Shown piece by piece: positions 1-64,000 of a stretch of DNA of 64,000 nt; position 1 is the stretch's first letter; each line of letters starts with the position of its first letter. The stretch covers positions 62,001 through 126,000 of the forward strand of contig BPIL01000002.1 in assembly GCA_026004095.1 (NCBI GenBank), read 5' to 3'. The translations under genes were made by a program, and so were the position numbers. A model generated the notes under the pieces. That model was given only the letters and a program-made list of their open reading frames with translations. It did not search any database and was not told where the DNA came from. The DNA comes from Meiothermus sp. GTDB lineage: Bacteria; Deinococcota; Deinococci; Deinococcales; Thermaceae.

Positions 1-1373
<1,373 letters not shown>

Positions 1374-1401
1374 GCTGACCTCCGGTTCTATATGCCTAGA
1401 G

Positions 1402-1695
1402 TCACTGCGATGATGGCTGTTCATTCTGCGAAGCCGGACGCGCCGCGTTTCCCAAAACCATCTGTAGTGCCAAGGCAAGTTCTGCTGCTTTCGCTCCGGC
1501 GAGGCGACGCAGTTTTTTTTCGACCCAGCATTCAGGGCGATCGGGGCAGACGTAAGCACCGCGCCCTGGCTTACGGCCGGTGGGATCGAGTACGGGGCCT
1601 CCCTCGGTCATCACAATCCGCAACAATTCGCGTTTGGGCCTGCGTTCCCGGCAGGCAATGCACTGGCGGATGGGGATGTGTTTGGCCCTGGACAT
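1402..1695 (-). CDS. rnpM: YlxR/RnpM family RNA-binding protein (DUF448)
   Basis: Small basic protein of the YlxR family, which sits between nusA and infB in many bacteria; the Bacillus homologue binds RNase P RNA. The protein has the N-terminal CIACRERRPKREL segment (about 11-23) and the family signature GRGAYVC near residue 47. I chose the ATG at 1695 because a GGAG motif lies about 5 nt upstream; a GTG at 1701 would add two residues. The length of about 97 aa is normal. It is transcribed with nusA (27 bp gap) and infB. Its role here is inferred from family and synteny only. Confidence 0.9.
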   Translation of the reverse strand: MSRAKHIPIRQCIACRERRPKRELLRIVMTEGGPVLDPTGRKPGRGAYVCPDRPECWVEKKLRRLAGAKAAELALALQMVLGNAARPASQNEQPSSQ

Positions 1696-1722
1696 TACCA
1701 CTCCGTGCTGGACTGTAGCGGG

Positions 1723-2901
1723 TTACTCGTCGTCCCTGAACAGGCTTTCAAAGCGGCTCTTGGCATCGCTGGAGACCCGGGACGACTCATCCCTTTCGGC
1801 AGCTTTCAAGATGGCTGCATCAAGATCGGTAATTTCTTCGGCTTCCTCGAAATTAATCTCGTAGCCGGTCAGCTTGGAAGCCAGGCGTACGTTCTGCCCG
1901 GCCTTGCCGATGGCCAGGGAGTGCTGATCTTTTGCCACCACCACCCTGGCGCGATTCTGCCCGTTCTCGCTGTTTTCTATGGTGATTTCACCAACGGTAG
2001 CGGGCGAGAGCGCGTTGCGGATGAACTCTTTGGGGTTGGGGCTCCACTGAATGATATCAATCCGCTCGCGACCCAGCTCGGCAGAAACCGCCTGAATGCG
2101 CTGGCCCTTATGCCCGATGCAGGCCCCAATGGGATCTACGTTGGGGTTGTGGCTTACCACAGCCACTTTGGAGCGGCTACCGGGTTCACGGGCGACCGCT
2201 TTGACCTCCACAATGCCTTCGGCGATCTCGGGCACTTCCTGGCGTAACAGATAGCGCAGCAGCTCTTCGTGGGCACGAGAGACCACCAGGCTGGGCCCTT
2301 TGCTCGAGCGTTGCACCTGCTTCAGATAAACTTTGATGCGCTGGCCGGGATGATAACGCTCGGTAGGGATTTGTTCCTTTTGGGGCATCAGGGCTTCACC
2401 GCGTCCGAGTTCCACGTAGACGTTGCCGCGGTTATCTACCCGGGCCACGCTGCCAGTGACCACCTCGCCTTCTTTGTCTTTGTACTCGTTGTGCACGCGG
2501 GTGCGCTCGGCCTCTTTGAGGCGCTGGGTGAGCACCTGCTTGGCGATCTGTACGGCGATACGGCTGAACTCCTCGGGGTCTACCGGGAACTCCATCTCCT
2601 CGTCAAGTTCGACCTCGGGGTCATACTTTTTGGCCGTCTCGAGGTCGATCTCTTTATCGGGGTCTTTGACCTCCTTGACCACCCGCCGTATCTCCAGCAC
2701 CTCGAGGTGGCCCTCCTGGGGGTCTAGGTGCACCTCGATGATGGGCCCTTTGCCCTCTTCTTCCACATCCTTGGGGCGGAAGCCTTTTTGCCTGAGGTAG
2801 GCCAGCCTCAAAGCCTCCTCAAAGTTGGAGATCAGTTCTTCGGCGGTGACCCCACGCTCGTGGGCTACCTGGGATAGGGCGTCTACAAAATCTTTGTTCA
2901 C
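1723..2901 (-). CDS. nusA: Transcription termination/antitermination protein NusA
   Basis: RNA polymerase-binding elongation factor that modulates pausing, termination and antitermination. The 392-aa protein has the NusA N-terminal domain (MNKDFVDALSQVAHERG), an S1 domain around residues 135-200 (EGEVVTGSVARVDNRGNVYVE) and two KH domains (GACIGHKGQRIQAVSAELG and AIGKAGQNVRLASKLTGYEI). It ends with a short acidic tail and lacks the C-terminal repeats of E. coli NusA, as is usual in Thermus. It lies 39 bp after rimP and 27 bp before rnpM in the same operon. Confidence 0.97.
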   Translation of the reverse strand: MNKDFVDALSQVAHERGVTAEELISNFEEALRLAYLRQKGFRPKDVEEEGKGPIIEVHLDPQEGHLEVLEIRRVVKEVKDPDKEIDLETAKKYDPEVELDEEMEFPVDPEEFSRIAVQIAKQVLTQRLKEAERTRVHNEYKDKEGEVVTGSVARVDNRGNVYVELGRGEALMPQKEQIPTERYHPGQRIKVYLKQVQRSSKGPSLVVSRAHEELLRYLLRQEVPEIAEGIVEVKAVAREPGSRSKVAVVSHNPNVDPIGACIGHKGQRIQAVSAELGRERIDIIQWSPNPKEFIRNALSPATVGEITIENSENGQNRARVVVAKDQHSLAIGKAGQNVRLASKLTGYEINFEEAEEITDLDAAILKAAERDESSRVSSDAKSRFESLFRDDE

Positions 2902-2940
2902 AGATGTTCCTCCTCTGGGTTGATGCTTCGATAGCCCACT

Positions 2941-3420
2941 CTACCTGGGCTTATCCGGCCACTCCGCCAGGGTGGCTTTGAAGGTGCCGAGCTGCAGGCT
3001 GCGCGTTTCGTCTTTTTCCAGTAGAAACTCAACCATATCACCCCTGACCGCCCCGATTCGCCCGGTAAAGTTGCCCTGTGGGCTGCGCACCCGTACTTTT
3101 AGCCCGGCAAAGCGCTCAAAATGCCGGGCTGTGAAGAGCGGGCGGTCGGCACCTGGCGACTCCACCTGGAGCAGGTAACGCGCCGGCAGCAGGGTCTCGA
3201 GGGTGTCCAGGTGGGCACTGAGCGCGCGGTTGGCCCGCTCGAGGTCGGCGATCGAGATGGGCACTTCGTCTTTCCGCTCGATGCGCACCAGGAGCACGGG
3301 GTTTTTACCGCTCTTGAGGCCCGCCTCGAGCACCTCGTAACCCAGCGGTGCCAGCACACTTTCGGCCACCTGGCTCCATTGGGGGGTGCCGCCTGCCTGC
3401 AAGGGATGTTCTGGCTCCAC
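2941..3420 (-). CDS. rimP: Ribosome maturation factor RimP
   Basis: 30S assembly factor. The 159-aa product resembles Thermus RimP: SVLAPLGYEVLEA near the N-terminus, a central LVRIERKDEVPISIADLERANRALS block, then LLQVESPGADRPL and the C-terminal SH3-like part ending FKATLAEWPDKPR. I chose GTG at 3420 because GGAGGAGGTG lies directly upstream at good spacing; the in-frame ATG at 3444 would place that Shine-Dalgarno sequence inside the gene. It is the first gene of the operon, preceded by a leader of about 75 nt containing a GTGGG/CCCAC hairpin (3450-3466). Confidence 0.93.
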   Translation of the reverse strand: MEPEHPLQAGGTPQWSQVAESVLAPLGYEVLEAGLKSGKNPVLLVRIERKDEVPISIADLERANRALSAHLDTLETLLPARYLLQVESPGADRPLFTARHFERFAGLKVRVRSPQGNFTGRIGAVRGDMVEFLLEKDETRSLQLGTFKATLAEWPDKPR

Positions 3421-3494
3421 TTCTTCACCTCCTCCCCCAAGCAAGAAGGGTGGGCTATCAACCCACCCCCTCGGAATCTCGGGAGAACTTCAAC

Positions 3495-3528
3495 ACTATA
3501 CTTTAGCACCTATTGCCAAGAAGGCAAT
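3495..3528 (-). promoter_or_regulatory. Promoter of rimP-nusA-rnpM-infB with inverted repeat
   Basis: On the minus strand a TATAGT -10 box (3495-3500) lies about 75 nt before rimP. Upstream is a perfect inverted repeat ATTGCC-N5-GGCAAT (3512-3528) that covers the -35 region. The best -35 candidates (TTGCCT or CTTGGC) have poor spacing, so the inverted repeat may be an operator or help an activator. The -10 is clear; the rest is inference. Confidence 0.5.
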
Positions 3529-3570
3529 GTGAGGCGGGCCGCCATGCGACGGCGTGGGCGGGAATGCGCT

Positions 3571-3601
3571 CAAAAAGCATAACCCCCCTCGGTGAGGGGG
3601 G
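3571..3601 (-). terminator. Intrinsic terminator of tRNA-Leu
   Basis: Read on the minus strand, the stem CCCCCCTC/GAGGGGGG (3583-3590 with 3594-3601, 3-nt loop) is followed by TTATGCTTTTT. It starts a few bases after the CCA end of tRNA-Leu, so it ends that transcript. Confidence 0.85.
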
Positions 3602-3605
3602 TGCC

Positions 3606-3692
3606 TGGTGCCGGGAACAGGACTTGAACCTGCACACCCTTGCGGGCGCATGACCCTGAATCATGTGCGTCTACCAATTCCGCCATCCCGGC
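3606..3692 (-). tRNA. tRNA-Leu (anticodon CAG)
   Basis: An 87-nt tRNA including an encoded CCA (3606-3608). The acceptor stem GCCGGGA pairs with TCCCGGC, with discriminator A. The D-arm contains GCGGAATTGGTAGACGC, the anticodon stem CATGA/TCATG encloses a loop TTCAGGG with anticodon CAG, a long class II variable arm follows, and the T-arm has the GTTCAAGTC segment. It reads leucine codon CTG, by far the commonest Leu codon in this window. Confidence 0.97.
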
Positions 3693-3706
3693 TCAGGGCA
3701 AGCAAA

Positions 3707-3735
3707 ATAGTAGCCAGTTTAGAGATTTTCGTCAA
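3707..3735 (-). promoter_or_regulatory. Promoter of tRNA-Leu
   Basis: On the minus strand TTGACG (3730-3735), a 17-nt spacer and TACTAT (3707-3712) form a near-consensus housekeeping promoter 14 nt before the tRNA 5' end. The IS begins 18 bp upstream of the -35 and leaves the promoter intact. Confidence 0.85.
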
Positions 3736-3743
3736 GGGGGGTC

Positions 3744-3752
3744 GGGGCGGTT
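3744..3752. repeat. Target site duplication, left copy
   Basis: GGGGCGGTT directly abuts the left end of the insertion sequence and is repeated exactly at 4897-4905 next to the right end. A 9-bp duplication fits the 8-10 bp typical of the ISAs1 family. Confidence 0.92.
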
Positions 3753-4896
3753 CAGACTTGACCGCTATGCCGCATAGAGCCCCAGGAAGCGCAGGGCGGA
3801 GAGGGGGTTGAAGGAGAAGATTTCTAGGGCTGCCTTCTTCTCCCTCACCCCCTCTCGGTGAAGCATGGAGACCAGGAAGGCCCGCAGCACCGCTAGCGCC
3901 CACGCCCCCACCCCCCGCACCTGACAGGCATCCTCCCCAAAGCACACGTCCCGCACCCAGAAAGACCGGTTCTCCACCTCCCAGCGGGAAAGCAACAGGC
4001 TCCCCAGCCGCTTTGCGTCCGCTACCTCCGGCCCCAGGCTGGTGAGGGCGTAGCTCACCGTCCGCCGCACCTCCCCCGTCCCCTTGTGCCTCACCTCCCG
4101 CCAAAGCCGCACCACCTGCCTGGCCCCAGGGAAGGCCCGCACCTCTTCCGGCAGGTAGGGGGAAGCCCAAACCCGGTAGGTCCACACCTCCCCGTCCCGC
4201 ACCCCACTCCAGGTCGCCTCCGTCTCCCCGGGAAGACGCCTTCCCGCCATCCCCTTGAACACCTCCAGGGCCCACTCCAAAAGTTCCCCCTGGTTCCCCT
4301 TCAGGACCAAGAGATAGTCCCCCCTTTTTTCCGCACCCGGGCCGCCACCTCAGGGTACAGGTACCCCGCGTCCCCCACCACCACCTTGCCCTCCAGCTCC
4401 CTCGCCTCCAAACGGTCCAGAAGCTCCAGGAAGGCCTTCTCCTCCCTCCCTTCCGCCCGGGCCTGGGCCAGGGTGGTATGGAGGTGCAGGGCCAGGACCT
4501 CCACCAGCTTGACCTGGGGGCTTTTCCCCTTGCCGCTTCCCCGCAGGTGCTTCCCGTCCACCACCAGGACCTCCCCAAGGTCGGCTTCGGGGAAGACCTG
4601 GCCAAGGGCCGCCTGGAGCTTCTCAGGATCCAGGCGGTGAAGGAGAAGGGTGATGGCGGTGTGGCCTGGGGCCTTGCGCAGGCCCAGGTGGGGCAAGAGG
4701 TGGGGGTTGGCGCGGGCAAAGCGTTCCACGCCGCGCAGGGAGTCCACGCGGCTCAGGAAGGCCACCAGGATGAGGGCCAGAAGGCCCCAAAGGGGGTACT
4801 GCCGGTTGTGGGCCCGAGGGTCCGGGACCTGGGATAGCGCCTGGCGCAGAGTCATGATCTTTCTCTACCCCAAGGGCTGTATATCGGTCAAGTCTG
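3753..4896 (-). mobile_element. ISAs1-family insertion sequence (1144 bp)
   Basis: Both ends begin CAGACTTGACCG reading inward, with a matching TAT one base further, forming imperfect terminal inverted repeats. The element is flanked by perfect 9-bp direct repeats (GGGGCGGTT), so its boundaries are firm. It holds one transposase gene on the minus strand split by a frame change. Base use differs from the neighbours: it is rich in C/T runs and I saw no CTCGAG inside it, whereas flanking DNA has about three per kb. This points to recent arrival. Confidence 0.93.
3765..4855 (-). pseudogene. ISAs1-family DDE transposase, split by a -1 frame change
   Basis: The first part (4855 down to about 4325) starts MTLRQALSQVPDPR, carries the DDE_Tnp_1-associated N-terminal domain, the first catalytic Asp in VVDGKHLRGS and the second in VVGDAGYLYP. 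The second part (about 4318 to 3765) contains the family motif RWEVENRSFWVRDVCFGED with the catalytic Glu. The frames meet at a run of six A and six G (transcript sense, 4319-4330). Adding one base there gives 363 codons, the normal ISAs1 length. It is either a one-base deletion or programmed slippage on the homopolymer run; all catalytic residues are present. Stop codon lies 12 bp from the left IS end. Confidence 0.88.
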
Positions 4897-4905
4897 GGGG
4901 CGGTT
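4897..4905. repeat. Target site duplication, right copy
   Basis: Exact second copy of GGGGCGGTT next to the right inverted repeat. Its last two bases (TT) form the start of the TTGTCG -35 box of the pot promoter, so the duplication preserved that promoter. Confidence 0.92.
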
Positions 4906-4933
4906 GTCGCTGGGCTCCACCAAAGATTAGACT
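4904..4933 (+). promoter_or_regulatory. Promoter of potABCD (leaderless)
   Basis: TTGTCG (4904-4909), an 18-nt spacer and TAGACT (4928-4933) lie 7 nt before GTG 4941, so transcription should begin at or next to the start codon. The same arrangement occurs before several other genes here, which supports both the promoter and the chosen start. Confidence 0.7.
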
Positions 4934-4940
4934 CTGCCTT

Positions 4941-6083
4941 GTGGAGCCGACACTTTTTCGCAGCCGGCGCGAGCGAAAGCTAGGTGAGCACATTGCGGTA
5001 CGCCTCGAGGGGGTCACCAAGCGCTTTGGCGACCATAAGGCGGTAGAAGATGTGAACCTCGAGGTTCGCGACGGCGAGTTCTTCAGCCTGCTGGGGCCCT
5101 CGGGCTGCGGCAAGACCACGCTGCTGCGCATGATTGCAGGGTTTGAGACCCCGGACGAAGGCCGGGTTATCATCGGGGGCAAGGACATGACCCAGGTACC
5201 GCCTTACCTGCGCCCGGTCAACACGGTTTTCCAGAACTACGCCCTCTTCCCACACATGACCGTGGAGCAGAACATCGCTTTTGGGCTCAGGATGAAAAAA
5301 ATGCCCCGCGATGAGATCGCCCGGCGGGTACAGTGGGCGCTCGAGCTGATCAACCTGCCGGGCTATGAGAAGCGCCGCCCGGATCAGATGTCCGGTGGGC
5401 AGCGCCAGCGGATCGCCCTGGCCCGGGCCCTGGTCAACGAACCGGAGGTGCTGCTGCTCGATGAGCCGCTCTCGGCCCTCGACCTCAAGCTGCGCCAGGA
5501 GCTGCGGGTGGATCTGATGAACCTGCAGGAGCGGCTAGGCATCACCTTCATTTTCGTGACCCACGATCAGGAAGAAGCCCTGGTGATGTCGGATCGCATC
5601 GCGGTTATGAACAAAGGCCGCATCGAGCAGTTGGGCCCCACTGAGGAGATTTACGAGCTGCCGCAAACCGCTTTTGTAGCCAGGTTCATCGGCGACTCCA
5701 ACTTGATTCCGGCCCAGGCCATTGAGCCGCGCAAGGTTAAGACGGCGCTGGGTGAGTTTGTGCTAGACGACGAGGATGCCCTGACCCCAGGTCAGGAGGT
5801 GCTGCTCTCGATTCGCCCCGAAAAAATTCGACTTTTTCGCGAAAGGCCGAACCTGCCCAACGTATTCCGGGCCAGGGTGGACGACATTATTTACACCGGC
5901 TCGGAGAACCAGTATGTGTTGGTGGCCGGCGGTCAGCGCTTGATGTGCGAGACCCTCAACCATGACATTCAGGAGCCCGGCCACGAGGAGTTTGCCTACG
6001 ACGAAGAGGTCTGGGTGGCCCTTACCCCGGAAAAACTGGTGGTTATTCAGGGAGGTAGCGAAGGGAGCGACCCCTATGCGTGA
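4941..6083 (+). CDS. potA: Spermidine/putrescine ABC transporter, ATP-binding protein PotA
   Basis: ATPase subunit of a polyamine importer. Walker A GPSGCGKTTLLRM, signature MSGGQRQRIALARAL, Walker B VLLLDEPLSALD and switch His VTHDQEEALVMSD are all present, followed by a C-terminal TOBE-type regulatory domain (SIRPEKIRLF). The homologous part begins around IAVRLEGVTKRFG (codon at 4992). The GTG at 4941 is the best start, because it sits 7 nt after a good -10 box, making a 380-aa leaderless product; no ATG lies between. It overlaps potB by 8 nt. The IS lies just upstream. Confidence 0.92.
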   Translation: MEPTLFRSRRERKLGEHIAVRLEGVTKRFGDHKAVEDVNLEVRDGEFFSLLGPSGCGKTTLLRMIAGFETPDEGRVIIGGKDMTQVPPYLRPVNTVFQNYALFPHMTVEQNIAFGLRMKKMPRDEIARRVQWALELINLPGYEKRRPDQMSGGQRQRIALARALVNEPEVLLLDEPLSALDLKLRQELRVDLMNLQERLGITFIFVTHDQEEALVMSDRIAVMNKGRIEQLGPTEEIYELPQTAFVARFIGDSNLIPAQAIEPRKVKTALGEFVLDDEDALTPGQEVLLSIRPEKIRLFRERPNLPNVFRARVDDIIYTGSENQYVLVAGGQRLMCETLNHDIQEPGHEEFAYDEEVWVALTPEKLVVIQGGSEGSDPYA

Positions 6084-6939
6084 GGCTGCTACGCCTTGGG
6101 AGCGCCTGCGCCAGGTGCTGGTAACGGTGGGGCCGGGGGGCTTGTGGTTGGTGCTGTTTGTTTTGATCCCAACCCTGGTGATGCTGGTGGCCTCGCTGAT
6201 GAGCCGGGGAAGCCTGGGTCAGTTGGTGCCCCCCCTGGGACTTCACAATTACGTGCGCTTTTTTTCCGACCCACTTTTTATCGAGATCATCGGGCGTAGC
6301 CTCTGGATTGGCTTTTGGTCAACCGTCTTGATCATGCTGCTGGGCTACCCGCTGGCCTTTTACATCGCCCAAAGCCGCTACAAAGAGGTGCTCCTGCTGC
6401 TGGTGGTCATACCGTTCTTCACCAACTTTCTGATCCGGGTTTACGCCTGGATTGTGGTGTTCCAGAAAGAAGGCCTTTTGAACGGGCTCATCACCGCTTT
6501 TGGCCTGCCACCTGCCGAGCTGCTGCCCTCTACCTTTGCGGTGTACGTGGCTACCGTGTACACCTACCTGCCCTTTTTCGTGCTACCGCTGTACGCGGCA
6601 GTTGAGCGCATCGATTGGAGCCAGCTCGAGGCCGCCTACGACCTGGGGGCCAGGCCCATCCGGGCTTTTTGGGAGGCCATCTTTCCCCAGACGGTGCCGG
6701 GCTTGTTTGCCGGTTTTTTGCTGGTGTTTATTCCGGCGGTGGGCACCTTCGTCATTGCCGATCTGCTGGGTGGGGGCAAGGTGACCCTGGTGGGCAACCT
6801 GATTCAGCTCCAGTTTGGTTCCGCCCAGAACTGGGCTTTTGGCAGCGCGGTCAGCATGGTGCTTATGGCTATGGTGCTGCTGGGCCTGTGGCTTTACGCG
6901 CGAACCCAGGGTGAGAAAGGACTGGACAAACTGGTATGA
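6076..6939 (+). CDS. potB: Spermidine/putrescine ABC transporter permease PotB
   Basis: Inner-membrane channel subunit of the polyamine importer, 287 aa with six predicted membrane segments. The EAA loop is visible as EAAYDLGARPIRAFWEAIFPQ. The ATG at 6076 overlaps the end of potA and gives MREAATPWERLRQ before the first membrane helix. It overlaps potC by 4 nt (ATGA). Gene order A-B-C-D and product lengths match classical potABCD operons. Confidence 0.93.
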   Translation: MREAATPWERLRQVLVTVGPGGLWLVLFVLIPTLVMLVASLMSRGSLGQLVPPLGLHNYVRFFSDPLFIEIIGRSLWIGFWSTVLIMLLGYPLAFYIAQSRYKEVLLLLVVIPFFTNFLIRVYAWIVVFQKEGLLNGLITAFGLPPAELLPSTFAVYVATVYTYLPFFVLPLYAAVERIDWSQLEAAYDLGARPIRAFWEAIFPQTVPGLFAGFLLVFIPAVGTFVIADLLGGGKVTLVGNLIQLQFGSAQNWAFGSAVSMVLMAMVLLGLWLYARTQGEKGLDKLV

Positions 6940-7715
6940 AACGCTGGCTGGCTGTGCATGCTTGGTTGGTTTTTGCCTTTTTGTACCTGCCTATAGCGGT
7001 GATCGTGGCGCTTTCCTTCAACCAGAGCCGTTTTGGGGTGCGCTTTACCGGCTTTACCTTCGACTGGTATATCCGCCTGTTCAACAACGAAAGAATCCTC
7101 GAGTACCTTACCAACACCCTGGTTGTGGCGGTGGTCTCCACCACGGTCTCAACCATCCTGGGAACCCTGCTGGCGGTGGGGTTGGTGCGCTATCGGTTCC
7201 GCTGGCAAAACGCCCTGCGCTACTTGCTGTATGTGCCGGTGGTGGTGCCGGATGTGGTGATGGGTATCTCGCTGCTGCTGCTGTTTGATGTGGTGCGCGA
7301 TGCCATTGGCTGGCCCCGGCTGTCCCTTTTTACCATCATTCTGGCTCATATCAGCTTTCAGATCGCCTACGTGACCCTGGTGGTACGGGCGCGGTTGATG
7401 CTGCTGGATCCCACCCTGGAGGAGGCCGCCAAAGACCTGGGCGCAACCCCCTGGCTCACCTTCCGCGAGGTTACGCTGCCCCTGATCATGCCGGGGGTGA
7501 TCTCCGGGGCTTTGCTGGCCTTTAGCCTGTCCCTTGACGACTTTGTGGTAACCTTTTTCACTGCTGGCCCGGGCTCCACCACGCTGCCGCTGTACATTTA
7601 CTCTTCGGTTAAGCTGGGGATAAGCCCGGAAATACATGCGCTCTCTACCCTGATGGTGGGGATTACAATTCTGGTGTTGCTGCTTGGGGCTCTCTTCTGG
7701 AAGAGGCGTGTCTGA
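6936..7715 (+). CDS. potC: Spermidine/putrescine ABC transporter permease PotC
   Basis: Second channel subunit, 259 aa, with six hydrophobic segments and the EAA loop EEAAKDLGATPWLTFREVTL. The C-terminal part SLDDFVVTFFTAGPGSTTLP is typical of PotC. Translation is coupled to potB through the ATGA overlap. An 18-nt gap with AAGGAGGTCGC leads to potD. Confidence 0.93.
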   Translation: MKRWLAVHAWLVFAFLYLPIAVIVALSFNQSRFGVRFTGFTFDWYIRLFNNERILEYLTNTLVVAVVSTTVSTILGTLLAVGLVRYRFRWQNALRYLLYVPVVVPDVVMGISLLLLFDVVRDAIGWPRLSLFTIILAHISFQIAYVTLVVRARLMLLDPTLEEAAKDLGATPWLTFREVTLPLIMPGVISGALLAFSLSLDDFVVTFFTAGPGSTTLPLYIYSSVKLGISPEIHALSTLMVGITILVLLLGALFWKRRV

Positions 7716-7733
7716 TGTAGAAGGAGGTCGCGA

Positions 7734-8759
7734 GTGAACAGAGTGTGGGTAGTGGCTTTGTTGGGGCTGTTGATCGCCGGCTGTGGGCAGCAAAAGCAAG
7801 AGCTGCGTCTGTTGAACTGGTCGGATTACATGCCCAAGGAGGTGCTTGAAGAGTTCGAAAAGCGTGAGGGCATCAAGGTGGTGGAGGACACCTACGACTC
7901 CCCCGAGGCCATGCTCTCCAAGCTGCAAGCAGGGGGTGATGCCGAGTACGATGTGCTGATTACCGCCGACTACACGGTGGGGTCGCTGGCTCGAGCCGGT
8001 AGCCTGCAGGAACTCGACAAGAGCAAAATTCCCAACCTACAGAACCTCGACCCCCAATTCGCCAATCCAGCCTTCGATCCGGGGGCCCGGTACAGCGTGG
8101 TGTACCAGTGGGGCACCACCGGGCTGGCCTACCGCGAAGATCTGGTGAGCGGGCCGGTGGAAAGCTGGGCGGTTATCTTTGATCCGGCCAAGCAAGTGGG
8201 GTCTTTCCTGCTGCTGGACGAGATGCGCGAGATGATGGGGGCGGCCCTCAAATACCAGGGGGAGTCGGTTAACACCACCGACCCGGAGAAGCTCGCCAAG
8301 GTGCAGGAGCTTCTGCTCGAGGCCAAGCGGCGCTCGCAGGGCTTTGCCGGTGGAACCAGCATCCGCGACCGCCTGATTGCGGGTGACATTGCCGTGGGGC
8401 CTGCCTACTCGGGGGATATTCTGGCGGCCCAGGCCGAGAACCCCCAGCTCAAATATGTGATTCCCGTTGAAGGGGCTACCCTCTGGACGGACAACCTGGT
8501 GGTGCTCAAGAAGAGCCCCAACCACGAGCTGGCCTATAAGTTCATCAACTTTCTGCTGGAGCCCGAGATTGCCGCGCAGATCTCCAACTCGATTGGCTAT
8601 GCCACACCGGTGGCAGCGGCGATGGATCAGATTGAAGAAAAGGACAACCCCATCATCTACCCCAGCGAGGAGATAAGGGCCCGCCTCGAGCTGCTCGCCG
8701 ACCTGGGCGATCAGGCCGATGCCTTCAACAAGGTGTGGGCCGAGGTGAAATCCCGTTAG
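7734..8759 (+). CDS. potD: Spermidine/putrescine-binding lipoprotein PotD
   Basis: Extracytoplasmic binding protein that delivers polyamine to PotBC, 341 aa. A lipoprotein signal peptide ends in the lipobox LIAGC with Cys17, and the mature part starts with ELRLLNWSDYMPKEVLEEFEK, a PotD/PotF signature. The start is GTG 7734 behind AAGGAGGTCGC. Family knowledge supports polyamine binding; the exact ligand (spermidine or the long and branched polyamines of thermophiles) cannot be read from sequence. Confidence 0.93.
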   Translation: MNRVWVVALLGLLIAGCGQQKQELRLLNWSDYMPKEVLEEFEKREGIKVVEDTYDSPEAMLSKLQAGGDAEYDVLITADYTVGSLARAGSLQELDKSKIPNLQNLDPQFANPAFDPGARYSVVYQWGTTGLAYREDLVSGPVESWAVIFDPAKQVGSFLLLDEMREMMGAALKYQGESVNTTDPEKLAKVQELLLEAKRRSQGFAGGTSIRDRLIAGDIAVGPAYSGDILAAQAENPQLKYVIPVEGATLWTDNLVVLKKSPNHELAYKFINFLLEPEIAAQISNSIGYATPVAAAMDQIEEKDNPIIYPSEEIRARLELLADLGDQADAFNKVWAEVKSR

Positions 8760-8848
8760 CGGTGGGGCTGAGCACTGGATTGCCTTGAGCTTGGCTTAAC
8801 CTAAGGGCCGCCAGGACGCAAAATTACTTTTGCTGGGCAGCGTGGGGC

Positions 8849-8854
8849 TATACT
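8849..8854 (+). promoter_or_regulatory. -10 box for leaderless cytochrome c transcript
   Basis: TATACT lies 6 nt before GTG 8861, so the transcript probably starts at the start codon. No convincing -35 was found at normal spacing (TTGCTG at 8830 is only 13 nt away). Confidence 0.5.
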
Positions 8855-8860
8855 CGAGGT

Positions 8861-9313
8861 GTGAGATACCTCTTTGGGCTTCTAGCCGTCCTCAGCCTGG
8901 CGCTGGCCCAGTCGGGCCCCCAGCTTTACCAGCAGAACTGTGCGTTTTGCCACGGTGACAACGGGCAGGGGCGCCCGGGCGCCTTCCCGCCCCTGGCGGC
9001 CCACGCCACCGAGCTGGCAAAAACCCCCGAGGGCCGGGCCCACCTGATTAATGTGATGCTGTTTGGCATGCAGGGCCCGGTGCGGGTCAGAGGCAGTACC
9101 TACAACGGTGTGATGCCGGCTTTTGGCCAGCTATCCGATGAGCAGATTGCCAGCATACTCAACTACATCCTGAACGCCTGGGGCAACGACAAACTGCTGC
9201 CGCGCGACCACCGGCCTATCACCGCAGCGGAGGTGCGCAGCGCCCGCAATGCGACCAGCCGCCCAACCCCTCAACAAATAGGTGACCTGCGCTCACGTAT
9301 CAATGTTCCGTAA
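8861..9313 (+). CDS. Secreted c-type cytochrome (paralogue 1)
   Basis: A 150-aa protein with a cleavable signal peptide (MRYLFGLLAVLSLALAQ), one haem c site CAFCH (about residues 27-31) and a likely Met ligand in GVMPAFGQLSD. This is a class I mono-haem cytochrome of the CccA/cytochrome c551 type, expected in the periplasm or at the outer face of the membrane as an electron carrier. It starts at GTG 8861 directly after a -10 box and is followed 33 nt later by a paralogue. The electron donor and acceptor are unknown. Confidence 0.85.
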   Translation: MRYLFGLLAVLSLALAQSGPQLYQQNCAFCHGDNGQGRPGAFPPLAAHATELAKTPEGRAHLINVMLFGMQGPVRVRGSTYNGVMPAFGQLSDEQIASILNYILNAWGNDKLLPRDHRPITAAEVRSARNATSRPTPQQIGDLRSRINVP

Positions 9314-9346
9314 AAAAGCTCGAGGTCTGGGCTGAGGAGGTGTCGA

Positions 9347-9787
9347 ATGCAACGATTGTTAGCGGTGTTGATGGTGATGCTATTGCCGGTTTTTGCGCAA
9401 AATGGCGCGGCTTTGTACCAGCAGTGCCAGGGCTGCCACCAACCCAATGGCGCGGGCATCCCCGGGGTGTTTCCCCCGTTGGCCGGGCATGTTCCGGAGA
9501 TTTTGTCGGCCAAAGGGGGTCGAACCTGGCTTATCCAGCTCCTGCTCTGGGGCATGAGCGGTGAGATCAGCGTAAAAGGGCGCAAGTACAACGGGGTCAT
9601 GCCGGGTTACCGACAGCTAAGCGACGCTGAGCTGGCAGCCTTGCTTAACCACATCTCTACCCAGTGGGGCAACAAGCTGCCGCCGGGCCAGAGGCCATTC
9701 ACCGCCGACGAAGTGAAGGCCCAGCGGGCCAAAACCCTGACCTCGGCCCAGGTTCACCAAGCCCGCAAAGCCCTGGGCTTGCAATGA
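9347..9787 (+). CDS. Secreted c-type cytochrome (paralogue 2)
   Basis: A 146-aa paralogue of the preceding protein: signal peptide MQRLLAVLMVMLLPVFAQ, haem site CQGCH and Met ligand segment GVMPGYRQLSD. The start ATG follows GAGGAGGTGTCGA, so unlike its neighbour it has a Shine-Dalgarno sequence and is probably the second gene of a two-gene operon. Similar length and the same KYNGVMP/TYNGVMP block show a tandem duplication. Function beyond electron transfer cannot be assigned. Confidence 0.85.
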   Translation: MQRLLAVLMVMLLPVFAQNGAALYQQCQGCHQPNGAGIPGVFPPLAGHVPEILSAKGGRTWLIQLLLWGMSGEISVKGRKYNGVMPGYRQLSDAELAALLNHISTQWGNKLPPGQRPFTADEVKAQRAKTLTSAQVHQARKALGLQ

Positions 9788-9818
9788 CCCGATTGTGGCT
9801 GCCTCGGAAACCCCGGGT

Positions 9819-9849
9819 TTGACAGCCCCGGTATGGCCTTGCGTAGGCT
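9819..9849 (+). promoter_or_regulatory. Promoter of padR-like gene (leaderless)
   Basis: TTGACA (9819-9824), 19-nt spacer, TAGGCT (9844-9849), then 6 nt to GTG 9856. Transcription should start at the start codon. Confidence 0.65.
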
Positions 9850-9855
9850 GTAGGG

Positions 9856-10401
9856 GTGAGTGCGGCAGCAGTCCACAGGCTCTCAACCTCCGACTGGGCG
9901 GTTTTGGCTGCTTTGCTGGAGCAGCCAGCGCATGGCTTCCGCATTGCGGCGCTGTTTGCTCCCAACGGTGAGCTGGGGGAGATCTGGCGCATCCAGCGCA
10001 CGCAGGTTTACAGGGCTTTAGCGCACCTCGAGGCCCGCGGGCTGATTGAGGCCATCCGGCAGGAGGAGGGCGAGGCCGGGCCACCCCGAACGCTCTACAG
10101 GGCCACCCTTGCGGGCCAGGAAGCCGCGCGCTGGTGGCTGCACACCCCGGTAACGCGCCTGCGCCATGGCCGCTCGGATCTGCGGTTGAAGATCGCTTTT
10201 TTGCTGCGCTTGGAGCACGACCTCGAGCCGCTGTTGAGGGCCCAGGAAGGGGTTTTTGAAGCCATCCTCGAGGATTTGCAGCAGCGCCTTCAAACGGCCC
10301 AACGCATCCAACTGGTAGCCGTCCTGTGGCGCATGGAGATGGCCAGGGCCAGCCTGGGGTTTATCCGGCAGCTTCTGGCACGAACGAGAGGCCTTGTCTA
10401 A
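9856..10401 (+). CDS. PadR-like winged-helix transcriptional regulator
   Basis: A 181-aa protein with a PadR-type winged helix in residues 8-85 (LAALLEQPAHGFRIAALF, then VYRALAHLEARGLIEA) and a C-terminal helical part (about 95-175) like Vir-family PadR dimerisation regions. It ends inside the modA promoter: the -35 overlaps its last codons and a strong inverted repeat covers the -10. A role in controlling modABC is therefore likely by position. No metal-binding domain typical of ModE is present. Confidence 0.78.
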   Translation: MSAAAVHRLSTSDWAVLAALLEQPAHGFRIAALFAPNGELGEIWRIQRTQVYRALAHLEARGLIEAIRQEEGEAGPPRTLYRATLAGQEAARWWLHTPVTRLRHGRSDLRLKIAFLLRLEHDLEPLLRAQEGVFEAILEDLQQRLQTAQRIQLVAVLWRMEMARASLGFIRQLLARTRGLV

Positions 10402-10435
10402 ATAGGTCGGGGCCCATATAGTTACACTGTAACTA
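10394..10435 (+). promoter_or_regulatory. modA promoter with overlapping operator
   Basis: TTGTCT (10394-10399), a 17-nt spacer and TATAGT (10417-10422) form a good promoter. A perfect inverted repeat TAGTTAC-ACT-GTAACTA (10419-10435) covers the -10 and start site, so a dimeric repressor bound there would block transcription. The adjacent PadR-like protein is the obvious candidate. Confidence 0.75.
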
Positions 10436-10449
10436 ATAAGGAGGCCCGG

Positions 10450-11305
10450 ATGATTCGTTGGCTGTGCTTGGGGCTGTGGTTGCTGGGGCTTGCCCTGGCG
10501 CAAAACACGGTGCGGGTGGTGGCGGCCGCCGACCTCCAGTATGCCTTGACCGAGATTGCGCAGCGCTTTGAACGCAGGAATGCGGGTCTGCGGGTCGAGC
10601 TTGCCTTTGGTTCCTCGGGCAAGCTCTACACCCAATTGATGCAGGGGCTGCCGGCCGATGTGTTTTTTTCGGCGGATGAAGCCTTTCCGATGCAGCTACA
10701 GCAGGCCGGGCGTGTCGAGCCGGGTACTTTGCGCCTTTACGCGGTGGGTCGTCTGGTTATTTGGGCCTCCAATGCCCTGGTTCAGCAGGGCCTGGATCCT
10801 CGGCGGCTCGGGCCGCGTATACTGCTCGACCCTCGGATTACCCAACTGGCTATCGCCAACCCGATGCATGCCCCTTATGGCCGTGCGGGGGTGACGCTTC
10901 TGGAGCACTTTGGTTTGCTGCGCTCAACCCGTCCGGTAAGGTGGGAGGAGATGACGGGCGGTATTGCGGCCTACTACGACCTGGGCTTTTTGCGGCGGGG
11001 TAAGGCCGGTTTTGAGTTTGTTTACGGCGAGAACATCTCCCAGACCGCCCAGTTGGCCCTGACCAGCACCAACATTGGCCTGGTGGCCCTGTCCCTCGCC
11101 AGGAGCGAGGCCATGGAGCAGTGCCGGGGTGTACTGGCTGGCCCCTTTGAGCAGCCATCTACGCCTCAACCAGACCTACGTAATTCTGCGCGGCCAGAAC
11201 CGCCCGGAGGTTCGGCGCTTTTACGAGTACATGGGCACCGCCGAGGCCCACCAGGTGTTGCGCAAATACGGGTTTTTGCTGCCGGGAGAGAAGCCAGCCC
11301 CATGA
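10450..11305 (+). pseudogene. modA: Molybdate ABC transporter binding protein ModA, frame-disrupted
   Basis: Periplasmic molybdate/tungstate-binding protein. The signal peptide MIRWLCLGLWLLGLALAQ is followed by VVAAADLQYALTEIAQRFER, SSGKLYTQLMQGLPADVFFSAD and GRAGVTLLEHFG, all ModA features. At about 11122 (CAG-T-GCC) one extra base shifts the frame; the downstream frame resumes with GVYWLAPLSSHLRLNQ and ends LLPGEKPAP at TGA 11303-11305. Removing one base gives 284 codons. ATGA overlaps modB. Start ATG has AAGGAGG upstream. Confidence 0.88.
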
Positions 11306-11984
11306 ACGACCCTGTGTTCTGGCAGACCCTGCGGCTTAACCCTCGAGGTCGGCCTGGTCAGCACCCTGATTCTGCTTTTTGTGGGGCTGCCGCTGGGCTG
11401 GGTGCTGGCCCACAAGCGCTTCTGGGGTAAGCGGGTGCTGGAATCGGTCGTGCTGCTGCCCCTCACCCTGCCGCCCACGGTGCTGGGGTTTTACCTGCTG
11501 TTGCTCCTGGGGCAGAACGGCCCTTTGGCGCAGTTTTTGGGCGTGAGCTGGGCTTTTCGCTTCGAGGGGCTGGTGGTGGGCTCGGTGCTGTTTAGCCTGC
11601 CCTTTGCCCTGAACGGCTACCGCGAGGCTTTTCGCAGCCTGGATCTGGACTCTGGTTCAGACCGCGCGAACGCTGGGGGCGGGCTGGCGGCGGGTCTGGC
11701 TCGAGGTTATCCTGCCCCTCACCTGGCCGGGGATCCTGTCGGGCTCCATTCTGGCTTTTGCCCACATCCTGGGCGAGTTTGGGGTGGTGCTGATGGTGGG
11801 GGGCAGCCTTCCCGGCAAAACCCAGATGGTGAGCATTTACATCTACGATCAGGTACAGGCCCTGCAGTTTGGGCGGGCCGCCGAGGCCTCGGGGGTCTTG
11901 CTTTTGGTGAGCTTTGCCCTGGTGTACCTGGTGCGTACCCTGGAGGACGTGTGGAGATCGCGTATGCCCTCGAGCACCCGGTAA
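11302..11984 (+). pseudogene. modB: Molybdate ABC transporter permease ModB, frame-disrupted twice
   Basis: Membrane subunit of the molybdate importer. Three frames must be joined: MNDPVFWQTLRL from 11302, then LEVGLVSTLILLFVGLPLGW after an extra base near 11338, then LVQTARTLGAGWRRVWLEVILP and LAFAHILGEFGVVLMVGGS after another extra base near 11651. The joined protein is 226 aa, the normal ModB length, with conserved segments throughout including the EAA-like loop. Overlaps modC by 34 nt. Confidence 0.87.
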
Positions 11985-12961
11985 AGCTCGAGCTCAGCTT
12001 GCAGGTGCGGGGCTTTACGGTGCTGCTGGGCGAGAGCGGGGTGGGGAAGACCAGCCTGCTCAAGGCCATCGCCGGCCTGATTCCGGCCAGGGGCCAGCCC
12101 TTTGCGGGGCTGCGGGCCGAGGCGCGAAGGGTGGGCTACCTGCCCCAGCATCTGGGCCCTGTTTCCCCACCTGCGGGCCTGGCAGAACGTGGCCTTTCCG
12201 CTGGCCCACCTGCCCCCCCAGGCCCGTAAGCAAGAAGGCCCTGGCCTACCTCGAGCTGATGGGCATGGCCGAACTGGCCGAGCGCTTCCCCCGCCAGATG
12301 TCCGGTGGGCAGCAGCAGCGGGTGGCCCTGGCCCGGGCCCTGGCCCGCGAGCCCCAGATTCTACTGCTGGACGAGCCCACCAGCGCCCTGGACGCGGCGA
12401 CCCGGGAGGAGGTTTTTGCAGGGGTGCTGGAGCGCCTTAGAGTCGCTGCAGATACCCACCCTGGCGGCCTCGCACGACCACTGGCTGGCCCAGCGGGCCG
12501 ACTGGGTGGCCGTGTTGACCAAAGCAGGGCTGGCCCAGCAGGGAACCTCCGAAGAGATATTTGCCCGTCCTGCGAGCCTCGAGGTGGCCCGGCTGGTGGG
12601 CTTTCGCAACCTTCTGGAGGGCACGGTTCTGGCCGCAGACGGCACATGGGCGCAGGTGCAAACCCCCCTGGGCGTGCTTAAAGCCCCCTGCCGAAACGGC
12701 ATTTCAGTTGGGCAGCGGGTGATGCTGGGCGTCCGCCCGGAGGAAGTTTTTACCCTGGACGGCCCCGAGAACCGCATCCGGGGTCAGGTGCGGAACCTGC
12801 GCACACAGGGCCTGCGGGTGCGGGGGGAGTTGGGGGTGGGCGCGGTGGGCCTGGACTTTTTGATGCCGCGCTACAAACAGGCCCAGCTCGAGCTTGCCGA
12901 GGGCCGGTGGCTCGAGGTGGCCCTCGAGCCCCGCTTTTTGCACCTGATACCCCTTGCCTAA
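11951..12961 (+). pseudogene. modC: Molybdate ABC transporter ATPase ModC, frame-disrupted three times
   Basis: Starts at GTG 11951. Pieces in order: Walker [14 protein letters not shown]; then [20 protein letters not shown] after an extra base near 12155; then [20 protein letters not shown] with signature [15 protein letters not shown] and Walker [13 protein letters not shown] after one near 12231; then [20 protein letters not shown] after one near 12439, followed by a TOBE-like C-terminal domain to TAA 12959-12961. Removing three bases yields 335 codons, typical for ModC. The stop overlaps tatA on the other strand by 3 nt. Confidence 0.87.
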
Positions 12962-13137
12962 GACTGTTTTTGTTCGGGTTTGCTTTCTTCGGGTTTTTTC
13001 TCGTCCTCGTTCAACCCTTTGCGGAACTCCCGGGCCGACTGGCCCAGACCTCGAGCCAGCTCGGGCAGCTTGCGTGCGCCAAACAACAAAACCACAATCA
13101 ACAGGATGATGATAAGTTCGGTGGGGCCTAAAGGCAT
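12958..13137 (-). CDS. tatA: Sec-independent protein translocase TatA
   Basis: A 59-aa protein: one N-terminal membrane helix with the conserved [20 protein letters not shown] amphipathic stretch, then a charged Glu/Lys-rich tail. It forms the pore-lining component of the Tat exporter for folded cofactor proteins. The start ATG 13137 is preceded by AAGGAGGAAGACC, and a TATACT box lies about 20 nt further upstream. It converges with modC. Confidence 0.93.
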
Positions 13138-13220
13138 GGTCTTCCTCCTTGGTTCCAGTATACGCCGACCGGTATGAACCCAACTGTAAATCCGGTGGGT
13201 AACAGGAATGTGAAAACCGC

Positions 13221-14303
13221 CTATACCTCGCTGTAGCGGTCGCGGTGGATGAGCAGGGCCAGCCCCAGCCCCAGGTACACCATAATCAGGCTGCTGCCGC
13301 CCTTGGAAACCAGGGGCAGGGTCAGGCCGGTCACCGGGGCCAGGCCCAGCGTGACCGCAATGTTGACCACGACCTGAAAGGCCAGCATCGAGAGCACCCC
13401 CACGATGATGAGGCGATCCTCGAGGCGCACACACTCCAGGGCCATGCGGCTCAGCCGGAAAAAGAGCAAAGCGTACAGCACCATGAGGGTGGTGGCACCC
13501 ACAAAGCCCCACTCCTCGGCCAGCACTGCATAGATGAAGTCGGTCTGGCGCTCGGGCACGAACCCCAACTGGGTCTGGGTGCCGGCCCCAAACCCCTTGC
13601 CCATCAGGCCCCCCGAGCCGATGGCGATGGTGGACTGGATCTGCTGGAAGCCTTTGCCTTTGGGGTCTTTGGACAGGTCGAACAGAATTTCCACCCGATC
13701 CCGCTGGTACTGGCTCAGGTTGGGCCAGACCACCGTGGGCACCAGCACCATCACCGCCAGGAGCCCCACCACGATATGAATGGTGGGCATGCCCCGCACA
13801 AACAGCATCCCCAGCAGCCCGGCGATAAGCACCAGGGTGCCTCCCAGGTCGGGCTGGATGAATACCAGGCCCAGAATGGGGGCCGCCAGCAAAACCGGCA
13901 GCGCATAATCCAGCCAGCGCTCCAGCGGGCGGGCCGCCAGCACTTTAGCCAGCACTAGGATCAGGCCAATTTTAGCCAGCTCGAGCGGTTGAAAACTGAC
14001 CGGGCCCAGGTCGAACCAGGCCTTGGCCCCGTTAATCTCGCGCCCAACCAGCAAAACCAGCACCAGCAAAACCAACGAGACCGCATACAGCGGAAAGGCC
14101 CAGGAAAGCACCTGGCGGCGGGAAAACAACTGCACCAGCAGGCCGACCGATAGAGCGACGGGGAAGGCCAGCATCTGCTGTAGCCAGACCCCGCGGCTGG
14201 GCGCTGCGCTGTAGAGTGTGACCAGGCCGATCAGATTAATCAGCAAGACCAGGCCAACCAGCACCCAGTCGTAGGCAAAAACCGGCACCCTGCGCAGCGT
14301 CAC
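13221..14303 (-). CDS. rodA: Rod shape-determining protein RodA (SEDS glycosyltransferase)
   Basis: Polytopic peptidoglycan polymerase of the elongasome, 360 aa. SEDS hallmarks are visible: [41 protein letters not shown], the region [20 protein letters not shown] and the C-terminal [19 protein letters not shown]. The start is GTG 14303, 6 nt after a TAGACT -10 box, so it is probably leaderless. The SEDS family also includes FtsW; the [11 protein letters not shown] segment and short tail favour RodA. Confidence 0.93.
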
Positions 14304-14309
14304 CCCAAC

Positions 14310-14339
14310 AGTCTATAAAGGCTGGGTGAGATTTGTCAG
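14310..14339 (-). promoter_or_regulatory. Promoter of rodA (leaderless)
   Basis: On the minus strand CTGACA (14334-14339), 18-nt spacer, TAGACT (14310-14315) and 6 nt to GTG 14303. Confidence 0.65.
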
Positions 14340-14393
14340 TCCAGTCAGATGTTCACAAACCGTGCTAAACTTCGTAACGGAGGGTATTGAACC

Positions 14394-14498
14394 ATGGACG
14401 AGATCATCACGGTGGGTGCGGCTGTGGTTATCGTGCTGCTGCTCTTGATGTTCATTTTTTTGGTTAAGGACAAGGGCTTGCCCAACAAGGATCACTAG
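14394..14498 (+). CDS. 34-residue single-pass membrane peptide
   Basis: ATG 14394 follows GGAGGGTATTGAACC and opens a 34-codon frame with one long hydrophobic helix (VGAAVVIVLLLLMFIFLV) and a short basic tail KDKGLPNKDH. An intrinsic terminator begins 21 nt after the stop, so this is a self-contained transcription unit between rodA and the thiolase. I do not recognise the family; small membrane peptides of this shape often stabilise larger membrane complexes. Confidence 0.65.
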   Translation: MDEIITVGAAVVIVLLLLMFIFLVKDKGLPNKDH

Positions 14499-14518
14499 GT
14501 TGTTGCTACGCAGCGAGG

Positions 14519-14545
14519 CCACCCCGATGGGGTGGTTTATGTTTT
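14519..14545 (+). terminator. Intrinsic terminator after the 34-aa gene
   Basis: Stem CCACCCC/GGGGTGG (14519-14525 with 14529-14535, loop GAT), followed by TTTATGTTTT. Confidence 0.85.
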
Positions 14546-14585
14546 GAGCGGGGGCTGTTCCTGCGGGGGTTCAGTACCTTACGGA

Positions 14586-14616
14586 TTTACGTTGGCAGGT
14601 CAAAATGGCGTAATAT
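14586..14616 (+). promoter_or_regulatory. Probable promoter of thiolase gene
   Basis: TTTACG (14586-14591), a 19-nt spacer and TAATAT (14611-14616) lie upstream of the ATG at 14634, which has CAGGAGGC as ribosome binding site. Confidence 0.5.
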
Positions 14617-14633
14617 AGCGGCAGGAGGCAGTT

Positions 14634-15826
14634 ATGCGTGAGGTATGGGTGGTTTCGGCGGTGCGCACCCCGATTGGGCGGTTTGGCGGCGCGCTCAAGG
14701 ACTTTTCGCCGGTAGACCTGGGGGCGCACGTGATGAAGGCGGCGCTCGAGCAGGCCGGATTGAGCGGGGCCGAACTCGACCTATTTGTGTTTGGTCAGGT
14801 GTTGCGGGCCGGACACGGCCAGCTACCGCCCCGCCAGGCGGCCTTTAAGGCGGGCATTCCCAACACCGTGGACGGCTACGCGGTGGACATGGTGTGCGCT
14901 TCGGGGATGCAGGCCGTGGCCAACGGTGCGCTGGCTATCAAAAATGGCGATGCCGAGCTGGTGCTGGCCGGCGGGATGGAGTCCATGACCCAGACCGGTT
15001 TTTACCTCTCGAGCCGGGCCCGCTGGGGCTACAAGTACCTGGCCGGGGCGCCCGAGCAACTGCAGGACATTTTGCAGCGCGACGGGCTCTCCGACCCCTT
15101 CACCGGCGAGGCCATGGGCGACCAGACCGAGCGCCTGGCGGCGGAGTTTGGGGTGACCCGACCCGAGCTGGACGAGGTGGCCCTGGAGTCGCACCGCGGG
15201 CCGCCAGGGCCCAGGAGGCCTGCTATTTTAGCCGGGAGATGGTGCCCCTCGAGGTCAAGACCCGCAAGGGGCTCGAGCGGGTCGAGAAGGACGAAGGGGT
15301 GCGGCCCGAGACCACCCTCGAGTCGCTGGCGGCCCTGCGCCCGGCCTTCAAGAAGGACGGGGTGCTGACCGCGGGCAACGCCTCGCAAATTTCCGACGGG
15401 GCCTCGGCGCTGCTCCTGGCCAGCCCCGAAGCTGTGCAGAAGTACGGCCTGAAGCCCATTGCCCGCATCCTGGGCAACAGTTGGGCGGCGGGCGAGCCCT
15501 GGCGCTTCCCCGAAGCCCCCATTCCGGCGGTCAAAAAACTGCTGGAGAAGCTTCATATGAGCATTGCCGACTTCCACCTGTTCGAAAACAACGAGGCCTT
15601 TGCCCTCAACAACCTGCTCTTCAACCGCCTGCTGGGGGTGCCCATGGATCGCCTGAACGTGCACGGCGGGGCCATCGCCCTGGGCCACCCCATCGGGGCC
15701 TCGGGGGCGCGCATCCTGACCACCCTGATTCACGCCCTGCACACCCACCGCCAGGAGCGCGGCCTGGCGGCCATCTGCCACGGCACCGGCGGCTCCACGG
15801 CCATGGCGGTGGAGGCTGTGGGCTAG
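14634..15826 (+). pseudogene. Acetyl-CoA acetyltransferase (thiolase), one frame disruption
   Basis: Thiolase that condenses or cleaves acyl-CoA. MREVWVVSAVRTPIGRFGGALKD is followed by the nucleophile Cys in DMVCASGMQAV, LAGGMESM, FENNEAFALNN, the catalytic His in IALGHPIGASGAR and CHGTGGSTAM near the end. Just after VALESHR the frame changes (about 15197, CGC-GGG where CGC-CGG is expected), consistent with one missing base; restoring it gives 397 codons, normal for the family. The stop is followed by an unrelated DUF4342 gene. Biosynthetic or degradative direction is not clear. Confidence 0.87.
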
Positions 15827-15942
15827 GCGTTGTCATCGGAGCGACTCGAGCTGGTGAGCCCAGCATCTAAGAGAAGCCGGCTCGAGCCAGGGAGGAAGAC
15901 ACCCCCAAACCCGACCCAAAAACCTGGGTCGAGGAAATTCAG

Positions 15943-16221
15943 GTGCAGGGCAGCGAGCTCGTTGGCAAAATTCAGGAGCTATTGCGCGATGCTACCGCCA
16001 CACGGGTGACCATCTGCAAGCCCAACGGCGAGGAACTCTTATCGCTGCCGCTCACCGTGGGTGTGCTGGTGGGCGGTTTGCTGACCCTGGCCGCCATCAG
16101 GGCGATTGGCGGCCTGATTGCCCAGTTCAAGCTCAAGGTTGAGCGCAACGCCGAGGGGCAGCTCGAGGTGCGGACGCTCGAGGAAGAAGCCAAGACCGAC
16201 TTCCCCGACCAGCCGGCCTAG
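15943..16221 (+). CDS. DUF4342 family protein, start uncertain
   Basis: A 92-aa protein from GTG 15943. It has a helical UBA-like N-terminal half (ELVGKIQELLRDATATRVTICKP) and one membrane segment with the family signature LPLTVGVLVGGLL. The family usually begins with a TWVEEI-like segment; here the codons for KTWVEEIQV are present just upstream (about 15913-15942), but no start codon occurs between the stop at 15868 and 15943, although an AGGGAGGA motif lies at 15889-15896. Either the start is a non-standard codon or a base is missing. Function unknown. Confidence 0.7.
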   Translation: MQGSELVGKIQELLRDATATRVTICKPNGEELLSLPLTVGVLVGGLLTLAAIRAIGGLIAQFKLKVERNAEGQLEVRTLEEEAKTDFPDQPA

Positions 16222-16230
16222 AACGGCACT

Positions 16231-16557
16231 TCAGGAAACCCAGGCCGGGAGCAGGTCTTCCAGGCTCACCTCCTCGATGCTCCAGCTCGAGTCGGTCACC
16301 CGGTACTCGGCCTGGGCCGCGATGAAGTCGGCGGCCTCGCGCAGCACGGTCTCGACCCAGACGCTGTCGTAGCCGATCAGGCTGAAACCCACCACCTCCC
16401 AGCCGTGCTCGTCCTGCCCGGCCAGGCGGGCCGCCGAGACCGGAAAGCGCGCGCGCAGCCGCTCGATGGTGGGTTTGACCAGGGCCCGCTTCTCTTTGAG
16501 GCTTTTGACCCAGGGCATTTCCAGGCGCGCGGTGTAGAGGCCCAGGTAGGCTTTCAT
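16231..16557 (-). CDS. DUF503 family protein (YlxP-like)
   Basis: A 108-aa protein starting MKAYLGLYTARLEMP, with the conserved KSLKEKRALVKPTIERLRARFPVSAARL block and a C-terminal VETVLREAADFI helix, all typical of the DUF503/YlxP ferredoxin-fold family. The ATG at 16557 is chosen over 16575 because conservation begins there. It is the last gene of a minus-strand run, 43 nt after fdhD. In other bacteria the gene sits near rbfA; here it is with fdhD. Function unknown. Confidence 0.82.
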   Translation of the reverse strand: MKAYLGLYTARLEMPWVKSLKEKRALVKPTIERLRARFPVSAARLAGQDEHGWEVVGFSLIGYDSVWVETVLREAADFIAAQAEYRVTDSSWSIEEVSLEDLLPAWVS

Positions 16558-16600
16558 ACCCAGATTCTGCCACACCCTCGAGCCGGTGGGCTAAATTTCT

Positions 16601-17458
16601 TCACGGGGCATCCAGCACCAGACGCTCCGCGCCGCTATACACGTTGAAGCTGTCCCGCAAGAAGCCAATCAGGGTGAGGTTGAAGGCCTGGGCCAGCTCC
16701 ACCGCCAGGCTGCTGGGGGCCGAGATGGCGCACAGTACGGGAACGCCCGCGGCCAGGGTTTTTTGCACCAGTTCGTAGCTGGCCCGCCCGCTGACCAGCA
16801 CCATCTGCTCGGAGAGGGGTAAGCGGTTTTCCAGCAGGGCCCAGCCCAGCAGTTTGTCCAGGGCGTTGTGGCGGCCCACGTCCTCGCGCAGGGCCAGGAG
16901 ATTACCTTCTCGATCGAACAAAGCGGCGGCGTGCAGCCCCCCGGTCTGGGCAAAGAGGGTTTGCTGGGCGCGGAGCTGCTCGGGTAGCCTGGTAATCAGC
17001 GGGCTCGAGACCCGCCAGCTTATATCCAATGGCGCATAGCGGCGCTGCAGGTTTTCCAGGCTGGCCTTCCCGCACACCCCACAGGCCGAGGTGGTGTAGA
17101 AGTGGCGCTCCAGCGGGGCCAGATCGGGCAGGGTGGCCGTGTTCAGCTCGACGTTCACGATGTTGTACTGCTGGGGCTCGCTGGGGTCGGTGCAGTAGGC
17201 GATGCGCCGGATTTCCTCCCGGCGGCGAACCAGCCCTTCGGAGAGCAGGAACCCCGCGGCCAGCTCGAAGTCGTGGCCGGGGGTGCGCATGGTGATGGCG
17301 ACGGTTTTCCCGCGGGTTTGCGCAGCCAGCAGCCGGATTTCCAGCGGCTCCTCGGTAGCGACCAGGTCAAACCGGGCCGAGGCCTGGCCCTGCTCAATCC
17401 GCAGCAGCCGGGTTCGGGTGCGGGCCTTGGGCCGGTGGTTGGGTGTGGATATAGACAT
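16601..17458 (-). CDS. fdhD: Formate dehydrogenase accessory sulfurtransferase FdhD
   Basis: Transfers sulfur to the molybdenum cofactor so that formate dehydrogenases become active. Features: EEPLEIRL, GHDFELAAGFLLSEGLV, the conserved CGVCGKASL with the two essential Cys, and AALFDREGNLLALREDVGRHNALDKLLG. ATG 17458 (MSISTPNHRPKAR) is preferred; an earlier in-frame ATG at 17512 would lie deeper in fdhF. It overlaps the corrected end of fdhF by about 65 nt, a sign of tight coupling between enzyme and maturation factor. Confidence 0.93.
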   Translation of the reverse strand: MSISTPNHRPKARTRTRLLRIEQGQASARFDLVATEEPLEIRLLAAQTRGKTVAITMRTPGHDFELAAGFLLSEGLVRRREEIRRIAYCTDPSEPQQYNIVNVELNTATLPDLAPLERHFYTTSACGVCGKASLENLQRRYAPLDISWRVSSPLITRLPEQLRAQQTLFAQTGGLHAAALFDREGNLLALREDVGRHNALDKLLGWALLENRLPLSEQMVLVSGRASYELVQKTLAAGVPVLCAISAPSSLAVELAQAFNLTLIGFLRDSFNVYSGAERLVLDAP

Positions 17459-19659
17459 ACGCCTCTTTGTAGGCCGGAATTTTGGCCTGGCTCGAGCGCA
17501 GCCTGGGGTCAATCAAGGCGTTGCCCTCGGGCCAGTGCACCTGGAGGCTGCCGGGCCGTACCTCGGCCGCGAAGACCCGGCCCGCCAGGGTGCCAAAAGG
17601 GTTGTGCAGCCAGACCGGCTGGCCGGGCTGTCAAGCCCAGCTTTTCCAGGTCGCTGGGGTTCATCAGGACGGCGTCGCGGGGGGCGCCGTTGATGGGGTC
17701 GGTGGCCTCGTGCACCATGCTGTTGAACTGTTTGCCGCGCCGGGTAACCAGGTGAAACGCGCCCTCGGGCACGCTGTTTTGCGCCAGCGCGACCGGCAGA
17801 AAACGGGCCCGCCCGCTGGGGGTGGGGCAGACCCCGCCGGGGCAGAGGTGGGGGCCTCCGTACTGGAAGGCGTCGCCCCGGGCCTTTAGGTGCTGGATGC
17901 CGTCGTAGAGGGGGACGACCCGGGCAATCTCGGCCCGCACCGCGGCGGTATCGGCAAAGCGCACCTTTTCGGCCAGCTCGGGCCTGCACATGCGGGCCAC
18001 CACCTCCTGGAAGACCTGCCCTTCCCAGCGGGCCTCGGGCAGGCGGGGGCCGGGGATCTCGGGGCTGAAGATTACCCGGCGTTCGGTGGTGGTCTCGGTG
18101 CAGCCGCCCGGAATCTCGTAGCGGGTGGTGGCGGGGAGCAGAATCACCTCCTCGGCGGGCTCGACCAGCATCTGTGAGGAAAGCACGATGTCCTGGTGCA
18201 CCCGCAGCGGCACCTGGGCCAGGTGGGCCTCGGCCTGGGCCGGGCTGGGCAGGGTCTCGAGGAAGTTGCCCCCCACGCTCCACAGCACCTCGAGGCCTGC
18301 CTCGAGCATCTCCGTCGCGGTTAGGCCCGGCTGGCTGGGCACCGCAAAGCCCCACTCGGCCTCCAGGGCCGCGGCGGTTTCGGCATTAATCGGCAGGCCG
18401 CCCGGAAACACCGTGGCATAGGCCCCCATCTCGGCCCCGCCCTGCACGCCCGAGTGCCCGCGGATGGGCATCAGGCCGCAACCTTCGCGCCCCAGGTAGC
18501 CCCGCGCCAGGCCCAGGTTGATGATGCTCTGCACGCTCTCCTCGCCCGAGCGGTGCTGGGTGATGCCCATGCTCCAGACCAGCACGGCCCTGTCGGCCTT
18601 GGCAAGCAGCAGGGCGAACTCGAGCATCTCGGCTTTGGAGAGGCCGCTAAGTCTCTCGAGCGTCTCCCAGGGGGTTTGTTTGACCTGGTCGGCCAGCGCC
18701 TCAAAGCCCTCGGTGTGCTCGGCGATAAAGGCCTGGTTCAGCCAGCCCTGCTCTATCAGGTGCTTGAGGGTTCCGGTGATAAAGGCGCTGTCGCCCCCCG
18801 GCTGTACCTGGAAGAAGTGGTCGGTAATTTTGGTGCCAAAGAGCGCACTCTCGGGGTCGGAGGGAATCCAGTAGTGCCGCATGGCCGGTTCCAGGTAGGG
18901 GTTGACACAGACCACCTGGGTTCCGGCTTTTTTGGCGTAGTACAGGTACTTCATCATCACCGGCTGATTAACCGCCGGGTTGGAGCCGAAAAACACCACC
19001 AGGTCGGTGCCAATCAGGTCGCGGTAGCTGCAGGTGGTGGCGGCCACCCCCAGCGCGGCCTTGAGGGCCACGGTGCTGGGGCTGTGGCAGATGCGGGCCG
19101 CGTTGTCGATGTTGTTGCTGCCCAGGGCCCGCACCGCTTTCTGCACCACGTAGTAGGTCTCGTTGGGGGTGCCCCGGCTGGTGAGGTAAAAGCCCATCTT
19201 CTCGGGAGGGGTTTTGCAGAGCCTCCAGGCGATGCGGTCGAGGGCCTCGTCCCAGCTGATCCGGGTGAACCCCGCCTCCCCCCGGCGGCGGCGCATGGGG
19301 TAGGGGAGGCGGCCCAGCGCCCGCAGCTCGGCGGAGCTTCTGGACTTGAGGCCTTCCACATTCCGCAAAACTTCCGCCTTCAGGGGCCCCATGGTGTTGA
19401 GCCGCAGCAGGCGCAGCCGGATGTTGCAGAGGTGGATGCCCTCAATCGTCCAGTCCCTCAGGCCGCGGGTGCCCAGGGCGCAGCCGTCGCAGACCCCATC
19501 GCGCAGGATGCGCCAGGCGTACTCGAGGTTGTCGGCGTTCTCGCCGATGGCCCGGAAGACCTCGAAAAAGTTGTTGGGCTTTTGCAACCCCAGCCCAAAC
19601 GGCCGCAGACTCACCCAGGTTTCGGGGCTCCACCCTTTTTTCACAGGCTTGAGTGCCAC
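17394..19659 (-). pseudogene. FdhF/YdeP-family molybdopterin oxidoreductase, one frame disruption near C-terminus
   Basis: Molybdopterin enzyme of the formate dehydrogenase-like YdeP group. It has an N-terminal Cys cluster CDGCALGTRGLRDW with HLCNIR, then IRGHSGVQGGAEMG and long DMSO reductase-family domains. Near 17631 an extra base (TTG-A-CAG) breaks the frame inside the C-terminal molybdopterin-binding domain; the other frame continues PVWLHNPFGTLAGRVFAAEV to TGA at 17394. The corrected length of 754 codons is close to E. coli YdeP. It is translated ahead of fdhD. Substrate unknown; true formate oxidation is not assured for this group. Confidence 0.88.
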
Positions 19660-19686
19660 TTCCTGCCTCCGCTGAACGCCCCTATT

Positions 19687-20352
19687 CTAACGGCCAGATT
19701 GGGGTGTGGGTGTGTCCTCAAACTCAAGCCAGTGGCCCCGCCAGTCGAAATACTCCAGCGCCCCCAGCCGCTTTTTGTAGTCGTACTCGGAAGGTTCCAG
19801 GTAGGCGTAGCCGGGGTAGTAGTAAGCCTTGCCCCAGGCCCTCGAGAGCAGAATCGAGTGCAGGATCATCAGGATGCCCAGGCTGCGCCTGGAGAGGTCG
19901 GGGTCGAAGCACTGGTAGACGCTCGAGGTGGCCTGCGCCCCCTCGTCCAGGTAGCTGATGCCCACCAGGCGGCCCTGGTGGTGCAGGGTCAGGCTGTGGC
20001 AGCGGCAGGGGATATGGGCCGGGTGCTGCGAGATGAAGTTGTAAATGCTTTTGGGGATGCTGTGGGAAAAGCGGGTTTTGTGCCGGGCAAATAGCGCCTC
20101 CACCTGGGCGTTCACAAAGGCCGGCTGTAGCTTTACCTCGATGTCCTGGTTCTTCTTAAGCACCCGCTGCTGGCTTCGACGCAGGACAAACCCGGCTAGC
20201 CGCACCCGCAAGGGCAGCACGGTGTGGCTTCCGGTTTGACTGTAACGAAAAAAGTACTCCCCGAAGTGGCGCCAGCCCTCGGCCCAGAGCCGATCCATGG
20301 TCTCGGGCTCAACCTCAGCGGCCAGAAAATACTCATTCAGGTAGGGCACCAT
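19687..20352 (-). CDS. Arginyl/leucyl-tRNA--protein transferase-like (ATE) protein lacking the N-terminal Cys motif
   Basis: A 221-aa protein with the ATE_C (GNAT-like) domain: VSIYNFISQHP-type region, GRLVGISYLDEG, SSVYQCFDPDLSRRSLG and YYYPGYAYLEPSEYDYKKRLG. The N-terminal part (EYFFRYSQTGSHTVLPLRVRLAGF..RSQQRVLKKN) follows the ATE_N pattern, but the CxxC cysteines of canonical enzymes are absent. Family members attach an amino acid from tRNA to protein N-termini as a degradation tag. Here it lies 27 bp before the fdhF-like gene on the same strand. Activity is uncertain. Confidence 0.72.
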   Translation of the reverse strand: MVPYLNEYFLAAEVEPETMDRLWAEGWRHFGEYFFRYSQTGSHTVLPLRVRLAGFVLRRSQQRVLKKNQDIEVKLQPAFVNAQVEALFARHKTRFSHSIPKSIYNFISQHPAHIPCRCHSLTLHHQGRLVGISYLDEGAQATSSVYQCFDPDLSRRSLGILMILHSILLSRAWGKAYYYPGYAYLEPSEYDYKKRLGALEYFDWRGHWLEFEDTPTPQSGR

Positions 20353-20392
20353 CGCTGGATGAGCCTACCATGCAGGTATGCTTCCGATGGCC

Positions 20393-21457
20393 CTACACCG
20401 ACTGGAGGTGGGCATGAAACAGCGGGTCGAAGATGTGGGGCTTTTCCATGTGGGGTGAGTGGCCGGTGTCCGGGATCACCTCTTCGCGGAAGGAGCCGCC
20501 GTTGGCTCGGTACTGCTCGAGCACATAACGGGTCTGCCCCACCATCGGCTGCGGGGGGTGCACCTCGTCGCCCGGCCAGCCGGGCACCACCCCCAGTTTG
20601 CCCAGGGTGCCCATGTTGAAGAGGCTCATATCCCCCACAATCGGGTCGTCGGAGCCGCGCACCCAGAGGATGGGCGGCTTGGTGGGGGCCGAGAGCATTC
20701 TTTGCACGCTATCCCCCACGTACTTGGGCGAGATGGCGTTGGCCGGCCCCCACTTTCCAGGGGCGACCCCCGGCCAGTGGGGCGAAGGCACGGCGTCGCC
20801 GGGGTACTTATCAGGCCCAATTTTCTCCGAGAGCACGCCCGAGAGCAGGGCCTCCTCGCGGGGATGCCGGAAGGGCGGCTTCCAGTAGAAGCTGTTCATA
20901 ACGTTGCGGGGGGCGGCCTGAAACTCGCTGCCCCGGTAGCCCTCGGCGATGAGCCGGGCGAACTCGGGGTTGACAATACCCGCCCCCGAGCCGGCAAAGT
21001 CCGGGGCGCAGGGGGTGCCCTGGATGTCTTTGGTGCCGCCAAAGCCAAAAGGGGAGCCGGGCGCGATGACGGTGGCGGTGTGGATGCGCTCGGGGGCCGC
21101 CGCCAGCATGGCCCAGACCACGCTGCCGCCCAGCGAGTGGCCCGCTACGTGAAAGCGGGCATAACCCAGCAAGTCCATCAGGCCCAGGAGGTCGTCTACC
21201 CAGTCCATGCAGCCGCGGGTGGCGTCGACCAGCTTGTCTTCGGTGTCGCCATAGCCGCGCAGGTCGGGCGCGATGGCGCGAAAGCCATCCGGCAGGGCCA
21301 GCATGGTCTCTTCCCAGAAGGTATTGCTGCTGGCGTTGCCGTGAATCAGGAGCACCGGCACCCCGTCGGAAGGGCCCCGCAGCAGCACGTGCATCTTGAG
21401 ACGAGGGGTCTCGATCATGGTGGAAACCAGGCCTGGCAAGTTTGGGATGGAACCCAT
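20393..21457 (-). CDS. Alpha/beta-fold hydrolase
   Basis: A 354-aa hydrolase. Oxyanion-hole HGNASSNTFWEE, nucleophile Ser108 in GHSLGG, Asp in VRGSDDPIVGD and His in DTGHSPHMEKPH make a complete triad. The lid region between them (about 140-240) is larger than in simple esterases and unusually rich in Pro and Gly. The natural substrate is unknown; haloalkane dehalogenase- or lactonase-like activities are possible within the family. It heads a minus-strand run with the ATE-like gene 40 nt downstream and is divergent from ypdA. Confidence 0.82.
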   Translation of the reverse strand: MGSIPNLPGLVSTMIETPRLKMHVLLRGPSDGVPVLLIHGNASSNTFWEETMLALPDGFRAIAPDLRGYGDTEDKLVDATRGCMDWVDDLLGLMDLLGYARFHVAGHSLGGSVVWAMLAAAPERIHTATVIAPGSPFGFGGTKDIQGTPCAPDFAGSGAGIVNPEFARLIAEGYRGSEFQAAPRNVMNSFYWKPPFRHPREEALLSGVLSEKIGPDKYPGDAVPSPHWPGVAPGKWGPANAISPKYVGDSVQRMLSAPTKPPILWVRGSDDPIVGDMSLFNMGTLGKLGVVPGWPGDEVHPPQPMVGQTRYVLEQYRANGGSFREEVIPDTGHSPHMEKPHIFDPLFHAHLQSV

Positions 21458-21484
21458 AGCAAACTCCTTCGGTTTAGATATGCT

Positions 21485-21502
21485 GCAATGCTACTCCATT
21501 GC
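21485..21502. promoter_or_regulatory. Inverted repeat in the hydrolase/ypdA divergent promoter region
   Basis: GCAATG-N6-CATTGC is a perfect inverted repeat in the 103-bp divergent spacer, followed by a direct repeat of GTTAC (21505 and 21514 area). It may be an operator acting on either side. No regulator gene is adjacent. Confidence 0.35.
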
Positions 21503-21560
21503 TGTTACAAACCTGTTACCAGAACAATCGAATCCGGCCGGGCTGGGTATCCTTTGGGGT

Positions 21561-22550
21561 ATGTGGGATCTGGTGATTGTGGGGGCTGGGCCGGTGGGGT
21601 TGGCCGCTGCCATCGAGGCCAAGCGGGCGGGGCTGCGGGCGGTGGTGCTGGAAAAAGGCACCATCGTGCACACCCTGTACCGCTGGCCTAAGGAGACGGT
21701 CTTCTTCAGCGAGGCTAAAAACATCGAAATCGGGGGGCACCCTTTTCCTTCGCTCTCGGCCAAGCCTACCCGCCGCGAGGCCTTGCAGTACTACCGCCGG
21801 GTAGCCGAAAACGAAGGGCTGGATATCCGTACCTATACCGAGGTGACCGACCTATACCCTGGGCCGGGACATTTCAGGGTGAGCTACCGTGACCGCGATG
21901 GGGAGGGGGAGTTCAGGAGCCGTTTTGTGCTGGTGGCGACGGGCTACTACGACAACCCCAACCGCCTGGGGGTGCCGGGGGAGGATCTACCCCACGTGCG
22001 CTATGGCCTCGACGAAACCCTGCCCTACTGGAACCAGCGGGTGGTGGTGGTAGGGGGTTCCAACAGCGCGGTGGAGGCGGCCCTCGAGCTCTACCGCGCC
22101 GGGGCCAGGGTCACGGTGGTTCACCACGGGCCTGAGATTCGGCCCCGGGTCAAGTACTGGCTCAAACCCGACTTCGAGAACCGGGTGCGGGAGGGTTCCA
22201 TTCAGCTTTTGCTCAATACCAAGGTGCGGGAGATTGCCCCGCGGGCGGTGTGGGTGGAGACCTCGAGCGAGCAAGGCTTCCAGAGCATCCCCTGTGATTT
22301 TGTGCTCATCCACATCGGTTACAGGGCCGTGGATGGGCTATTGCGCCGGGCCGGGGTGGCCTACCAGGGCGACGCCCCAGTGCTCAGCGAGGCTTACGAG
22401 ACCAGCCTCGAGGGCCTCTTTGTGGCCGGAAGCGCGGGGTACGGGGCCGATACCCGCACGGTGTTTATCGAGAATGGCCGAGAGCACGCCAGTAGAGCTG
22501 TGCAGGAAATGGTCGCGCGCATGCAGAGAGCGAGCAGCGTAATTGTGTGA
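21561..22550 (+). CDS. ypdA: YpdA-family bacillithiol disulfide reductase
   Basis: Flavin-dependent NAD(P)H oxidoreductase of the YpdA/Bdr family, which reduces oxidised bacillithiol. The 329-aa protein starts MWDLVIVGAGPVGLAAAIEAKRAG (FAD GxGxxG) with a second dinucleotide fold VVVVGGSNSAVEAALELYRAG and a C-terminal FVAGSAGYGADTRTVFIENGR typical of YpdA. The ATG at 21561 is 7 nt after TATCCT (21548-21553), so it is probably leaderless. Bacillithiol is established in Deinococcus-Thermus, which fits. Confidence 0.9.
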   Translation: MWDLVIVGAGPVGLAAAIEAKRAGLRAVVLEKGTIVHTLYRWPKETVFFSEAKNIEIGGHPFPSLSAKPTRREALQYYRRVAENEGLDIRTYTEVTDLYPGPGHFRVSYRDRDGEGEFRSRFVLVATGYYDNPNRLGVPGEDLPHVRYGLDETLPYWNQRVVVVGGSNSAVEAALELYRAGARVTVVHHGPEIRPRVKYWLKPDFENRVREGSIQLLLNTKVREIAPRAVWVETSSEQGFQSIPCDFVLIHIGYRAVDGLLRRAGVAYQGDAPVLSEAYETSLEGLFVAGSAGYGADTRTVFIENGREHASRAVQEMVARMQRASSVIV

Positions 22551-22553
22551 GCC

Positions 22554-22583
22554 TTGACACGGTATACCAAACACCCGTAAACT
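22554..22583 (+). promoter_or_regulatory. Promoter of the ilv-leu-cimA operon
   Basis: TTGACA (22554-22559), 18-nt spacer, TAAACT (22578-22583). The spacer contains the palindrome GGTATACC (22561-22568), a GntR-type half-site pair also found at the pnt promoter. Confidence 0.85.
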
Positions 22584-22593
22584 CTTCCACAAG

Positions 22594-22668
22594 ATGCTTA
22601 TGCCGAGCAGCCTAATCCTAGCCGTGGTAGGCCTAGTAATTACCGGGCCTCGGGGGGATTTGGTCTAG
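22594..22668 (+). CDS. Leu/Val/Ile-rich leader peptide of the ilv attenuator
   Basis: A 24-codon frame beginning MLMPSSLILAVVGLVITG starts about 10 nt after the -10 box and stops at TAG 22666. Eleven of 24 residues are branched-chain: five Leu, four Val, two Ile. Three of the Leu codons are CTA, rare in this GC-rich genome, where CTG dominates. The codons cover the 5' half of a hairpin set that decides whether the downstream terminator forms. This is the classical design for sensing charged tRNA-Leu, tRNA-Val and tRNA-Ile. Confidence 0.88.
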   Translation: MLMPSSLILAVVGLVITGPRGDLV

Positions 22669-22724
22669 CGAAGAGCTTATAAGGCATCCTAAAGCCCCCC
22701 GAAGCCTCGGGGGGCGGTTCTTTG
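22629..22724 (+). promoter_or_regulatory. Transcription attenuator of ilvB operon (mutually exclusive hairpins)
   Basis: Terminator: GCCCCCCGA (22694-22702) with TCGGGGGGC (22707-22715) and GGTTCTTT after it. Antiterminator: TCGGGGGG (22650-22657, inside the leader peptide gene) pairs with CCCCCCGA (22695-22702), extended by GGC/GCC and TTT/AAA on its two sides. A protector hairpin AGGCC (22629-22633) with GGCCT (22646-22650) can sequester the antiterminator arm. A ribosome stalled on the Leu/Val codons would cover 22629-22633 and favour antitermination. Confidence 0.85.
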
Positions 22725-22735
22725 AGGAGAGAGGT

Positions 22736-24421
22736 ATGAACGGAGCCGCCGCCATCCTGAAAGCCCTGGAGATGCAGGGAGTGGATACCATTTTTGGGCA
22801 TCCAGGGGGCACCATTATGCCCACCTACGACGCCCTCTACGACTCGCCCATCCGGCACATCCTGGTGCGACACGAGCAGGCCGGTATACACGCCGCAACC
22901 GCCTATGCCCGGGCCTCGGGCCGGGTGGGGGTGTGCATGGCTACCTCGGGGCCAGGGGCCCTGAACCTGGTCACGGGGCTACAGGATGCCCTGATGGACT
23001 CCACGCCGGTGGTGGCCCTGACCGGCAACGTGCCCCAGCACCTGATTGGCACCGATGCCTTTCAGGAAGCCGACGTGGTGGGCATCACCCAGCCGGTCAC
23101 CAAGCACAACTTCCAGGTGCGCAACGTCAACGACATTCCGCGGATAATTGCCGAGGCTTTCTACATCGCCTCGACCGGACGGCCCGGCCCGGTCTTGATC
23201 GATTTCCCTAAAGATGTCCAGCAAGCCGAGTTTACCGGCAGCTTCGATGTGGAGATTAATCTGCCTGGCTACAAGCCCACCTACAAGGGCCATCCCCGGC
23301 AGATCGAGCGGGCCCTCGAGGCCCTGCAAAAAGCCGAAAAACCCGTGCTGATGGTGGGCGGTGGGGCGCTCAATGCAGCGCCGGAAATTGTGGCCCTGGC
23401 CGAGAAAACCGGCCTGCCGGTGATCCCGACCCTGATGGGGCTGGGGGTGTTCCCCGGAACCCATCCGCAGTGCCTGGGGATGCCGGGGATGCACGGCTCG
23501 GTGGCGGCCAACCGGGCCATCCACCACGCCGATACCATTCTGGCCATCGGCCTCCGCTTCGACGACCGGGTGACCGGCAAGGTTTCGCGCTTTGCCCCCC
23601 ATGCGCACACCGTTATTCATGTGGACATTGACCCCGCCGAGATCGGCAAGCTGGTCAAGACCACCATTCCGGTGGTGGGGGATGCTAAATGGGTGGCGGC
23701 GGAGCTGGTTAAGGGGGCCAAAAAGCTGAGCCTGAGCAAGTGGTGGGCGCAGCTCGAGGACTGGAAGATCAAGTACCCCTTTGCCTGGAAGCCCAAACCC
23801 CACCTGCAAAGCCAGGAGGTGATCCAGGCCTTCTGGGAGGCCACCAGGGGCAAAGCCGTGGTGACCGCGGGGGTGGGCCAGCACCAGATGTTTACCGCGC
23901 AGTTTTTTAAGTTCGATTCGCCGCGTTCCTGGATCAACTCCGGGGGCCTGGGCACCATGGGGGTGGGCCTGCCCTTTGCCATTGGGGCGGCGCTGGCCCG
24001 GCCCGGTGAGCTGGTGATCGACTTCGACGGCGATGGCAGCTTCCAGATGACTCTGCAGGAGCTGGCTACCCTCAAGAAACTCAACCTGAACGTCAAAATT
24101 GTGATTCTGAACAACGGCTTTTTGGGGATGGTGCGGCAGTGGCAGGATCTGTTCCATGCCAGGCGCTACAGCGAGGTCTACCTGGCCGACTCCAACCCCG
24201 ACTTCGCCAAGCTGGCCGAGGCCTACGGCATCCGGGGTATCACCCTGACCGATAAGGCCAAGCTGCACGAGACCGTCAAGGAGGTGCTGGCCCACCCCGG
24301 CCCGGTGCTACTGGAAGCGCGGGTCTACCACGAGGAAGGGGTTTTCCCCATGATTCCCTCGGGGGGTGCAGCAGAGGACATGATTATCGAGAACCCGCGG
24401 GAGACCGTGGCGGGCGACTAA
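22736..24421 (+). CDS. ilvB: Acetolactate synthase large subunit
   Basis: Thiamine diphosphate enzyme that makes acetolactate or acetohydroxybutyrate, the first common step to Val, Leu and Ile. 561 aa: MNGAAAILKALEMQGVDTIFGHPGG, catalytic Glu in HEQAGIHAATAYARASG (about 47), FAD region GLRFDDRVTGK, and the ThDP motif GDGSFQMTLQELATLKKLN..NN. Start ATG 22736 follows GAGGAGAGAGGT. First structural gene behind the attenuator; ilvN follows after 20 nt. Confidence 0.96.
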   Translation: MNGAAAILKALEMQGVDTIFGHPGGTIMPTYDALYDSPIRHILVRHEQAGIHAATAYARASGRVGVCMATSGPGALNLVTGLQDALMDSTPVVALTGNVPQHLIGTDAFQEADVVGITQPVTKHNFQVRNVNDIPRIIAEAFYIASTGRPGPVLIDFPKDVQQAEFTGSFDVEINLPGYKPTYKGHPRQIERALEALQKAEKPVLMVGGGALNAAPEIVALAEKTGLPVIPTLMGLGVFPGTHPQCLGMPGMHGSVAANRAIHHADTILAIGLRFDDRVTGKVSRFAPHAHTVIHVDIDPAEIGKLVKTTIPVVGDAKWVAAELVKGAKKLSLSKWWAQLEDWKIKYPFAWKPKPHLQSQEVIQAFWEATRGKAVVTAGVGQHQMFTAQFFKFDSPRSWINSGGLGTMGVGLPFAIGAALARPGELVIDFDGDGSFQMTLQELATLKKLNLNVKIVILNNGFLGMVRQWQDLFHARRYSEVYLADSNPDFAKLAEAYGIRGITLTDKAKLHETVKEVLAHPGPVLLEARVYHEEGVFPMIPSGGAAEDMIIENPRETVAGD

Positions 24422-24441
24422 GCCCTGAATGGAGACTGTTC

Positions 24442-24951
24442 ATGAGGCACTTGGTTTCGGTACTGGTACAGGACAACCCGGGCGTTTTGCAGCGTGTGGC
24501 TGGGCTGATTGCCCGTCGGGGCTTCAACATCGAGTCGCTGGCGGTGGGGCGCACCCATCAGCCGGGCCTTTCGCGCATCTCGCTGGTGGTTTCGGGCGAC
24601 GATGCGGTGCTGGAGCAGGTGGAGAAGCAGCTCAACCGACTGATTGAGGTTATTAAGGTAACCGACCACTCCGAGCCCCATGTGGAGCGCGAACTGGCGC
24701 TGGTCAAGGTGAGCATCGCCGGCATGGAGGAGCGCCTCGAGGTCAAGGACATCGCCGAGGCCTTCCGGGCCCGCATCGTGGACGTAGCCAAAAAATCCAT
24801 CATCTTCGAACTCACCGGCGACTCCACCAAGGTCAACAACTTTGTGGAGGCCATGCGGCCCTACGGGCTGCTCGAGGTCATGCGCACCGGCGCGGTGGGG
24901 ATGTCCCGCGGCGAGCAGGTGCTCAAGGTACGCGAGAAGAAGGCGGTCTAG
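24442..24951 (+). CDS. ilvN: Acetolactate synthase small (regulatory) subunit
   Basis: Regulatory subunit that gives valine feedback inhibition to IlvB. 169 aa: an N-terminal ACT domain (RHLVSVLVQDNPGVLQRVAGLIARRGFNIESL) followed by a second ACT-like half (ERELALVKVSIAGMEERLEVKDIAEAFRARIVDV). Length is normal for the long IlvH-type subunit. The stop is followed immediately by an intrinsic terminator-like hairpin before ilvC. Confidence 0.95.
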   Translation: MRHLVSVLVQDNPGVLQRVAGLIARRGFNIESLAVGRTHQPGLSRISLVVSGDDAVLEQVEKQLNRLIEVIKVTDHSEPHVERELALVKVSIAGMEERLEVKDIAEAFRARIVDVAKKSIIFELTGDSTKVNNFVEAMRPYGLLEVMRTGAVGMSRGEQVLKVREKKAV

Positions 24952-24979
24952 GATGGGCGACGGCCCATCTTTTGTTTTT
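24952..24979 (+). terminator. Intra-operon terminator/attenuator between ilvN and ilvC
   Basis: Stem GATGGGC/GCCCATC (24952-24958 with 24963-24969, loop GACG) followed by TTTTGTTTTT. It begins one base after the ilvN stop. It probably lowers readthrough into ilvC-leuA-cimA or separates the two parts; no strong promoter is visible in the remaining 50 nt. Confidence 0.75.
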
Positions 24980-24983
24980 GTGA

Positions 24984-26048
<1,065 letters not shown>

Positions 26049-26074
26049 CCCATGTCGGCAGAACGGGAGGTTGT

Positions 26075-27634
26075 ATGCGGCACATCCGAATTTTCGATAC
26101 CACCCTGCGGGACGGTGAGCAGAGCCCTGGTGTAGCCCTTTCACTCCAGCAAAAGCTGGAAATCGCCCATGGGCTGGCCCGGCTCAACGTGGACATCATC
26201 GAGGCGGGCTTCCCGGTGAATGGGGCCAGCGAGTTCGAGTGTGTCTCGCGCATCGCCGCCGAGGTTAAAGGGCCGGTGATCTGCGCCCTGGCCCGTACCC
26301 ACAAGCTCGACATCGAGCGGGCCGCGGCGGCCCTCGAGAAGGCCGAGAAAAAGCGCATCCACGTGTTTACCAGCGCCTCCAAGGTGCACCTGCAGTATAT
26401 GCTGCGCAAGACCCCGGAGGAGATATTGGAAATTTCCGACGCCATGGTGCGCTATGCCCGGCAGTTCACCGACGATGTGGAGTTTAGCGCCCAGGACGTG
26501 ATGCGAGCCGACTTCGACTTCGTCATGAAGCTCTACGAGACCGCCATCAACGCCGGGGCCACCACCATCAACATCCCCGATACCACCGGCTACGGCACCC
26601 CACAGGAGTACGGGGCCCTCATCAAACGCATCTACGACGAGGTGGTGCGGGGGCGGGATGTGCACATCTCGGCCCACTGCCACGACGACCTGGGCATGGC
26701 CACTGCCAACAGCCTGGCCGCGGTGGAGAACGGGGCTACCCAGATCGAGTGCACCATCAACGGCATCGGGGAGCGGGCGGGCAACACCGCGCTGGAAGAG
26801 GTGGTGATGGCTTTGTACGTGCGCCGCGACCACTACAAGGCCCATACCCAGATCAACACCCGCGAGCTGTACCGCATGAGCCGGATGGTGGAGCGCTACA
26901 CCGGCATGGTGGTGCAGCCCAACAAGGCCATTGTGGGGGACAACGCCTTCGCCCACGAGTCGGGCATCCACCAGGACGGGGTCATCAAGAACAAAGAGAC
27001 CTACGAGATTATGAACGCCGAGCTGGTGGGCCGCCAGGCCGCGGTGCTGGTGCTGGGCAAGCACTCCGGGCGGGCCGCGGTCAAGAAAGCCCTGGCCGAC
27101 CTGGGTTACAAGCTGGACGACACCCAGATTGGCGCGATTTTTGCCCGCTTCCGGGAGATCGTGGAGCGCAAAGGCCCCATCGAGACCGAGGAACTGCGGG
27201 CCCTGGTGGAGAGCGAGTCGGTCTCGACCCCGCACCTGTTCAACCTCGAGAAGCTCCAGTTCTTCTCCGGCTATGGCATGCTGCCCACCGCTACGATAAG
27301 CCTCGAGACCCCCAAAGGCGTGGTCACCACCACCGCGATTGGGGACGGGCCGGTGGACGCGGTGTATAAGGCCCTGTCCGAGGCCATCGGGTTCAAGCCC
27401 GAGCTCGAGCTGTACCGGGTGGAGTCGGTGACCGGGAGCACCGAGGCTTTGGGCGAGGTGACGGTCAAGCTCAAGCTGGGCGAGGTGATGGCCACCGGGC
27501 ACGGAATTTCCCCGGACATCATCGAGGCTTCGGCGCGGGCCTACCTGGATGCCGCCAACAAGCTGGCCGCGGGGCAGTCGGCGCGGCATCCGAAGTCGCT
27601 TGAGGAAGTGCAGCGCTCGGGTTTGGGCAAATAA
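26075..27634 (+). CDS. leuA: 2-isopropylmalate synthase
   Basis: Condenses acetyl-CoA with 2-ketoisovalerate, the committed step to leucine. 519 aa. The catalytic barrel starts MRHIRIFDTTLRDGEQSPGVALS; metal ligands are in AHCHDDLGMA, and substrate segments EAGFPVNGASEFE and GNTALEEVVMAL are typical of LeuA. The last about 150 residues form the LeuA allosteric dimer domain (FSGYGMLPTATISL) for leucine feedback. Two nt separate its stop from cimA. Confidence 0.95.
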   Translation: MRHIRIFDTTLRDGEQSPGVALSLQQKLEIAHGLARLNVDIIEAGFPVNGASEFECVSRIAAEVKGPVICALARTHKLDIERAAAALEKAEKKRIHVFTSASKVHLQYMLRKTPEEILEISDAMVRYARQFTDDVEFSAQDVMRADFDFVMKLYETAINAGATTINIPDTTGYGTPQEYGALIKRIYDEVVRGRDVHISAHCHDDLGMATANSLAAVENGATQIECTINGIGERAGNTALEEVVMALYVRRDHYKAHTQINTRELYRMSRMVERYTGMVVQPNKAIVGDNAFAHESGIHQDGVIKNKETYEIMNAELVGRQAAVLVLGKHSGRAAVKKALADLGYKLDDTQIGAIFARFREIVERKGPIETEELRALVESESVSTPHLFNLEKLQFFSGYGMLPTATISLETPKGVVTTTAIGDGPVDAVYKALSEAIGFKPELELYRVESVTGSTEALGEVTVKLKLGEVMATGHGISPDIIEASARAYLDAANKLAAGQSARHPKSLEEVQRSGLGK

Positions 27635-27636
27635 CC

Positions 27637-29223
27637 ATGATCGAAATCCTCGACACCACCCTCCGCGACGGCACCCAGGGCGAAGCAGTCAACCTGTCCT
27701 CGGACGACAAGATCGCCATCGCCAAGCGCCTGGCGGCTTTTGGGGTTCCCCTCATCGAGGGGGGATGGCCGGGCAGCAACCCCAAGGACGCCGAGTTCTT
27801 TGCCCGCATGAAGGGGGTAGACCTGGGGAGTAGCCAGCTCTGCGCCTTTGGCTCCACCCGGCGCAAGGGGGTGCGGCCCGAGGACGACCCCTCGGTGCAG
27901 GCCATGCTGGCGGCGGCCACCCCGGTGGTTACGGTGGTAGCCAAAAGCTGGGACTTCCACGTGACCCACGCGCTCGAGGTCTCCCTGGAAGAAAATCTGC
28001 GCATGATCGAGGAGACCTACCGCTACCTGGTCAAGGAGGGCAGGCGGGTGATTCACGACGCCGAGCACTTCTTCAACGGCTTCAAGGCCAACCGGGGCTA
28101 TGCCCTGGCTACGCTCGAGGCCGCCGTGCGGGGCGGGGCCGACACCCTGTGCTTATGTGATACCAACGGGGGCAGCCTGCCCGAAGAGGTCTTCGAGATC
28201 ACCCAGGCCGTGCGCCAGGCCTTCCCCGGCGTGACCATTGGGATTCACCCCCACAACGATGCGGAGCTGGCGGTAGCCAACGCCCTGGCTGCGGTGCGGG
28301 CCGGGGCCACCCACGTGCAGGGCACCATCAACGGCTACGGCGAGCGCTGCGGCAACCTGAACCTGACCAGCGCCATCCCCAACCTGATGCTCAAGTACGG
28401 CCTGCCGCTCAAAGGGCTCACCCCCGAAAAACTCGTCGAGCTGCGCGAGGTCTCGCACTTTGTGGACGAACGGGCCAACCTGGCCCCCAACATCCGCGCG
28501 CCCTACGTGGGGGATGCGGCCTTTGCCCACAAGGGGGGCATCCACGTCTCGGCGGTGCTCAAAGACCCCCGCACCTACGAGCACGTGCCGCCCGAGGCGG
28601 TGGGCAACAGCCGCCGGGTGCTGGTCTCTGACCTCTCGGGCCGGAGCAACCTGCTGGCCAAGCTGGCCGAGTCCGGGGTTAATGTGCCCAAGGAGATGGC
28701 CGGGGCCTTGCTGGAAGAGGTCAAGCAGCTCGAGCACGCCGGCTACTCGTTTGAAGGGGCCGAGGCCAGTTTCTACCTGCTGGCCCACAAGCTGCGGGGC
28801 GGGCAGATGCCCTTCAGCGTGGAAGGCTTCACGGTATTTGTGCACGTCAACGATGCCAACCCCGAGACCCCCACCTGGGCCGAGGCCACGGTGCGGGTCA
28901 AGGTGGGTGAGACCCTCCAGCACACCGCCGCCGAAAGCCAGCATGGGCCGGTCTCGGCGCTGGACAAAGCCTTCCGCAAGGCCATTGAGCCCTTTTACCC
29001 CGAGATCGCCGAGATCGAGCTTTGCGATTACAAGGTGCGCATCCTTTCGGGCCAGGAGGCTGGTACGGCCTCCGGGGTGCGGGTCATGATCGAGATGCAC
29101 CGGGCCGGGGAGCGCTGGAGCACCGTGGGGGCCAGTAAAAACAACCTCGAGGCCTCCCTCAAAGCCCTCACCGATGGCTACGCCTATGCCTTGGTGAAGG
29201 GCCAGCCCATACCGCAGGACTAG
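27637..29223 (+). CDS. cimA: (R)-citramalate synthase
   Basis: Makes citramalate from pyruvate and acetyl-CoA, opening a threonine-independent route to 2-ketobutyrate and isoleucine. 528 aa with MIEILDTTLRDGTQGEAVNLS, EGGWPGSNPKDAEFFARM (the CimA-type substrate segment, unlike LeuA), HDAEHFFNGFKANRGYALATL, CDTNGGSLP, HPHNDAELAVANALA and a C-terminal regulatory domain. It is translationally adjacent to leuA (2 nt), so Leu and Ile entry enzymes are made together under the attenuator. Ends overlapping the convergent methyltransferase gene by 4 nt. Confidence 0.94.
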   Translation: MIEILDTTLRDGTQGEAVNLSSDDKIAIAKRLAAFGVPLIEGGWPGSNPKDAEFFARMKGVDLGSSQLCAFGSTRRKGVRPEDDPSVQAMLAAATPVVTVVAKSWDFHVTHALEVSLEENLRMIEETYRYLVKEGRRVIHDAEHFFNGFKANRGYALATLEAAVRGGADTLCLCDTNGGSLPEEVFEITQAVRQAFPGVTIGIHPHNDAELAVANALAAVRAGATHVQGTINGYGERCGNLNLTSAIPNLMLKYGLPLKGLTPEKLVELREVSHFVDERANLAPNIRAPYVGDAAFAHKGGIHVSAVLKDPRTYEHVPPEAVGNSRRVLVSDLSGRSNLLAKLAESGVNVPKEMAGALLEEVKQLEHAGYSFEGAEASFYLLAHKLRGGQMPFSVEGFTVFVHVNDANPETPTWAEATVRVKVGETLQHTAAESQHGPVSALDKAFRKAIEPFYPEIAEIELCDYKVRILSGQEAGTASGVRVMIEMHRAGERWSTVGASKNNLEASLKALTDGYAYALVKGQPIPQD

Positions 29224-29762
29224 GGCCGCGCCTCCTCGAGGTCGGGGTTTTCAGTCGGGGTATAGGCTGCGAGGGCCTTTTCCTCGGCGGGGATGCGCAC
29301 GCACAGCAGCAGCAGGGCGTTGAGGATGGTGGCTGTCAGAGCTGTAATCCAGGCGTTAAAGATGAGGGGCAGGGACAGCAGCTCCAGGGCCACCGCCAGG
29401 TAGTTGGGGTGGCGCAGGTAGCGGTAGGGCCCTCGGGTGATTCGCTGGCCCCCAGGAACAACCAGAATTCGGGTATTCCAGTACCGGCCCAGGCTGCTGA
29501 TGGCCCAGTAGCGCAGACCCTGGGCCAGCAGGAAGACCAGCAGCCAGAAGCCCCAGATGGGGGAGGGCTGGTTGCGGGCAAGCCCTTCCAGCAGCCAGCC
29601 CAGCATCCAGCCGATGTGCAGCAGAAAAAACAGCGGGTAGTGCTCTCGTCCGTACTCCTTGGCCCCATGCGCCAAAGCCCAGCGCAGGTTGGCCTGGGCC
29701 AGGCGAAGCTCCAGCAGCCGCTGGAGTACCACCCAGATCAGCGCGACCCAGAGCCCTACCAC
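29220..29762 (-). CDS. Isoprenylcysteine carboxyl methyltransferase family protein (BpsB-like)
   Basis: A 180-aa membrane methyltransferase with four or five hydrophobic segments and the ICMT signature RGPYRYLRHPNYLAVALELLSLPLIF near the C-terminus. It overlaps the upstream type III polyketide synthase gene by 7 nt. In Bacillus the same gene pair (bpsA-bpsB) makes alkylpyrones and methylates them to ethers, so the protein probably O-methylates the polyketide product. That role is inferred from neighbour and family. Confidence 0.82.
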   Translation of the reverse strand: MVGLWVALIWVVLQRLLELRLAQANLRWALAHGAKEYGREHYPLFFLLHIGWMLGWLLEGLARNQPSPIWGFWLLVFLLAQGLRYWAISSLGRYWNTRILVVPGGQRITRGPYRYLRHPNYLAVALELLSLPLIFNAWITALTATILNALLLLCVRIPAEEKALAAYTPTENPDLEEARP

Positions 29763-30808
29763 TGCAAAACCACCCCTTCGGCGGCAAAGCCAGGCCCCAG
29801 GGCCAGCAACAACCCTTTGCTGCCGGGCGCGGGCCGCTCGAGCTGGTACATCTGCCGCTCCAGCACAAAAAGCACGGTGGGGCTCGACATATTGCCATAC
29901 TTTTTGAGCACGCAGAAGGCAGCCTCGAGGCTCTTTTCATCCACCCCCAGGCCGCTGCGGTAGGCGGCCAGCACCTTGGCCCCACCGGGGTGGAGCGTCC
30001 AGGTTTGAACATCCTGGCTCGATAACCCGTAGTCGGCCAGACCGTCCTCGATCAGGGGCCCCAGCGCCCCCTCGACCAGGGCCGGTATGCTCTGAGCAAA
30101 GCGCACCTGCAAGCCCTCGAGGCCCAGATCCCAGCCCATCACCGCGTAGCTGTCGGGCAACAACCGGCTGAAGCCCCCCAGCACCGCCGGGCCGCCAGAA
30201 CCCTGCCCCAGCACCGCTGCGGCCACGCCATCGGCGAACAGGCTGGTAGCAACCAGGTTGCTCTTGCTTTTGTCGCCCCGTATAAAAGTAAGGCTGCAAA
30301 GCTCAACCGCTACCAGTAGAACGTAGCGCCCGGGGCGTTGCAGGGCCAGCTCGGCGGCCCGGGCCAGGCCAGCGGCCCCGCCCGCACAACCCAGCCCCCA
30401 CAGGGGCAGGCGGAGCACCGATAACGGAAGTCCCAGGCGCTGGGCCAGGTAGGCCTCGAGGCTGGGGGTCGCAAGGCCGGTGCTGGTCACCAGTACCACC
30501 GCTCCAATCTGCCGGGGCTCCAGGCCGGCCAGGCCCAGGGCTTTGTGGCTGGCCTGCTCACAGAGCTCGAGGGCGGTGTCGAACCAACGCTGGTTTTTCT
30601 CGCTGAAACTATGCGGCGCTGCGAACCACTCGAGCGGCGCGGATAGATAACGCGACTCGATGCCGGTGTTTTCGAAGATGTTGAGCAGGCGTTCCAGCCC
30701 GGCCATACCCTCGAACAAAACCTCCGCCAGCGCGCGGGCCTCTGGCTGGCTTACCTTATAGGGTGGGTGGGCGGTGGCGACGCTTAGAACCCTGGCTTGC
30801 ACATTCAC
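29756..30808 (-). CDS. Type III polyketide synthase (alkylpyrone synthase-like)
   Basis: Chalcone synthase-superfamily enzyme, 350 aa, that extends a fatty acyl-CoA starter with malonyl-CoA to pyrones or resorcinols. The triad is visible: Cys141 in WGLGCAGGAAGLARA, His in WTLHPGGAKVL (about 272) and Asn in KYGNMSSPTVLFVL (about 305). The start is GTG or ATG near 30808 (MNVQARVLSVATAHPPYKVSQ). The coupled methyltransferase gene supports an alkylpyrone product like that of Bacillus BpsA. Lipid-like products may sit in the membrane. Confidence 0.88.
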   Translation of the reverse strand: MNVQARVLSVATAHPPYKVSQPEARALAEVLFEGMAGLERLLNIFENTGIESRYLSAPLEWFAAPHSFSEKNQRWFDTALELCEQASHKALGLAGLEPRQIGAVVLVTSTGLATPSLEAYLAQRLGLPLSVLRLPLWGLGCAGGAAGLARAAELALQRPGRYVLLVAVELCSLTFIRGDKSKSNLVATSLFADGVAAAVLGQGSGGPAVLGGFSRLLPDSYAVMGWDLGLEGLQVRFAQSIPALVEGALGPLIEDGLADYGLSSQDVQTWTLHPGGAKVLAAYRSGLGVDEKSLEAAFCVLKKYGNMSSPTVLFVLERQMYQLERPAPGSKGLLLALGPGFAAEGVVLQW

Positions 30809-30811
30809 ACC

Positions 30812-31597
30812 TCAGGTATCGCTTTCGGGGGTGGCGCAGGATTCGCGAAACACAAACTGCGAGATGCGTTTGCGCTGGTCGGACTTCCAGTCGATGCGGG
30901 GTCGGGGGTTATCGGGGGGCAGGTAGCCCAGCCGGTAGATGGCCATGAGTTCCAGGTGCTCAGGTACTTCCAGCAGCCGCTTGATTTCCTCCCAGGCCTC
31001 GGGAATTTCCATGGGTGTGGAGACAAACTGAATGCCCATGCCCAGCTCCACCGTGGTGAGCCAGATGTTCTCAATAGCCATGCCCAGCCCCAGCACGCTG
31101 TAAAATCCGGAGAGTTCTCCCGGGCGGTACTCCTGCTTATCCAGCAGCGCTGCCAGCAACAAAGGCGAGCTTGCAACCAGCTTGCGGTTGTCCTCACCCA
31201 GAATTTGGGGCACCCGCAAGGCCCGCAAAAGCCCCAGGGCCGAGGGGCTCATGACCTGGCGGGTAAAGGGACGCAAGGGGCCTGGCAACTGGTCGATTAG
31301 AATTCCGTCGCGCCGCTCGGCCATCTCCTTTTCGCTGAAGCGAAAGTAGGGGCGGTAGCGCTCAAAAAACCGACCATCGGCGATGAGCTGTTGCATGGTT
31401 CGCCCCCCAATCTCGGCGATTTTCTCCCGCTTGGCCCTGTCCTCAATCAAAATGAAGCGCCAGGGTTGAGAGTTGAAGTGGCTGGGGGCCCGGCTGGCCG
31501 CCTCCATCAGCAGGTGCTGGTGTTCTTTGGATACGGGCTTGTCCAGAAAGGGGCCATTGGTGGTTTTACGCTTCCGGATTACCTCTAAAAATTCCAC
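30812..31597 (-). CDS. Nitroreductase-family flavoprotein
   Basis: A 261-aa FMN-dependent nitroreductase fold: [20 protein letters not shown] with [19 protein letters not shown] at the N-terminus (FMN site) and [24 protein letters not shown] in the second half. The loop between (about 75-125) is long. It ends 4 nt before the polyketide synthase start, so the two are probably co-transcribed, and the enzyme might oxidise or reduce the polyketide. Substrate unknown. Confidence 0.83.
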
Positions 31598-31598
31598 A

Positions 31599-31880
31599 TC
31601 AACCCCCGATCGACAACAAGTATCCCACCAACCCCACCGCGCCCAGTGTGGGATGGGGCCAGGTGTGGGGGCGGGCCTTGGGGAAGAGGGCCAGGCAAGC
31701 GATGGTTAGCAGCAACCACCACTCGCGTGTGAACACCAGGGCCAGCAGCGCAGCGACCAGCACCACCAGATAAAGCGCGTGATGCCACAGGCCAAAGTGG
31801 GCCAGCCGCAGTTGCGCGGCCAGGCCTACCAGCAAATTGAGTACGTACAATCCCAAACCCACTGCCAGGAACGGAGACAT
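31599..31880 (-). CDS. Small multipass membrane protein, unknown
   Basis: A 93-aa protein made almost entirely of three hydrophobic segments ([56 protein letters not shown] and [12 protein letters not shown]). Its stop is one base before the nitroreductase start, which suggests an operon. I recognise no family. The position makes it a candidate accessory protein for the polyketide cluster. Confidence 0.65.
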
Positions 31881-31942
31881 CCAAACCTAGCATACGCTAC
31901 CAGGTCTGTAAATGGTTTGTGGGCCTGGCGCCCCAGGCTTTT

Positions 31943-32515
31943 TTATCTTTTTTCGCAGCTCGAGCCCGTCCAGCGCCCCCCCCGTGCCTGGCATTCGCGC
32001 CGCAGGTTTTCCTCCGGGGCCCGCAACACCACCAGCACCAGACCGGCTGGGTACCCCCCGGCGCCAGCTCCCAGGCCCATGTTGAGCCGGGTTATAACCA
32101 GGCGCTCGCGGGTGCTGGGCACCTGGGTGCTCACATAGCCCTGCCCGTCCCAGGTGTAAACCACGCTCTTGATGATGCGGTTGCTGGGCCGGTAAGGCGG
32201 GTTAACCTGTAGCTCAACCTCAATGGGCTTGAGAAAGCTGGTGGTGCCCGAGGAAAACCGGTAGATGCCCACCACCTCGCGCTCGGGTAGGGTCTGAATG
32301 AAAAAAACCTCGTTTTGGGGTGGGGAAGTGGGGACGGCCTGGAGGCGCTCGAGGCGAAAGCGCACCGAGGTGACGAGTGCTCCTGGCGGAATCAACACCT
32401 GGATGCCAGGTAGCATCAGAGCCCCGCCGCGCGCGTCCAACCGGCGCTCGACCACCTGGGCGCCCTGCCCCCATCCCCCTGCAACCACCAGGCACAACAG
32501 CAGCAGCCGAAGCAT
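31943..32515 (-). CDS. Exported protein with ZU5-like segment
   Basis: A 190-aa protein from ATG 32515 with a signal peptide (MLRLLLLCLVVAGGWGQG). The first mature part GGALMLPGIQVLIPPGALVTSVRFRLERL resembles ZU5-type beta-sandwich starts (hydrophobic strand, then IPPGAL). Further beta-strand repeats follow and the tail has two Cys (RRECQARGGRWTGSSCEKR) that may form a disulfide. Function unknown; likely periplasmic or surface located. Start chosen for the signal peptide; an upstream ATG at 32533 is possible. Confidence 0.65.
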   Translation of the reverse strand: MLRLLLLCLVVAGGWGQGAQVVERRLDARGGALMLPGIQVLIPPGALVTSVRFRLERLQAVPTSPPQNEVFFIQTLPEREVVGIYRFSSGTTSFLKPIEVELQVNPPYRPSNRIIKSVVYTWDGQGYVSTQVPSTRERLVITRLNMGLGAGAGGYPAGLVLVVLRAPEENLRRECQARGGRWTGSSCEKR

Positions 32516-32578
32516 AACCACCCTATCTCCCACCCAGACTAACCCACCTGTATCTGAGAAAACCCAGCGCTCATCGAG

Positions 32579-34000
32579 TTACAAACCCAGCAGCTTTTGG
32601 GCCTCCGACAGAATCGCCTTAACGGTTTTGTCGTCCTGGGCCTCGCAGTAAACGCGCAGCACGGGTTCGGTGCCAGAGGCTCTGAACAACAGCCATCCGG
32701 TATCAGCAAAAAGCCATTTGACCCCGTCCAGGGTCTCAACGCCGCTTACCTGCTGACCGGCAATGGGTTTTGGGGTCTGTACTTTTGCCATGGCTTCCTC
32801 GAGGTGCGTCATCGAGGGCAGGTGTAAATCGACCCGGTTGTAGCTGTGTTTGAAGCCCAGCTCGGTCTCAATTTCGGCAAACTGTTCTCCCAGGCTTTTA
32901 CCGCTGTACACCACTGATTCCAGCAGCAACAAGGCGTTCAGGAGGCCGTCGCGTTCGGGAAGATGCCCGGCCACCCCGATGCCGCCCGACTCCTCGCCCC
33001 CAATCAGCACATCGCCCTTCAGCATCTCGTCGGTGATGTATTTGAAGCCGATGGGCGTGACCAGCAGGGGCAGGCCCAGCCGGTGAGCGAGCTTATCTAT
33101 CACTTTGGAGGTCGAGAAGGTTTTGACCACCCGGCCGGTGCGCCCTTTGCGGTGCAGGTGTTTGAGCAAGACCGCGAAGATTTGATGGCTGTTGAAGTGG
33201 ATGCCGCCTGCCAGCACTGCCCCGATCCGGTCGGCGTCCCCGTCGTTGACCACGGCAAAGACGGGGTCTTGCTCGGCCTTGAGCACGGTCATGACGGTGA
33301 ACTGGTTCTGGGGGATGGGCTCGGGGTTTACGCCGTAGAACATGGGGTCGGGCACGGCGTGCAGCTCACGCAGCTCGAGCTTTAGCCCTGTGTGCTTGAC
33401 GAAACCAGCCAGCCAGCCCGCCCCGGCCCCGCCTAGGCTGTCGTGGTACACCACCCCGGTGTAGCTGCGCAGGGCCTCCAGGTCGAGCTGTTGGGCGACA
33501 AAGTCGTAGTAAGCTTTGCGCACATCCAGGCTGTGTACGGTCGCACCTGTTGTCCTGGGTGCGGGGCCCAGGCGCTTTTCCACCTCGGACACCAACGCTG
33601 GGGTCGCCGACCCACCGTAGCTACCCTTGATTTTGAATCCCAGGTATTCGGGCGGGTTGTGGCTTGCGGTAATCATCACCCCGCCATCGGCCTCCAGATG
33701 CTTAACCGCAAACGAGAGCACCGGGGTGGGGAGGTACGACTTGGAAAGGTAGACCTCGAGCCCGTTGGCGGCCAGCACCCCGGCCACCTTTTGGGCAAAC
33801 CGCGGGGCCATAAAGCGGGTATCGTACCCCACCACCACGCGCCGACCCTGCTGCTCCAGCAGGTATTCGGCGTAGGCCTGGGCTACACGGGCCACGTTGT
33901 CGAAGGTGAACTGATCGCCAATAACCGCCCGCCAGCCGTCGGTGCCGAACTTGATGCTGGTTTTTGATGGGCTGCTGACGGCCTGCATCGCCTCTTCCAT
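32579..34000 (-). CDS. Phosphoglucomutase/phosphomannomutase family protein
   Basis: Alpha-D-phosphohexomutase, 473 aa, interconverting hexose 1- and 6-phosphates. Phosphoserine loop TASHNPPEYLGFKIKGSYGG with Ser113, Mg loop NDGDADRIGAVL, sugar loop GGEESGGIGV and phosphate loop RASGTEPVLRVYCEA are all present in the canonical order. It starts FGTDGWRAVIG, as in the PgcA/GlmM-like branch. A TATAGT box lies 8 nt before ATG 34000. Glucose versus mannose preference cannot be told from sequence. Confidence 0.92.
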   Translation of the reverse strand: MEEAMQAVSSPSKTSIKFGTDGWRAVIGDQFTFDNVARVAQAYAEYLLEQQGRRVVVGYDTRFMAPRFAQKVAGVLAANGLEVYLSKSYLPTPVLSFAVKHLEADGGVMITASHNPPEYLGFKIKGSYGGSATPALVSEVEKRLGPAPRTTGATVHSLDVRKAYYDFVAQQLDLEALRSYTGVVYHDSLGGAGAGWLAGFVKHTGLKLELRELHAVPDPMFYGVNPEPIPQNQFTVMTVLKAEQDPVFAVVNDGDADRIGAVLAGGIHFNSHQIFAVLLKHLHRKGRTGRVVKTFSTSKVIDKLAHRLGLPLLVTPIGFKYITDEMLKGDVLIGGEESGGIGVAGHLPERDGLLNALLLLESVVYSGKSLGEQFAEIETELGFKHSYNRVDLHLPSMTHLEEAMAKVQTPKPIAGQQVSGVETLDGVKWLFADTGWLLFRASGTEPVLRVYCEAQDDKTVKAILSEAQKLLGL

Positions 34001-34042
34001 ACCTCCACACTATACAGGAGGGCTCAAAGACCCGAAGGGGCC

Positions 34043-35041
34043 TCAAATTTGCATCTTCATCCAGGGGGCTGTGTTGTGAAAGTTGGCCACAGCGCTACCG
34101 GGCGGAACCAGCGCGTCGCAGGCGGCGCGCAAATCCTCCGGGAGTTTCATGTCCAGCACAGGTAGAAGGTGCTCGAGCTGCTCCACGCTTTTGGGCCCGA
34201 TGATGGGTGCGGTGATGCCGGGCTGATCCTTGACCCACAGCACGGCCAGTTGGGCGGGGTCGTAGCCGGCCTCGCGGGCTAGCTTGACAAAGCGGTTGCC
34301 CACCTCCACCGCCCTGGGCGTGACCCGCTCGGCATAGATCCCACCCCGCAGGTGGGCCCGGGAACCCTCGGGACGAATGTTTTCCTCGGCATAGCGCCCG
34401 GCCAGCATGCCCATGGCCAGCGGCGACCAGGGCAGCAGAGCCAGGTTATATGCCTGGGCCATGGGAACCAGCTCGTTTTCGATGCGCCGATCCAGCAGGT
34501 TGTAGGGCGGCTGCTCCGAGACAAAGCGCACGTAGCCTTTTAGCTCGCTCACTAGAATGCCTTCCAGCACCTTCCAGGCCGGGGCGGTGGAGCTGCCGAT
34601 GTAGCGCACCTTGCCCTGCCGCACCAGGTCGGTCAGGGCTGCGAGCGTTTCGTCAATGGGTATATCGAAGACCGGGCGGTGAAGCTGATAAAGGTCTATG
34701 TGGTCGGTTTGCAGGCGCCTGAGCGAGTCTTCACAGGCCCGTAGGAGGTGGAGCCTTGAGTTCCCCCGGTCGTTGGGGCCGGGGCCGGTGGGGTAGTGGG
34801 CCTTGGTGGCGATGAGCACCTGGTCGCGCAGGCCGCTTTCCTTGAGGGTCTGCCCAATTACCCGTTCGGCCTCGCCCTGCATATAGCTGTTGGCGGTGTC
34901 AATCAGGTTAATACCGGCCTCGATGGCCCGCAGAATCATCTTTTTGGCCTCGGCCTCGGGGGTGGGGTTCAGGATGTTATCGGTTCCCAGGGCCAGAGGT
35001 GCTACTTTGACGCCGGTTCGGCCCAGATTGCGGTATTCCAT
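34043..35041 (-). CDS. Aldo/keto reductase
   Basis: A 332-aa NADPH-dependent oxidoreductase of the AKR superfamily. [22 protein letters not shown], catalytic Asp and Tyr in [20 protein letters not shown], Lys in VLIATKAHY and His in [19 protein letters not shown] are present, as is the C-terminal [19 protein letters not shown] nucleotide segment. It resembles AKR11/12 bacterial members. It lies 32 nt after the SDR gene on the same strand. Substrate unknown. Confidence 0.9.
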
Positions 35042-35073
35042 GGGTGGCTCCCTTCAGTGCAGGATAGGTGTGC

Positions 35074-35817
35074 TCATCGGGCGGCATACCCCGCATCCAC
35101 CAGCACCAGCGAGCCGGTCATGTAGCTGGCTTTATCGGAGGCCAGAAAGAGCACCACCTGGGCGATTTCTACGGGGTCGGCCAGGCGGCCCATGGGCACG
35201 GTCTCGGCCAGGCGCTGCAGCAGTTCGGGGGTGACGGGTTCCTTGCGTTCGGACTGAAGCATGGGGGTGTTGACCTCGCCGGGGCAGACCGCGTTGATGC
35301 GGATGCCGTCTTTGGCGTGGTCGAGGGCCAGGGCGCGGGTCAGGTTGTGCACGGCTCCCTTGCTCGCACAGTAGGCCGCCACCCCCGCCGCCCCCAGGTC
35401 GCCCCAGATCGAGCCAAAGTTGACGATGGCCCCGCTGCGCTGGGGCTGCATGGCCCGGATGGCAGCCCGGCACATAAAAAAGGTGCCGCTCACATTCACC
35501 CCCATGACCCGCTGCCACTGCTCGTCGCTGGTCTCCACACCGCTAGCCCGCACGATAATGCCGGCCGCATTGACCAGCACGTCGAGCCGTCCGTACTGGG
35601 CGAGGGTATCGGCAACCACCCGGTCGCAGAAGGCCGAGTCGCTTACGTCCCCAACCCGTACCTGGGCGCCGATTTCGGCGGCCACCTGGCGGGCCCGCAC
35701 CTCGTTGCGATCTGCAATCGTGACGTGGGCCCCGGCCCTGGCGAACTCCCGGGCCGTGGCCTCGCCCATGCCCGAGGCGCCTCCGGTTACGATCACCACT
35801 TTTCCCTGGAAATCCAC
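35074..35817 (-). CDS. Short-chain dehydrogenase/reductase
   Basis: A 247-aa classical SDR: cofactor motif VTGGASGMGEATAREFARAG, NAAGIIVRA (NAG motif), catalytic Ser in GAIVNFGSIWGDLGAAGV, YCASKGAVHNL (YxxxK) and CPGEVNTPML. GTG 35817 is preceded by AAGGAGCGCCT. A Glu/Asp-type acidic residue is seen after the second strand (ADRNE), suggesting NAD preference. Probably co-transcribed with the aldo/keto reductase. Substrate unknown. Confidence 0.9.
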   Translation of the reverse strand: MDFQGKVVIVTGGASGMGEATAREFARAGAHVTIADRNEVRARQVAAEIGAQVRVGDVSDSAFCDRVVADTLAQYGRLDVLVNAAGIIVRASGVETSDEQWQRVMGVNVSGTFFMCRAAIRAMQPQRSGAIVNFGSIWGDLGAAGVAAYCASKGAVHNLTRALALDHAKDGIRINAVCPGEVNTPMLQSERKEPVTPELLQRLAETVPMGRLADPVEIAQVVLFLASDKASYMTGSLVLVDAGYAAR

Positions 35818-35875
35818 AGGCGCTCCTTATTCAGACAACAGCGATTGTATTGGGGTGGATGGCCGGGGTCAATGT

Positions 35876-35927
35876 TTGGGCGAAGGCGCCCCACACTGGT
35901 ATACTTCCCTGCGTAGATGGTATACCA
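35876..35927 (+). promoter_or_regulatory. pnt promoter with two GntR-like sites
   Basis: TTGGGC (35876-35881), 18-nt spacer, TATACT (35900-35905). A half-perfect site TGGTATAC overlaps the -10 (35897-35904) and a full palindrome TGGTATACCA lies at 35918-35927, 21 bp further, covering the start site region. TGGTATACCA matches the general FadR-subfamily GntR operator pattern. Confidence 0.65.
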
Positions 35928-35957
35928 AGCTGCAGCAGGTTGTTTCAGGGAGGTTCA

Positions 35958-37085
35958 ATGGTCTTAATCGCAGTGCCCAAAGAGACTGCCCTGGGGGAGC
36001 GTCGGGTGGCGCTCACACCGGAGGTAGTAGGTCGTCTGGTTAAGGAGGGCTGGGGGGTGCGCCTCGAGGTCGGTGCGGGGCTTCAGGCCTACTTTAGCGA
36101 CGAGGCGTATCGCAGCGCGGGGGCCGAGGTGGTGCCGCGCGACCAGCTTTTCCAGGGGGCGCAGGTGGTGTTTACCGTACAGCCTTTGGAACGGGTTGAT
36201 CTGGAGAGGCTCGAGCCCGGCACCGTTGTGGCGGGCCTGATGTACCCCCACCGCGACCCGGCGCGGGTGCAGGCCATGGCCTCGAGGCAGATCTCCGCCC
36301 TGGCCATGGAACTTGTCCCCCGCATCACCCGGGCCCAGAGCATGGACGTGCTCTCGTCCCAGGCCACCGTGGCCGGGTATGTGGCGGCCCTGATCGCGGC
36401 CCGCGAGAGCAGCCGCTTCTTCCCCATGCTGACCACCGCCGCCGGCACCATCCGCCCGGCCAAGGTAATGGTGATGGGGGTGGGGGTGGCGGGCTTGCAG
36501 GCCATCGCCACCGCGCGCCGCCTGGGGGCCAATGTCTGGGCCTACGACGTGCGCAAGGCCGCCGCCGAGCAGGCCTTGTCGCTCGGGGCCAGGGTCATCG
36601 AGCTGCCCATCAGCGCCGAGGGCGAAGGGGGCTATGCCCGCGAGCTCACCGAAGAGGAAAAGAAAATCCAGCACGAGGCCCTGGCTAAAGAGGTCGGCGG
36701 CATGGACGCGGTCATCACCACCGCCCAGATCCCGGGCCGCAGGGCGCCCATCCTGATTACCCAGGACATGGTGGCGCGCATGAGCCCCGGGGCGGTCATC
36801 GTGGATCTGGCCGCCGAGTCGGGGGGCAACTGCGAGCTGACCAAGCCCGGGGAGACCCTCGAGCTGAACGGCGTCAAGATTGTGGGGCCCCTGAACCTGC
36901 CCAGCGCGCTCTCGGTGCACGCCAGCGAGATGTACGCCAAAAACCTCTACAACCTTTCCAAGCTCCTCATCAAAGACGGGCAGCTTGCGCCCGACTGGAG
37001 CGACGAAATTCTGGCGGGGGCTCTTCTAACCCACCAAGGCGAGATTACCCATGCGCCCACCCGGGCGCTGGTAGGAGGTGCGTGA
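35958..37085 (+). CDS. pntA1: NAD(P) transhydrogenase subunit alpha part 1 (domain I)
   Basis: NAD(H)-binding peripheral subunit of proton-translocating transhydrogenase, which drives NADPH formation with the proton gradient. 375 aa: MVLIAVPKETALGERRVALTPE, RITRAQSMDVLSSQATVAGYVA, the NAD fold VMVMGVGVAGLQAIATARRLGA, and the mobile-loop region ITTAQIPGRRAPILIT. ATG 35958 follows GGGAGGTTCA. Split into three subunits as in Thermus and Rhodospirillum. Overlaps the next gene by 1 nt. Confidence 0.94.
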   Translation: MVLIAVPKETALGERRVALTPEVVGRLVKEGWGVRLEVGAGLQAYFSDEAYRSAGAEVVPRDQLFQGAQVVFTVQPLERVDLERLEPGTVVAGLMYPHRDPARVQAMASRQISALAMELVPRITRAQSMDVLSSQATVAGYVAALIAARESSRFFPMLTTAAGTIRPAKVMVMGVGVAGLQAIATARRLGANVWAYDVRKAAAEQALSLGARVIELPISAEGEGGYARELTEEEKKIQHEALAKEVGGMDAVITTAQIPGRRAPILITQDMVARMSPGAVIVDLAAESGGNCELTKPGETLELNGVKIVGPLNLPSALSVHASEMYAKNLYNLSKLLIKDGQLAPDWSDEILAGALLTHQGEITHAPTRALVGGA

Positions 37086-37378
37086 TGGACTCTACCTGGG
37101 CTGCGCTGTATATCTTCTTGTTGGCGGCTTTTACCGGATACGAAGTGATTAGCCGGGTGCCGGTGATTCTGCACACCCCCCTGATGTCCGGCTCCAACTT
37201 CATCCACGGGATTGTGGTGGTGGGGGCCATGGTGGTGCTGGGTCATGCCGAGACCCCTTTGGAACAGGCCATCGGCTTTTTCGGGGTGATTCTGGGCGCG
37301 GCCAACGCCGCCGGCGGCTACGCCGTAACCGAGCGGATGCTGGAGATGTTTGAGCGGAAGCCGAAGGGAGGTCAGTAG
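37085..37378 (+). CDS. pntA2: NAD(P) transhydrogenase subunit alpha part 2 (membrane)
   Basis: A 97-aa membrane subunit with three hydrophobic helices, including GYEVISRVPVILHTPLMSGSN and GIVVVGAMVVLG, characteristic of the short PntAB protein. The start ATG 37085 overlaps the pntA1 stop and has TAGGAGGTGCGTG before it. It forms part of the proton channel with the PntB membrane domain. Confidence 0.93.
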   Translation: MDSTWAALYIFLLAAFTGYEVISRVPVILHTPLMSGSNFIHGIVVVGAMVVLGHAETPLEQAIGFFGVILGAANAAGGYAVTERMLEMFERKPKGGQ

Positions 37379-37432
37379 CTCTTGGGCCGATAGCGCTGGA
37401 CTTGCCCGGCTTTCGGCTTGCGCGACGCAGTT

Positions 37433-38791
37433 ATGGAAAACTTCGTTCAGCTTATTTACTTCGTTACGGCCTTCCTCTTCATCCTGGGCCTGAAGCGCAT
37501 GTCCTCGCCCAACACCGCCCGTAGCGGGGTGGTCTGGGCCGGGGTGGCCATGGTGGCGGCCACACTGGTTACTTTTTTTGTGCCCGGCCTGCACAACCAG
37601 GGTCTGATGATTCTGGCTATCGTGATCGGTACGGTGGTGGCCTGGATTGCCGCCAAGCGGGTACAGATGACCGATATGCCGCAGATGGTGGCCATCTACA
37701 ACGGCATGGGGGGTGGGGCGGCCGGGGCCATCGCGGCGGTCGAGCTTTTGCGCGGGGAGTTCGGCGAGGCCCAGGGGCTCAAACTCCTGGCCATCCTGGG
37801 GGCCCTGATCGGCTCGGTCTCCTTTACCGGCAGCCTGATTGCCTTTGCCAAGCTCCAGGGCCTGATGTCGAGCCGGCCCATCCAGTTCCCGGCGCAAAAG
37901 CTGGTCAATGCGGCGGTGGGGGTGGGGGCCTTGCTGCTGGCCCTGCTGGTGCTCTTCACCCAGTCGGGGCCGCTCATTCTGGTCTTCTTCCTGCTGGCTT
38001 TGGGTTTTGGGGTGCTGATGACCCTGCCCATTGGGGGCGGGGATATGCCGGTGGTGATCTCCCTCTACAACGCCTTCACCGGCCTGGCGGTGGGCTTTGA
38101 AGGCTTCGCCATCGGCAACGCCGCGCTGATTGTGGCCGGTACGGTGGTGGGGGCCGCCGGTACATTGCTCACCCTCCTGATGGCCAAGGCCATGAACCGT
38201 AGCCTCTGGAGCGTGCTGGTGGGCGGCTTTGGCGTGGAGCAGGACAGCGGCGAGGTCAAGGGCAGCCTCAAGCCGATTGACCTCGAGGACGCCGCGGTGA
38301 TGCTGGCCTATGCTTCCAGGGTTATCTTCGTGCCCGGCTACGGGATGGCGGTGGCCCAGGCCCAGCACAAACTGCGCGAGCTGGCGGACGTGCTCGAGTC
38401 CAAAGGCATCGAGGTTAAGTTCGCCATTCACCCGGTAGCAGGCCGCATGCCCGGCCACATGAACGTGCTGCTGGCCGAGGCCGGGGTGGCCTACGAAAAG
38501 CTCTACGACCTGGAAGACATCAACCCCGAGTTCCCCCAGGCCGATGTGGCGGTGGTGATTGGGGCCAACGACGTGGTCAACCCGGCCGCACGGCGCCAGG
38601 GCTCGCCCCTGTACGGCATGCCGATTCTGGAAGTGGACAAGGCCAAGAACGCCATCGTCATCAAGCGGGGCCAGGGTAAGGGTTTTGCCGGTGTGGAAAA
38701 CGAACTGTTTTATGCCGACAACACCCGGATGCTGTATGGCGATGCCCAGCAGGTGCTGGGGCATTTGGTGCAGTCCCTCAAGAAGCTGTAG
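37433..38791 (+). CDS. pntB: NAD(P) transhydrogenase subunit beta
   Basis: 452-aa beta subunit: nine or so membrane helices in the first 260 residues (including MPQMVAIYNGMGGGAAGAIA and GGDMPVVISLYNAFTGLAVG), then the soluble NADP-binding domain III with PGYGMAVAQAQHKLRELAD, HPVAGRMPGHMNVLLAEA and GANDVVNPAA. ATG 37433 is preferred; a TTG 15 nt upstream is also in frame. The 54-nt gap from pntA2 holds no clear promoter. Confidence 0.94.
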   Translation: MENFVQLIYFVTAFLFILGLKRMSSPNTARSGVVWAGVAMVAATLVTFFVPGLHNQGLMILAIVIGTVVAWIAAKRVQMTDMPQMVAIYNGMGGGAAGAIAAVELLRGEFGEAQGLKLLAILGALIGSVSFTGSLIAFAKLQGLMSSRPIQFPAQKLVNAAVGVGALLLALLVLFTQSGPLILVFFLLALGFGVLMTLPIGGGDMPVVISLYNAFTGLAVGFEGFAIGNAALIVAGTVVGAAGTLLTLLMAKAMNRSLWSVLVGGFGVEQDSGEVKGSLKPIDLEDAAVMLAYASRVIFVPGYGMAVAQAQHKLRELADVLESKGIEVKFAIHPVAGRMPGHMNVLLAEAGVAYEKLYDLEDINPEFPQADVAVVIGANDVVNPAARRQGSPLYGMPILEVDKAKNAIVIKRGQGKGFAGVENELFYADNTRMLYGDAQQVLGHLVQSLKKL

Positions 38792-38800
38792 TCTGGGGCT

Positions 38801-39067
38801 GTGGAGCCGCGGCTGGATCAGGTGCTGGTCTGGCTCGAGCAGGGCCGGGCGGTGGTGCAGGTGGAGTACTTCGATGCCCTGGGCAAGCTAAGGCGCGAAA
38901 CCTTCCACCGCCCCACGCGCGATTTGGGGCGGGCCCTGGAGGAGGTGGCGTACCTGCTGGCCAAAGAGGGTATGCAGGGGCGGCCTCGAGTGCGCCTTAA
39001 ACAGGGCAGCGGGCTGCGTGTGGAGCTTGGGCTGCAGGAGCGTTTCTGGAAAGCCCTGGGTTCTTGA
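38801..39067 (+). CDS. Hypothetical 88-aa protein
   Basis: GTG 38801 opens an 88-aa soluble protein, 9 nt after pntB and followed by a bidirectional terminator, so it is likely the last gene of the pnt operon. It contains VQVEYFDALGKLRRETFHRP and a helix LGRALEEVAYLLAKEGMQG, suggesting a small alpha/beta fold. No family recognised and no catalytic motif seen. Confidence 0.65.
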   Translation: MEPRLDQVLVWLEQGRAVVQVEYFDALGKLRRETFHRPTRDLGRALEEVAYLLAKEGMQGRPRVRLKQGSGLRVELGLQERFWKALGS

Positions 39068-39106
39068 GCCGAACCTGTCTGCGGTGCTTTCTGGTTAGAA
39101 CAACCT

Positions 39107-39135
39107 AAAAAAGCCCCCACCGGGGGGGCTTTTTT
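39107..39135. terminator. Bidirectional terminator between pnt operon and lon
   Basis: AAAAAAGCCCCC-ACC-GGGGGGCTTTTTT forms a stem with A and T tracts on either side, so it can stop the pnt operon (plus) and lon (minus). Confidence 0.92.
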
Positions 39136-39166
39136 ACTAAAGTGGAGGATTCAAGCGGAAGCGGTG

Positions 39167-41550
<2,384 letters not shown>

Positions 41551-41672
41551 ATCGTATCTATCTCCTATGTTCCGCCTATGATTCGTCGCTCTCGCGGCGG
41601 TATGGGAGCGATATATACCTCAGATTCTAAACGGTGATGCTTCACCGATAGGGTCAAATCTTACACTTAGCG
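41551..41672 (-). other. lon leader and promoter region with CGGTGA palindrome
   Basis: No gene. A 16-bp perfect inverted repeat CGGTGA-TGCT-TCACCG lies at 41632-41647. Minus-strand candidates TAGAAT (about 41625) and TATATAT (about 41611) could be -10 boxes, but no -35 has ideal spacing. Confidence 0.4.
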
Positions 41673-41698
41673 AACTTGAGCAAAGTCTCACTCAAGTT
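41673..41698 (-). promoter_or_regulatory. HAIR-like (HspR-type) inverted repeat upstream of lon
   Basis: AACTTGAG-N10-CTCAAGTT is a perfect inverted repeat. Its core, CTTGAGT-N8-GCTCAAG on the lon strand, matches the HspR-associated inverted repeat CTTGAGT-N7-ACTCAAG except for one base and one extra spacer nucleotide. HspR represses heat-shock genes, including lon in Streptomyces, so a heat-shock operator for lon is likely. Confidence 0.6.
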
Positions 41699-41856
41699 TG
41701 GCCCGCCTCCGCTTCCGGGTCAAGCCCTCCGGCTCTCGAGGGCCGCGATGCGCTGCACATTGTGCACGTTGCCTAAAACGAGCTCAATGCGCAGGTGCTC
41801 CCCAGCGGTTGGGCCCGGGTGTAAAAAGGTGTCCTGAAAGCGTAAACCAGCGGGTC
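41699..41856. other. Intergenic, no gene seen
   Basis: The 158 bp between the HAIR-like repeat and the 40-aa gene contain no frame with a start site, length and composition that convince me. CTCGAG-type palindromes and Pro/Gly-rich translations in all frames look non-coding. Confidence 0.4.
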
Positions 41857-41979
41857 TCAGAAGTTTGGCACCAGGCAAATGAACCACACCAACAGCAGGG
41901 CCGCAGCCGCCCCGGTTGTAATGTCCAGCAGCAGTTCCTTGGCCAGGCGATTTTTAGGCGAAGTTCGCTTTAGGGACAT
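41857..41979 (-). CDS. 40-residue single-pass membrane peptide, leaderless
   Basis: The ATG at 41979 opens a 40-codon frame: basic N-terminus MSLKRTSPKNRLAKELL, then a membrane helix TTGAAAALLLVWFICLV and short tail. It was too short for automatic listing. The promoter is near consensus: TTGACT, 17-nt spacer, TATACA, then 6 nt to the ATG, which makes it leaderless. A perfect inverted repeat sits in the promoter spacer. The strong promoter argues that the peptide is real. No family recognised. Confidence 0.68.
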   Translation of the reverse strand: MSLKRTSPKNRLAKELLLDITTGAAAALLLVWFICLVPNF

Positions 41980-41985
41980 ACGATA

Positions 41986-42014
41986 TGTATATAGCATATT
42001 GCTATTTAAGTCAA
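41986..42014 (-). promoter_or_regulatory. Promoter and operator of the 40-aa peptide gene
   Basis: Minus strand: TTGACT (42009-42014), 17-nt spacer, TATACA (41986-41991). The palindrome ATAGCA-TAT-TGCTAT (41991-42005) fills most of the spacer and could bind a repressor. The stretch is very AT-rich compared with its surroundings. Confidence 0.75.
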
Positions 42015-42274
42015 TACATAACGTATCGGGCCCGGTTTAACCGAGAAACACAATTGAGGCGGCTGGGCTTATGTCCCGGCCCAAATTCCAACGTCCACCA
42101 CAGGTATGACTACGCTTGACAGCACGCCCTGCCCTAACCCGTATATTCGCGTCCTAATAAGCTAGGTTCCAGGTTAAATCGGCTCCCGCGAGGGCTCGAA
42201 CCTTCTTAGTGAACATTTCACCGAGAAGGTTCTTGGCTTTTTAACGCCGCAAGGGCAAAGGAGGCAGGGTGCAG
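42015..42274 (+). other. Leader region of preTA: promoter and terminator-like hairpin
   Basis: No open frame of note. TTGACA (42116-42121) and TATATT (42142-42147) give a plausible promoter with a long 20-nt spacer. It is followed by the hairpin described separately and a good ribosome binding site AAGGAGGCAGGGT before ATG 42275. Confidence 0.5.
42198..42243 (+). terminator. Terminator hairpin in the preTA leader
   Basis: GAACCTTCT (42198-42206) pairs with AGAAGGTTC (42224-42232); an inner GTGA/TCAC stem closes the loop. TTGGCTTTTT follows. It lies downstream of the promoter and upstream of preT, so it probably acts as a conditional terminator; no T-box or PyrR-type sequence was recognised. 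Confidence 0.65.
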
Positions 42275-42294
42275 ATGATCAAACCCGAGGAAGT

Positions 42295-43596
42295 TTGAGT
42301 GAGTACCATCCGCCCCTCACCGACCACGAAGCGGTTGTAGAGGCCAACCGCTGCCTCTACTGCTACGACGCGCCCTGTACCCACGCGTGCCCAACCCACA
42401 TCGACATCCCCAGGTTCATCAAGAAAATCGCAACCGGCAACCTGGTGGGCTCGGCCCGCACCATTCTGGAGTCCAACCTGATGGGGGCTAGCTGTGCCCG
42501 GGTCTGTCCGGTGGAGGAGCTGTGCGAAGGTGCTTGCGTGCTGGGGGCAGAGCACAAGCCCATCATGATTGGCCGGCTTCAACGCTACGCCACCGACTAC
42601 GTCTATCAGCGCGGCATTGACGTATTCAAGCCCGGGGCGCCCACCGGCAAAAAAGTGGCGGTTATCGGGGCCGGGCCGGCGGGCCTTACCTGCGCGGGTG
42701 AGCTGGCCAAGCTGGGCCACAGCGTAACCGTGTTCGAGAAGCGGGAGCTGCCCAACGGGCTATCCACCTACGGCATTATCGTGCTGCGCGAGCCAGTCGA
42801 GGTGGCCCTGGCCGAGGCCGAGATGGTCAGACGGCTGGGGGTGGAGATTAAAACCCAGATGGAGCTGGGGCGGAACCTGAGCTGGGAGGAGGTGCGCAAC
42901 AACTACGACGCGGTCTTCCTGAGTGTGGGGCTGGGCTCGGTGCCCCAACTGGGCATACCGGGCGAGGAGCTGATTGTAGATGGCCTCAGCTATATCGAGA
43001 CCTCCAAGATGAACCCGTCTGCTCTGCAGGTGGGCCGGGAGGTGGTGGTAATTGGTGCGGGCAACACCGCGGTGGACTGCGCCACCATCGCCAAGCGGCT
43101 GGGGGCCGAACGGGTCACCATGGTCTACCGCCGCACCGAGAAGGAGATGACGGCCTACCCCCACGAGTACGAGTTTGCCAAAAAGGAGGGCATCGAGTTT
43201 CGCTTCCTCACCCAGCCGGTCGAAGTACTCCACGAAGGAGGGAAGATTACGGGGTTGAAGTGTGTGCGGATGCAACTCGGAGCGCCGGACGCCAGCGGGC
43301 GGCCTGCACCGGAGCCGGTGCCGGGCTCGGAGTTCGTGCTGCCCTGCGACCAGGTGGTCAAGGCCATTGGGCAGGAGAAGCCGGCTGTGGCGAAGCTACT
43401 GGGCCTCGAGACCGAGAAAGGCTTCATCAAGGTCAACCACGAGTTCGAGACCAGCCTGCCGGGGGTGTATGCGGGCGGCGACTGCATCCGCGCGAAAGGC
43501 TCGGCCTCGACGGTAATGGCCGTTCAGGATGGCAAGCTGGCGGCCTTTGCTATTCATCGGCGGCTGGTTGCTGGCCTCGAGGCCGCCGCCGATTAG
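42295..43596 (+). CDS. preT: NAD-dependent dihydropyrimidine dehydrogenase subunit PreT
   Basis: FAD/NAD and FeS subunit that feeds electrons from NAD(P)H to reduce uracil or thymine. N-terminal Cys cluster EANRCLYCYDAPCTHACPTHIDIP and SCARVCPVEELCEGACV, then VAVIGAGPAGLTCAGELAKLGH and VVVIGAGNTAVDCATIAKRLGA. From TTG 42295 the protein has 433 aa. An ATG at 42275 with AAGGAGG opens MIKPEEV and stops at TGA overlapping this TTG; one missing base would fuse the two into a 440-aa protein with a family-like N-terminus. preA follows after 16 nt. Confidence 0.9.
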   Translation: MSEYHPPLTDHEAVVEANRCLYCYDAPCTHACPTHIDIPRFIKKIATGNLVGSARTILESNLMGASCARVCPVEELCEGACVLGAEHKPIMIGRLQRYATDYVYQRGIDVFKPGAPTGKKVAVIGAGPAGLTCAGELAKLGHSVTVFEKRELPNGLSTYGIIVLREPVEVALAEAEMVRRLGVEIKTQMELGRNLSWEEVRNNYDAVFLSVGLGSVPQLGIPGEELIVDGLSYIETSKMNPSALQVGREVVVIGAGNTAVDCATIAKRLGAERVTMVYRRTEKEMTAYPHEYEFAKKEGIEFRFLTQPVEVLHEGGKITGLKCVRMQLGAPDASGRPAPEPVPGSEFVLPCDQVVKAIGQEKPAVAKLLGLETEKGFIKVNHEFETSLPGVYAGGDCIRAKGSASTVMAVQDGKLAAFAIHRRLVAGLEAAAD

Positions 43597-43612
43597 GTGA
43601 AAGGAGACGTAG

Positions 43613-44998
43613 ATGGCAGACTTAAGCATCAACTTTGCCGGCATCAAATCCCCCAACCCCTTCTGGCTGGCCTCGGCGCCCCCCACCAACTCGGGGGCCC
43701 AGATCCACCGGGCTTTTGAGTACGGTTGGGGTGGTGCGGTCTGGAAAACCATCGGCGCACCGGTGCTGAACGTGTCCAACCGCTACGGGGCCTGGCACTA
43801 TGGGGGCCAGAAGATGCTCGCCATCAACAACGTGGAGCTGATCTCCGACCGGCCCCTGGAGGTCAACCTGCGGGAGATTCGCGATGTCAAGCGCCACTGG
43901 CCCGACCGGGCGGTAATCGTCTCGGCCATGGTGGAGTCTACGCCAGAGGCCTGGCGGGACATCATCCTCAAAATCGAGGATACCGGGGCCGACGGCATCG
44001 AACTCAACTATGGCTGCCCTCACGGTATGAGCGAGCGGGGGATGGGCAGTGCGGTGGGGCAGGTGCCCGAGTACTGTCAGCAGATCACCCAGTGGGTGAT
44101 GGATGTAGCCAAAATACCGGTTATCGTAAAGCTCACGCCCAACGTGGCCTCGGTGGTGCCCCCGGCGCGGGCGGCCCTGGCTGCCGGGGCCAACGCCTTG
44201 AGCCTCATCAACACCATCAACTCCATCATTGGGGTGGATCTGGATACCCTGGAAATTATTCCCAATATCGGTGGTAAAGGCGGGCACGGGGGCTACGCCG
44301 GGCCGGCGGTCAAGCCCATCGCCCTTAACCTGCTGTCTTCACTGGGCGTGGATCCGGTGGTGAAGCAGTCCGGGGTGCCCATCAGCGGCATGGGCGGCAT
44401 CTCAACCTGGCGGGACGCGGCGGAGTTTTTGCTGCTGGGGGCAACCAGTTTGCAGGTCTGCACCGCCGTCATGCACTACGGTTACCGGATCATCGAAGAC
44501 CTCATCGACGGTCTTAATGCCTGGATGGATGCCAAGGGCTTCAAGACCATCGCCGACGTGGTGGGCAAGAGCCTTCCCCGCATCTCCGACTTCAAGGACT
44601 TCGACCTTTCCTTCCGGGCGGTGGCCCGCATCAACCCGGACAAGTGCATCCGTTGCAACCTTTGTTACGTGGCCTGCAACGACACCGCCCACCAGTGCAT
44701 TGACCTGGTGGACGCCAGTGGCAACCTCGTCCAGCCCTACAGTTACGATGTTCGCTCCAATGGGAAGCATGAGGCGGTGAGCACCCGCCCGCAACCTGTG
44801 GTGCGCGAAGAGGACTGTGTGGGTTGCCGTTTGTGCCACAACGTCTGTCCGGTGGACGGCTGTATCGAGATGGTTGAACTGCCTTCGGGCCGGCCCTCCA
44901 TCACCTGGGACGAGCTGACCAAGGTTCGCCCTGAGGTGGGCACCGACTGGGAGGCTATGCAGCGGTACCGGGAGGAGGTGGGGATTGAGATTCACTGA
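43613..44998 (+). CDS. preA: NAD-dependent dihydropyrimidine dehydrogenase subunit PreA
   Basis: Catalytic FMN subunit, 461 aa. A dihydroorotate dehydrogenase-like barrel (SINFAGIKSPNPFWLASAPPTN, ELNYGCPHGMSERGMGSAVGQ with the active-site Cys loop, ISGMGGISTWRDAAEFLLLGA) is followed by two 4Fe-4S motifs, CIRCNLCYVACND and CVGCRLCHNVCPVDGC. This is the standard PreA layout. With PreT it reduces uracil to dihydrouracil, the substrate of the dihydropyrimidinase encoded downstream. Confidence 0.94.
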   Translation: MADLSINFAGIKSPNPFWLASAPPTNSGAQIHRAFEYGWGGAVWKTIGAPVLNVSNRYGAWHYGGQKMLAINNVELISDRPLEVNLREIRDVKRHWPDRAVIVSAMVESTPEAWRDIILKIEDTGADGIELNYGCPHGMSERGMGSAVGQVPEYCQQITQWVMDVAKIPVIVKLTPNVASVVPPARAALAAGANALSLINTINSIIGVDLDTLEIIPNIGGKGGHGGYAGPAVKPIALNLLSSLGVDPVVKQSGVPISGMGGISTWRDAAEFLLLGATSLQVCTAVMHYGYRIIEDLIDGLNAWMDAKGFKTIADVVGKSLPRISDFKDFDLSFRAVARINPDKCIRCNLCYVACNDTAHQCIDLVDASGNLVQPYSYDVRSNGKHEAVSTRPQPVVREEDCVGCRLCHNVCPVDGCIEMVELPSGRPSITWDELTKVRPEVGTDWEAMQRYREEVGIEIH

Positions 44999-45056
44999 GG
45001 TTCCAAAGCCCTAAGAGGATGGTTTTGGTAAGCAGGTGAGCATTTAGACTAACCAT

Positions 45057-45626
45057 ATGGTCAGGCCAATTCCCAGGCTGATGGCTGTAGCCGAGTACCT
45101 CGAGAGCGAAATCGGCTCGGCGGTGCGGCGGGAGTATGTGGGGGGCCAGGTGTATGCCATGGCTGGCTCGAGCCTGCGGCATAGCCGTATCGCAGGAAAC
45201 ATCCACGCCCATTTCTGGCAGCTTGCGCAGAACCGGCCCTGCCGGGTTCACCAGGAGGCGGTCAAACTGCGCATTGGAACGGATGAAGACCCCGAAGTGG
45301 CCTTCTACTATCCCGACGTGATGGTGGTCTGCGATAAAACGCCCCCCCACGAGTACTACGAGACCGAGCCCTGCATACTGGTCGAGGTGCTGTCGCCATC
45401 CACGGTGAACACAGACTTGCGTGAGAAGTACCTCGAGTACACCCGCCTACCCAGCCTGCGCACCTATTTGGTGGTGGATCAGGACACCCTGTTCGTGCGG
45501 CACTGGTTCCGCGACGAGGCGGGGCGCTGGCACCACCAAGACCTTACCGGCGATGGTCAGATTCCGCTCCCCTGTTTGGGCGGCCAGATTACCTTACCGC
45601 AGATTTATAGGAGGGTGTTTGAGTAG
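45057..45626 (+). CDS. Uma2-family (DUF820) putative restriction endonuclease-fold protein
   Basis: A 189-aa protein of the Uma2/DUF820 family with the PD-(D/E)xK fold: KRREYVGGQVYAMAGSS-type N-terminus, the acidic residue in YYPDVMVVC and the E-x-K-like ILVEVLSPSTVNTDLREKYLEY core. Many Thermaceae and cyanobacteria carry dozens of such genes; function is not established. TAGACT lies 6 nt before ATG 45057, so it has its own leaderless promoter inside the pyrimidine cluster and is probably an independent insertion. Confidence 0.85.
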   Translation: MVRPIPRLMAVAEYLESEIGSAVRREYVGGQVYAMAGSSLRHSRIAGNIHAHFWQLAQNRPCRVHQEAVKLRIGTDEDPEVAFYYPDVMVVCDKTPPHEYYETEPCILVEVLSPSTVNTDLREKYLEYTRLPSLRTYLVVDQDTLFVRHWFRDEAGRWHHQDLTGDGQIPLPCLGGQITLPQIYRRVFE

Positions 45627-45715
45627 GACTGTCTTTCCGGGCGATAGCAGCAAGGTGTGAGGCAGAGGGCTAACTAGATGCAAGGTCGGAAGCTACAACG
45701 GCAACGGAGGCGCCA

Positions 45716-47095
45716 ATGGGACTACTGATCAAGAACGGTGAAATCATAACCGCGGACAGCCGATACAGGGCCGACATCTACGCCGAGGGCGAGACCATCA
45801 CCCGCATCGGGCAGAACCTCGAGGCCCCGCCCGGCACCGAGGTGATCGACGCTACCGGTAAGTACGTGTTCCCCGGCTTCATAGACCCCCACGTGCACAT
45901 CTACCTGCCCTTCATGGCGACCTTTGCCAAGGACACCCACGAGACCGGCTCCAAGGCGGCCTTGATGGGGGGCACCACCACCTACATTGAGATGTGCTGC
46001 CCCAGCCGCAACGACGATGCCCTCGAGGGCTACCAGCTCTGGAAGAGCAAGGCCGAGGGCAACAGCTACTGCGACTACACCTTCCACATGGCGGTCTCCA
46101 AGTTCGACGAAAAAACCGAGGGGCAGCTTCGGGAAATTGTGGCCGATGGCATAAGCTCCTTCAAAATTTTTCTCTCCTACAAAAACTTCTTTGGCGTGGA
46201 TGACGGGGAGATGTACCAGACCCTGCGGCTGGCCAAGGAGCTGGGGGTGATCGTGACCGCCCACTGCGAGAACGCCGAGCTGGTGGGGCGTTTGCAGCAG
46301 CAGCTACTCTCCGAGGGCAAGACCGGCCCCGAGTGGCACGAGCCCAGCCGCCCCGAGTCGGTGGAGGCCGAAGGCACCGCGCGGTTTGCGACCTTCCTCG
46401 AGACCACCGGGGCTACCGGCTACGTGGTGCACCTCTCCTGTAAACCGGCCCTGGATGCGGCCATGGCCGCTAAATCGCGGGGCGTGCCCATCTATATCGA
46501 ATCGGTGATACCCCATTTCCTGCTCGATAAAACCTACGCCGAGCGGGGTGGGGTGGAGGCCATGAAGTACATCATGTCGCCGCCTTTGCGCGACAAGCGC
46601 AACCAAAAAGCCCTGTGGGATGCCCTGGCCCAGGGCTTCATTGACACGGTGGGCACCGACCACTGCCCCTTCGACACCGAGCAGAAGCTGCTGGGTAAGG
46701 ATGCCTTCACCGCTATTCCCAACGGCATCCCCGCCATCGAAGACCGGGTGAACCTGCTCTACACCTACGGGGTGAGCCGCGGCCACCTCGACATTCACCG
46801 CTTTGTGGATGCGGCCAGCACCAAGGCCGCCAAGCTGTTTGGGTTGTTCCCCCGCAAGGGCACCATCGCGGTGGGCAGCGACGCCGACCTGGTGGTCTAC
46901 GACCCCCACTACCGGGGCACCATCTCGGTCAAGACCCAGCACGTCAACAACGACTACAACGCCTTTGAGGGCTTTGAGATTGATGGCCGGCCCAGCGTGG
47001 TGACGGTGCGGGGTAAGGTGGCGGTGCGGGACGGGCAGTTTGTGGGTGAGAAAGGGCGGGGTAAGCTCCTGCGGCGCGAGCCCATGTACTTCTAG
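45716..47095 (+). CDS. hydA: Dihydropyrimidinase (hydantoinase)
   Basis: Hydrolyses dihydrouracil to N-carbamoyl-beta-alanine, second step of reductive pyrimidine breakdown. 459 aa cyclic amidohydrolase: metal-binding His pair in GFIDPHVHIYLP (59 and 61), the carboxylated Lys region ISSFKIFLSYKN (about 147), further His in VTAHCENAEL and VVHLSCKPAL, and Asp in VGTDHCPF. ATG 45716 follows AACGGAGGCGCCA. The stop touches the ATG of a 50-aa frame. Confidence 0.94.
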   Translation: MGLLIKNGEIITADSRYRADIYAEGETITRIGQNLEAPPGTEVIDATGKYVFPGFIDPHVHIYLPFMATFAKDTHETGSKAALMGGTTTYIEMCCPSRNDDALEGYQLWKSKAEGNSYCDYTFHMAVSKFDEKTEGQLREIVADGISSFKIFLSYKNFFGVDDGEMYQTLRLAKELGVIVTAHCENAELVGRLQQQLLSEGKTGPEWHEPSRPESVEAEGTARFATFLETTGATGYVVHLSCKPALDAAMAAKSRGVPIYIESVIPHFLLDKTYAERGGVEAMKYIMSPPLRDKRNQKALWDALAQGFIDTVGTDHCPFDTEQKLLGKDAFTAIPNGIPAIEDRVNLLYTYGVSRGHLDIHRFVDAASTKAAKLFGLFPRKGTIAVGSDADLVVYDPHYRGTISVKTQHVNNDYNAFEGFEIDGRPSVVTVRGKVAVRDGQFVGEKGRGKLLRREPMYF

Positions 47096-47248
47096 ATGAA
47101 GCCCCGATGGATATTGAATTTGCTGGGTGGAATCTGTCTGTGGATCGCGGTGCTGCTGGCGCTGGGGGGTAGTTCGGCCTGGGCGCTTTTCGCGGTGGTG
47201 GGCGGGCTCCTGTGGGTACTGGCCCAAGGAGGCTTCAAACGGGGATAG
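47096..47248 (+). CDS. 50-residue two-helix membrane peptide
   Basis: An ATG directly after the hydA stop opens 50 codons encoding two hydrophobic helices (LLGGICLWIAVLLALGG and WALFAVVGGLLWVLAQGG) with basic ends. There is no separate ribosome binding site, so expression would depend on coupling to hydA. It may be a small accessory of the uptake system or a non-functional frame; I recognise no family. Confidence 0.5.
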   Translation: MKPRWILNLLGGICLWIAVLLALGGSSAWALFAVVGGLLWVLAQGGFKRG

Positions 47249-47305
47249 ATGGTGGTGAATATTTATGCAAAACCAGGTACAATCCCCTCCTAAAAGGGTG
47301 GTGAG

Positions 47306-47950
47306 ATGCTGATACCCCCAGACCAATTGCTGGTGTTTGCCCTGGCCAGTCTGGCCCTGCTGCTGATTCCAGGGCCGGCGGTGCTTTACATCGTTACCCG
47401 CAGCGCTTCCCAAGGGCGTGCGGCGGGTCTGGCCAGCGTGCTGGGTATCCAGTGTGGGGGGCTGGTGCACGTGCTGATGGCCACCCTGGGCCTTTCGGCC
47501 ATTCTGCTCTCGAGCGCCCTGGCTTTCAACCTGGTTAAGTATGCAGGTGCGGCCTATCTGGTCTACCTGGGTCTGCGAACCTGGCTGGCTAGAGAGCCCC
47601 TCGAGCTTGCGGTAGCAGCGCGCCAGCCTCTAGGGCAAATTTTCCTGCAAGGGTTGGTGGTCAACGCCCTGAACCCCAAAACCGCACTGTTCTTTTTTGC
47701 CTTCCTGCCCCAGTTTGTCGACCCGGCGCGGGGGGCGGCCTGGCTGCAATTTTTGCTGCTCGGCCTGGTTTTCATAGCCCTGGCTACCTTTAGCGATGGT
47801 ACGTACGCCTTTCTGTCGAGTTCGTTAGGGTCATGGTTGCGTCAAAAAACCAGGGAAGTGCGCTTTGCCCAGGGCCAGCGTTGGATCACGGGGGGCATCT
47901 ACATTGGGCTGGGCCTGACCGCGGCCCTGACGGGCAGCCGCCATAAATAG
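47306..47950 (+). CDS. LysE/RhtB family amino acid exporter
   Basis: A 214-aa inner-membrane protein with six hydrophobic segments and the LysE signature LIPGPAVLYIVTRSASQGRAAGLASVLGIQCGG near the N-terminus, then KYAGAAYLVYLGLRTWLA and NALNPKTALFFFAFLPQFV. Members export amino acids. In this cluster an attractive idea is export of beta-alanine or related end products, but that is only suggested by position. A TACAAT box lies about 25 nt upstream. Confidence 0.88.
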   Translation: MLIPPDQLLVFALASLALLLIPGPAVLYIVTRSASQGRAAGLASVLGIQCGGLVHVLMATLGLSAILLSSALAFNLVKYAGAAYLVYLGLRTWLAREPLELAVAARQPLGQIFLQGLVVNALNPKTALFFFAFLPQFVDPARGAAWLQFLLLGLVFIALATFSDGTYAFLSSSLGSWLRQKTREVRFAQGQRWITGGIYIGLGLTAALTGSRHK

Positions 47951-47958
47951 GGAAGACC

Positions 47959-48783
47959 ATGATGCAAGCCAATACCTCTCCAGAGCTATCCGCCAAAGGT
48001 TCGAACGCAGCCGCCATTGTTTCGGTTCAGGGTGTTTCGATGGTGTTTCCAAACGGCACGGTGGCCCTCAAAGACGCCAACCTCGAGATCGCCCAGGGGG
48101 AGTTCATCAGCCTGATTGGGCCCTCGGGTTGCGGTAAAACCACCCTGCTGCGCCTGCTGGCCGACCTGATCCAGCCCTCATCGGGCACCATCCGCATCGG
48201 GGGTAAAAGCCCCGAGGAGGCCCGCAAGGCCCGGGCCTACGGCTACGTCTTCCAGGCTCCCACCCTGATGGAGTGGCGCAATGTGCTCTCCAACGTGATG
48301 CTGCCCCTGGAGGTGATGAACTTTCCCGTGCAGGAGCGCAGGGCCAGGGCCGAGCGGATGCTGGCTTTGGTGGGGCTGGAGAAGTTCGCCAGGCACTACC
48401 CCTGGCAGCTTTCGGGCGGGATGCAGCAGCGGGTCTCCATCGCCCGGGCCCTGGCTTTCGACCCGCAGCTTTTGTTCATGGATGAGCCCTTTGGCGCCCT
48501 GGACGAGATTACCCGCGAGAACCTGAACCTGGAGCTTTTGCGCCTGTGGCGCGAGACCGGTAAAACCATCATCTTTGTGACCCACTCCATCCCCGAGGCG
48601 GTCTTCCTCTCCACCCGGATCGTGGTGATGACCCCGCGCCCCGGCAAAATCGAGACCGTCATACCGGTAGACCTGCCCCAGCCCCGCACCTTCGAGACCC
48701 GCGAGACCACCCGCTTTTTCGAGCTGGCTACCGCGGTGCGCGAGGCCCTGCGCAAAGGCCACGGCTACGAGGTGACCGAGTGA
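47959..48783 (+). CDS. ABC transporter ATP-binding protein (nitrate/taurine/pyrimidine type)
   Basis: A 274-aa ATPase: Walker A GPSGCGKTTLLRLLADL, Q-loop FQAPTLMEWRNVLSNVMLP, signature LSGGMQQRVSIARAL, Walker B LLFMDEPFGALDE and VTHSIPEAVFLSTRIVVM, the typical pattern of SsuB/TauB/RutG-like systems. It overlaps the permease gene by 1 nt. Binding-protein similarity and neighbours point to pyrimidines or their precursors as substrate. The start may be either of two adjacent ATG codons. Confidence 0.9.
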   Translation: MMQANTSPELSAKGSNAAAIVSVQGVSMVFPNGTVALKDANLEIAQGEFISLIGPSGCGKTTLLRLLADLIQPSSGTIRIGGKSPEEARKARAYGYVFQAPTLMEWRNVLSNVMLPLEVMNFPVQERRARAERMLALVGLEKFARHYPWQLSGGMQQRVSIARALAFDPQLLFMDEPFGALDEITRENLNLELLRLWRETGKTIIFVTHSIPEAVFLSTRIVVMTPRPGKIETVIPVDLPQPRTFETRETTRFFELATAVREALRKGHGYEVTE

Positions 48784-49700
48784 TGCGAATCTCGCCCAAT
48801 CTGGTGCCCATGCTGGTGGTGGCCCTGGTGGTGCTGGCGCTGTACTGGCCGCTGATGTACCTGGCCAATATCCCGGTAGCGCAGCGGGCGTTGGATACGG
48901 GCGCGGCCCTGCCCTGCCAGACTGCTTTTGAGTGTGCAACCCAACTCCGGAGCCCGGTGCTGCCTTCGCCCCAGCAGCTCTGGAACGGCTTTGGCAACCT
49001 GATGTTCCCTCTCAATTCACCCAACGCCATCCCCATCAATGCGGCGGTTACGGCCTTCGAGACGGTGGTGGGTTTGCTATTGGCGGCGGTGGTGGGCTTC
49101 TTTTTTGCGATTGGGATGGTGGCCTCGAGGGCCTTTGAACGGGCTTTGCTGCCCTGGATTGTGGCCTCCCAGACCGTCCCCATCATCGCCATTGCGCCCA
49201 TGCTGGTGGTGCTGCTGGGGCAGTATGGGGTGCAGGGCTGGCTGCCCAAGGCCATCATCGCGGCCTACATTGCTTTTTTCCCCATCACCATCGGGGTCGC
49301 CAAGGGCCTCAAAAGCCCCGACCCCATGGCCCTCGACCTGATGAAAACCTACAACGCCAGCCACTGGCAAACCTACCTCAAGCTGCGCTTCCCGGCCTCG
49401 GTGCCCTATCTGTTTACGGCCTTCAAGGTCGCCATGACGGCGGCCCTGATCGGGGCCATTGTGGCCGAGATCTCCACCATCAGCTTTCAGGGCATCGGCA
49501 AGATGCTGGCGGAGAACTCGAGGGCCTCGGATGTGGTGGCGATGTGGGTGATCATGCTTTCCTCGGCGGTATTGGGAATCCTGCTGGTGGCCCTGGTGAA
49601 CTGGCTCGAGCGCCTGCTTACGCCCTGGCGGCGCACCAGTGGGGGCGCAGCGATACCTGCCAAACAGGCCCGGCTGTCCAGGCGGGAGGGGGTGGGTTGA
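48783..49700 (+). CDS. ABC transporter permease 1
   Basis: A 305-aa BPD-type permease of the SsuC/TauC family with about seven hydrophobic helices and a periplasmic insert carrying two Cys near residue 45 (LPCQTAFECATQL). The EAA-like loop reads DLMKTYNASHWQTYLKLRFPAS. The ATG at 48783 overlaps the ATPase stop (TGATG). Pairs with the following permease as a heterodimer. Confidence 0.9.
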   Translation: MRISPNLVPMLVVALVVLALYWPLMYLANIPVAQRALDTGAALPCQTAFECATQLRSPVLPSPQQLWNGFGNLMFPLNSPNAIPINAAVTAFETVVGLLLAAVVGFFFAIGMVASRAFERALLPWIVASQTVPIIAIAPMLVVLLGQYGVQGWLPKAIIAAYIAFFPITIGVAKGLKSPDPMALDLMKTYNASHWQTYLKLRFPASVPYLFTAFKVAMTAALIGAIVAEISTISFQGIGKMLAENSRASDVVAMWVIMLSSAVLGILLVALVNWLERLLTPWRRTSGGAAIPAKQARLSRREGVG

Positions 49701-49702
49701 AG

Positions 49703-50671
49703 ATGACCCCTGCACACCGGGCGGTCTTTGGTGGTTACTGGCTGGGTTGGCTTTTGCTGGGGCTGGGGTTTGGGCTATTGCTGTGGTTTATCGTGGCCTG
49801 GTGGGATCAGTCCGAACCCGCCAGCAGCACCCAGAAACTTCTGATTGGCCTGGGCTTTCTGGGGGTGGTGTGGGGCCTTGCCAGGGTGGCCCAGCAGTTT
49901 GTGGATACCTCCAATCCGGTCGTCGGCTTCACGCCCGCGGCCCTCACCCTGCTGGCCCTGGTGGTGACCGCCGAGGCCCTGCTGCGGGCCTACCAGGTGC
50001 CCCCCGGCCTGATTCCGACCCCCAGCCGGGTGCTCTCAACCTTGCTGGAAGTGCGGGATGTGCTTTTGCAGGACGCGTTCCAGACCGTGGTGCTGGAGGC
50101 CCTGGTGGGCTATCTGGTCGGCTGTAGCCTGGGCCTGCTCACCGCTCTGCTGATAAGCCGGTATGTTTTCCTCGAGCGGGGGTTGCTGCCGTACGCTGCG
50201 CTTTTTAGCAGCATCCCGATTGTGGCCCTGGCCCCGGTGCTGGTCAAGATGATTGGCATCGACTGGCCCTCCAAGGCGGTTATTGTGGCGATTACGGTAT
50301 TTTTCCCTATGGTGGTGAACACTTTCCGGGGCCTGACCGAGGTGAGCCCACTCTCGCTCGACCTGATGCGCTCGTATGCAGCCGGGGAAGTGCAGCAGTA
50401 CCGCTGGCTGCGCCTGCCCAACGCCCTGCCCTTTATCTTCAACGCCCTAAAGCTGGGCACCACCCTGGCTATGATTGGGGCCATCGTGGGCGAGTTTTTT
50501 GGGGCCAACGGGCAGGGGCTGGGTTTTCGTATCCAGATCGAGGCTGGACGCTTTGGCTTCGATATCGTCTGGTCGGCCATTATTGTGGCCTCGGTGATAG
50601 GCATTGCCTGGTATGGCCTGGTGGCGTGGCTCGAGCGGAGATTAACTGGATGGCACGTGTCCTTTCGCTAA
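49703..50671 (+). CDS. ABC transporter permease 2
   Basis: A 322-aa second permease with three extra N-terminal helices ahead of the SsuC-type core; EAA-like loop DLMRSYAAGEVQQYRWLRLPNAL and GAIVGEFFGANGQGLGF. The ATG at 49703 follows the permease 1 stop by 2 nt (an overlapping TTG is also in frame). Its last 13 codons (LERRLTGWHVSFR) recur 72 bp downstream as an orphan fragment, see the repeat entries. Confidence 0.9.
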   Translation: MTPAHRAVFGGYWLGWLLLGLGFGLLLWFIVAWWDQSEPASSTQKLLIGLGFLGVVWGLARVAQQFVDTSNPVVGFTPAALTLLALVVTAEALLRAYQVPPGLIPTPSRVLSTLLEVRDVLLQDAFQTVVLEALVGYLVGCSLGLLTALLISRYVFLERGLLPYAALFSSIPIVALAPVLVKMIGIDWPSKAVIVAITVFFPMVVNTFRGLTEVSPLSLDLMRSYAAGEVQQYRWLRLPNALPFIFNALKLGTTLAMIGAIVGEFFGANGQGLGFRIQIEAGRFGFDIVWSAIIVASVIGIAWYGLVAWLERRLTGWHVSFR

Positions 50672-50674
50672 CGA
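50630..50674 (+). repeat. Permease 3'-end repeat, copy 1 (in gene)
   Basis: Codes for the C-terminus LERRLTGWHVSFR, stop and 3 nt. 38 of 45 bases match the copy at 50702-50746; all seven differences are at third codon positions. Confidence 0.85.
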
Positions 50675-50701
50675 CCCTTGCGCCAGGCTCGCACCTTCGG
50701 T

Positions 50702-50746
50702 CTCGAGCGCAGGTTTACGGGATGGCACGTATCTTTCCGCTAACGA
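50702..50746 (+). pseudogene. Orphan 3' end of a second permease gene (copy 2)
   Basis: CTCGAG-started fragment that would translate as LERRFTGWHVSFR and stop. Compared with the real permease end, the differences are all at third codon positions, giving twelve of thirteen identical residues. This is the mark of coding sequence that diverged under selection, so the fragment is the relic of a paralogous or replaced permease gene whose body has been lost. Confidence 0.75.
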
Positions 50747-50808
50747 TTCCTGGTGATGGGTTTTACAGGCCCCGCTTTTATCCCAGTGAGGAGGTGAAAG
50801 GAGCGCGC

Positions 50809-50839
50809 TTGACAGGAGGGTTGTAGGGTGCAGTAGGCT
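50809..50839 (+). promoter_or_regulatory. Promoter of the binding protein gene
   Basis: TTGACA (50809-50814), 19-nt spacer, TAGGCT (50834-50839), about 37 nt before ATG 50877, which has AAAGGAGGCAAGG. Gives the binding protein its own, probably stronger, transcript. Confidence 0.65.
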
Positions 50840-50876
50840 ACCATCTGAAGTCGTTCTGGCACAAAAGGAGGCAAGG

Positions 50877-51962
50877 ATGAAGAAGTGGTCGGTCGTTTGG
50901 GTACTGGCAGTCTTCATGCTGGTGTCGCTGGCAAGCGCCCAGCAAAACCTGGTCAAGGTCAACTTGCAGCTCAAGTGGTTTCCGCAAGCCCAGTTTGCGG
51001 GTTTCTTTGTAGCCAAGGAGCGGGGCTTTTTCCGGGCGCAGGGGCTGGATGTAACCCTGCTGCCGGCGGGCGATCAGTCCCCCATTCAGGTGGTGCAGTC
51101 CGGTGCGGCCGACTTCGGCACCACCTGGATTGCCGACCTGCTCACCGCTCGGGAGCGCGGCATTCCGGTGGTGCACCTGGCCCAGATTTTCCAGCGCTCG
51201 GGCTTTACGCTGGTGGCTTTGAAATCCACCGGTATCAGGGATCTGTGCAAAGACCTGAAGGGTAAGAGCGTGGGGGTCTGGCCTTCCGGCAACGAGTACC
51301 CGGCGGTGGCCCTGTTCCGCAAGTGCGGCCTGACCAGCTCGCTGGATCCCCGGGTAACCAACCCCGATGTCACCGCGGTAAGCTACCCCTTCGACCCAGC
51401 TCTGGTTTTCCCCGACAAGGTGCAACTGGTCTCGGCCATGACCTACAACGAGGTCAACCAGATCGCCGGGTTGGGCTACGACGAGACCAAGGTGGACGTG
51501 TTCAAGTTGGCCGATGAAGGCATTAACCTGCTTGAAGACCTGATTTTTACCACCGAACGGGTCTTGAACGAGCGCAACTTCAAGGGTTCGGGCCTGACCG
51601 GCCGTCAGGTGGCCGCCCGCCTGATTCGGGCCTCCATCCAGGGCTGGAACTGGGCGGTAGCCAACCAGGCCGAGACCGTCGAAAAGTACGTGCTGCCCTT
51701 CTGCGGCAACACCTGCAAAGGCTCCGGCACCCGCGCCGACGCCAAGGGCCACCAGACCTGGCAGATGGCCGAGGTTGCCAAGCTCTACAACGCTGGGGCC
51801 ACCACCAAAGGCTGGGCCGGCTTCCTGGTGCCTGCCGACTACCAGGCCTCGGTGCGTCTGCTGCGTGAGCAGGGCATCCTGACCAAAGACCCCCCAGCGG
51901 CCACCGTGGACTACGGCCCCTGGGAGGCCGCCACCGGTAAGCGGGCTCGAGACTGGAAATAA
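50877..51962 (+). CDS. ABC transporter substrate-binding protein (NMT1/THI5-like)
   Basis: A 361-aa secreted binding protein with signal peptide MKKWSVVWVLAVFMLVSLASAQ. The NMT1/THI5 fold is shown by VNLQLKWFPQAQFAGFFVAKERGFFRAQGLDV, DQSPIQVVQSGAADFGTTW and SVGVWPSGNEYP. This family binds pyrimidine-like or sulfonate ligands. No lipobox Cys, so the protein is probably periplasmic or anchored by the uncleaved helix. It serves the ATPase and two permeases upstream. Confidence 0.88.
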   Translation: MKKWSVVWVLAVFMLVSLASAQQNLVKVNLQLKWFPQAQFAGFFVAKERGFFRAQGLDVTLLPAGDQSPIQVVQSGAADFGTTWIADLLTARERGIPVVHLAQIFQRSGFTLVALKSTGIRDLCKDLKGKSVGVWPSGNEYPAVALFRKCGLTSSLDPRVTNPDVTAVSYPFDPALVFPDKVQLVSAMTYNEVNQIAGLGYDETKVDVFKLADEGINLLEDLIFTTERVLNERNFKGSGLTGRQVAARLIRASIQGWNWAVANQAETVEKYVLPFCGNTCKGSGTRADAKGHQTWQMAEVAKLYNAGATTKGWAGFLVPADYQASVRLLREQGILTKDPPAATVDYGPWEAATGKRARDWK

Positions 51963-52052
51963 CCTGGGCTTGAGCAAGAGATGATTGTGCCAGGGGGCGG
52001 CCGGTGTGTCGCCCCCTATTTCACCCCAGGGCTACGCTTTTTGGAGACCATC

Positions 52053-53291
52053 ATGCTGAACCCCAAACGAACCGTTGAAGAACTCAAGGAACTGCGTGAC
52101 CTGACCGCCGACGAAAACGGCGCCTGGCGGGTGGCCTGGACTGATACCTGGCTCAAAGCGCGCGAATGGTTCAACCGCAAGCTGGAGGGCCTACCGGTAG
52201 AACAACACTACGACGCTGCCGGCAACAACTGGGTGACGCTCAAGGGCAAAAGCGAGAAAGCCCTGCTGATTGGGGGCCACCTGGACTCGGTGCCGGGCGG
52301 GGGCTGGCTGGATGGCTGCCTTAACGTGCTGGCGGGCCTCGAGGTTCTGCGCCGCATCGCCGAGGAGTACCAGGGGAACCCCCCGGTCACGGTGCGGCTG
52401 GTGGACTGGGCCGACGAGGAGGGGGCCCGCTTTGGCCGCAGCCTGCTGGGTTCCTCGGCCTTCTCGGGCACCCTCGAGCCCGAGCTGGAAAAAGACCGCA
52501 CCGACAAGGACGGCATCCGCCTGGAGGAGGCCCTGCGGCGCTGCGGGGTGGAGATGAGCCGGATGCTCGAGGCCCAGAGCGAACAGAAAAACGCCGCGGC
52601 CTACCTCGAGCTTCACATCGAACAGGGCCCGGTGCTGCTGGACATGGGCCTGCCCCTGGGGGTGGTGCTGGGAACCTTTGGGGTCGAGCGTCACGCCATC
52701 ACCTTCAGGGGCCAGGCCGCCCACTCCGGCTCCACGCCCATGCATAAGCGCAAGGATGCTTTTCTGGCCGCAAGCAAAATGGCCTCCGAGATCTACAACA
52801 TCACCGACCGCAACGGGGGGGTTAGCACCATCGGAAGCTGCATCACCAAACCGGGGATTGTGACCAGCGTGGTGGCGGAATGCACCATCACCCTCGACCA
52901 GCGCCACCTTGATGCCGATGCCCTGGCCCGGCTCAAGTTCGAAGCCGAAAAAGCCAGCCAGCGCTTTGCCCGCGAGGGGGGCCTGCCGGAGCCGGAATGG
53001 AACACCATCTGGCGGATTCACCCCATCCTGTTCCACCCCGAGCTGATCGAGTTCTGCGACCAGGCCATCCGCGAGGTGGCCGGGGTCTCGCACCGCCTGC
53101 CTTCGGGGCCCCTGCACGACGCCGCCGAGGTGGCCCGCGCCGGCATCCCCACGGTGATGATGTTCGTGCAGAGCCTGCACGGTATCAGCCACAACAAAAT
53201 CGAGGACACCAAAGAAGAACACCTCGAGCTTGCGGTGCAGGCCCTGGATCGGCTGGCCGAGAAAACCATGCACTGGATTGCCAAGCAGTAG
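52053..53291 (+). CDS. Zn-dependent amidohydrolase: beta-ureidopropionase / N-carbamoyl-amino acid hydrolase
   Basis: M20/M28-type carbamoylase, 412 aa. Metal ligands in GGHLDSVPGGGWLDG (His, Asp), DEEGARFGRSLLGS (Glu pair) and LELHIEQGPVLLDMG, plus the dimer-domain GQAAHSGSTPMHKRKDA and the C-terminal LPSGPLHDAAEVARAGIPTVMMF with SLHGISHNKIED. With PreTA and HydA this completes uracil to beta-alanine, carbon dioxide and ammonia. ATG 52053 is chosen by homology; L-carbamoylase activity on other amino acids is possible. Confidence 0.9.
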   Translation: MLNPKRTVEELKELRDLTADENGAWRVAWTDTWLKAREWFNRKLEGLPVEQHYDAAGNNWVTLKGKSEKALLIGGHLDSVPGGGWLDGCLNVLAGLEVLRRIAEEYQGNPPVTVRLVDWADEEGARFGRSLLGSSAFSGTLEPELEKDRTDKDGIRLEEALRRCGVEMSRMLEAQSEQKNAAAYLELHIEQGPVLLDMGLPLGVVLGTFGVERHAITFRGQAAHSGSTPMHKRKDAFLAASKMASEIYNITDRNGGVSTIGSCITKPGIVTSVVAECTITLDQRHLDADALARLKFEAEKASQRFAREGGLPEPEWNTIWRIHPILFHPELIEFCDQAIREVAGVSHRLPSGPLHDAAEVARAGIPTVMMFVQSLHGISHNKIEDTKEEHLELAVQALDRLAEKTMHWIAKQ

Positions 53292-53294
53292 GGT

Positions 53295-54002
53295 ATGCAC
53301 CTGCCCACCCTGCGCCAGATTCTCGAGCTTCCCGCCTTTGCCGGGGCAGAACTGCTCTCGGGGCAGGGTCGGCTCGAGGCCCCCATCACCTGGGTGCACG
53401 TGGCCGAGGTGCTGGACGTGGCCCGGCTGCTATCGGGGGGCGAACTGGTGCTTTCCACCGGCCTCGAGCTCTCCCGCAGCACGCCCGAGGCCCAGGTGGC
53501 CTATGTGCGCTCGCTGGCCGAGGCCGGGGTGGGGGGGCTCGGCCTCGAGCTGGTGCAGTGGCTCACCGAGGTGCCCCCGGAGATGCTGCAAACCGCCCGA
53601 ATGCTGCAATTCCCCATTCTGGCTTTTCGCACCGAGGTGCGCTTTGCCGACCTGACCCGCGCGGCCCACGAGCGCATTCTGCGCCCGGCGGTGGATAGGG
53701 AAGAGCCGCTGCTGGACTCGCTCCTGGAGGCCCTGGTCGAGACCGGCCGCGACCGCAGCTTTCTGCAGCGCCAGCTAGGGGCTATCCTGAACCTGCCCAG
53801 CCGGCCCCGCAGCACCCTGCTGGCCACCCTGGAAGCCCTGCTGGCCTCGCAGTTCAACATCGCCGAGACCGCCCGCCGGCTGGGGGTGCGCCGGCAGAGC
53901 ATCTACTACCGCCTCGAGCAGCTCAGGGGCATGCTGGGCGACCTCGAGAGCCCCGAACGGCGGCTGGGGCTGTGGGTGGCGCTGGAGCTGCTCAAACGCT
54001 AA
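53295..54002 (+). CDS. Short PucR-family transcriptional regulator
   Basis: A 235-aa protein with a PucR N-terminal domain (LRQILELPAFAGAELLSGQGRLEAPITWVHVAEVLDVARLLSGGELVLSTG) and a C-terminal PucR-type helix-turn-helix (NIAETARRLGVRRQSIYYRLEQLRGML). The usual central GGDEF-like domain is missing, so it is about half the normal length, without a visible frame break. PucR-type proteins control purine, pyrimidine and amino acid catabolism. Starts 3 nt after the amidohydrolase, so it is co-transcribed with the pathway it probably controls. Confidence 0.82.
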   Translation: MHLPTLRQILELPAFAGAELLSGQGRLEAPITWVHVAEVLDVARLLSGGELVLSTGLELSRSTPEAQVAYVRSLAEAGVGGLGLELVQWLTEVPPEMLQTARMLQFPILAFRTEVRFADLTRAAHERILRPAVDREEPLLDSLLEALVETGRDRSFLQRQLGAILNLPSRPRSTLLATLEALLASQFNIAETARRLGVRRQSIYYRLEQLRGMLGDLESPERRLGLWVALELLKR

Positions 54003-54133
54003 GCCGTATGAGTTTTGTGAGCGCTTATCGGGTGTTTTTACTTCACCACTGTAGGGCAAAATCCGCCGCTTGAATAGCCGCCCCACCCCCTTCGTCGGGC
54101 GCAATTTCTGGCAGGCTGGAGGTGGAGGAATCT

Positions 54134-54439
54134 ATGCCCCTGCTGATCTGTCCAAACTGTCAAACCGGAATGAACGAAATTCAGCGCAACGGCGTGCACA
54201 TAGACGTCTGCCCCAAGTGCCGGGGTGTCTGGCTCGACGGCGGTGAGATGGAAAAACTGCTGGGCCAGGTGCGCCAGTACGAACAGGAATACGAGGCCGA
54301 GCTCGAGCGCTACCGCCAGCAGTACGCCCCCCCGCCCACCCATCACCGCAACCCCTACGACACCGACGACGACGAGTACTACAAGCGCCACGGCAAGAAG
54401 AAAAGCAAGCTGGGCCGGCTTTTCGACCTGTTCGACTAA
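54134..54439 (+). CDS. TFIIB-type zinc-ribbon protein
   Basis: A 101-aa protein with an N-terminal zinc ribbon CPNCQTGMNEIQRNGVHID.. CPKCRGVWLDGGE (four Cys), then a coiled, Glu/Gln-rich helix (EMEKLLGQVRQYEQEYEAELERYRQQY) and a disordered basic tail. The ATG at 54134 follows GGAGGAATCT; a GTG at 54122 is possible. The family is widespread, function unknown; DNA or RNA binding is a reasonable guess. Confidence 0.82.
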   Translation: MPLLICPNCQTGMNEIQRNGVHIDVCPKCRGVWLDGGEMEKLLGQVRQYEQEYEAELERYRQQYAPPPTHHRNPYDTDDDEYYKRHGKKKSKLGRLFDLFD

Positions 54440-54519
54440 ATTTCCCGACAACCTTGCTGGGGCCGACTGCGGGGTGTGGTAAGCCGTATAATCGGCGTGT
54501 AGATAAAAGGAGCCCTGCT

Positions 54520-55659
54520 ATGGATCGAGTCCAACGCCTTCGCACCGTGGTCGCTGCTGCGCAAAAGCACCCCGTTTACGCCCAAAAACTCAGTAACGTA
54601 GATGTCCAGAGCCTGACCCCCGAGCGCATTACCAGCCTGCCCCTCACTACCCGTCAGGAGTGGCTGGCCTATATCCAGTCGAACCCCCAGCCCCCCAAAG
54701 GCGCGGCCCTGATGCACCTGACCCCGAGCCCGGCCATCGGCTGGATGCCCGAGTACCTCTCCGCCGAGGACGTGGAGTACCAGGCCCAGGCCTTATCGGC
54801 CCAGATGCAGCGCCTGGGGGTGGCCGGAAAGAAAGCCCTGGTGGCTTTTGGCTACCACATTTTTGCCGGGGGTTGGCTGTTTCACGAGGCCCTGCAACGG
54901 GCCGGTGCGATGGTTTTGCCGCATGGCCCCGGCGAGGCCGAGCGCATTGTGCAGCTACAGCAGCAGTACGGTTTCGAGATTCTGGTCGCTAACCCCAGCT
55001 TTGCCATGAAGATTGCCCAGGCCGGGGGCCGGTTTGAGCTTGTGATGGCCGGTGGCGAACCCTTTACCTCGGTGCCGGGCTACCGCGAGAAGCTCGAGCA
55101 GGCCATCGGCGGGGTTGCGGTTGACGCCTACGGCACCTCGGAGCTGGGGGTGGTGGCCGGGGAGGGGCTGGAAAAAAACGGGCTGTGGGAAATCCCCGAG
55201 ATGGCCATTATCGAGGTGCTCGACCCCGAGACCCTCGAGCCCACCCCGGAGGGCGAAAAAGGGGAGATGGTGGTGACCTCGCTCTCGCGTACCCTGATGC
55301 CCATGATCCGCTTCCGCACCGGCGACCTGGCGGTGGTATCGCGCCCCGAGGGGCGGCTCTGCCTGCCCCGGGGGGTGATTGGGCGCACCGACCTGATGGT
55401 CAAGGTAAAGGGGGTCAAGCTCTACCCCACCGAACTGGCCCCCCTGCTGATGGCCTTTGGCATTGACCCTCGCGGCGGTGCCCAACTGGTGGTGGAGACC
55501 AAAGAAGGTGGCACCGACAAGCTCACCCTGCGCATCAAGGCCGAGGCGGTGCCGCCCCAGCTTGGCCCGGCCTTGCAGCAGGCCACCGGCATCCGCCTGG
55601 ACGAGATTCAGGCCGACCCGGCCCTGGAAGGGCCGCCCCTGGTGGATAAGCGCTACTAA
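54520..55659 (+). CDS. PaaK-like AMP-dependent ligase (phenylacetate-CoA ligase family)
   Basis: A 379-aa member of the adenylate-forming superfamily, shorter than typical PaaK (about 430). Visible parts: SLPLTTRQEWLAYIQ, FGYHIFAGGWLFHEALQRAGAMVLPHG, VDAYGTSELGVVAGE (acyl-binding/adenylation motif), MIRFRTGDLAVVSRPEGRLC, IGRTDLMVKVKGVKLYPTEL with the hinge and catalytic Lys region. ATG 54520 follows AAAGGAGCCC, and a TATAAT box lies about 28 nt upstream. Substrate is an organic acid, not identifiable here. Confidence 0.85.
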   Translation: MDRVQRLRTVVAAAQKHPVYAQKLSNVDVQSLTPERITSLPLTTRQEWLAYIQSNPQPPKGAALMHLTPSPAIGWMPEYLSAEDVEYQAQALSAQMQRLGVAGKKALVAFGYHIFAGGWLFHEALQRAGAMVLPHGPGEAERIVQLQQQYGFEILVANPSFAMKIAQAGGRFELVMAGGEPFTSVPGYREKLEQAIGGVAVDAYGTSELGVVAGEGLEKNGLWEIPEMAIIEVLDPETLEPTPEGEKGEMVVTSLSRTLMPMIRFRTGDLAVVSRPEGRLCLPRGVIGRTDLMVKVKGVKLYPTELAPLLMAFGIDPRGGAQLVVETKEGGTDKLTLRIKAEAVPPQLGPALQQATGIRLDEIQADPALEGPPLVDKRY

Positions 55660-55675
55660 AAATCTCTTCCGAAAG

Positions 55676-55703
55676 CCCCTCCCAGTGGCAGATCTGGGAG
55701 GGG
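55676..55703 (+). terminator. Terminator hairpin after the PaaK-like gene
   Basis: CCCCTCCCAG (55676-55685) pairs with CTGGGAGGGG (55694-55703). The T tail is weak (GTGCTTT). It separates the ligase gene from the complex I operon. Confidence 0.65.
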
Positions 55704-55792
55704 GTGCTTTGGGGCTTGGCTGGCAGGGGCACGGTAGGTTTTTCCACAATGTTTGTCCGTATTCCAAACTATTCTCATAACTAACAACCTGG

Positions 55793-55820
55793 TTGCGTCG
55801 GGAAGGTGGAAGTGTAAGAT
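55793..55820 (+). promoter_or_regulatory. Promoter of the complex I operon
   Basis: TTGCGT (55793-55798), 16-nt spacer, TAAGAT (55815-55820). A leader of about 80 nt precedes nuoA, with AGAGGAGGCGC before the ATG. Confidence 0.6.
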
Positions 55821-55909
55821 GTTGGCGACAGTTGGTCGGGCGGTGTGGGCTTTAACACGCCTCGTGAAGATAGGCACAAGCTCGACCACCCTAGTAGCAG
55901 AGGAGGCGC

Positions 55910-56269
55910 ATGTCACCGATAAGTGAGTATCAGGCTTTACTGGTGTACCTGGCTGTTGCCGTCGGCATTGCCGTGCTGGCAACCGTGGTGGGGGCCCTCT
56001 TAGGCCCTAAAAAGGGTGGGCGTTTCAAGCTGATGCCCTATGAGTCGGGCAACGACCCCGCCGGGGAGGTCAAGCGCTTCCCGGTGCACTTCTACGCGGT
56101 GGCGATGCTGTTCATCATCTTCGACGTGGAGGTGGCCTTTTTGTGGCCCTACGCGGTGAGCGCCGGCACCGTGGGTGTGGTGGGCTTTGTGGGCCTGCTG
56201 GTCTTTACGCTTTTGTTGTTCGTGGGTTTTTTGTACGAGTGGTACAAGGGCGTGATGAAATGGCACTAG
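55910..56269 (+). CDS. nuoA: NADH-quinone oxidoreductase subunit A
   Basis: Membrane subunit of proton-pumping complex I, 119 aa, three helices. The conserved loop [40 protein letters not shown] is complete. First gene of the nuoABCDEFGH operon, with the same order as the Thermus nqo7-6-5-4-2-1-3-8 genes. Confidence 0.96.
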
Positions 56270-56295
56270 CGCGCCCGGCCCAAAGGGGGTTTTGA

Positions 56296-56835
<540 letters not shown>

Positions 56836-56850
56836 GGGCTCGAGGTGGAC

Positions 56851-57474
56851 ATGCAAAAGCTGACCGAGCTAAAAAAGCAGGCTCAGGCCAACGGTTGGGC
56901 CATCGAGGAGGCCCACGGCAACACCTGGGTGGTGGTGCCCCGCGGCGAGTTCAAGGCCTTGCTGGCCCAGCTCAAAAGCCAGGGCTGGAACTACCTGGCC
57001 GACGTGGTGGGCATTGACTATCTGAAATACCCCCAACCCAAACCGGAGCGTTTCTGCGTGGTCTACGAACTGGTCTCGCTGCCCGGCTACCAGGGGGGCG
57101 ATGGCAGCCGGGTTTTTATCCGGGTGTATGTGCCCGAGGCCAACCCCAGCCTGCCCAGCCTGACCGACCTGTGGATGGGGGCCGACTACCTCGAGCGCGA
57201 GGTCTTCGACCTGCTGGGCATCCGCTTCGAGGGCCACCCCGACCTGCGCAAAATCCTGACCCCCGAAGACCTGGAAGGCCACCCCCTGCGCAAGGACTTC
57301 CCCCTGGGTGAGACCCCTACCCTGTTCAAAGAGGGCCGCTTCATTGACCCCGACGCCTTCCGGGCCGGCCTGTCCGGCGATAAAGGCGGCATGACCGGCT
57401 GGCGGGGCGGTACCCGCAAGGGCTACCAGGACGTGGCCGCTGAGGTGCAGAAGGTTGTGAAGGGAGGCAACTGA
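56851..57474 (+). CDS. nuoC: NADH-quinone oxidoreductase subunit C
   Basis: 30-kDa-type subunit, about 207 aa, closely following Thermus Nqo5: [52 protein letters not shown] and [20 protein letters not shown] take ATG 56851 with CGAGGTG upstream; GTG 56845 is two codons earlier. Stop overlaps the nuoD start (TGATG). Confidence 0.95.
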
Positions 57475-58721
57475 TGGTGCGCGACCCGCAAAAGCTACAC
57501 AGCCCTTCGGTGGAGGCCTACGACATCGCCGATGCGCCGGAGCTGAAGTCCGAGGTCATGACCCTCAACGTGGGGCCCCAGCACCCCTCGACCCACGGGG
57601 TGCTGCGGGTGGTGGTGGATCTCTCGGGGGAGCAGATTCTGCGCCTGACCCCCCATATCGGCTACCTCCATACCGGCTTCGAGAAGAACATGGAGCACCG
57701 CACCTACACCCAGTGCCTTACCTACACCCCCCGCATGGACTACCTGCACAGCTTCAGCCACGACCTGGCCTATGCCCTGAGCGTGGAGAAGCTGGTGGGG
57801 GCGCAGGTGCCCCCCAGGGCCCAGGCCATCCGGGTGATGCTCAACGAGCTGTCCCGCATCGCCTCGCACCTGGTCTTTCTGGGGACGGGCCTGCTGGACT
57901 TTGGCGCGCTGACGCCGTTCTTTTACGCTTTCCGCGAGCGCGAGGCGGTGCTCGACCTCTTCGAGTGGGTCTCGGGGCAGCGCTTCCACCACAACTACAT
58001 CCGGATTGGCGGCCTCAAGGAAGACCTGCCGCCGGAGTTTCTGGGCGAGGTGAAGAAGTTCATCGCGCAGATGCCGGCCCGGATTGACGAGTACGAGGCT
58101 TTGTTCCGGGAAAGCCCCATCTTTTACGAGCGCGCCCGCGGCGTGGCGGTGATCCCCCCCGAGGCGGCCATCAACCTTTCCCTCACCGGGGGCAGCCTGC
58201 GGGCCTCGGGGGTTAACTACGACGTGCGCAAGGCCTACCCCTACGCAGGCTACGAGACCTACGACTTCGACGTCCCGGTGCTGACGGGCGGTGACGTCTT
58301 CGACCGGATGGTGATCCGCATCCTGGAGATGCGCGAGTCGGTCAAGATCATCCGGCAGGCCGTGGAGCGGCTCGAGGCCCTCGGGCCGGGCCCCATCCGC
58401 GACCCCAACCCGCAGATCTCGCTGCCGCCGCGCCACCTGCTGGAAACCTCGATGGAGGCGGTAATCTACCACTTCAAACTGGTGACCGAGGGCTTCCACC
58501 CGGCCCTGGGTGAGGTTTACGTGCCCACCGAGAGCGCCCGGGGTGAGCTGGGTTACTACATCGTTTCCGATGGTGGTTCCATGCCCTACCGGGTCAAAGT
58601 ACGCGCACCCAGCTTTGTGAACCTGCAAAGCCTGCCCTATGCTTGCAAGGGCGTGCAGATGGCCGATATGGTTGTGGTGATCGCATCTTTAGACCCGGTG
58701 ATGGGGGATGTGGATCGGTGA
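57474..58721 (+). CDS. nuoD: NADH-quinone oxidoreductase subunit D
   Basis: 49-kDa-type quinone-binding subunit, 415 aa. Conserved [23 protein letters not shown] (quinone-pocket His), [18 protein letters not shown] with the quinone Tyr region, [19 protein letters not shown] and the C-terminal DPVMGDVDR. Start ATG 57474 overlaps nuoC by 1 nt. A 49-nt gap leads to nuoE. Confidence 0.96.
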
Positions 58722-58770
58722 GTTTTTCGCGGGGTCTGGCGAGTCCAGGCCCCCGATGATGCGGAGGCGT

Positions 58771-59322
58771 ATGGGATTTTTCGACGATAAGCAAGACTGG
58801 TTAAACGAGGTATTCGCGCAGTACCCCGACCGACGGGCGGCCCTCATGCCCATGCTGCGGCGGGTGCAACAGGACGAGGGCTGGATCTCCCCCGAACGCC
58901 AGGAGGAGATCGCCCGAATCCTAGGTACGACAGCAACCGAGGTGGCGGGGGTGATGAGCTTTTACAGCTACTACCAGGCCCTGCCCACCGGCAAGTACCA
59001 CCTGCAGGTGTGCGCCACCCTGAGCTGCGCCATTGGCGGGGCCGACGAGCTGTGGGACGAGCTTGTCGAAACGCTGGGCATCCTGCGCGGGGAGGTCACC
59101 CCCGACGGGCTCTTCAGCATCCAGAAGGTGGAGTGCCTGGGCTCCTGCCACACCGCGCCGGTGATTCAGGTCAACGACGAGCCCTATGTGGAGTGCGTGA
59201 CCAAGGCCCGGCTGCACGCGCTCTTGCAGGGCCTGCGGGAAGGGAAGAAGCTCGAGGAAATCGCGTTGCCCGGCAAGGTGGGGCACGAGGTACACGTGCG
59301 TGGGGAGGAGGTGGGCGCATGA
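58771..59322 (+). CDS. nuoE: NADH-quinone oxidoreductase subunit E
   Basis: 24-kDa subunit with a 2Fe-2S cluster (N1a), 183 aa. Ligands Cys81 and Cys86 (CATLSC) and Cys122 and Cys126 (ECLGSC). ATG 58771 ([11 protein letters not shown]) with CGGAGGCGT upstream is clearly better than the earlier in-frame start that overlaps nuoD. ATGA overlap with nuoF. Confidence 0.96.
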
Positions 59323-60635
59323 CCGGCCCCATCGTGAGCGGAAAAGACCCCCGTTTCGAGAAGACCCTTTACAAACACGTGGGCCAGCCCAACTCCTGGA
59401 CGCTCAGCTATTACCTGGCCCACGGCGGCTACCAGGCCATCCGCAAGGCCATCGCCCAGGGCCAGGACTGGGTGATCGAGGAGGTCAAGAAGTCCGGCCT
59501 GCGCGGGCGCGGTGGGGCGGGCTTCCCCACCGGGCTCAAGTGGAGCTTCATGCCCAGAAACACCGGCAAGCAGCACTACATCGTCTGCAACGCCGACGAG
59601 TCGGAGCCGGGCTCCTTCAAAGACCGCTACCTGATGGAAGACGACCCCCATCAGCTCATCGAGGGCATGATGATCGCGGGGGTGGCGATTCAGGCTAGTA
59701 AGGGCTACATCTACATCCGCGGCGAGTACCGCCGGGCCTACGACCGGCTTATCGCAGCGATTCGCGAGGCCTACGCGGCGGGCTACCTGGGCCAGAACGT
59801 GATGGGCACCGGCTTCAGCTTTGACCTGTATGTGCACCGGGGGGCCGGGGCCTACATCTGCGGCGAGGAGACCGCCCTGATGAACTCCCTCGAGGGCCTG
59901 CGGGCCAACCCCCGCATGAAGCCTCCCTTCCCGGCCCAGGCCGGCCTGTGGGGGATGCCCACCACCATCAACAACGTGGAGTCGCTCTGCTCGGTGGTGC
60001 ACATCATCGAGCGCGGGGCCGACTGGTTCGCCAGCATGGGCACCGAAAAGTCCAAGGGCCACAAGCTCTTCCAGGTCTCGGGCCCCTTCAAGCGCCCCGG
60101 CGTGTACGAGCTGCCCCTGGGCACCACCTTCCGCGAGCTGCTCTTCGACTGGGCTGGGGGCCCCACCGAGCCCATCCAGGCCATTATTCCGGGAGGCTCT
60201 TCCTGCCCGCCTTTGCCCTGGAACGACGAAATCCTGGACACCCCTATGGACTACGAGTCCATCAGCGCCAAAGGCTCGCTGCTGGGCACCGGGGGGGTGA
60301 TCGGCATCCCGGCCAGCATGAGCATGGTGGATGCTATGTGGAACATAACCCGCTTCTACGGCCACGAGTCCTGCGGCAAGTGCACCCCCTGCCGCGAGGG
60401 GGTTTCGGGCTGGATGGTGAGCCTGTTCGAGAAGATTGGAACCGGGCAGGGCCAGAAAGGCGATGTGGAGCTTTTGGAGAGCATGCTCGACCAGATCGAG
60501 GGCCGCAGCTTCTGTGCGCTGGCCGATGCGGCCTGCTGGCCGGTGCGCGGCAGCCTCAAGCACTTCCGCCACCAGTTTGTGGAGGCTGTGGAACAGGGCA
60601 GACCGGTGGAGCGCCTGGGGAGCCGCTGGGGGTGA
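59319..60635 (+). CDS. nuoF: NADH-quinone oxidoreductase subunit F
   Basis: NADH- and FMN-binding 51-kDa subunit, 438 aa: [19 protein letters not shown] (NADH/FMN loop), [32 protein letters not shown], and 4Fe-4S N3 ligands in [12 protein letters not shown] plus a later Cys in [15 protein letters not shown] 59319 overlaps nuoE by 4 nt. Site of NADH oxidation. Confidence 0.96.
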
Positions 60636-60643
60636 GGTAGGAA

Positions 60644-63010
60644 ATGGCCAAGGTAACTATTAACGACAGAACCATAGAGGTACCGAACGGCACCTCGGTG
60701 ATGGATGCCATCTTCCACGCTGGCTACGACGTGCCCTTATTCTGCGCCGAAAAGCACCTCTCGCCCATTGGGGCCTGCCGGATGTGCCTGGTCAGAACCG
60801 GCAGCCCGCGCAAAGGGCCGGACGGCAACTTCATCATGGAGGATGGGCAGCCCAAAATTTTCTGGATGCCCAAGCTGGCGGCGGCCTGCATTACCGCGGT
60901 AACCGACGGGATGGTGGTGGACACCCTCTCCGACGAGGTGAAGCACGCCCAGTCGGGCATGGTGGAGCTGACCCTGCTCAACCACCCGCTGGACTGCCCC
61001 ACCTGCGACAAGGGCGGGGCCTGCGAGCTACAGGATCGCAGCTACGAGTACGGCCTGGTGGAGAAGTTCTACCAGCCCGACCCCATGGAGCTGCCCATGT
61101 ACACCCGCTTCGAGATGACCCGGCGGCACGTGGACAAGCACCATCCGCTCTCGCCCTTCATCGTGCTCGACCGCGAGCGCTGCATTCACTGCAAGCGCTG
61201 CGTGCGCTACTTCGAGGAGATCCCGGGCGACGAGGTGCTCGACTTTATCGAGCGGGGGGTGCACACCTTCATCAACAGCGAGGATGACGGCCTGCCCTCC
61301 AACTTCACCGGCAACATCGTGGACATCTGCCCGGTGGGGGCCCTGCTCGACCGAACCGCGCGCTTCCGGGCCCGCAACTGGGAGTACGACGCCACCGAGA
61401 CCACCTCGATGGACGATGCCTGCGGGGCGGCCATCACCGTGGACACCCGCAGCGGGCTGCTCGAGCGCATCCGGGCCGCCGAGCGCCGCGAGGTGAACGA
61501 GGTCTGGATCTCCGATGCGGCCCGCTTCGGCCACGAATGGGTGAACGAAAACCGGGTGCGTTCGCCGCTGGTTCGCAAGGACGGAAAGCTGGTAGAGACC
61601 ACCTGGGAGGAGGCCCTCGAGGCCATTCGCAAGGGCTTGAGCGGCGTGGCCAAATCGGACATCGGCGTGTATCTGGCGGGCAGCAGCACCCTCGAGGAGG
61701 GTCTGGCGGCCCTCGAGCTTACCCAGGCCCTGGGTACGCCGCACCGCGACTTCCAGGGCCGCACCGCCTACCCGGTGACCGGCTTTACCCCGGCCAGCTT
61801 CGATGAGCTGCTGGACGCCGAGTTTGTGCTGATCCTGGGCGAGCCCACCGAGGAGGCCCCCACCCTGCACCTCAGGCTCTCGGAGTACAGCCGCGGCCTC
61901 AAACCAGCCGGCAAACTGAACCACGGCACCCCCTTCGCCGACCTCAACATCAAGGAGCGGATGCCCCGCCTGACCCACAAGCTGGCCCTCTTCAGCGCCT
62001 ACCCCAGCAACACCGCCAAGTGGGCCGGGGCCAGCGGCGTGCATGCACCGGGGGCCGAGGCGGCCCTGCTGGCGGCCCTGCTGAACCAGGGCGAAGCCCC
62101 GGCGGGCCTGGCCGAGGCGGTGGCCTGGGCCAGGGAGCGCCTGGCGAAGAGCCAGCGGGTGGTGCTGGTGCTGGGGGCCGGGGTGCTCAACCGGCCCGAG
62201 GCGGCCATCAAGGCCAAGCAGCTCGCCGAGCGCACCGGCGCCAAGGTGATGTGCATGACCCCGGCGGCCAACGCGCGGGGTCTGGAGGCGCTGGGCTTCT
62301 TCCCCGGCAAGGGCGGCGCGGGCTGGACGGAAACCGGGCCCCGGGCGGTCTACTACGCCTACCTGCCCACCCTGGCCCAGCTCAAGGCGGCCTCTTTCCG
62401 CATCCTGCACCTCACGCACCGGCACCCGCTGGCCGAGCGGTACGCCGACGTGATATTGCCCAACCAGACACCCTACGAAAAGCGCGGCCATACCCTGAAC
62501 CTCGAGGGCCGGGTGCTGCCTTTGGAGCCTGCGGCCATCAACAACGGCGAAGCCGACGGGGCGGTGGCGGCGCTGGCGGTGCTGGCCGAGGCTTTGGGGG
62601 TCAAAACCCCGGTGCGGCTGGTGCGCCAGGCCACCCGCCTGTTGGTCGAAAAGCACAAACTGCCGGCGGTGCTCGAGCGCTGGCTGCCCAAAGGTACCGG
62701 CTGGGCCGCCTCCGAGGCCGACGCCACCCAGGGAGCCCTCTACCTGCGCCCCACCATGTGGCGGCGGGAGCAGGTGGTGGGGGCGGTGGCCCAGGCGGTC
62801 GAACTGAAACTGGAGATGAGCCCGGCCACAGCCCGCGCCCAGGGCCTGGCCGATGGGTACTGGGTTGAACTCGAGCTGCCCGGTGGACAGGAACGCCTCG
62901 AGGTCAAGACCGTGGAGGGGTTGCCCGATGGCGTGATGTACGTGCCGGCCCTGGGGGCCTGGGCAGGCCGCTGCGTGGAGGCCAAAATTCTGGTAGGAGG
63001 TGCCGCATGA
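60644..63010 (+). CDS. nuoG: NADH-quinone oxidoreductase subunit G
   Basis: Large FeS subunit, 788 aa, like Thermus Nqo3. N-terminal 2Fe-2S ferredoxin domain ([18 protein letters not shown]), His/Cys cluster region [19 protein letters not shown], then [16 protein letters not shown] and [12 protein letters not shown], followed by a molybdopterin oxidoreductase-like domain without cofactor (about 240-780). Thermus Nqo3 carries an extra cluster N7; the CGAAI and neighbouring segments here would need alignment to judge. Overlaps nuoH by 4 nt. Confidence 0.95.
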
Positions 63011-64000
63011 ACCAGACCCAACAGAAGCACCCGCGCCTGGGGCGCCTCCAGACGCGCCTGGCTTTTGGCGCACCGCTCCTGGCTGGCCTGGCGCTGGCCG
63101 CCGAGGCCACCCCTGCGGCCAGCTCGAGCGCCACCGACCCCTTGTGGATGGTGGGGATTAAAGCCTTTCTGGTCATCTTTGGCCTGCTGACCGCCTTTGC
63201 CTACATGACCCTGATTGAGCGGCGCCTGCTGGCCCGCATCCAGGTACGCCAGGGGCCCAACCGGGTGGGGCCTGGTGGCCTGTTACAACCCCTGGCCGAC
63301 GCCATCAAGTCCATCTTCAAGGAAGACCTGGTGGTTGCCAGGGCCGACAAAGTGGTCTTCGTGCTGGCCCCCATGATCTCCGTCACCTTTGCGGTGCTCA
63401 CCTTTGGCCTGATCCCTTTTGGCCCCAAGGATGCCTTCTTTGGCTACGACCCCTGGGTGATTGACCTGGACGTGGGCCTGCTCTACGTCTTCGCGGTTTC
63501 GGAGATCGCCATTTACGGCATCTTTTTGGCGGGCTGGGCCTCCAACTCCAAGTACTCCCTGCTGGGTTCGCTGCGCTCCTCGGCCTCGCTCATCTCCTAC
63601 GAGCTGGCCCTGGGCATCAGCCTGCTGGCCCCGGTTCTGCTGGTGGGCTCCCTGAACCTGCGGGAGATTGTCGAGTGGCAGCACCAGAATGGCTGGCTGA
63701 TTCTCTACATGCTTCCGGCTTTTGCCATCTTCCTCTTGACCAGCATGGCCGAAGCAGCCCGCACCCCCTTCGACCTGCCCGAGGCCGAACAGGAGCTGGT
63801 GGGGGGCTACAACACCGAGTACAGCTCCATTAAGTGGGCCCTGTTCCAGATGGCCGAGTACATCCACCTGATTACCGCCTCGGCCCTCATTCCCACACTC
63901 TTCCTGGGCGGCTGGCGGATGCCCGGCTTCATGGAGCAGATTCCCCTCATCGGCGGCCTGTTCGCCCTGCCCTACCTCTGGATGTTTGTCAAAATCGCGC
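63007..64000 (+). CDS. nuoH: NADH-quinone oxidoreductase subunit H (partial, runs out of window)
   Basis: Membrane subunit at the quinone channel, 331 residues visible. Core features match Thermus Nqo8: [41 protein letters not shown]-type sequence, [27 protein letters not shown], and [26 protein letters not shown]. The N-terminus is about 30 residues longer than in Thermus and looks like a signal sequence ([24 protein letters not shown]). The frame is open to the window end. Confidence 0.95.

Follow-up and report, generated by a model that had tools for sequence, protein, structure and literature searches.

The ilvGMEDA, ilvBN and leu operons of Escherichia coli are controlled by leader-peptide attenuation through codons for branched-chain amino acids (BCAAs), with a 5' UTR that carries a ribosome-binding site and, in leu, the rare CUA, a rare Leu codon that raises the sensitivity of the leader to shortage. 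In Thermus thermophilus, lysine-dependent attenuation by a leader peptide in front of lys20 was reportedly described by Tsubouchi et al. in 2005. Attenuators without a conventional 5' UTR have precedents in Actinobacteria (PMC11857589, PMC8079986): leaderless BCAA leaders with the same attenuation logic are established in Corynebacterium (PMC11857589, PMC10272879), and the leaderless leaders ilvL, leuL, thrL (before thrS) and others are reported for Streptomyces lividans in PMC8079986. Attenuation of ilvB1 is described in Mycobacterium tuberculosis (PMC13236596). As stated in PMC12340547, leaderless expression with the -10 element adjoining the ORF is common in Deinococcus-Thermus; neither "attenuat" nor "leader peptide" occurs in the main text of that paper.

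We analyzed a window of 64,000 nucleotides of Meiothermus DNA (the whole stretch, to whose forward strand all coordinates refer) and conclude, with a probability of about 0.87, that its ilvB leader, on an mRNA that is nearly leaderless, attenuates transcription by way of the ribosome. The elements of the locus follow the order promoter, 10 nt, an ORF of 24 codons, a terminator hairpin and ilvB-ilvN-ilvC-leuA-cimA, with 67 nt between the leader stop and ilvB, the ATG of which lies 20 nt past the end of the hairpin. The operon that a sequence-only reading had placed downstream of the attenuator was matched in all its five genes by NCBIfam: ilvB, acetolactate synthase large subunit (22736-24421; TIGR00118, 776 bits), ilvN, acetolactate synthase small subunit (24442-24951; TIGR00119), ilvC, ketol-acid reductoisomerase (25029-26048; TIGR00465), leuA, 2-isopropylmalate synthase (26075-27634; TIGR00973) and cimA, citramalate synthase (27637-29223; TIGR00977). 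The same reading had proposed ribosome-mediated attenuation decided by stalls at CTA and GTA codons, an interpretation that the conserved leader frame and pairings described below support.

We looked for ilvB in 61 genomes from the same order, and upstream DNA was obtained for 59 of them; those left out were G005, whose contig ends at ilvB, and G049, a genome 58% complete with a partial, distant match. A same-genus relative, G011, has an IlvB 99% identical to that of the window. The layout, a near-leaderless ORF plus a terminator, is shared by 59 of the 61 genomes, spread over 20 genera and 5 families, and the two that remain are those without upstream sequence. Each of the 59 has a promoter, an ORF of 16-34 codons and a terminator hairpin 13-29 nt past the stop codon. 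The near-leaderless form, previously pointed out in a Thermaceae genome, is not peculiar to that family and occurs in all five families sampled. The script used for picking leaders favours BCAA-rich candidates; a composition-blind rule gave the same ORF in 51 of the 59 genomes and nothing in 8. From 2950 dinucleotide shuffles of the upstream regions, scored almost identically to the picking score minus its start-codon bonus, 54 contained any candidate, 12 scored at least as high as the lowest real leader and none reached the median; the layout is not due to chance. Among 80 named loci inspected upstream of ilvB, 13 of the 14 from Deinococcota showed the layout, as did 2 of the remaining 66, with a finder that requires BCAA residues and with most of the 14 Deinococcota loci being genomes already counted (L123 has no upstream DNA, L159 is a possible case and L179 a likely chance one).

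The upstream neighbour of the leader, a YpdA-like reductase gene (21396-22550), is co-directional and ends 3 nt before the -35 hexamer, such that the hairpin could be the terminator of this gene and the short ORF be devoid of any regulatory role. We regard this as the least probable of the explanations considered: by eye, the DNA 5' of the promoter varies widely from genome to genome, whereas the unit of promoter, leader and terminator remains intact, and a terminator of the upstream gene would not account for the conserved frame, the rare codons and the antiterminator pairing presented below.

The promoter (22554-22583) is composed of TTGACA (-35, 22554-22559) and TAAACT (-10, 22578-22583) separated by 18 nt, with 10 of 12 hexamer matches, and a generic scan found one such site where 0.2 were expected. 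It had been called strong, a description that suits the -35 hexamer but not the -10, where only 4 of 6 positions match. Exact TTGACA is present in 58 of the 59 script-picked ilvB leaders, and in all 59 the start codon lies 7-10 nt past the end of the -10 element, with 5' ends predicted from sequence. RNA synthesis is predicted to start approximately 0-4 nt before the leader ATG, in which case the ribosome must load on a bare 5' end. The tetranucleotide CAAG directly 5' of the start codon (22590-22593) is possibly the whole 5' UTR, given the predicted transcription start; it precedes the start of the ilvB leader in 34/36 Thermaceae, in 7/8 members of family f4 and in 0/15 genomes of the other three families, and it is found in 0/18 leaderless-pattern hits with ORFs of at least 60 aa. 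CAAG may act as a minimal 5' UTR or as a loading signal.

The promoter spacer contains a palindrome, GGTATACC (22561-22568), a candidate operator that would add a second layer of control. It is located between the -35 and -10 of ilvB in 23 of the 59 genomes, namely all 21 of genera g1, g2 and g4 and both of g9, and it occurs twice in the window, against 0.35 expected. The 12-mer TTGGTATACCAA has a single occurrence in the genome of the window (G000), in the leuC promoter spacer (L287, C2:145234-145245), and likewise one each in G016 and G022, at leuC; G040 has five sites. The palindrome resembles an operator, at which a DNA-binding regulator would act in addition to attenuation.

The leader peptide ORF, MLMPSSLILAVVGLVITGPRGDLV (22594-22668, 24 codons plus the stop), contains, as had been claimed, 5 Leu (CTT, three CTA, TTG), 4 Val (GTG, two GTA, GTC) and 2 Ile (ATC, ATT) codons; the earlier coordinates and counts for the leader and its pairings all proved correct against the sequence. 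Across the 59 leaders the ORF is short and enriched in codons for what the operon produces: BCAA residues make up 0.40 of the residues versus 0.20 in the 54 shuffle candidates, and six of the leaders have just 4-6 of them (G037, G041, G053, G054, G055 and G059). Conservation of the leader frame in relatives, a check proposed earlier, was run: counting the stop codon, the BCAA fraction is 0.388 (0.39) when this DNA is read in the leader frame, and its two remaining frames give 0.126 and 0.114. CTA accounts for 148 of 255 Leu codons and GTA for 84 of 199 Val codons in the 59 leaders, with ATA at 0 of 95 Ile codons. The background, taken from the window alone, is 3.6% CTA and 10.5% GTA in the long ORFs of the window (n=52, greedy pick) and 1.1% and 6.5%, respectively, in the five ilv-operon genes. 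Part of this bias may also serve base pairing.

The conserved structure of the ilvB leader would also be expected of a ligand-binding riboswitch or a T-box controlling ilvB with the ORF as an incidental presence, and a ppGpp riboswitch does control this gene in some bacteria, according to PMC10272879. Such an element would leave the concentration of BCAA codons in a single frame unexplained. In addition, Rfam, which includes the ppGpp riboswitch and T-box classes, gave no match at gathering score in the ilvB leader; its sole match at that score in the window is a tRNA (3609-3692), and a relaxed search of 22500-22800 returned five matches far below gathering scores, none of them a riboswitch or T-box. 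We therefore consider a riboswitch or T-box very improbable here.

An intrinsic-terminator-like hairpin of 9 bp (22694-22715) follows the leader. Its 5' arm includes region 3, CCCCCCGA (22695-22702), which is complementary to region 2, TCGGGGGG (22650-22657), the 5' strand of the antiterminator, located within the ORF; both this complementarity and the terminator stem, noted in the sequence-only reading, were confirmed. A terminator hairpin is situated between leader and first gene in 59 of 59 leaders, and in the window its T tail, GGTTCTTTG, is poor. A generic scan of 22000-23200 yielded one terminator-like site versus 0.6 in shuffles. With a stricter score for hairpins past the stop codon, 0 of 1180 shuffles from the 59 genomes reached the native value (0/20 for the window), 461 of the 1180 giving some hairpin with a T tail. 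The pairings were assessed by cross-genus swaps, with one random genome for each of the 20 genera and 20 draws of 1000 derangements, a control that leaves the within-genome similarity in base composition in place; the segments were the ORF end with the terminator 5' arm for the antiterminator, and the ORF middle with the ORF end for the protector. Native antiterminators had -16.5 kcal/mol versus -13.7 for the swaps (z -5.9), and none of the 20,000 derangements was as good, such that by this measure an antiterminator that excludes the terminator is found over the 20 genera.

The poor T tail, the 20 nt that separate the hairpin from the ilvB ATG and the similarly short distance of 17-33 nt in Thermaceae and f4 are what would be expected if control were exerted on translation of ilvB and not on termination, with the hairpins altering access to its ribosome-binding site. 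However, the Shine-Dalgarno-like GAGGAGAGAGG (22724-22734) is outside the terminator and antiterminator pairings, in families f2, f3 and f5 a distance of 43-167 nt separates the hairpin from the point where the ilvB match begins, and in f5 the hairpin is followed by runs of 5-6 T. Translational control appears to us unlikely, and transcription attenuation is the reading that we pursue in what follows.

A protector hairpin had been proposed between AGGCC (22629-22633) and GGCCT (22646-22650). These strands do pair, but only as the tip of a longer hairpin, which in the minimum-energy fold runs from 22602 to 22676 and takes up most of the ORF, and the 5-bp version as sole protector was dropped on account of it. 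In the longer hairpin, the 5' strand (22602-22637, region 1) covers most of the Leu, Ile and Val codons of the leader and the 3' strand (22642-22676) includes region 2, as supported by the fold and the swaps. Native protectors reached -20.4 versus -16.6 kcal/mol (z -6.1; 0 of 20,000 derangements as good). As for the protector excluding the antiterminator, the pairing is conserved, and without a ribosome the protector loses in the truncated-transcript folds of G000 and of f5. Hairpin conservation, the second check proposed for relatives, gave a positive answer when run: in the comparison of 20 genera, both the antiterminator and the protector are conserved as pairings.

Folded as far as the terminator, the window sequence has as its lowest-energy form a single closed structure, in which a helix absent from the earlier reading, here P0, encloses the ORF hairpin. 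The 5' arm of P0, GATGCTT (22593-22599), includes the start codon, and its 3' arm, AGGCATC (22682-22688), is located between the leader stop and the terminator; both arms came from the window fold and from RNAalifold. In the swaps, which for P0 set the region of the start codon against the stretch from stop to terminator, native pairs had -11.0 versus -8.8 kcal/mol (z -4.0; 4 of 20,000 derangements as good). A second control, with shuffled post-stop sequence and a slid 5' window, gave a mean z of -1.26 with 17 of 20 genera below zero, and in five shifted control windows the mean z was -0.23 to +0.15 with 8-10 of 20 genera below zero. The best P0 duplex pairs at least two start-codon bases in 54 of 59 genomes. 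P0 is weak in G013, G038 and G044, and in f5 the native pairing is no better than the swaps (-5.55 versus -5.67).

Unguided RNAalifold on 35 Thermaceae rows (the leaders of G028 and G030 are identical and one was dropped) recovered P0, part of the protector and the terminator, and 71-77% of the alignment cells were paired versus 38-50% in slid versions. In genus g4 (2 genomes), the start codon of the leader is GTG, and on the P0 partner strand the T opposite it is changed to C; compensatory change in the P0 core within Thermaceae amounts to one event, and covariation in this family barely exceeds that of column shuffles, of which 49 and 3 of 500 scored as high. Outside Thermaceae, the P0 partners have other sequences that nonetheless still match, for instance in G058, G056, G046 and G055. 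The parts, their conservation, the codon bias and the competing pairings were all obtained by computation.

We then considered a model in which a ribosome is moved along the leader, the RNA that it covers is hidden and the upstream pairing of region 3 is read once the terminator loop is made, using folding energies for 37°C without kinetics, for Thermus-like organisms that grow hotter. With stalls on BCAA codons, the last six codons excluded, region 3 was paired upstream at family means of 0.63-0.79, versus 0.16-0.26 with the ribosome at the last codon or the stop, and by eye the drop is located close to where the BCAA cluster ends. When the codons were permuted, the switch was halved from 0.53 to 0.26 (20 genera), and 74 of 500 permuted leaders matched native performance, including 16/25 in G046 and 9/25 in G055. 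In the ribosome-free fold of truncated transcripts, the sequence of the window itself favours the antiterminator (0.89); family means are 0.26-0.88, and Thermus-type leaders of g5 have 0.00-0.06. In f5 the ribosome-free mean (0.88) exceeds the stalled one (0.79), such that stalling adds nothing in the model. Because the ribosome-free fold favours the antiterminator in the window and in f5, the default state without translation is uncertain, also in this species; these f5 folds, together with the short distance from hairpin to ilvB, make attenuation slightly less likely and translational control slightly more so.

Taken together, we infer from the sequence the start of transcription, translation of the leader, termination, the response to amino acids and the role of P0, in the following scheme. 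With ample charged tRNA, the ribosome would reach the UAG and cover region 2, such that the terminator would form and synthesis would stop before ilvB. If Leu-, Val- or Ile-tRNA ran short, the ribosome would stall where BCAA codons cluster, the rare CTA and GTA being numerous among them, and region 2 would be left free to pair with the 5' arm of the terminator, so that the operon would be transcribed. On a leader without a ribosome, the ORF would fold on itself as the protector, and P0 would pair the start codon with the bases just before the terminator and close the RNA, presumably blocking late or repeated loading and favouring the off state.

Leaders of this kind may not be restricted to ilvB. 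A scan for leaderless promoters gave 39 hits in three genomes, all of which were read, and 103 in six more, of which 20 were read, chosen by eye and partly for CAAG, with the addition of others known from separate analyses. Among the hits read were further short ORFs before amino-acid genes, mostly with a hairpin after them. They include thrS leaders, most with Thr codons (L085, L226-L255), an asd leader in G000 with four Thr codons (L091), lys20-like leaders with two Lys codons (L094, L098 and L105; the lys20-like fragment of G000 was named by eye, without an NCBIfam match) and leaders with Asp/Asn runs before aspS2, the nondiscriminating aspartate--tRNA(Asn) ligase (L256-L283). Others are argG leaders with Arg codons (L108, L111), trpB leaders with Trp codons (L100, L113), a DAHP synthase leader with Phe, Tyr and Trp codons (L101), a leader with one Phe codon before a gene that is pheS-like by eye and has no NCBIfam match (L119), and leuC leaders (L070, L106, L116 and others); L108 and L113 have no script-detected terminator. 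CAAG also precedes several of these sister leaders, some of the hits having been picked for reading because of it.

For 30 of the 61 genomes, sister leaders were picked composition-blind; the gene matches there were 30 thrS (two of them at contig ends and read less exactly), 28 aspS2 and 26 leuC, and leaders were present at 11, 19 and 14 of these genes, respectively; these counts are lower bounds, as the misses include sub-threshold leaders (leuC in G000), though many genes may truly have none. Thr makes up 27 of 133 residues in the thrS leaders versus 59 of 1123 in the other sets, and Asp/Asn 60 of 194 in the aspS2 leaders versus 40 of 1062, with 0 of 2000 permutations as high in either case. 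The leuC leaders showed no Leu enrichment (33/255 residues versus 146/1001 for the remaining sets, with 1489 of 2000 permutations reaching that level), and therefore we do not count leuC as support for amino-acid sensing. The leuC leaders keep their place, and several end in PWA or RWA.

We tentatively suggest, as a possibility well short of an even chance, that leaderless leader-peptide attenuators form a general amino-acid sensing system in Deinococcota with P0 as a one-shot loading lock; its range would be BCAA, Thr and Asp/Asn, and probably Lys, Arg, Trp and the aromatic amino acids. The first bases of the transcript would be both the landing site of the ribosome and a strand of the helix closed beside the terminator, leaving a short time for one ribosome per transcript before P0 shuts the start codon. 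Such a system would be a testable, phylum-wide case of attenuation on leaderless mRNA, where loading of the ribosome competes with folding of the 5' end of the RNA. For a lineage rich in leaderless genes, it suggests a possible way of sensing amino acids, by attenuators before biosynthetic and tRNA-synthetase genes, including the nondiscriminating aspS2 with its Asp/Asn codons, and these short ORFs may be absent from genome annotations.

With regard to the described systems, the mechanism is known and its leaderless form is known elsewhere; as far as the literature was searched, what is new here is the BCAA case in this phylum. The search, in which most subscription papers were outside coverage such that it is weak evidence of absence, found no paper on attenuation, whether of BCAA genes or through a leader peptide, for Thermus, Meiothermus or Deinococcus and, with the same coverage, neither the thrS and aspS2 sister leaders nor a start-codon helix closed by sequence 3' of the leader. 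The ilvGMEDA, ilvBN and leu operons of E. coli are alike in attenuation by BCAA codons but unlike in their 5' UTR with a ribosome-binding site. The reported lys20 case of T. thermophilus belongs to the same phylum, and in G032 a near-leaderless ORF containing two Lys codons, together with a hairpin-like stretch, precedes a homocitrate-synthase gene, but that case concerns lysine and not BCAA. S. lividans, in the accessible part of PMC8079986, shares the presence of several leaderless leaders per genome before amino-acid and tRNA-synthetase genes, but several of them have no clear terminator, and leaders before aspS2, argG, lys20 and asd, found in Deinococcota, are not among the S. lividans leaders given there. 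The closest parallel in arrangement is ilvBNC of C. glutamicum with its ilvB-II motif. As described in PMC11857589 and PMC10272879, it has a BCAA leader ORF, a transcript that begins one nucleotide away from the start codon, a terminator, an antiterminator and H1, the anti-antiterminator, that reportedly shields the region where the ribosome lands; its leader has 15 codons and its transcript starts 292 bp before ilvB, whereas the leaders here have 16-34 codons and, in the window, ilvB follows 67 nt after the leader stop. Unlike in C. glutamicum, as far as it is described there, in the leaders presented here the start codon pairs past the stop codon, Leu and Val codons are biased to CTA and GTA, and the phylum is another.
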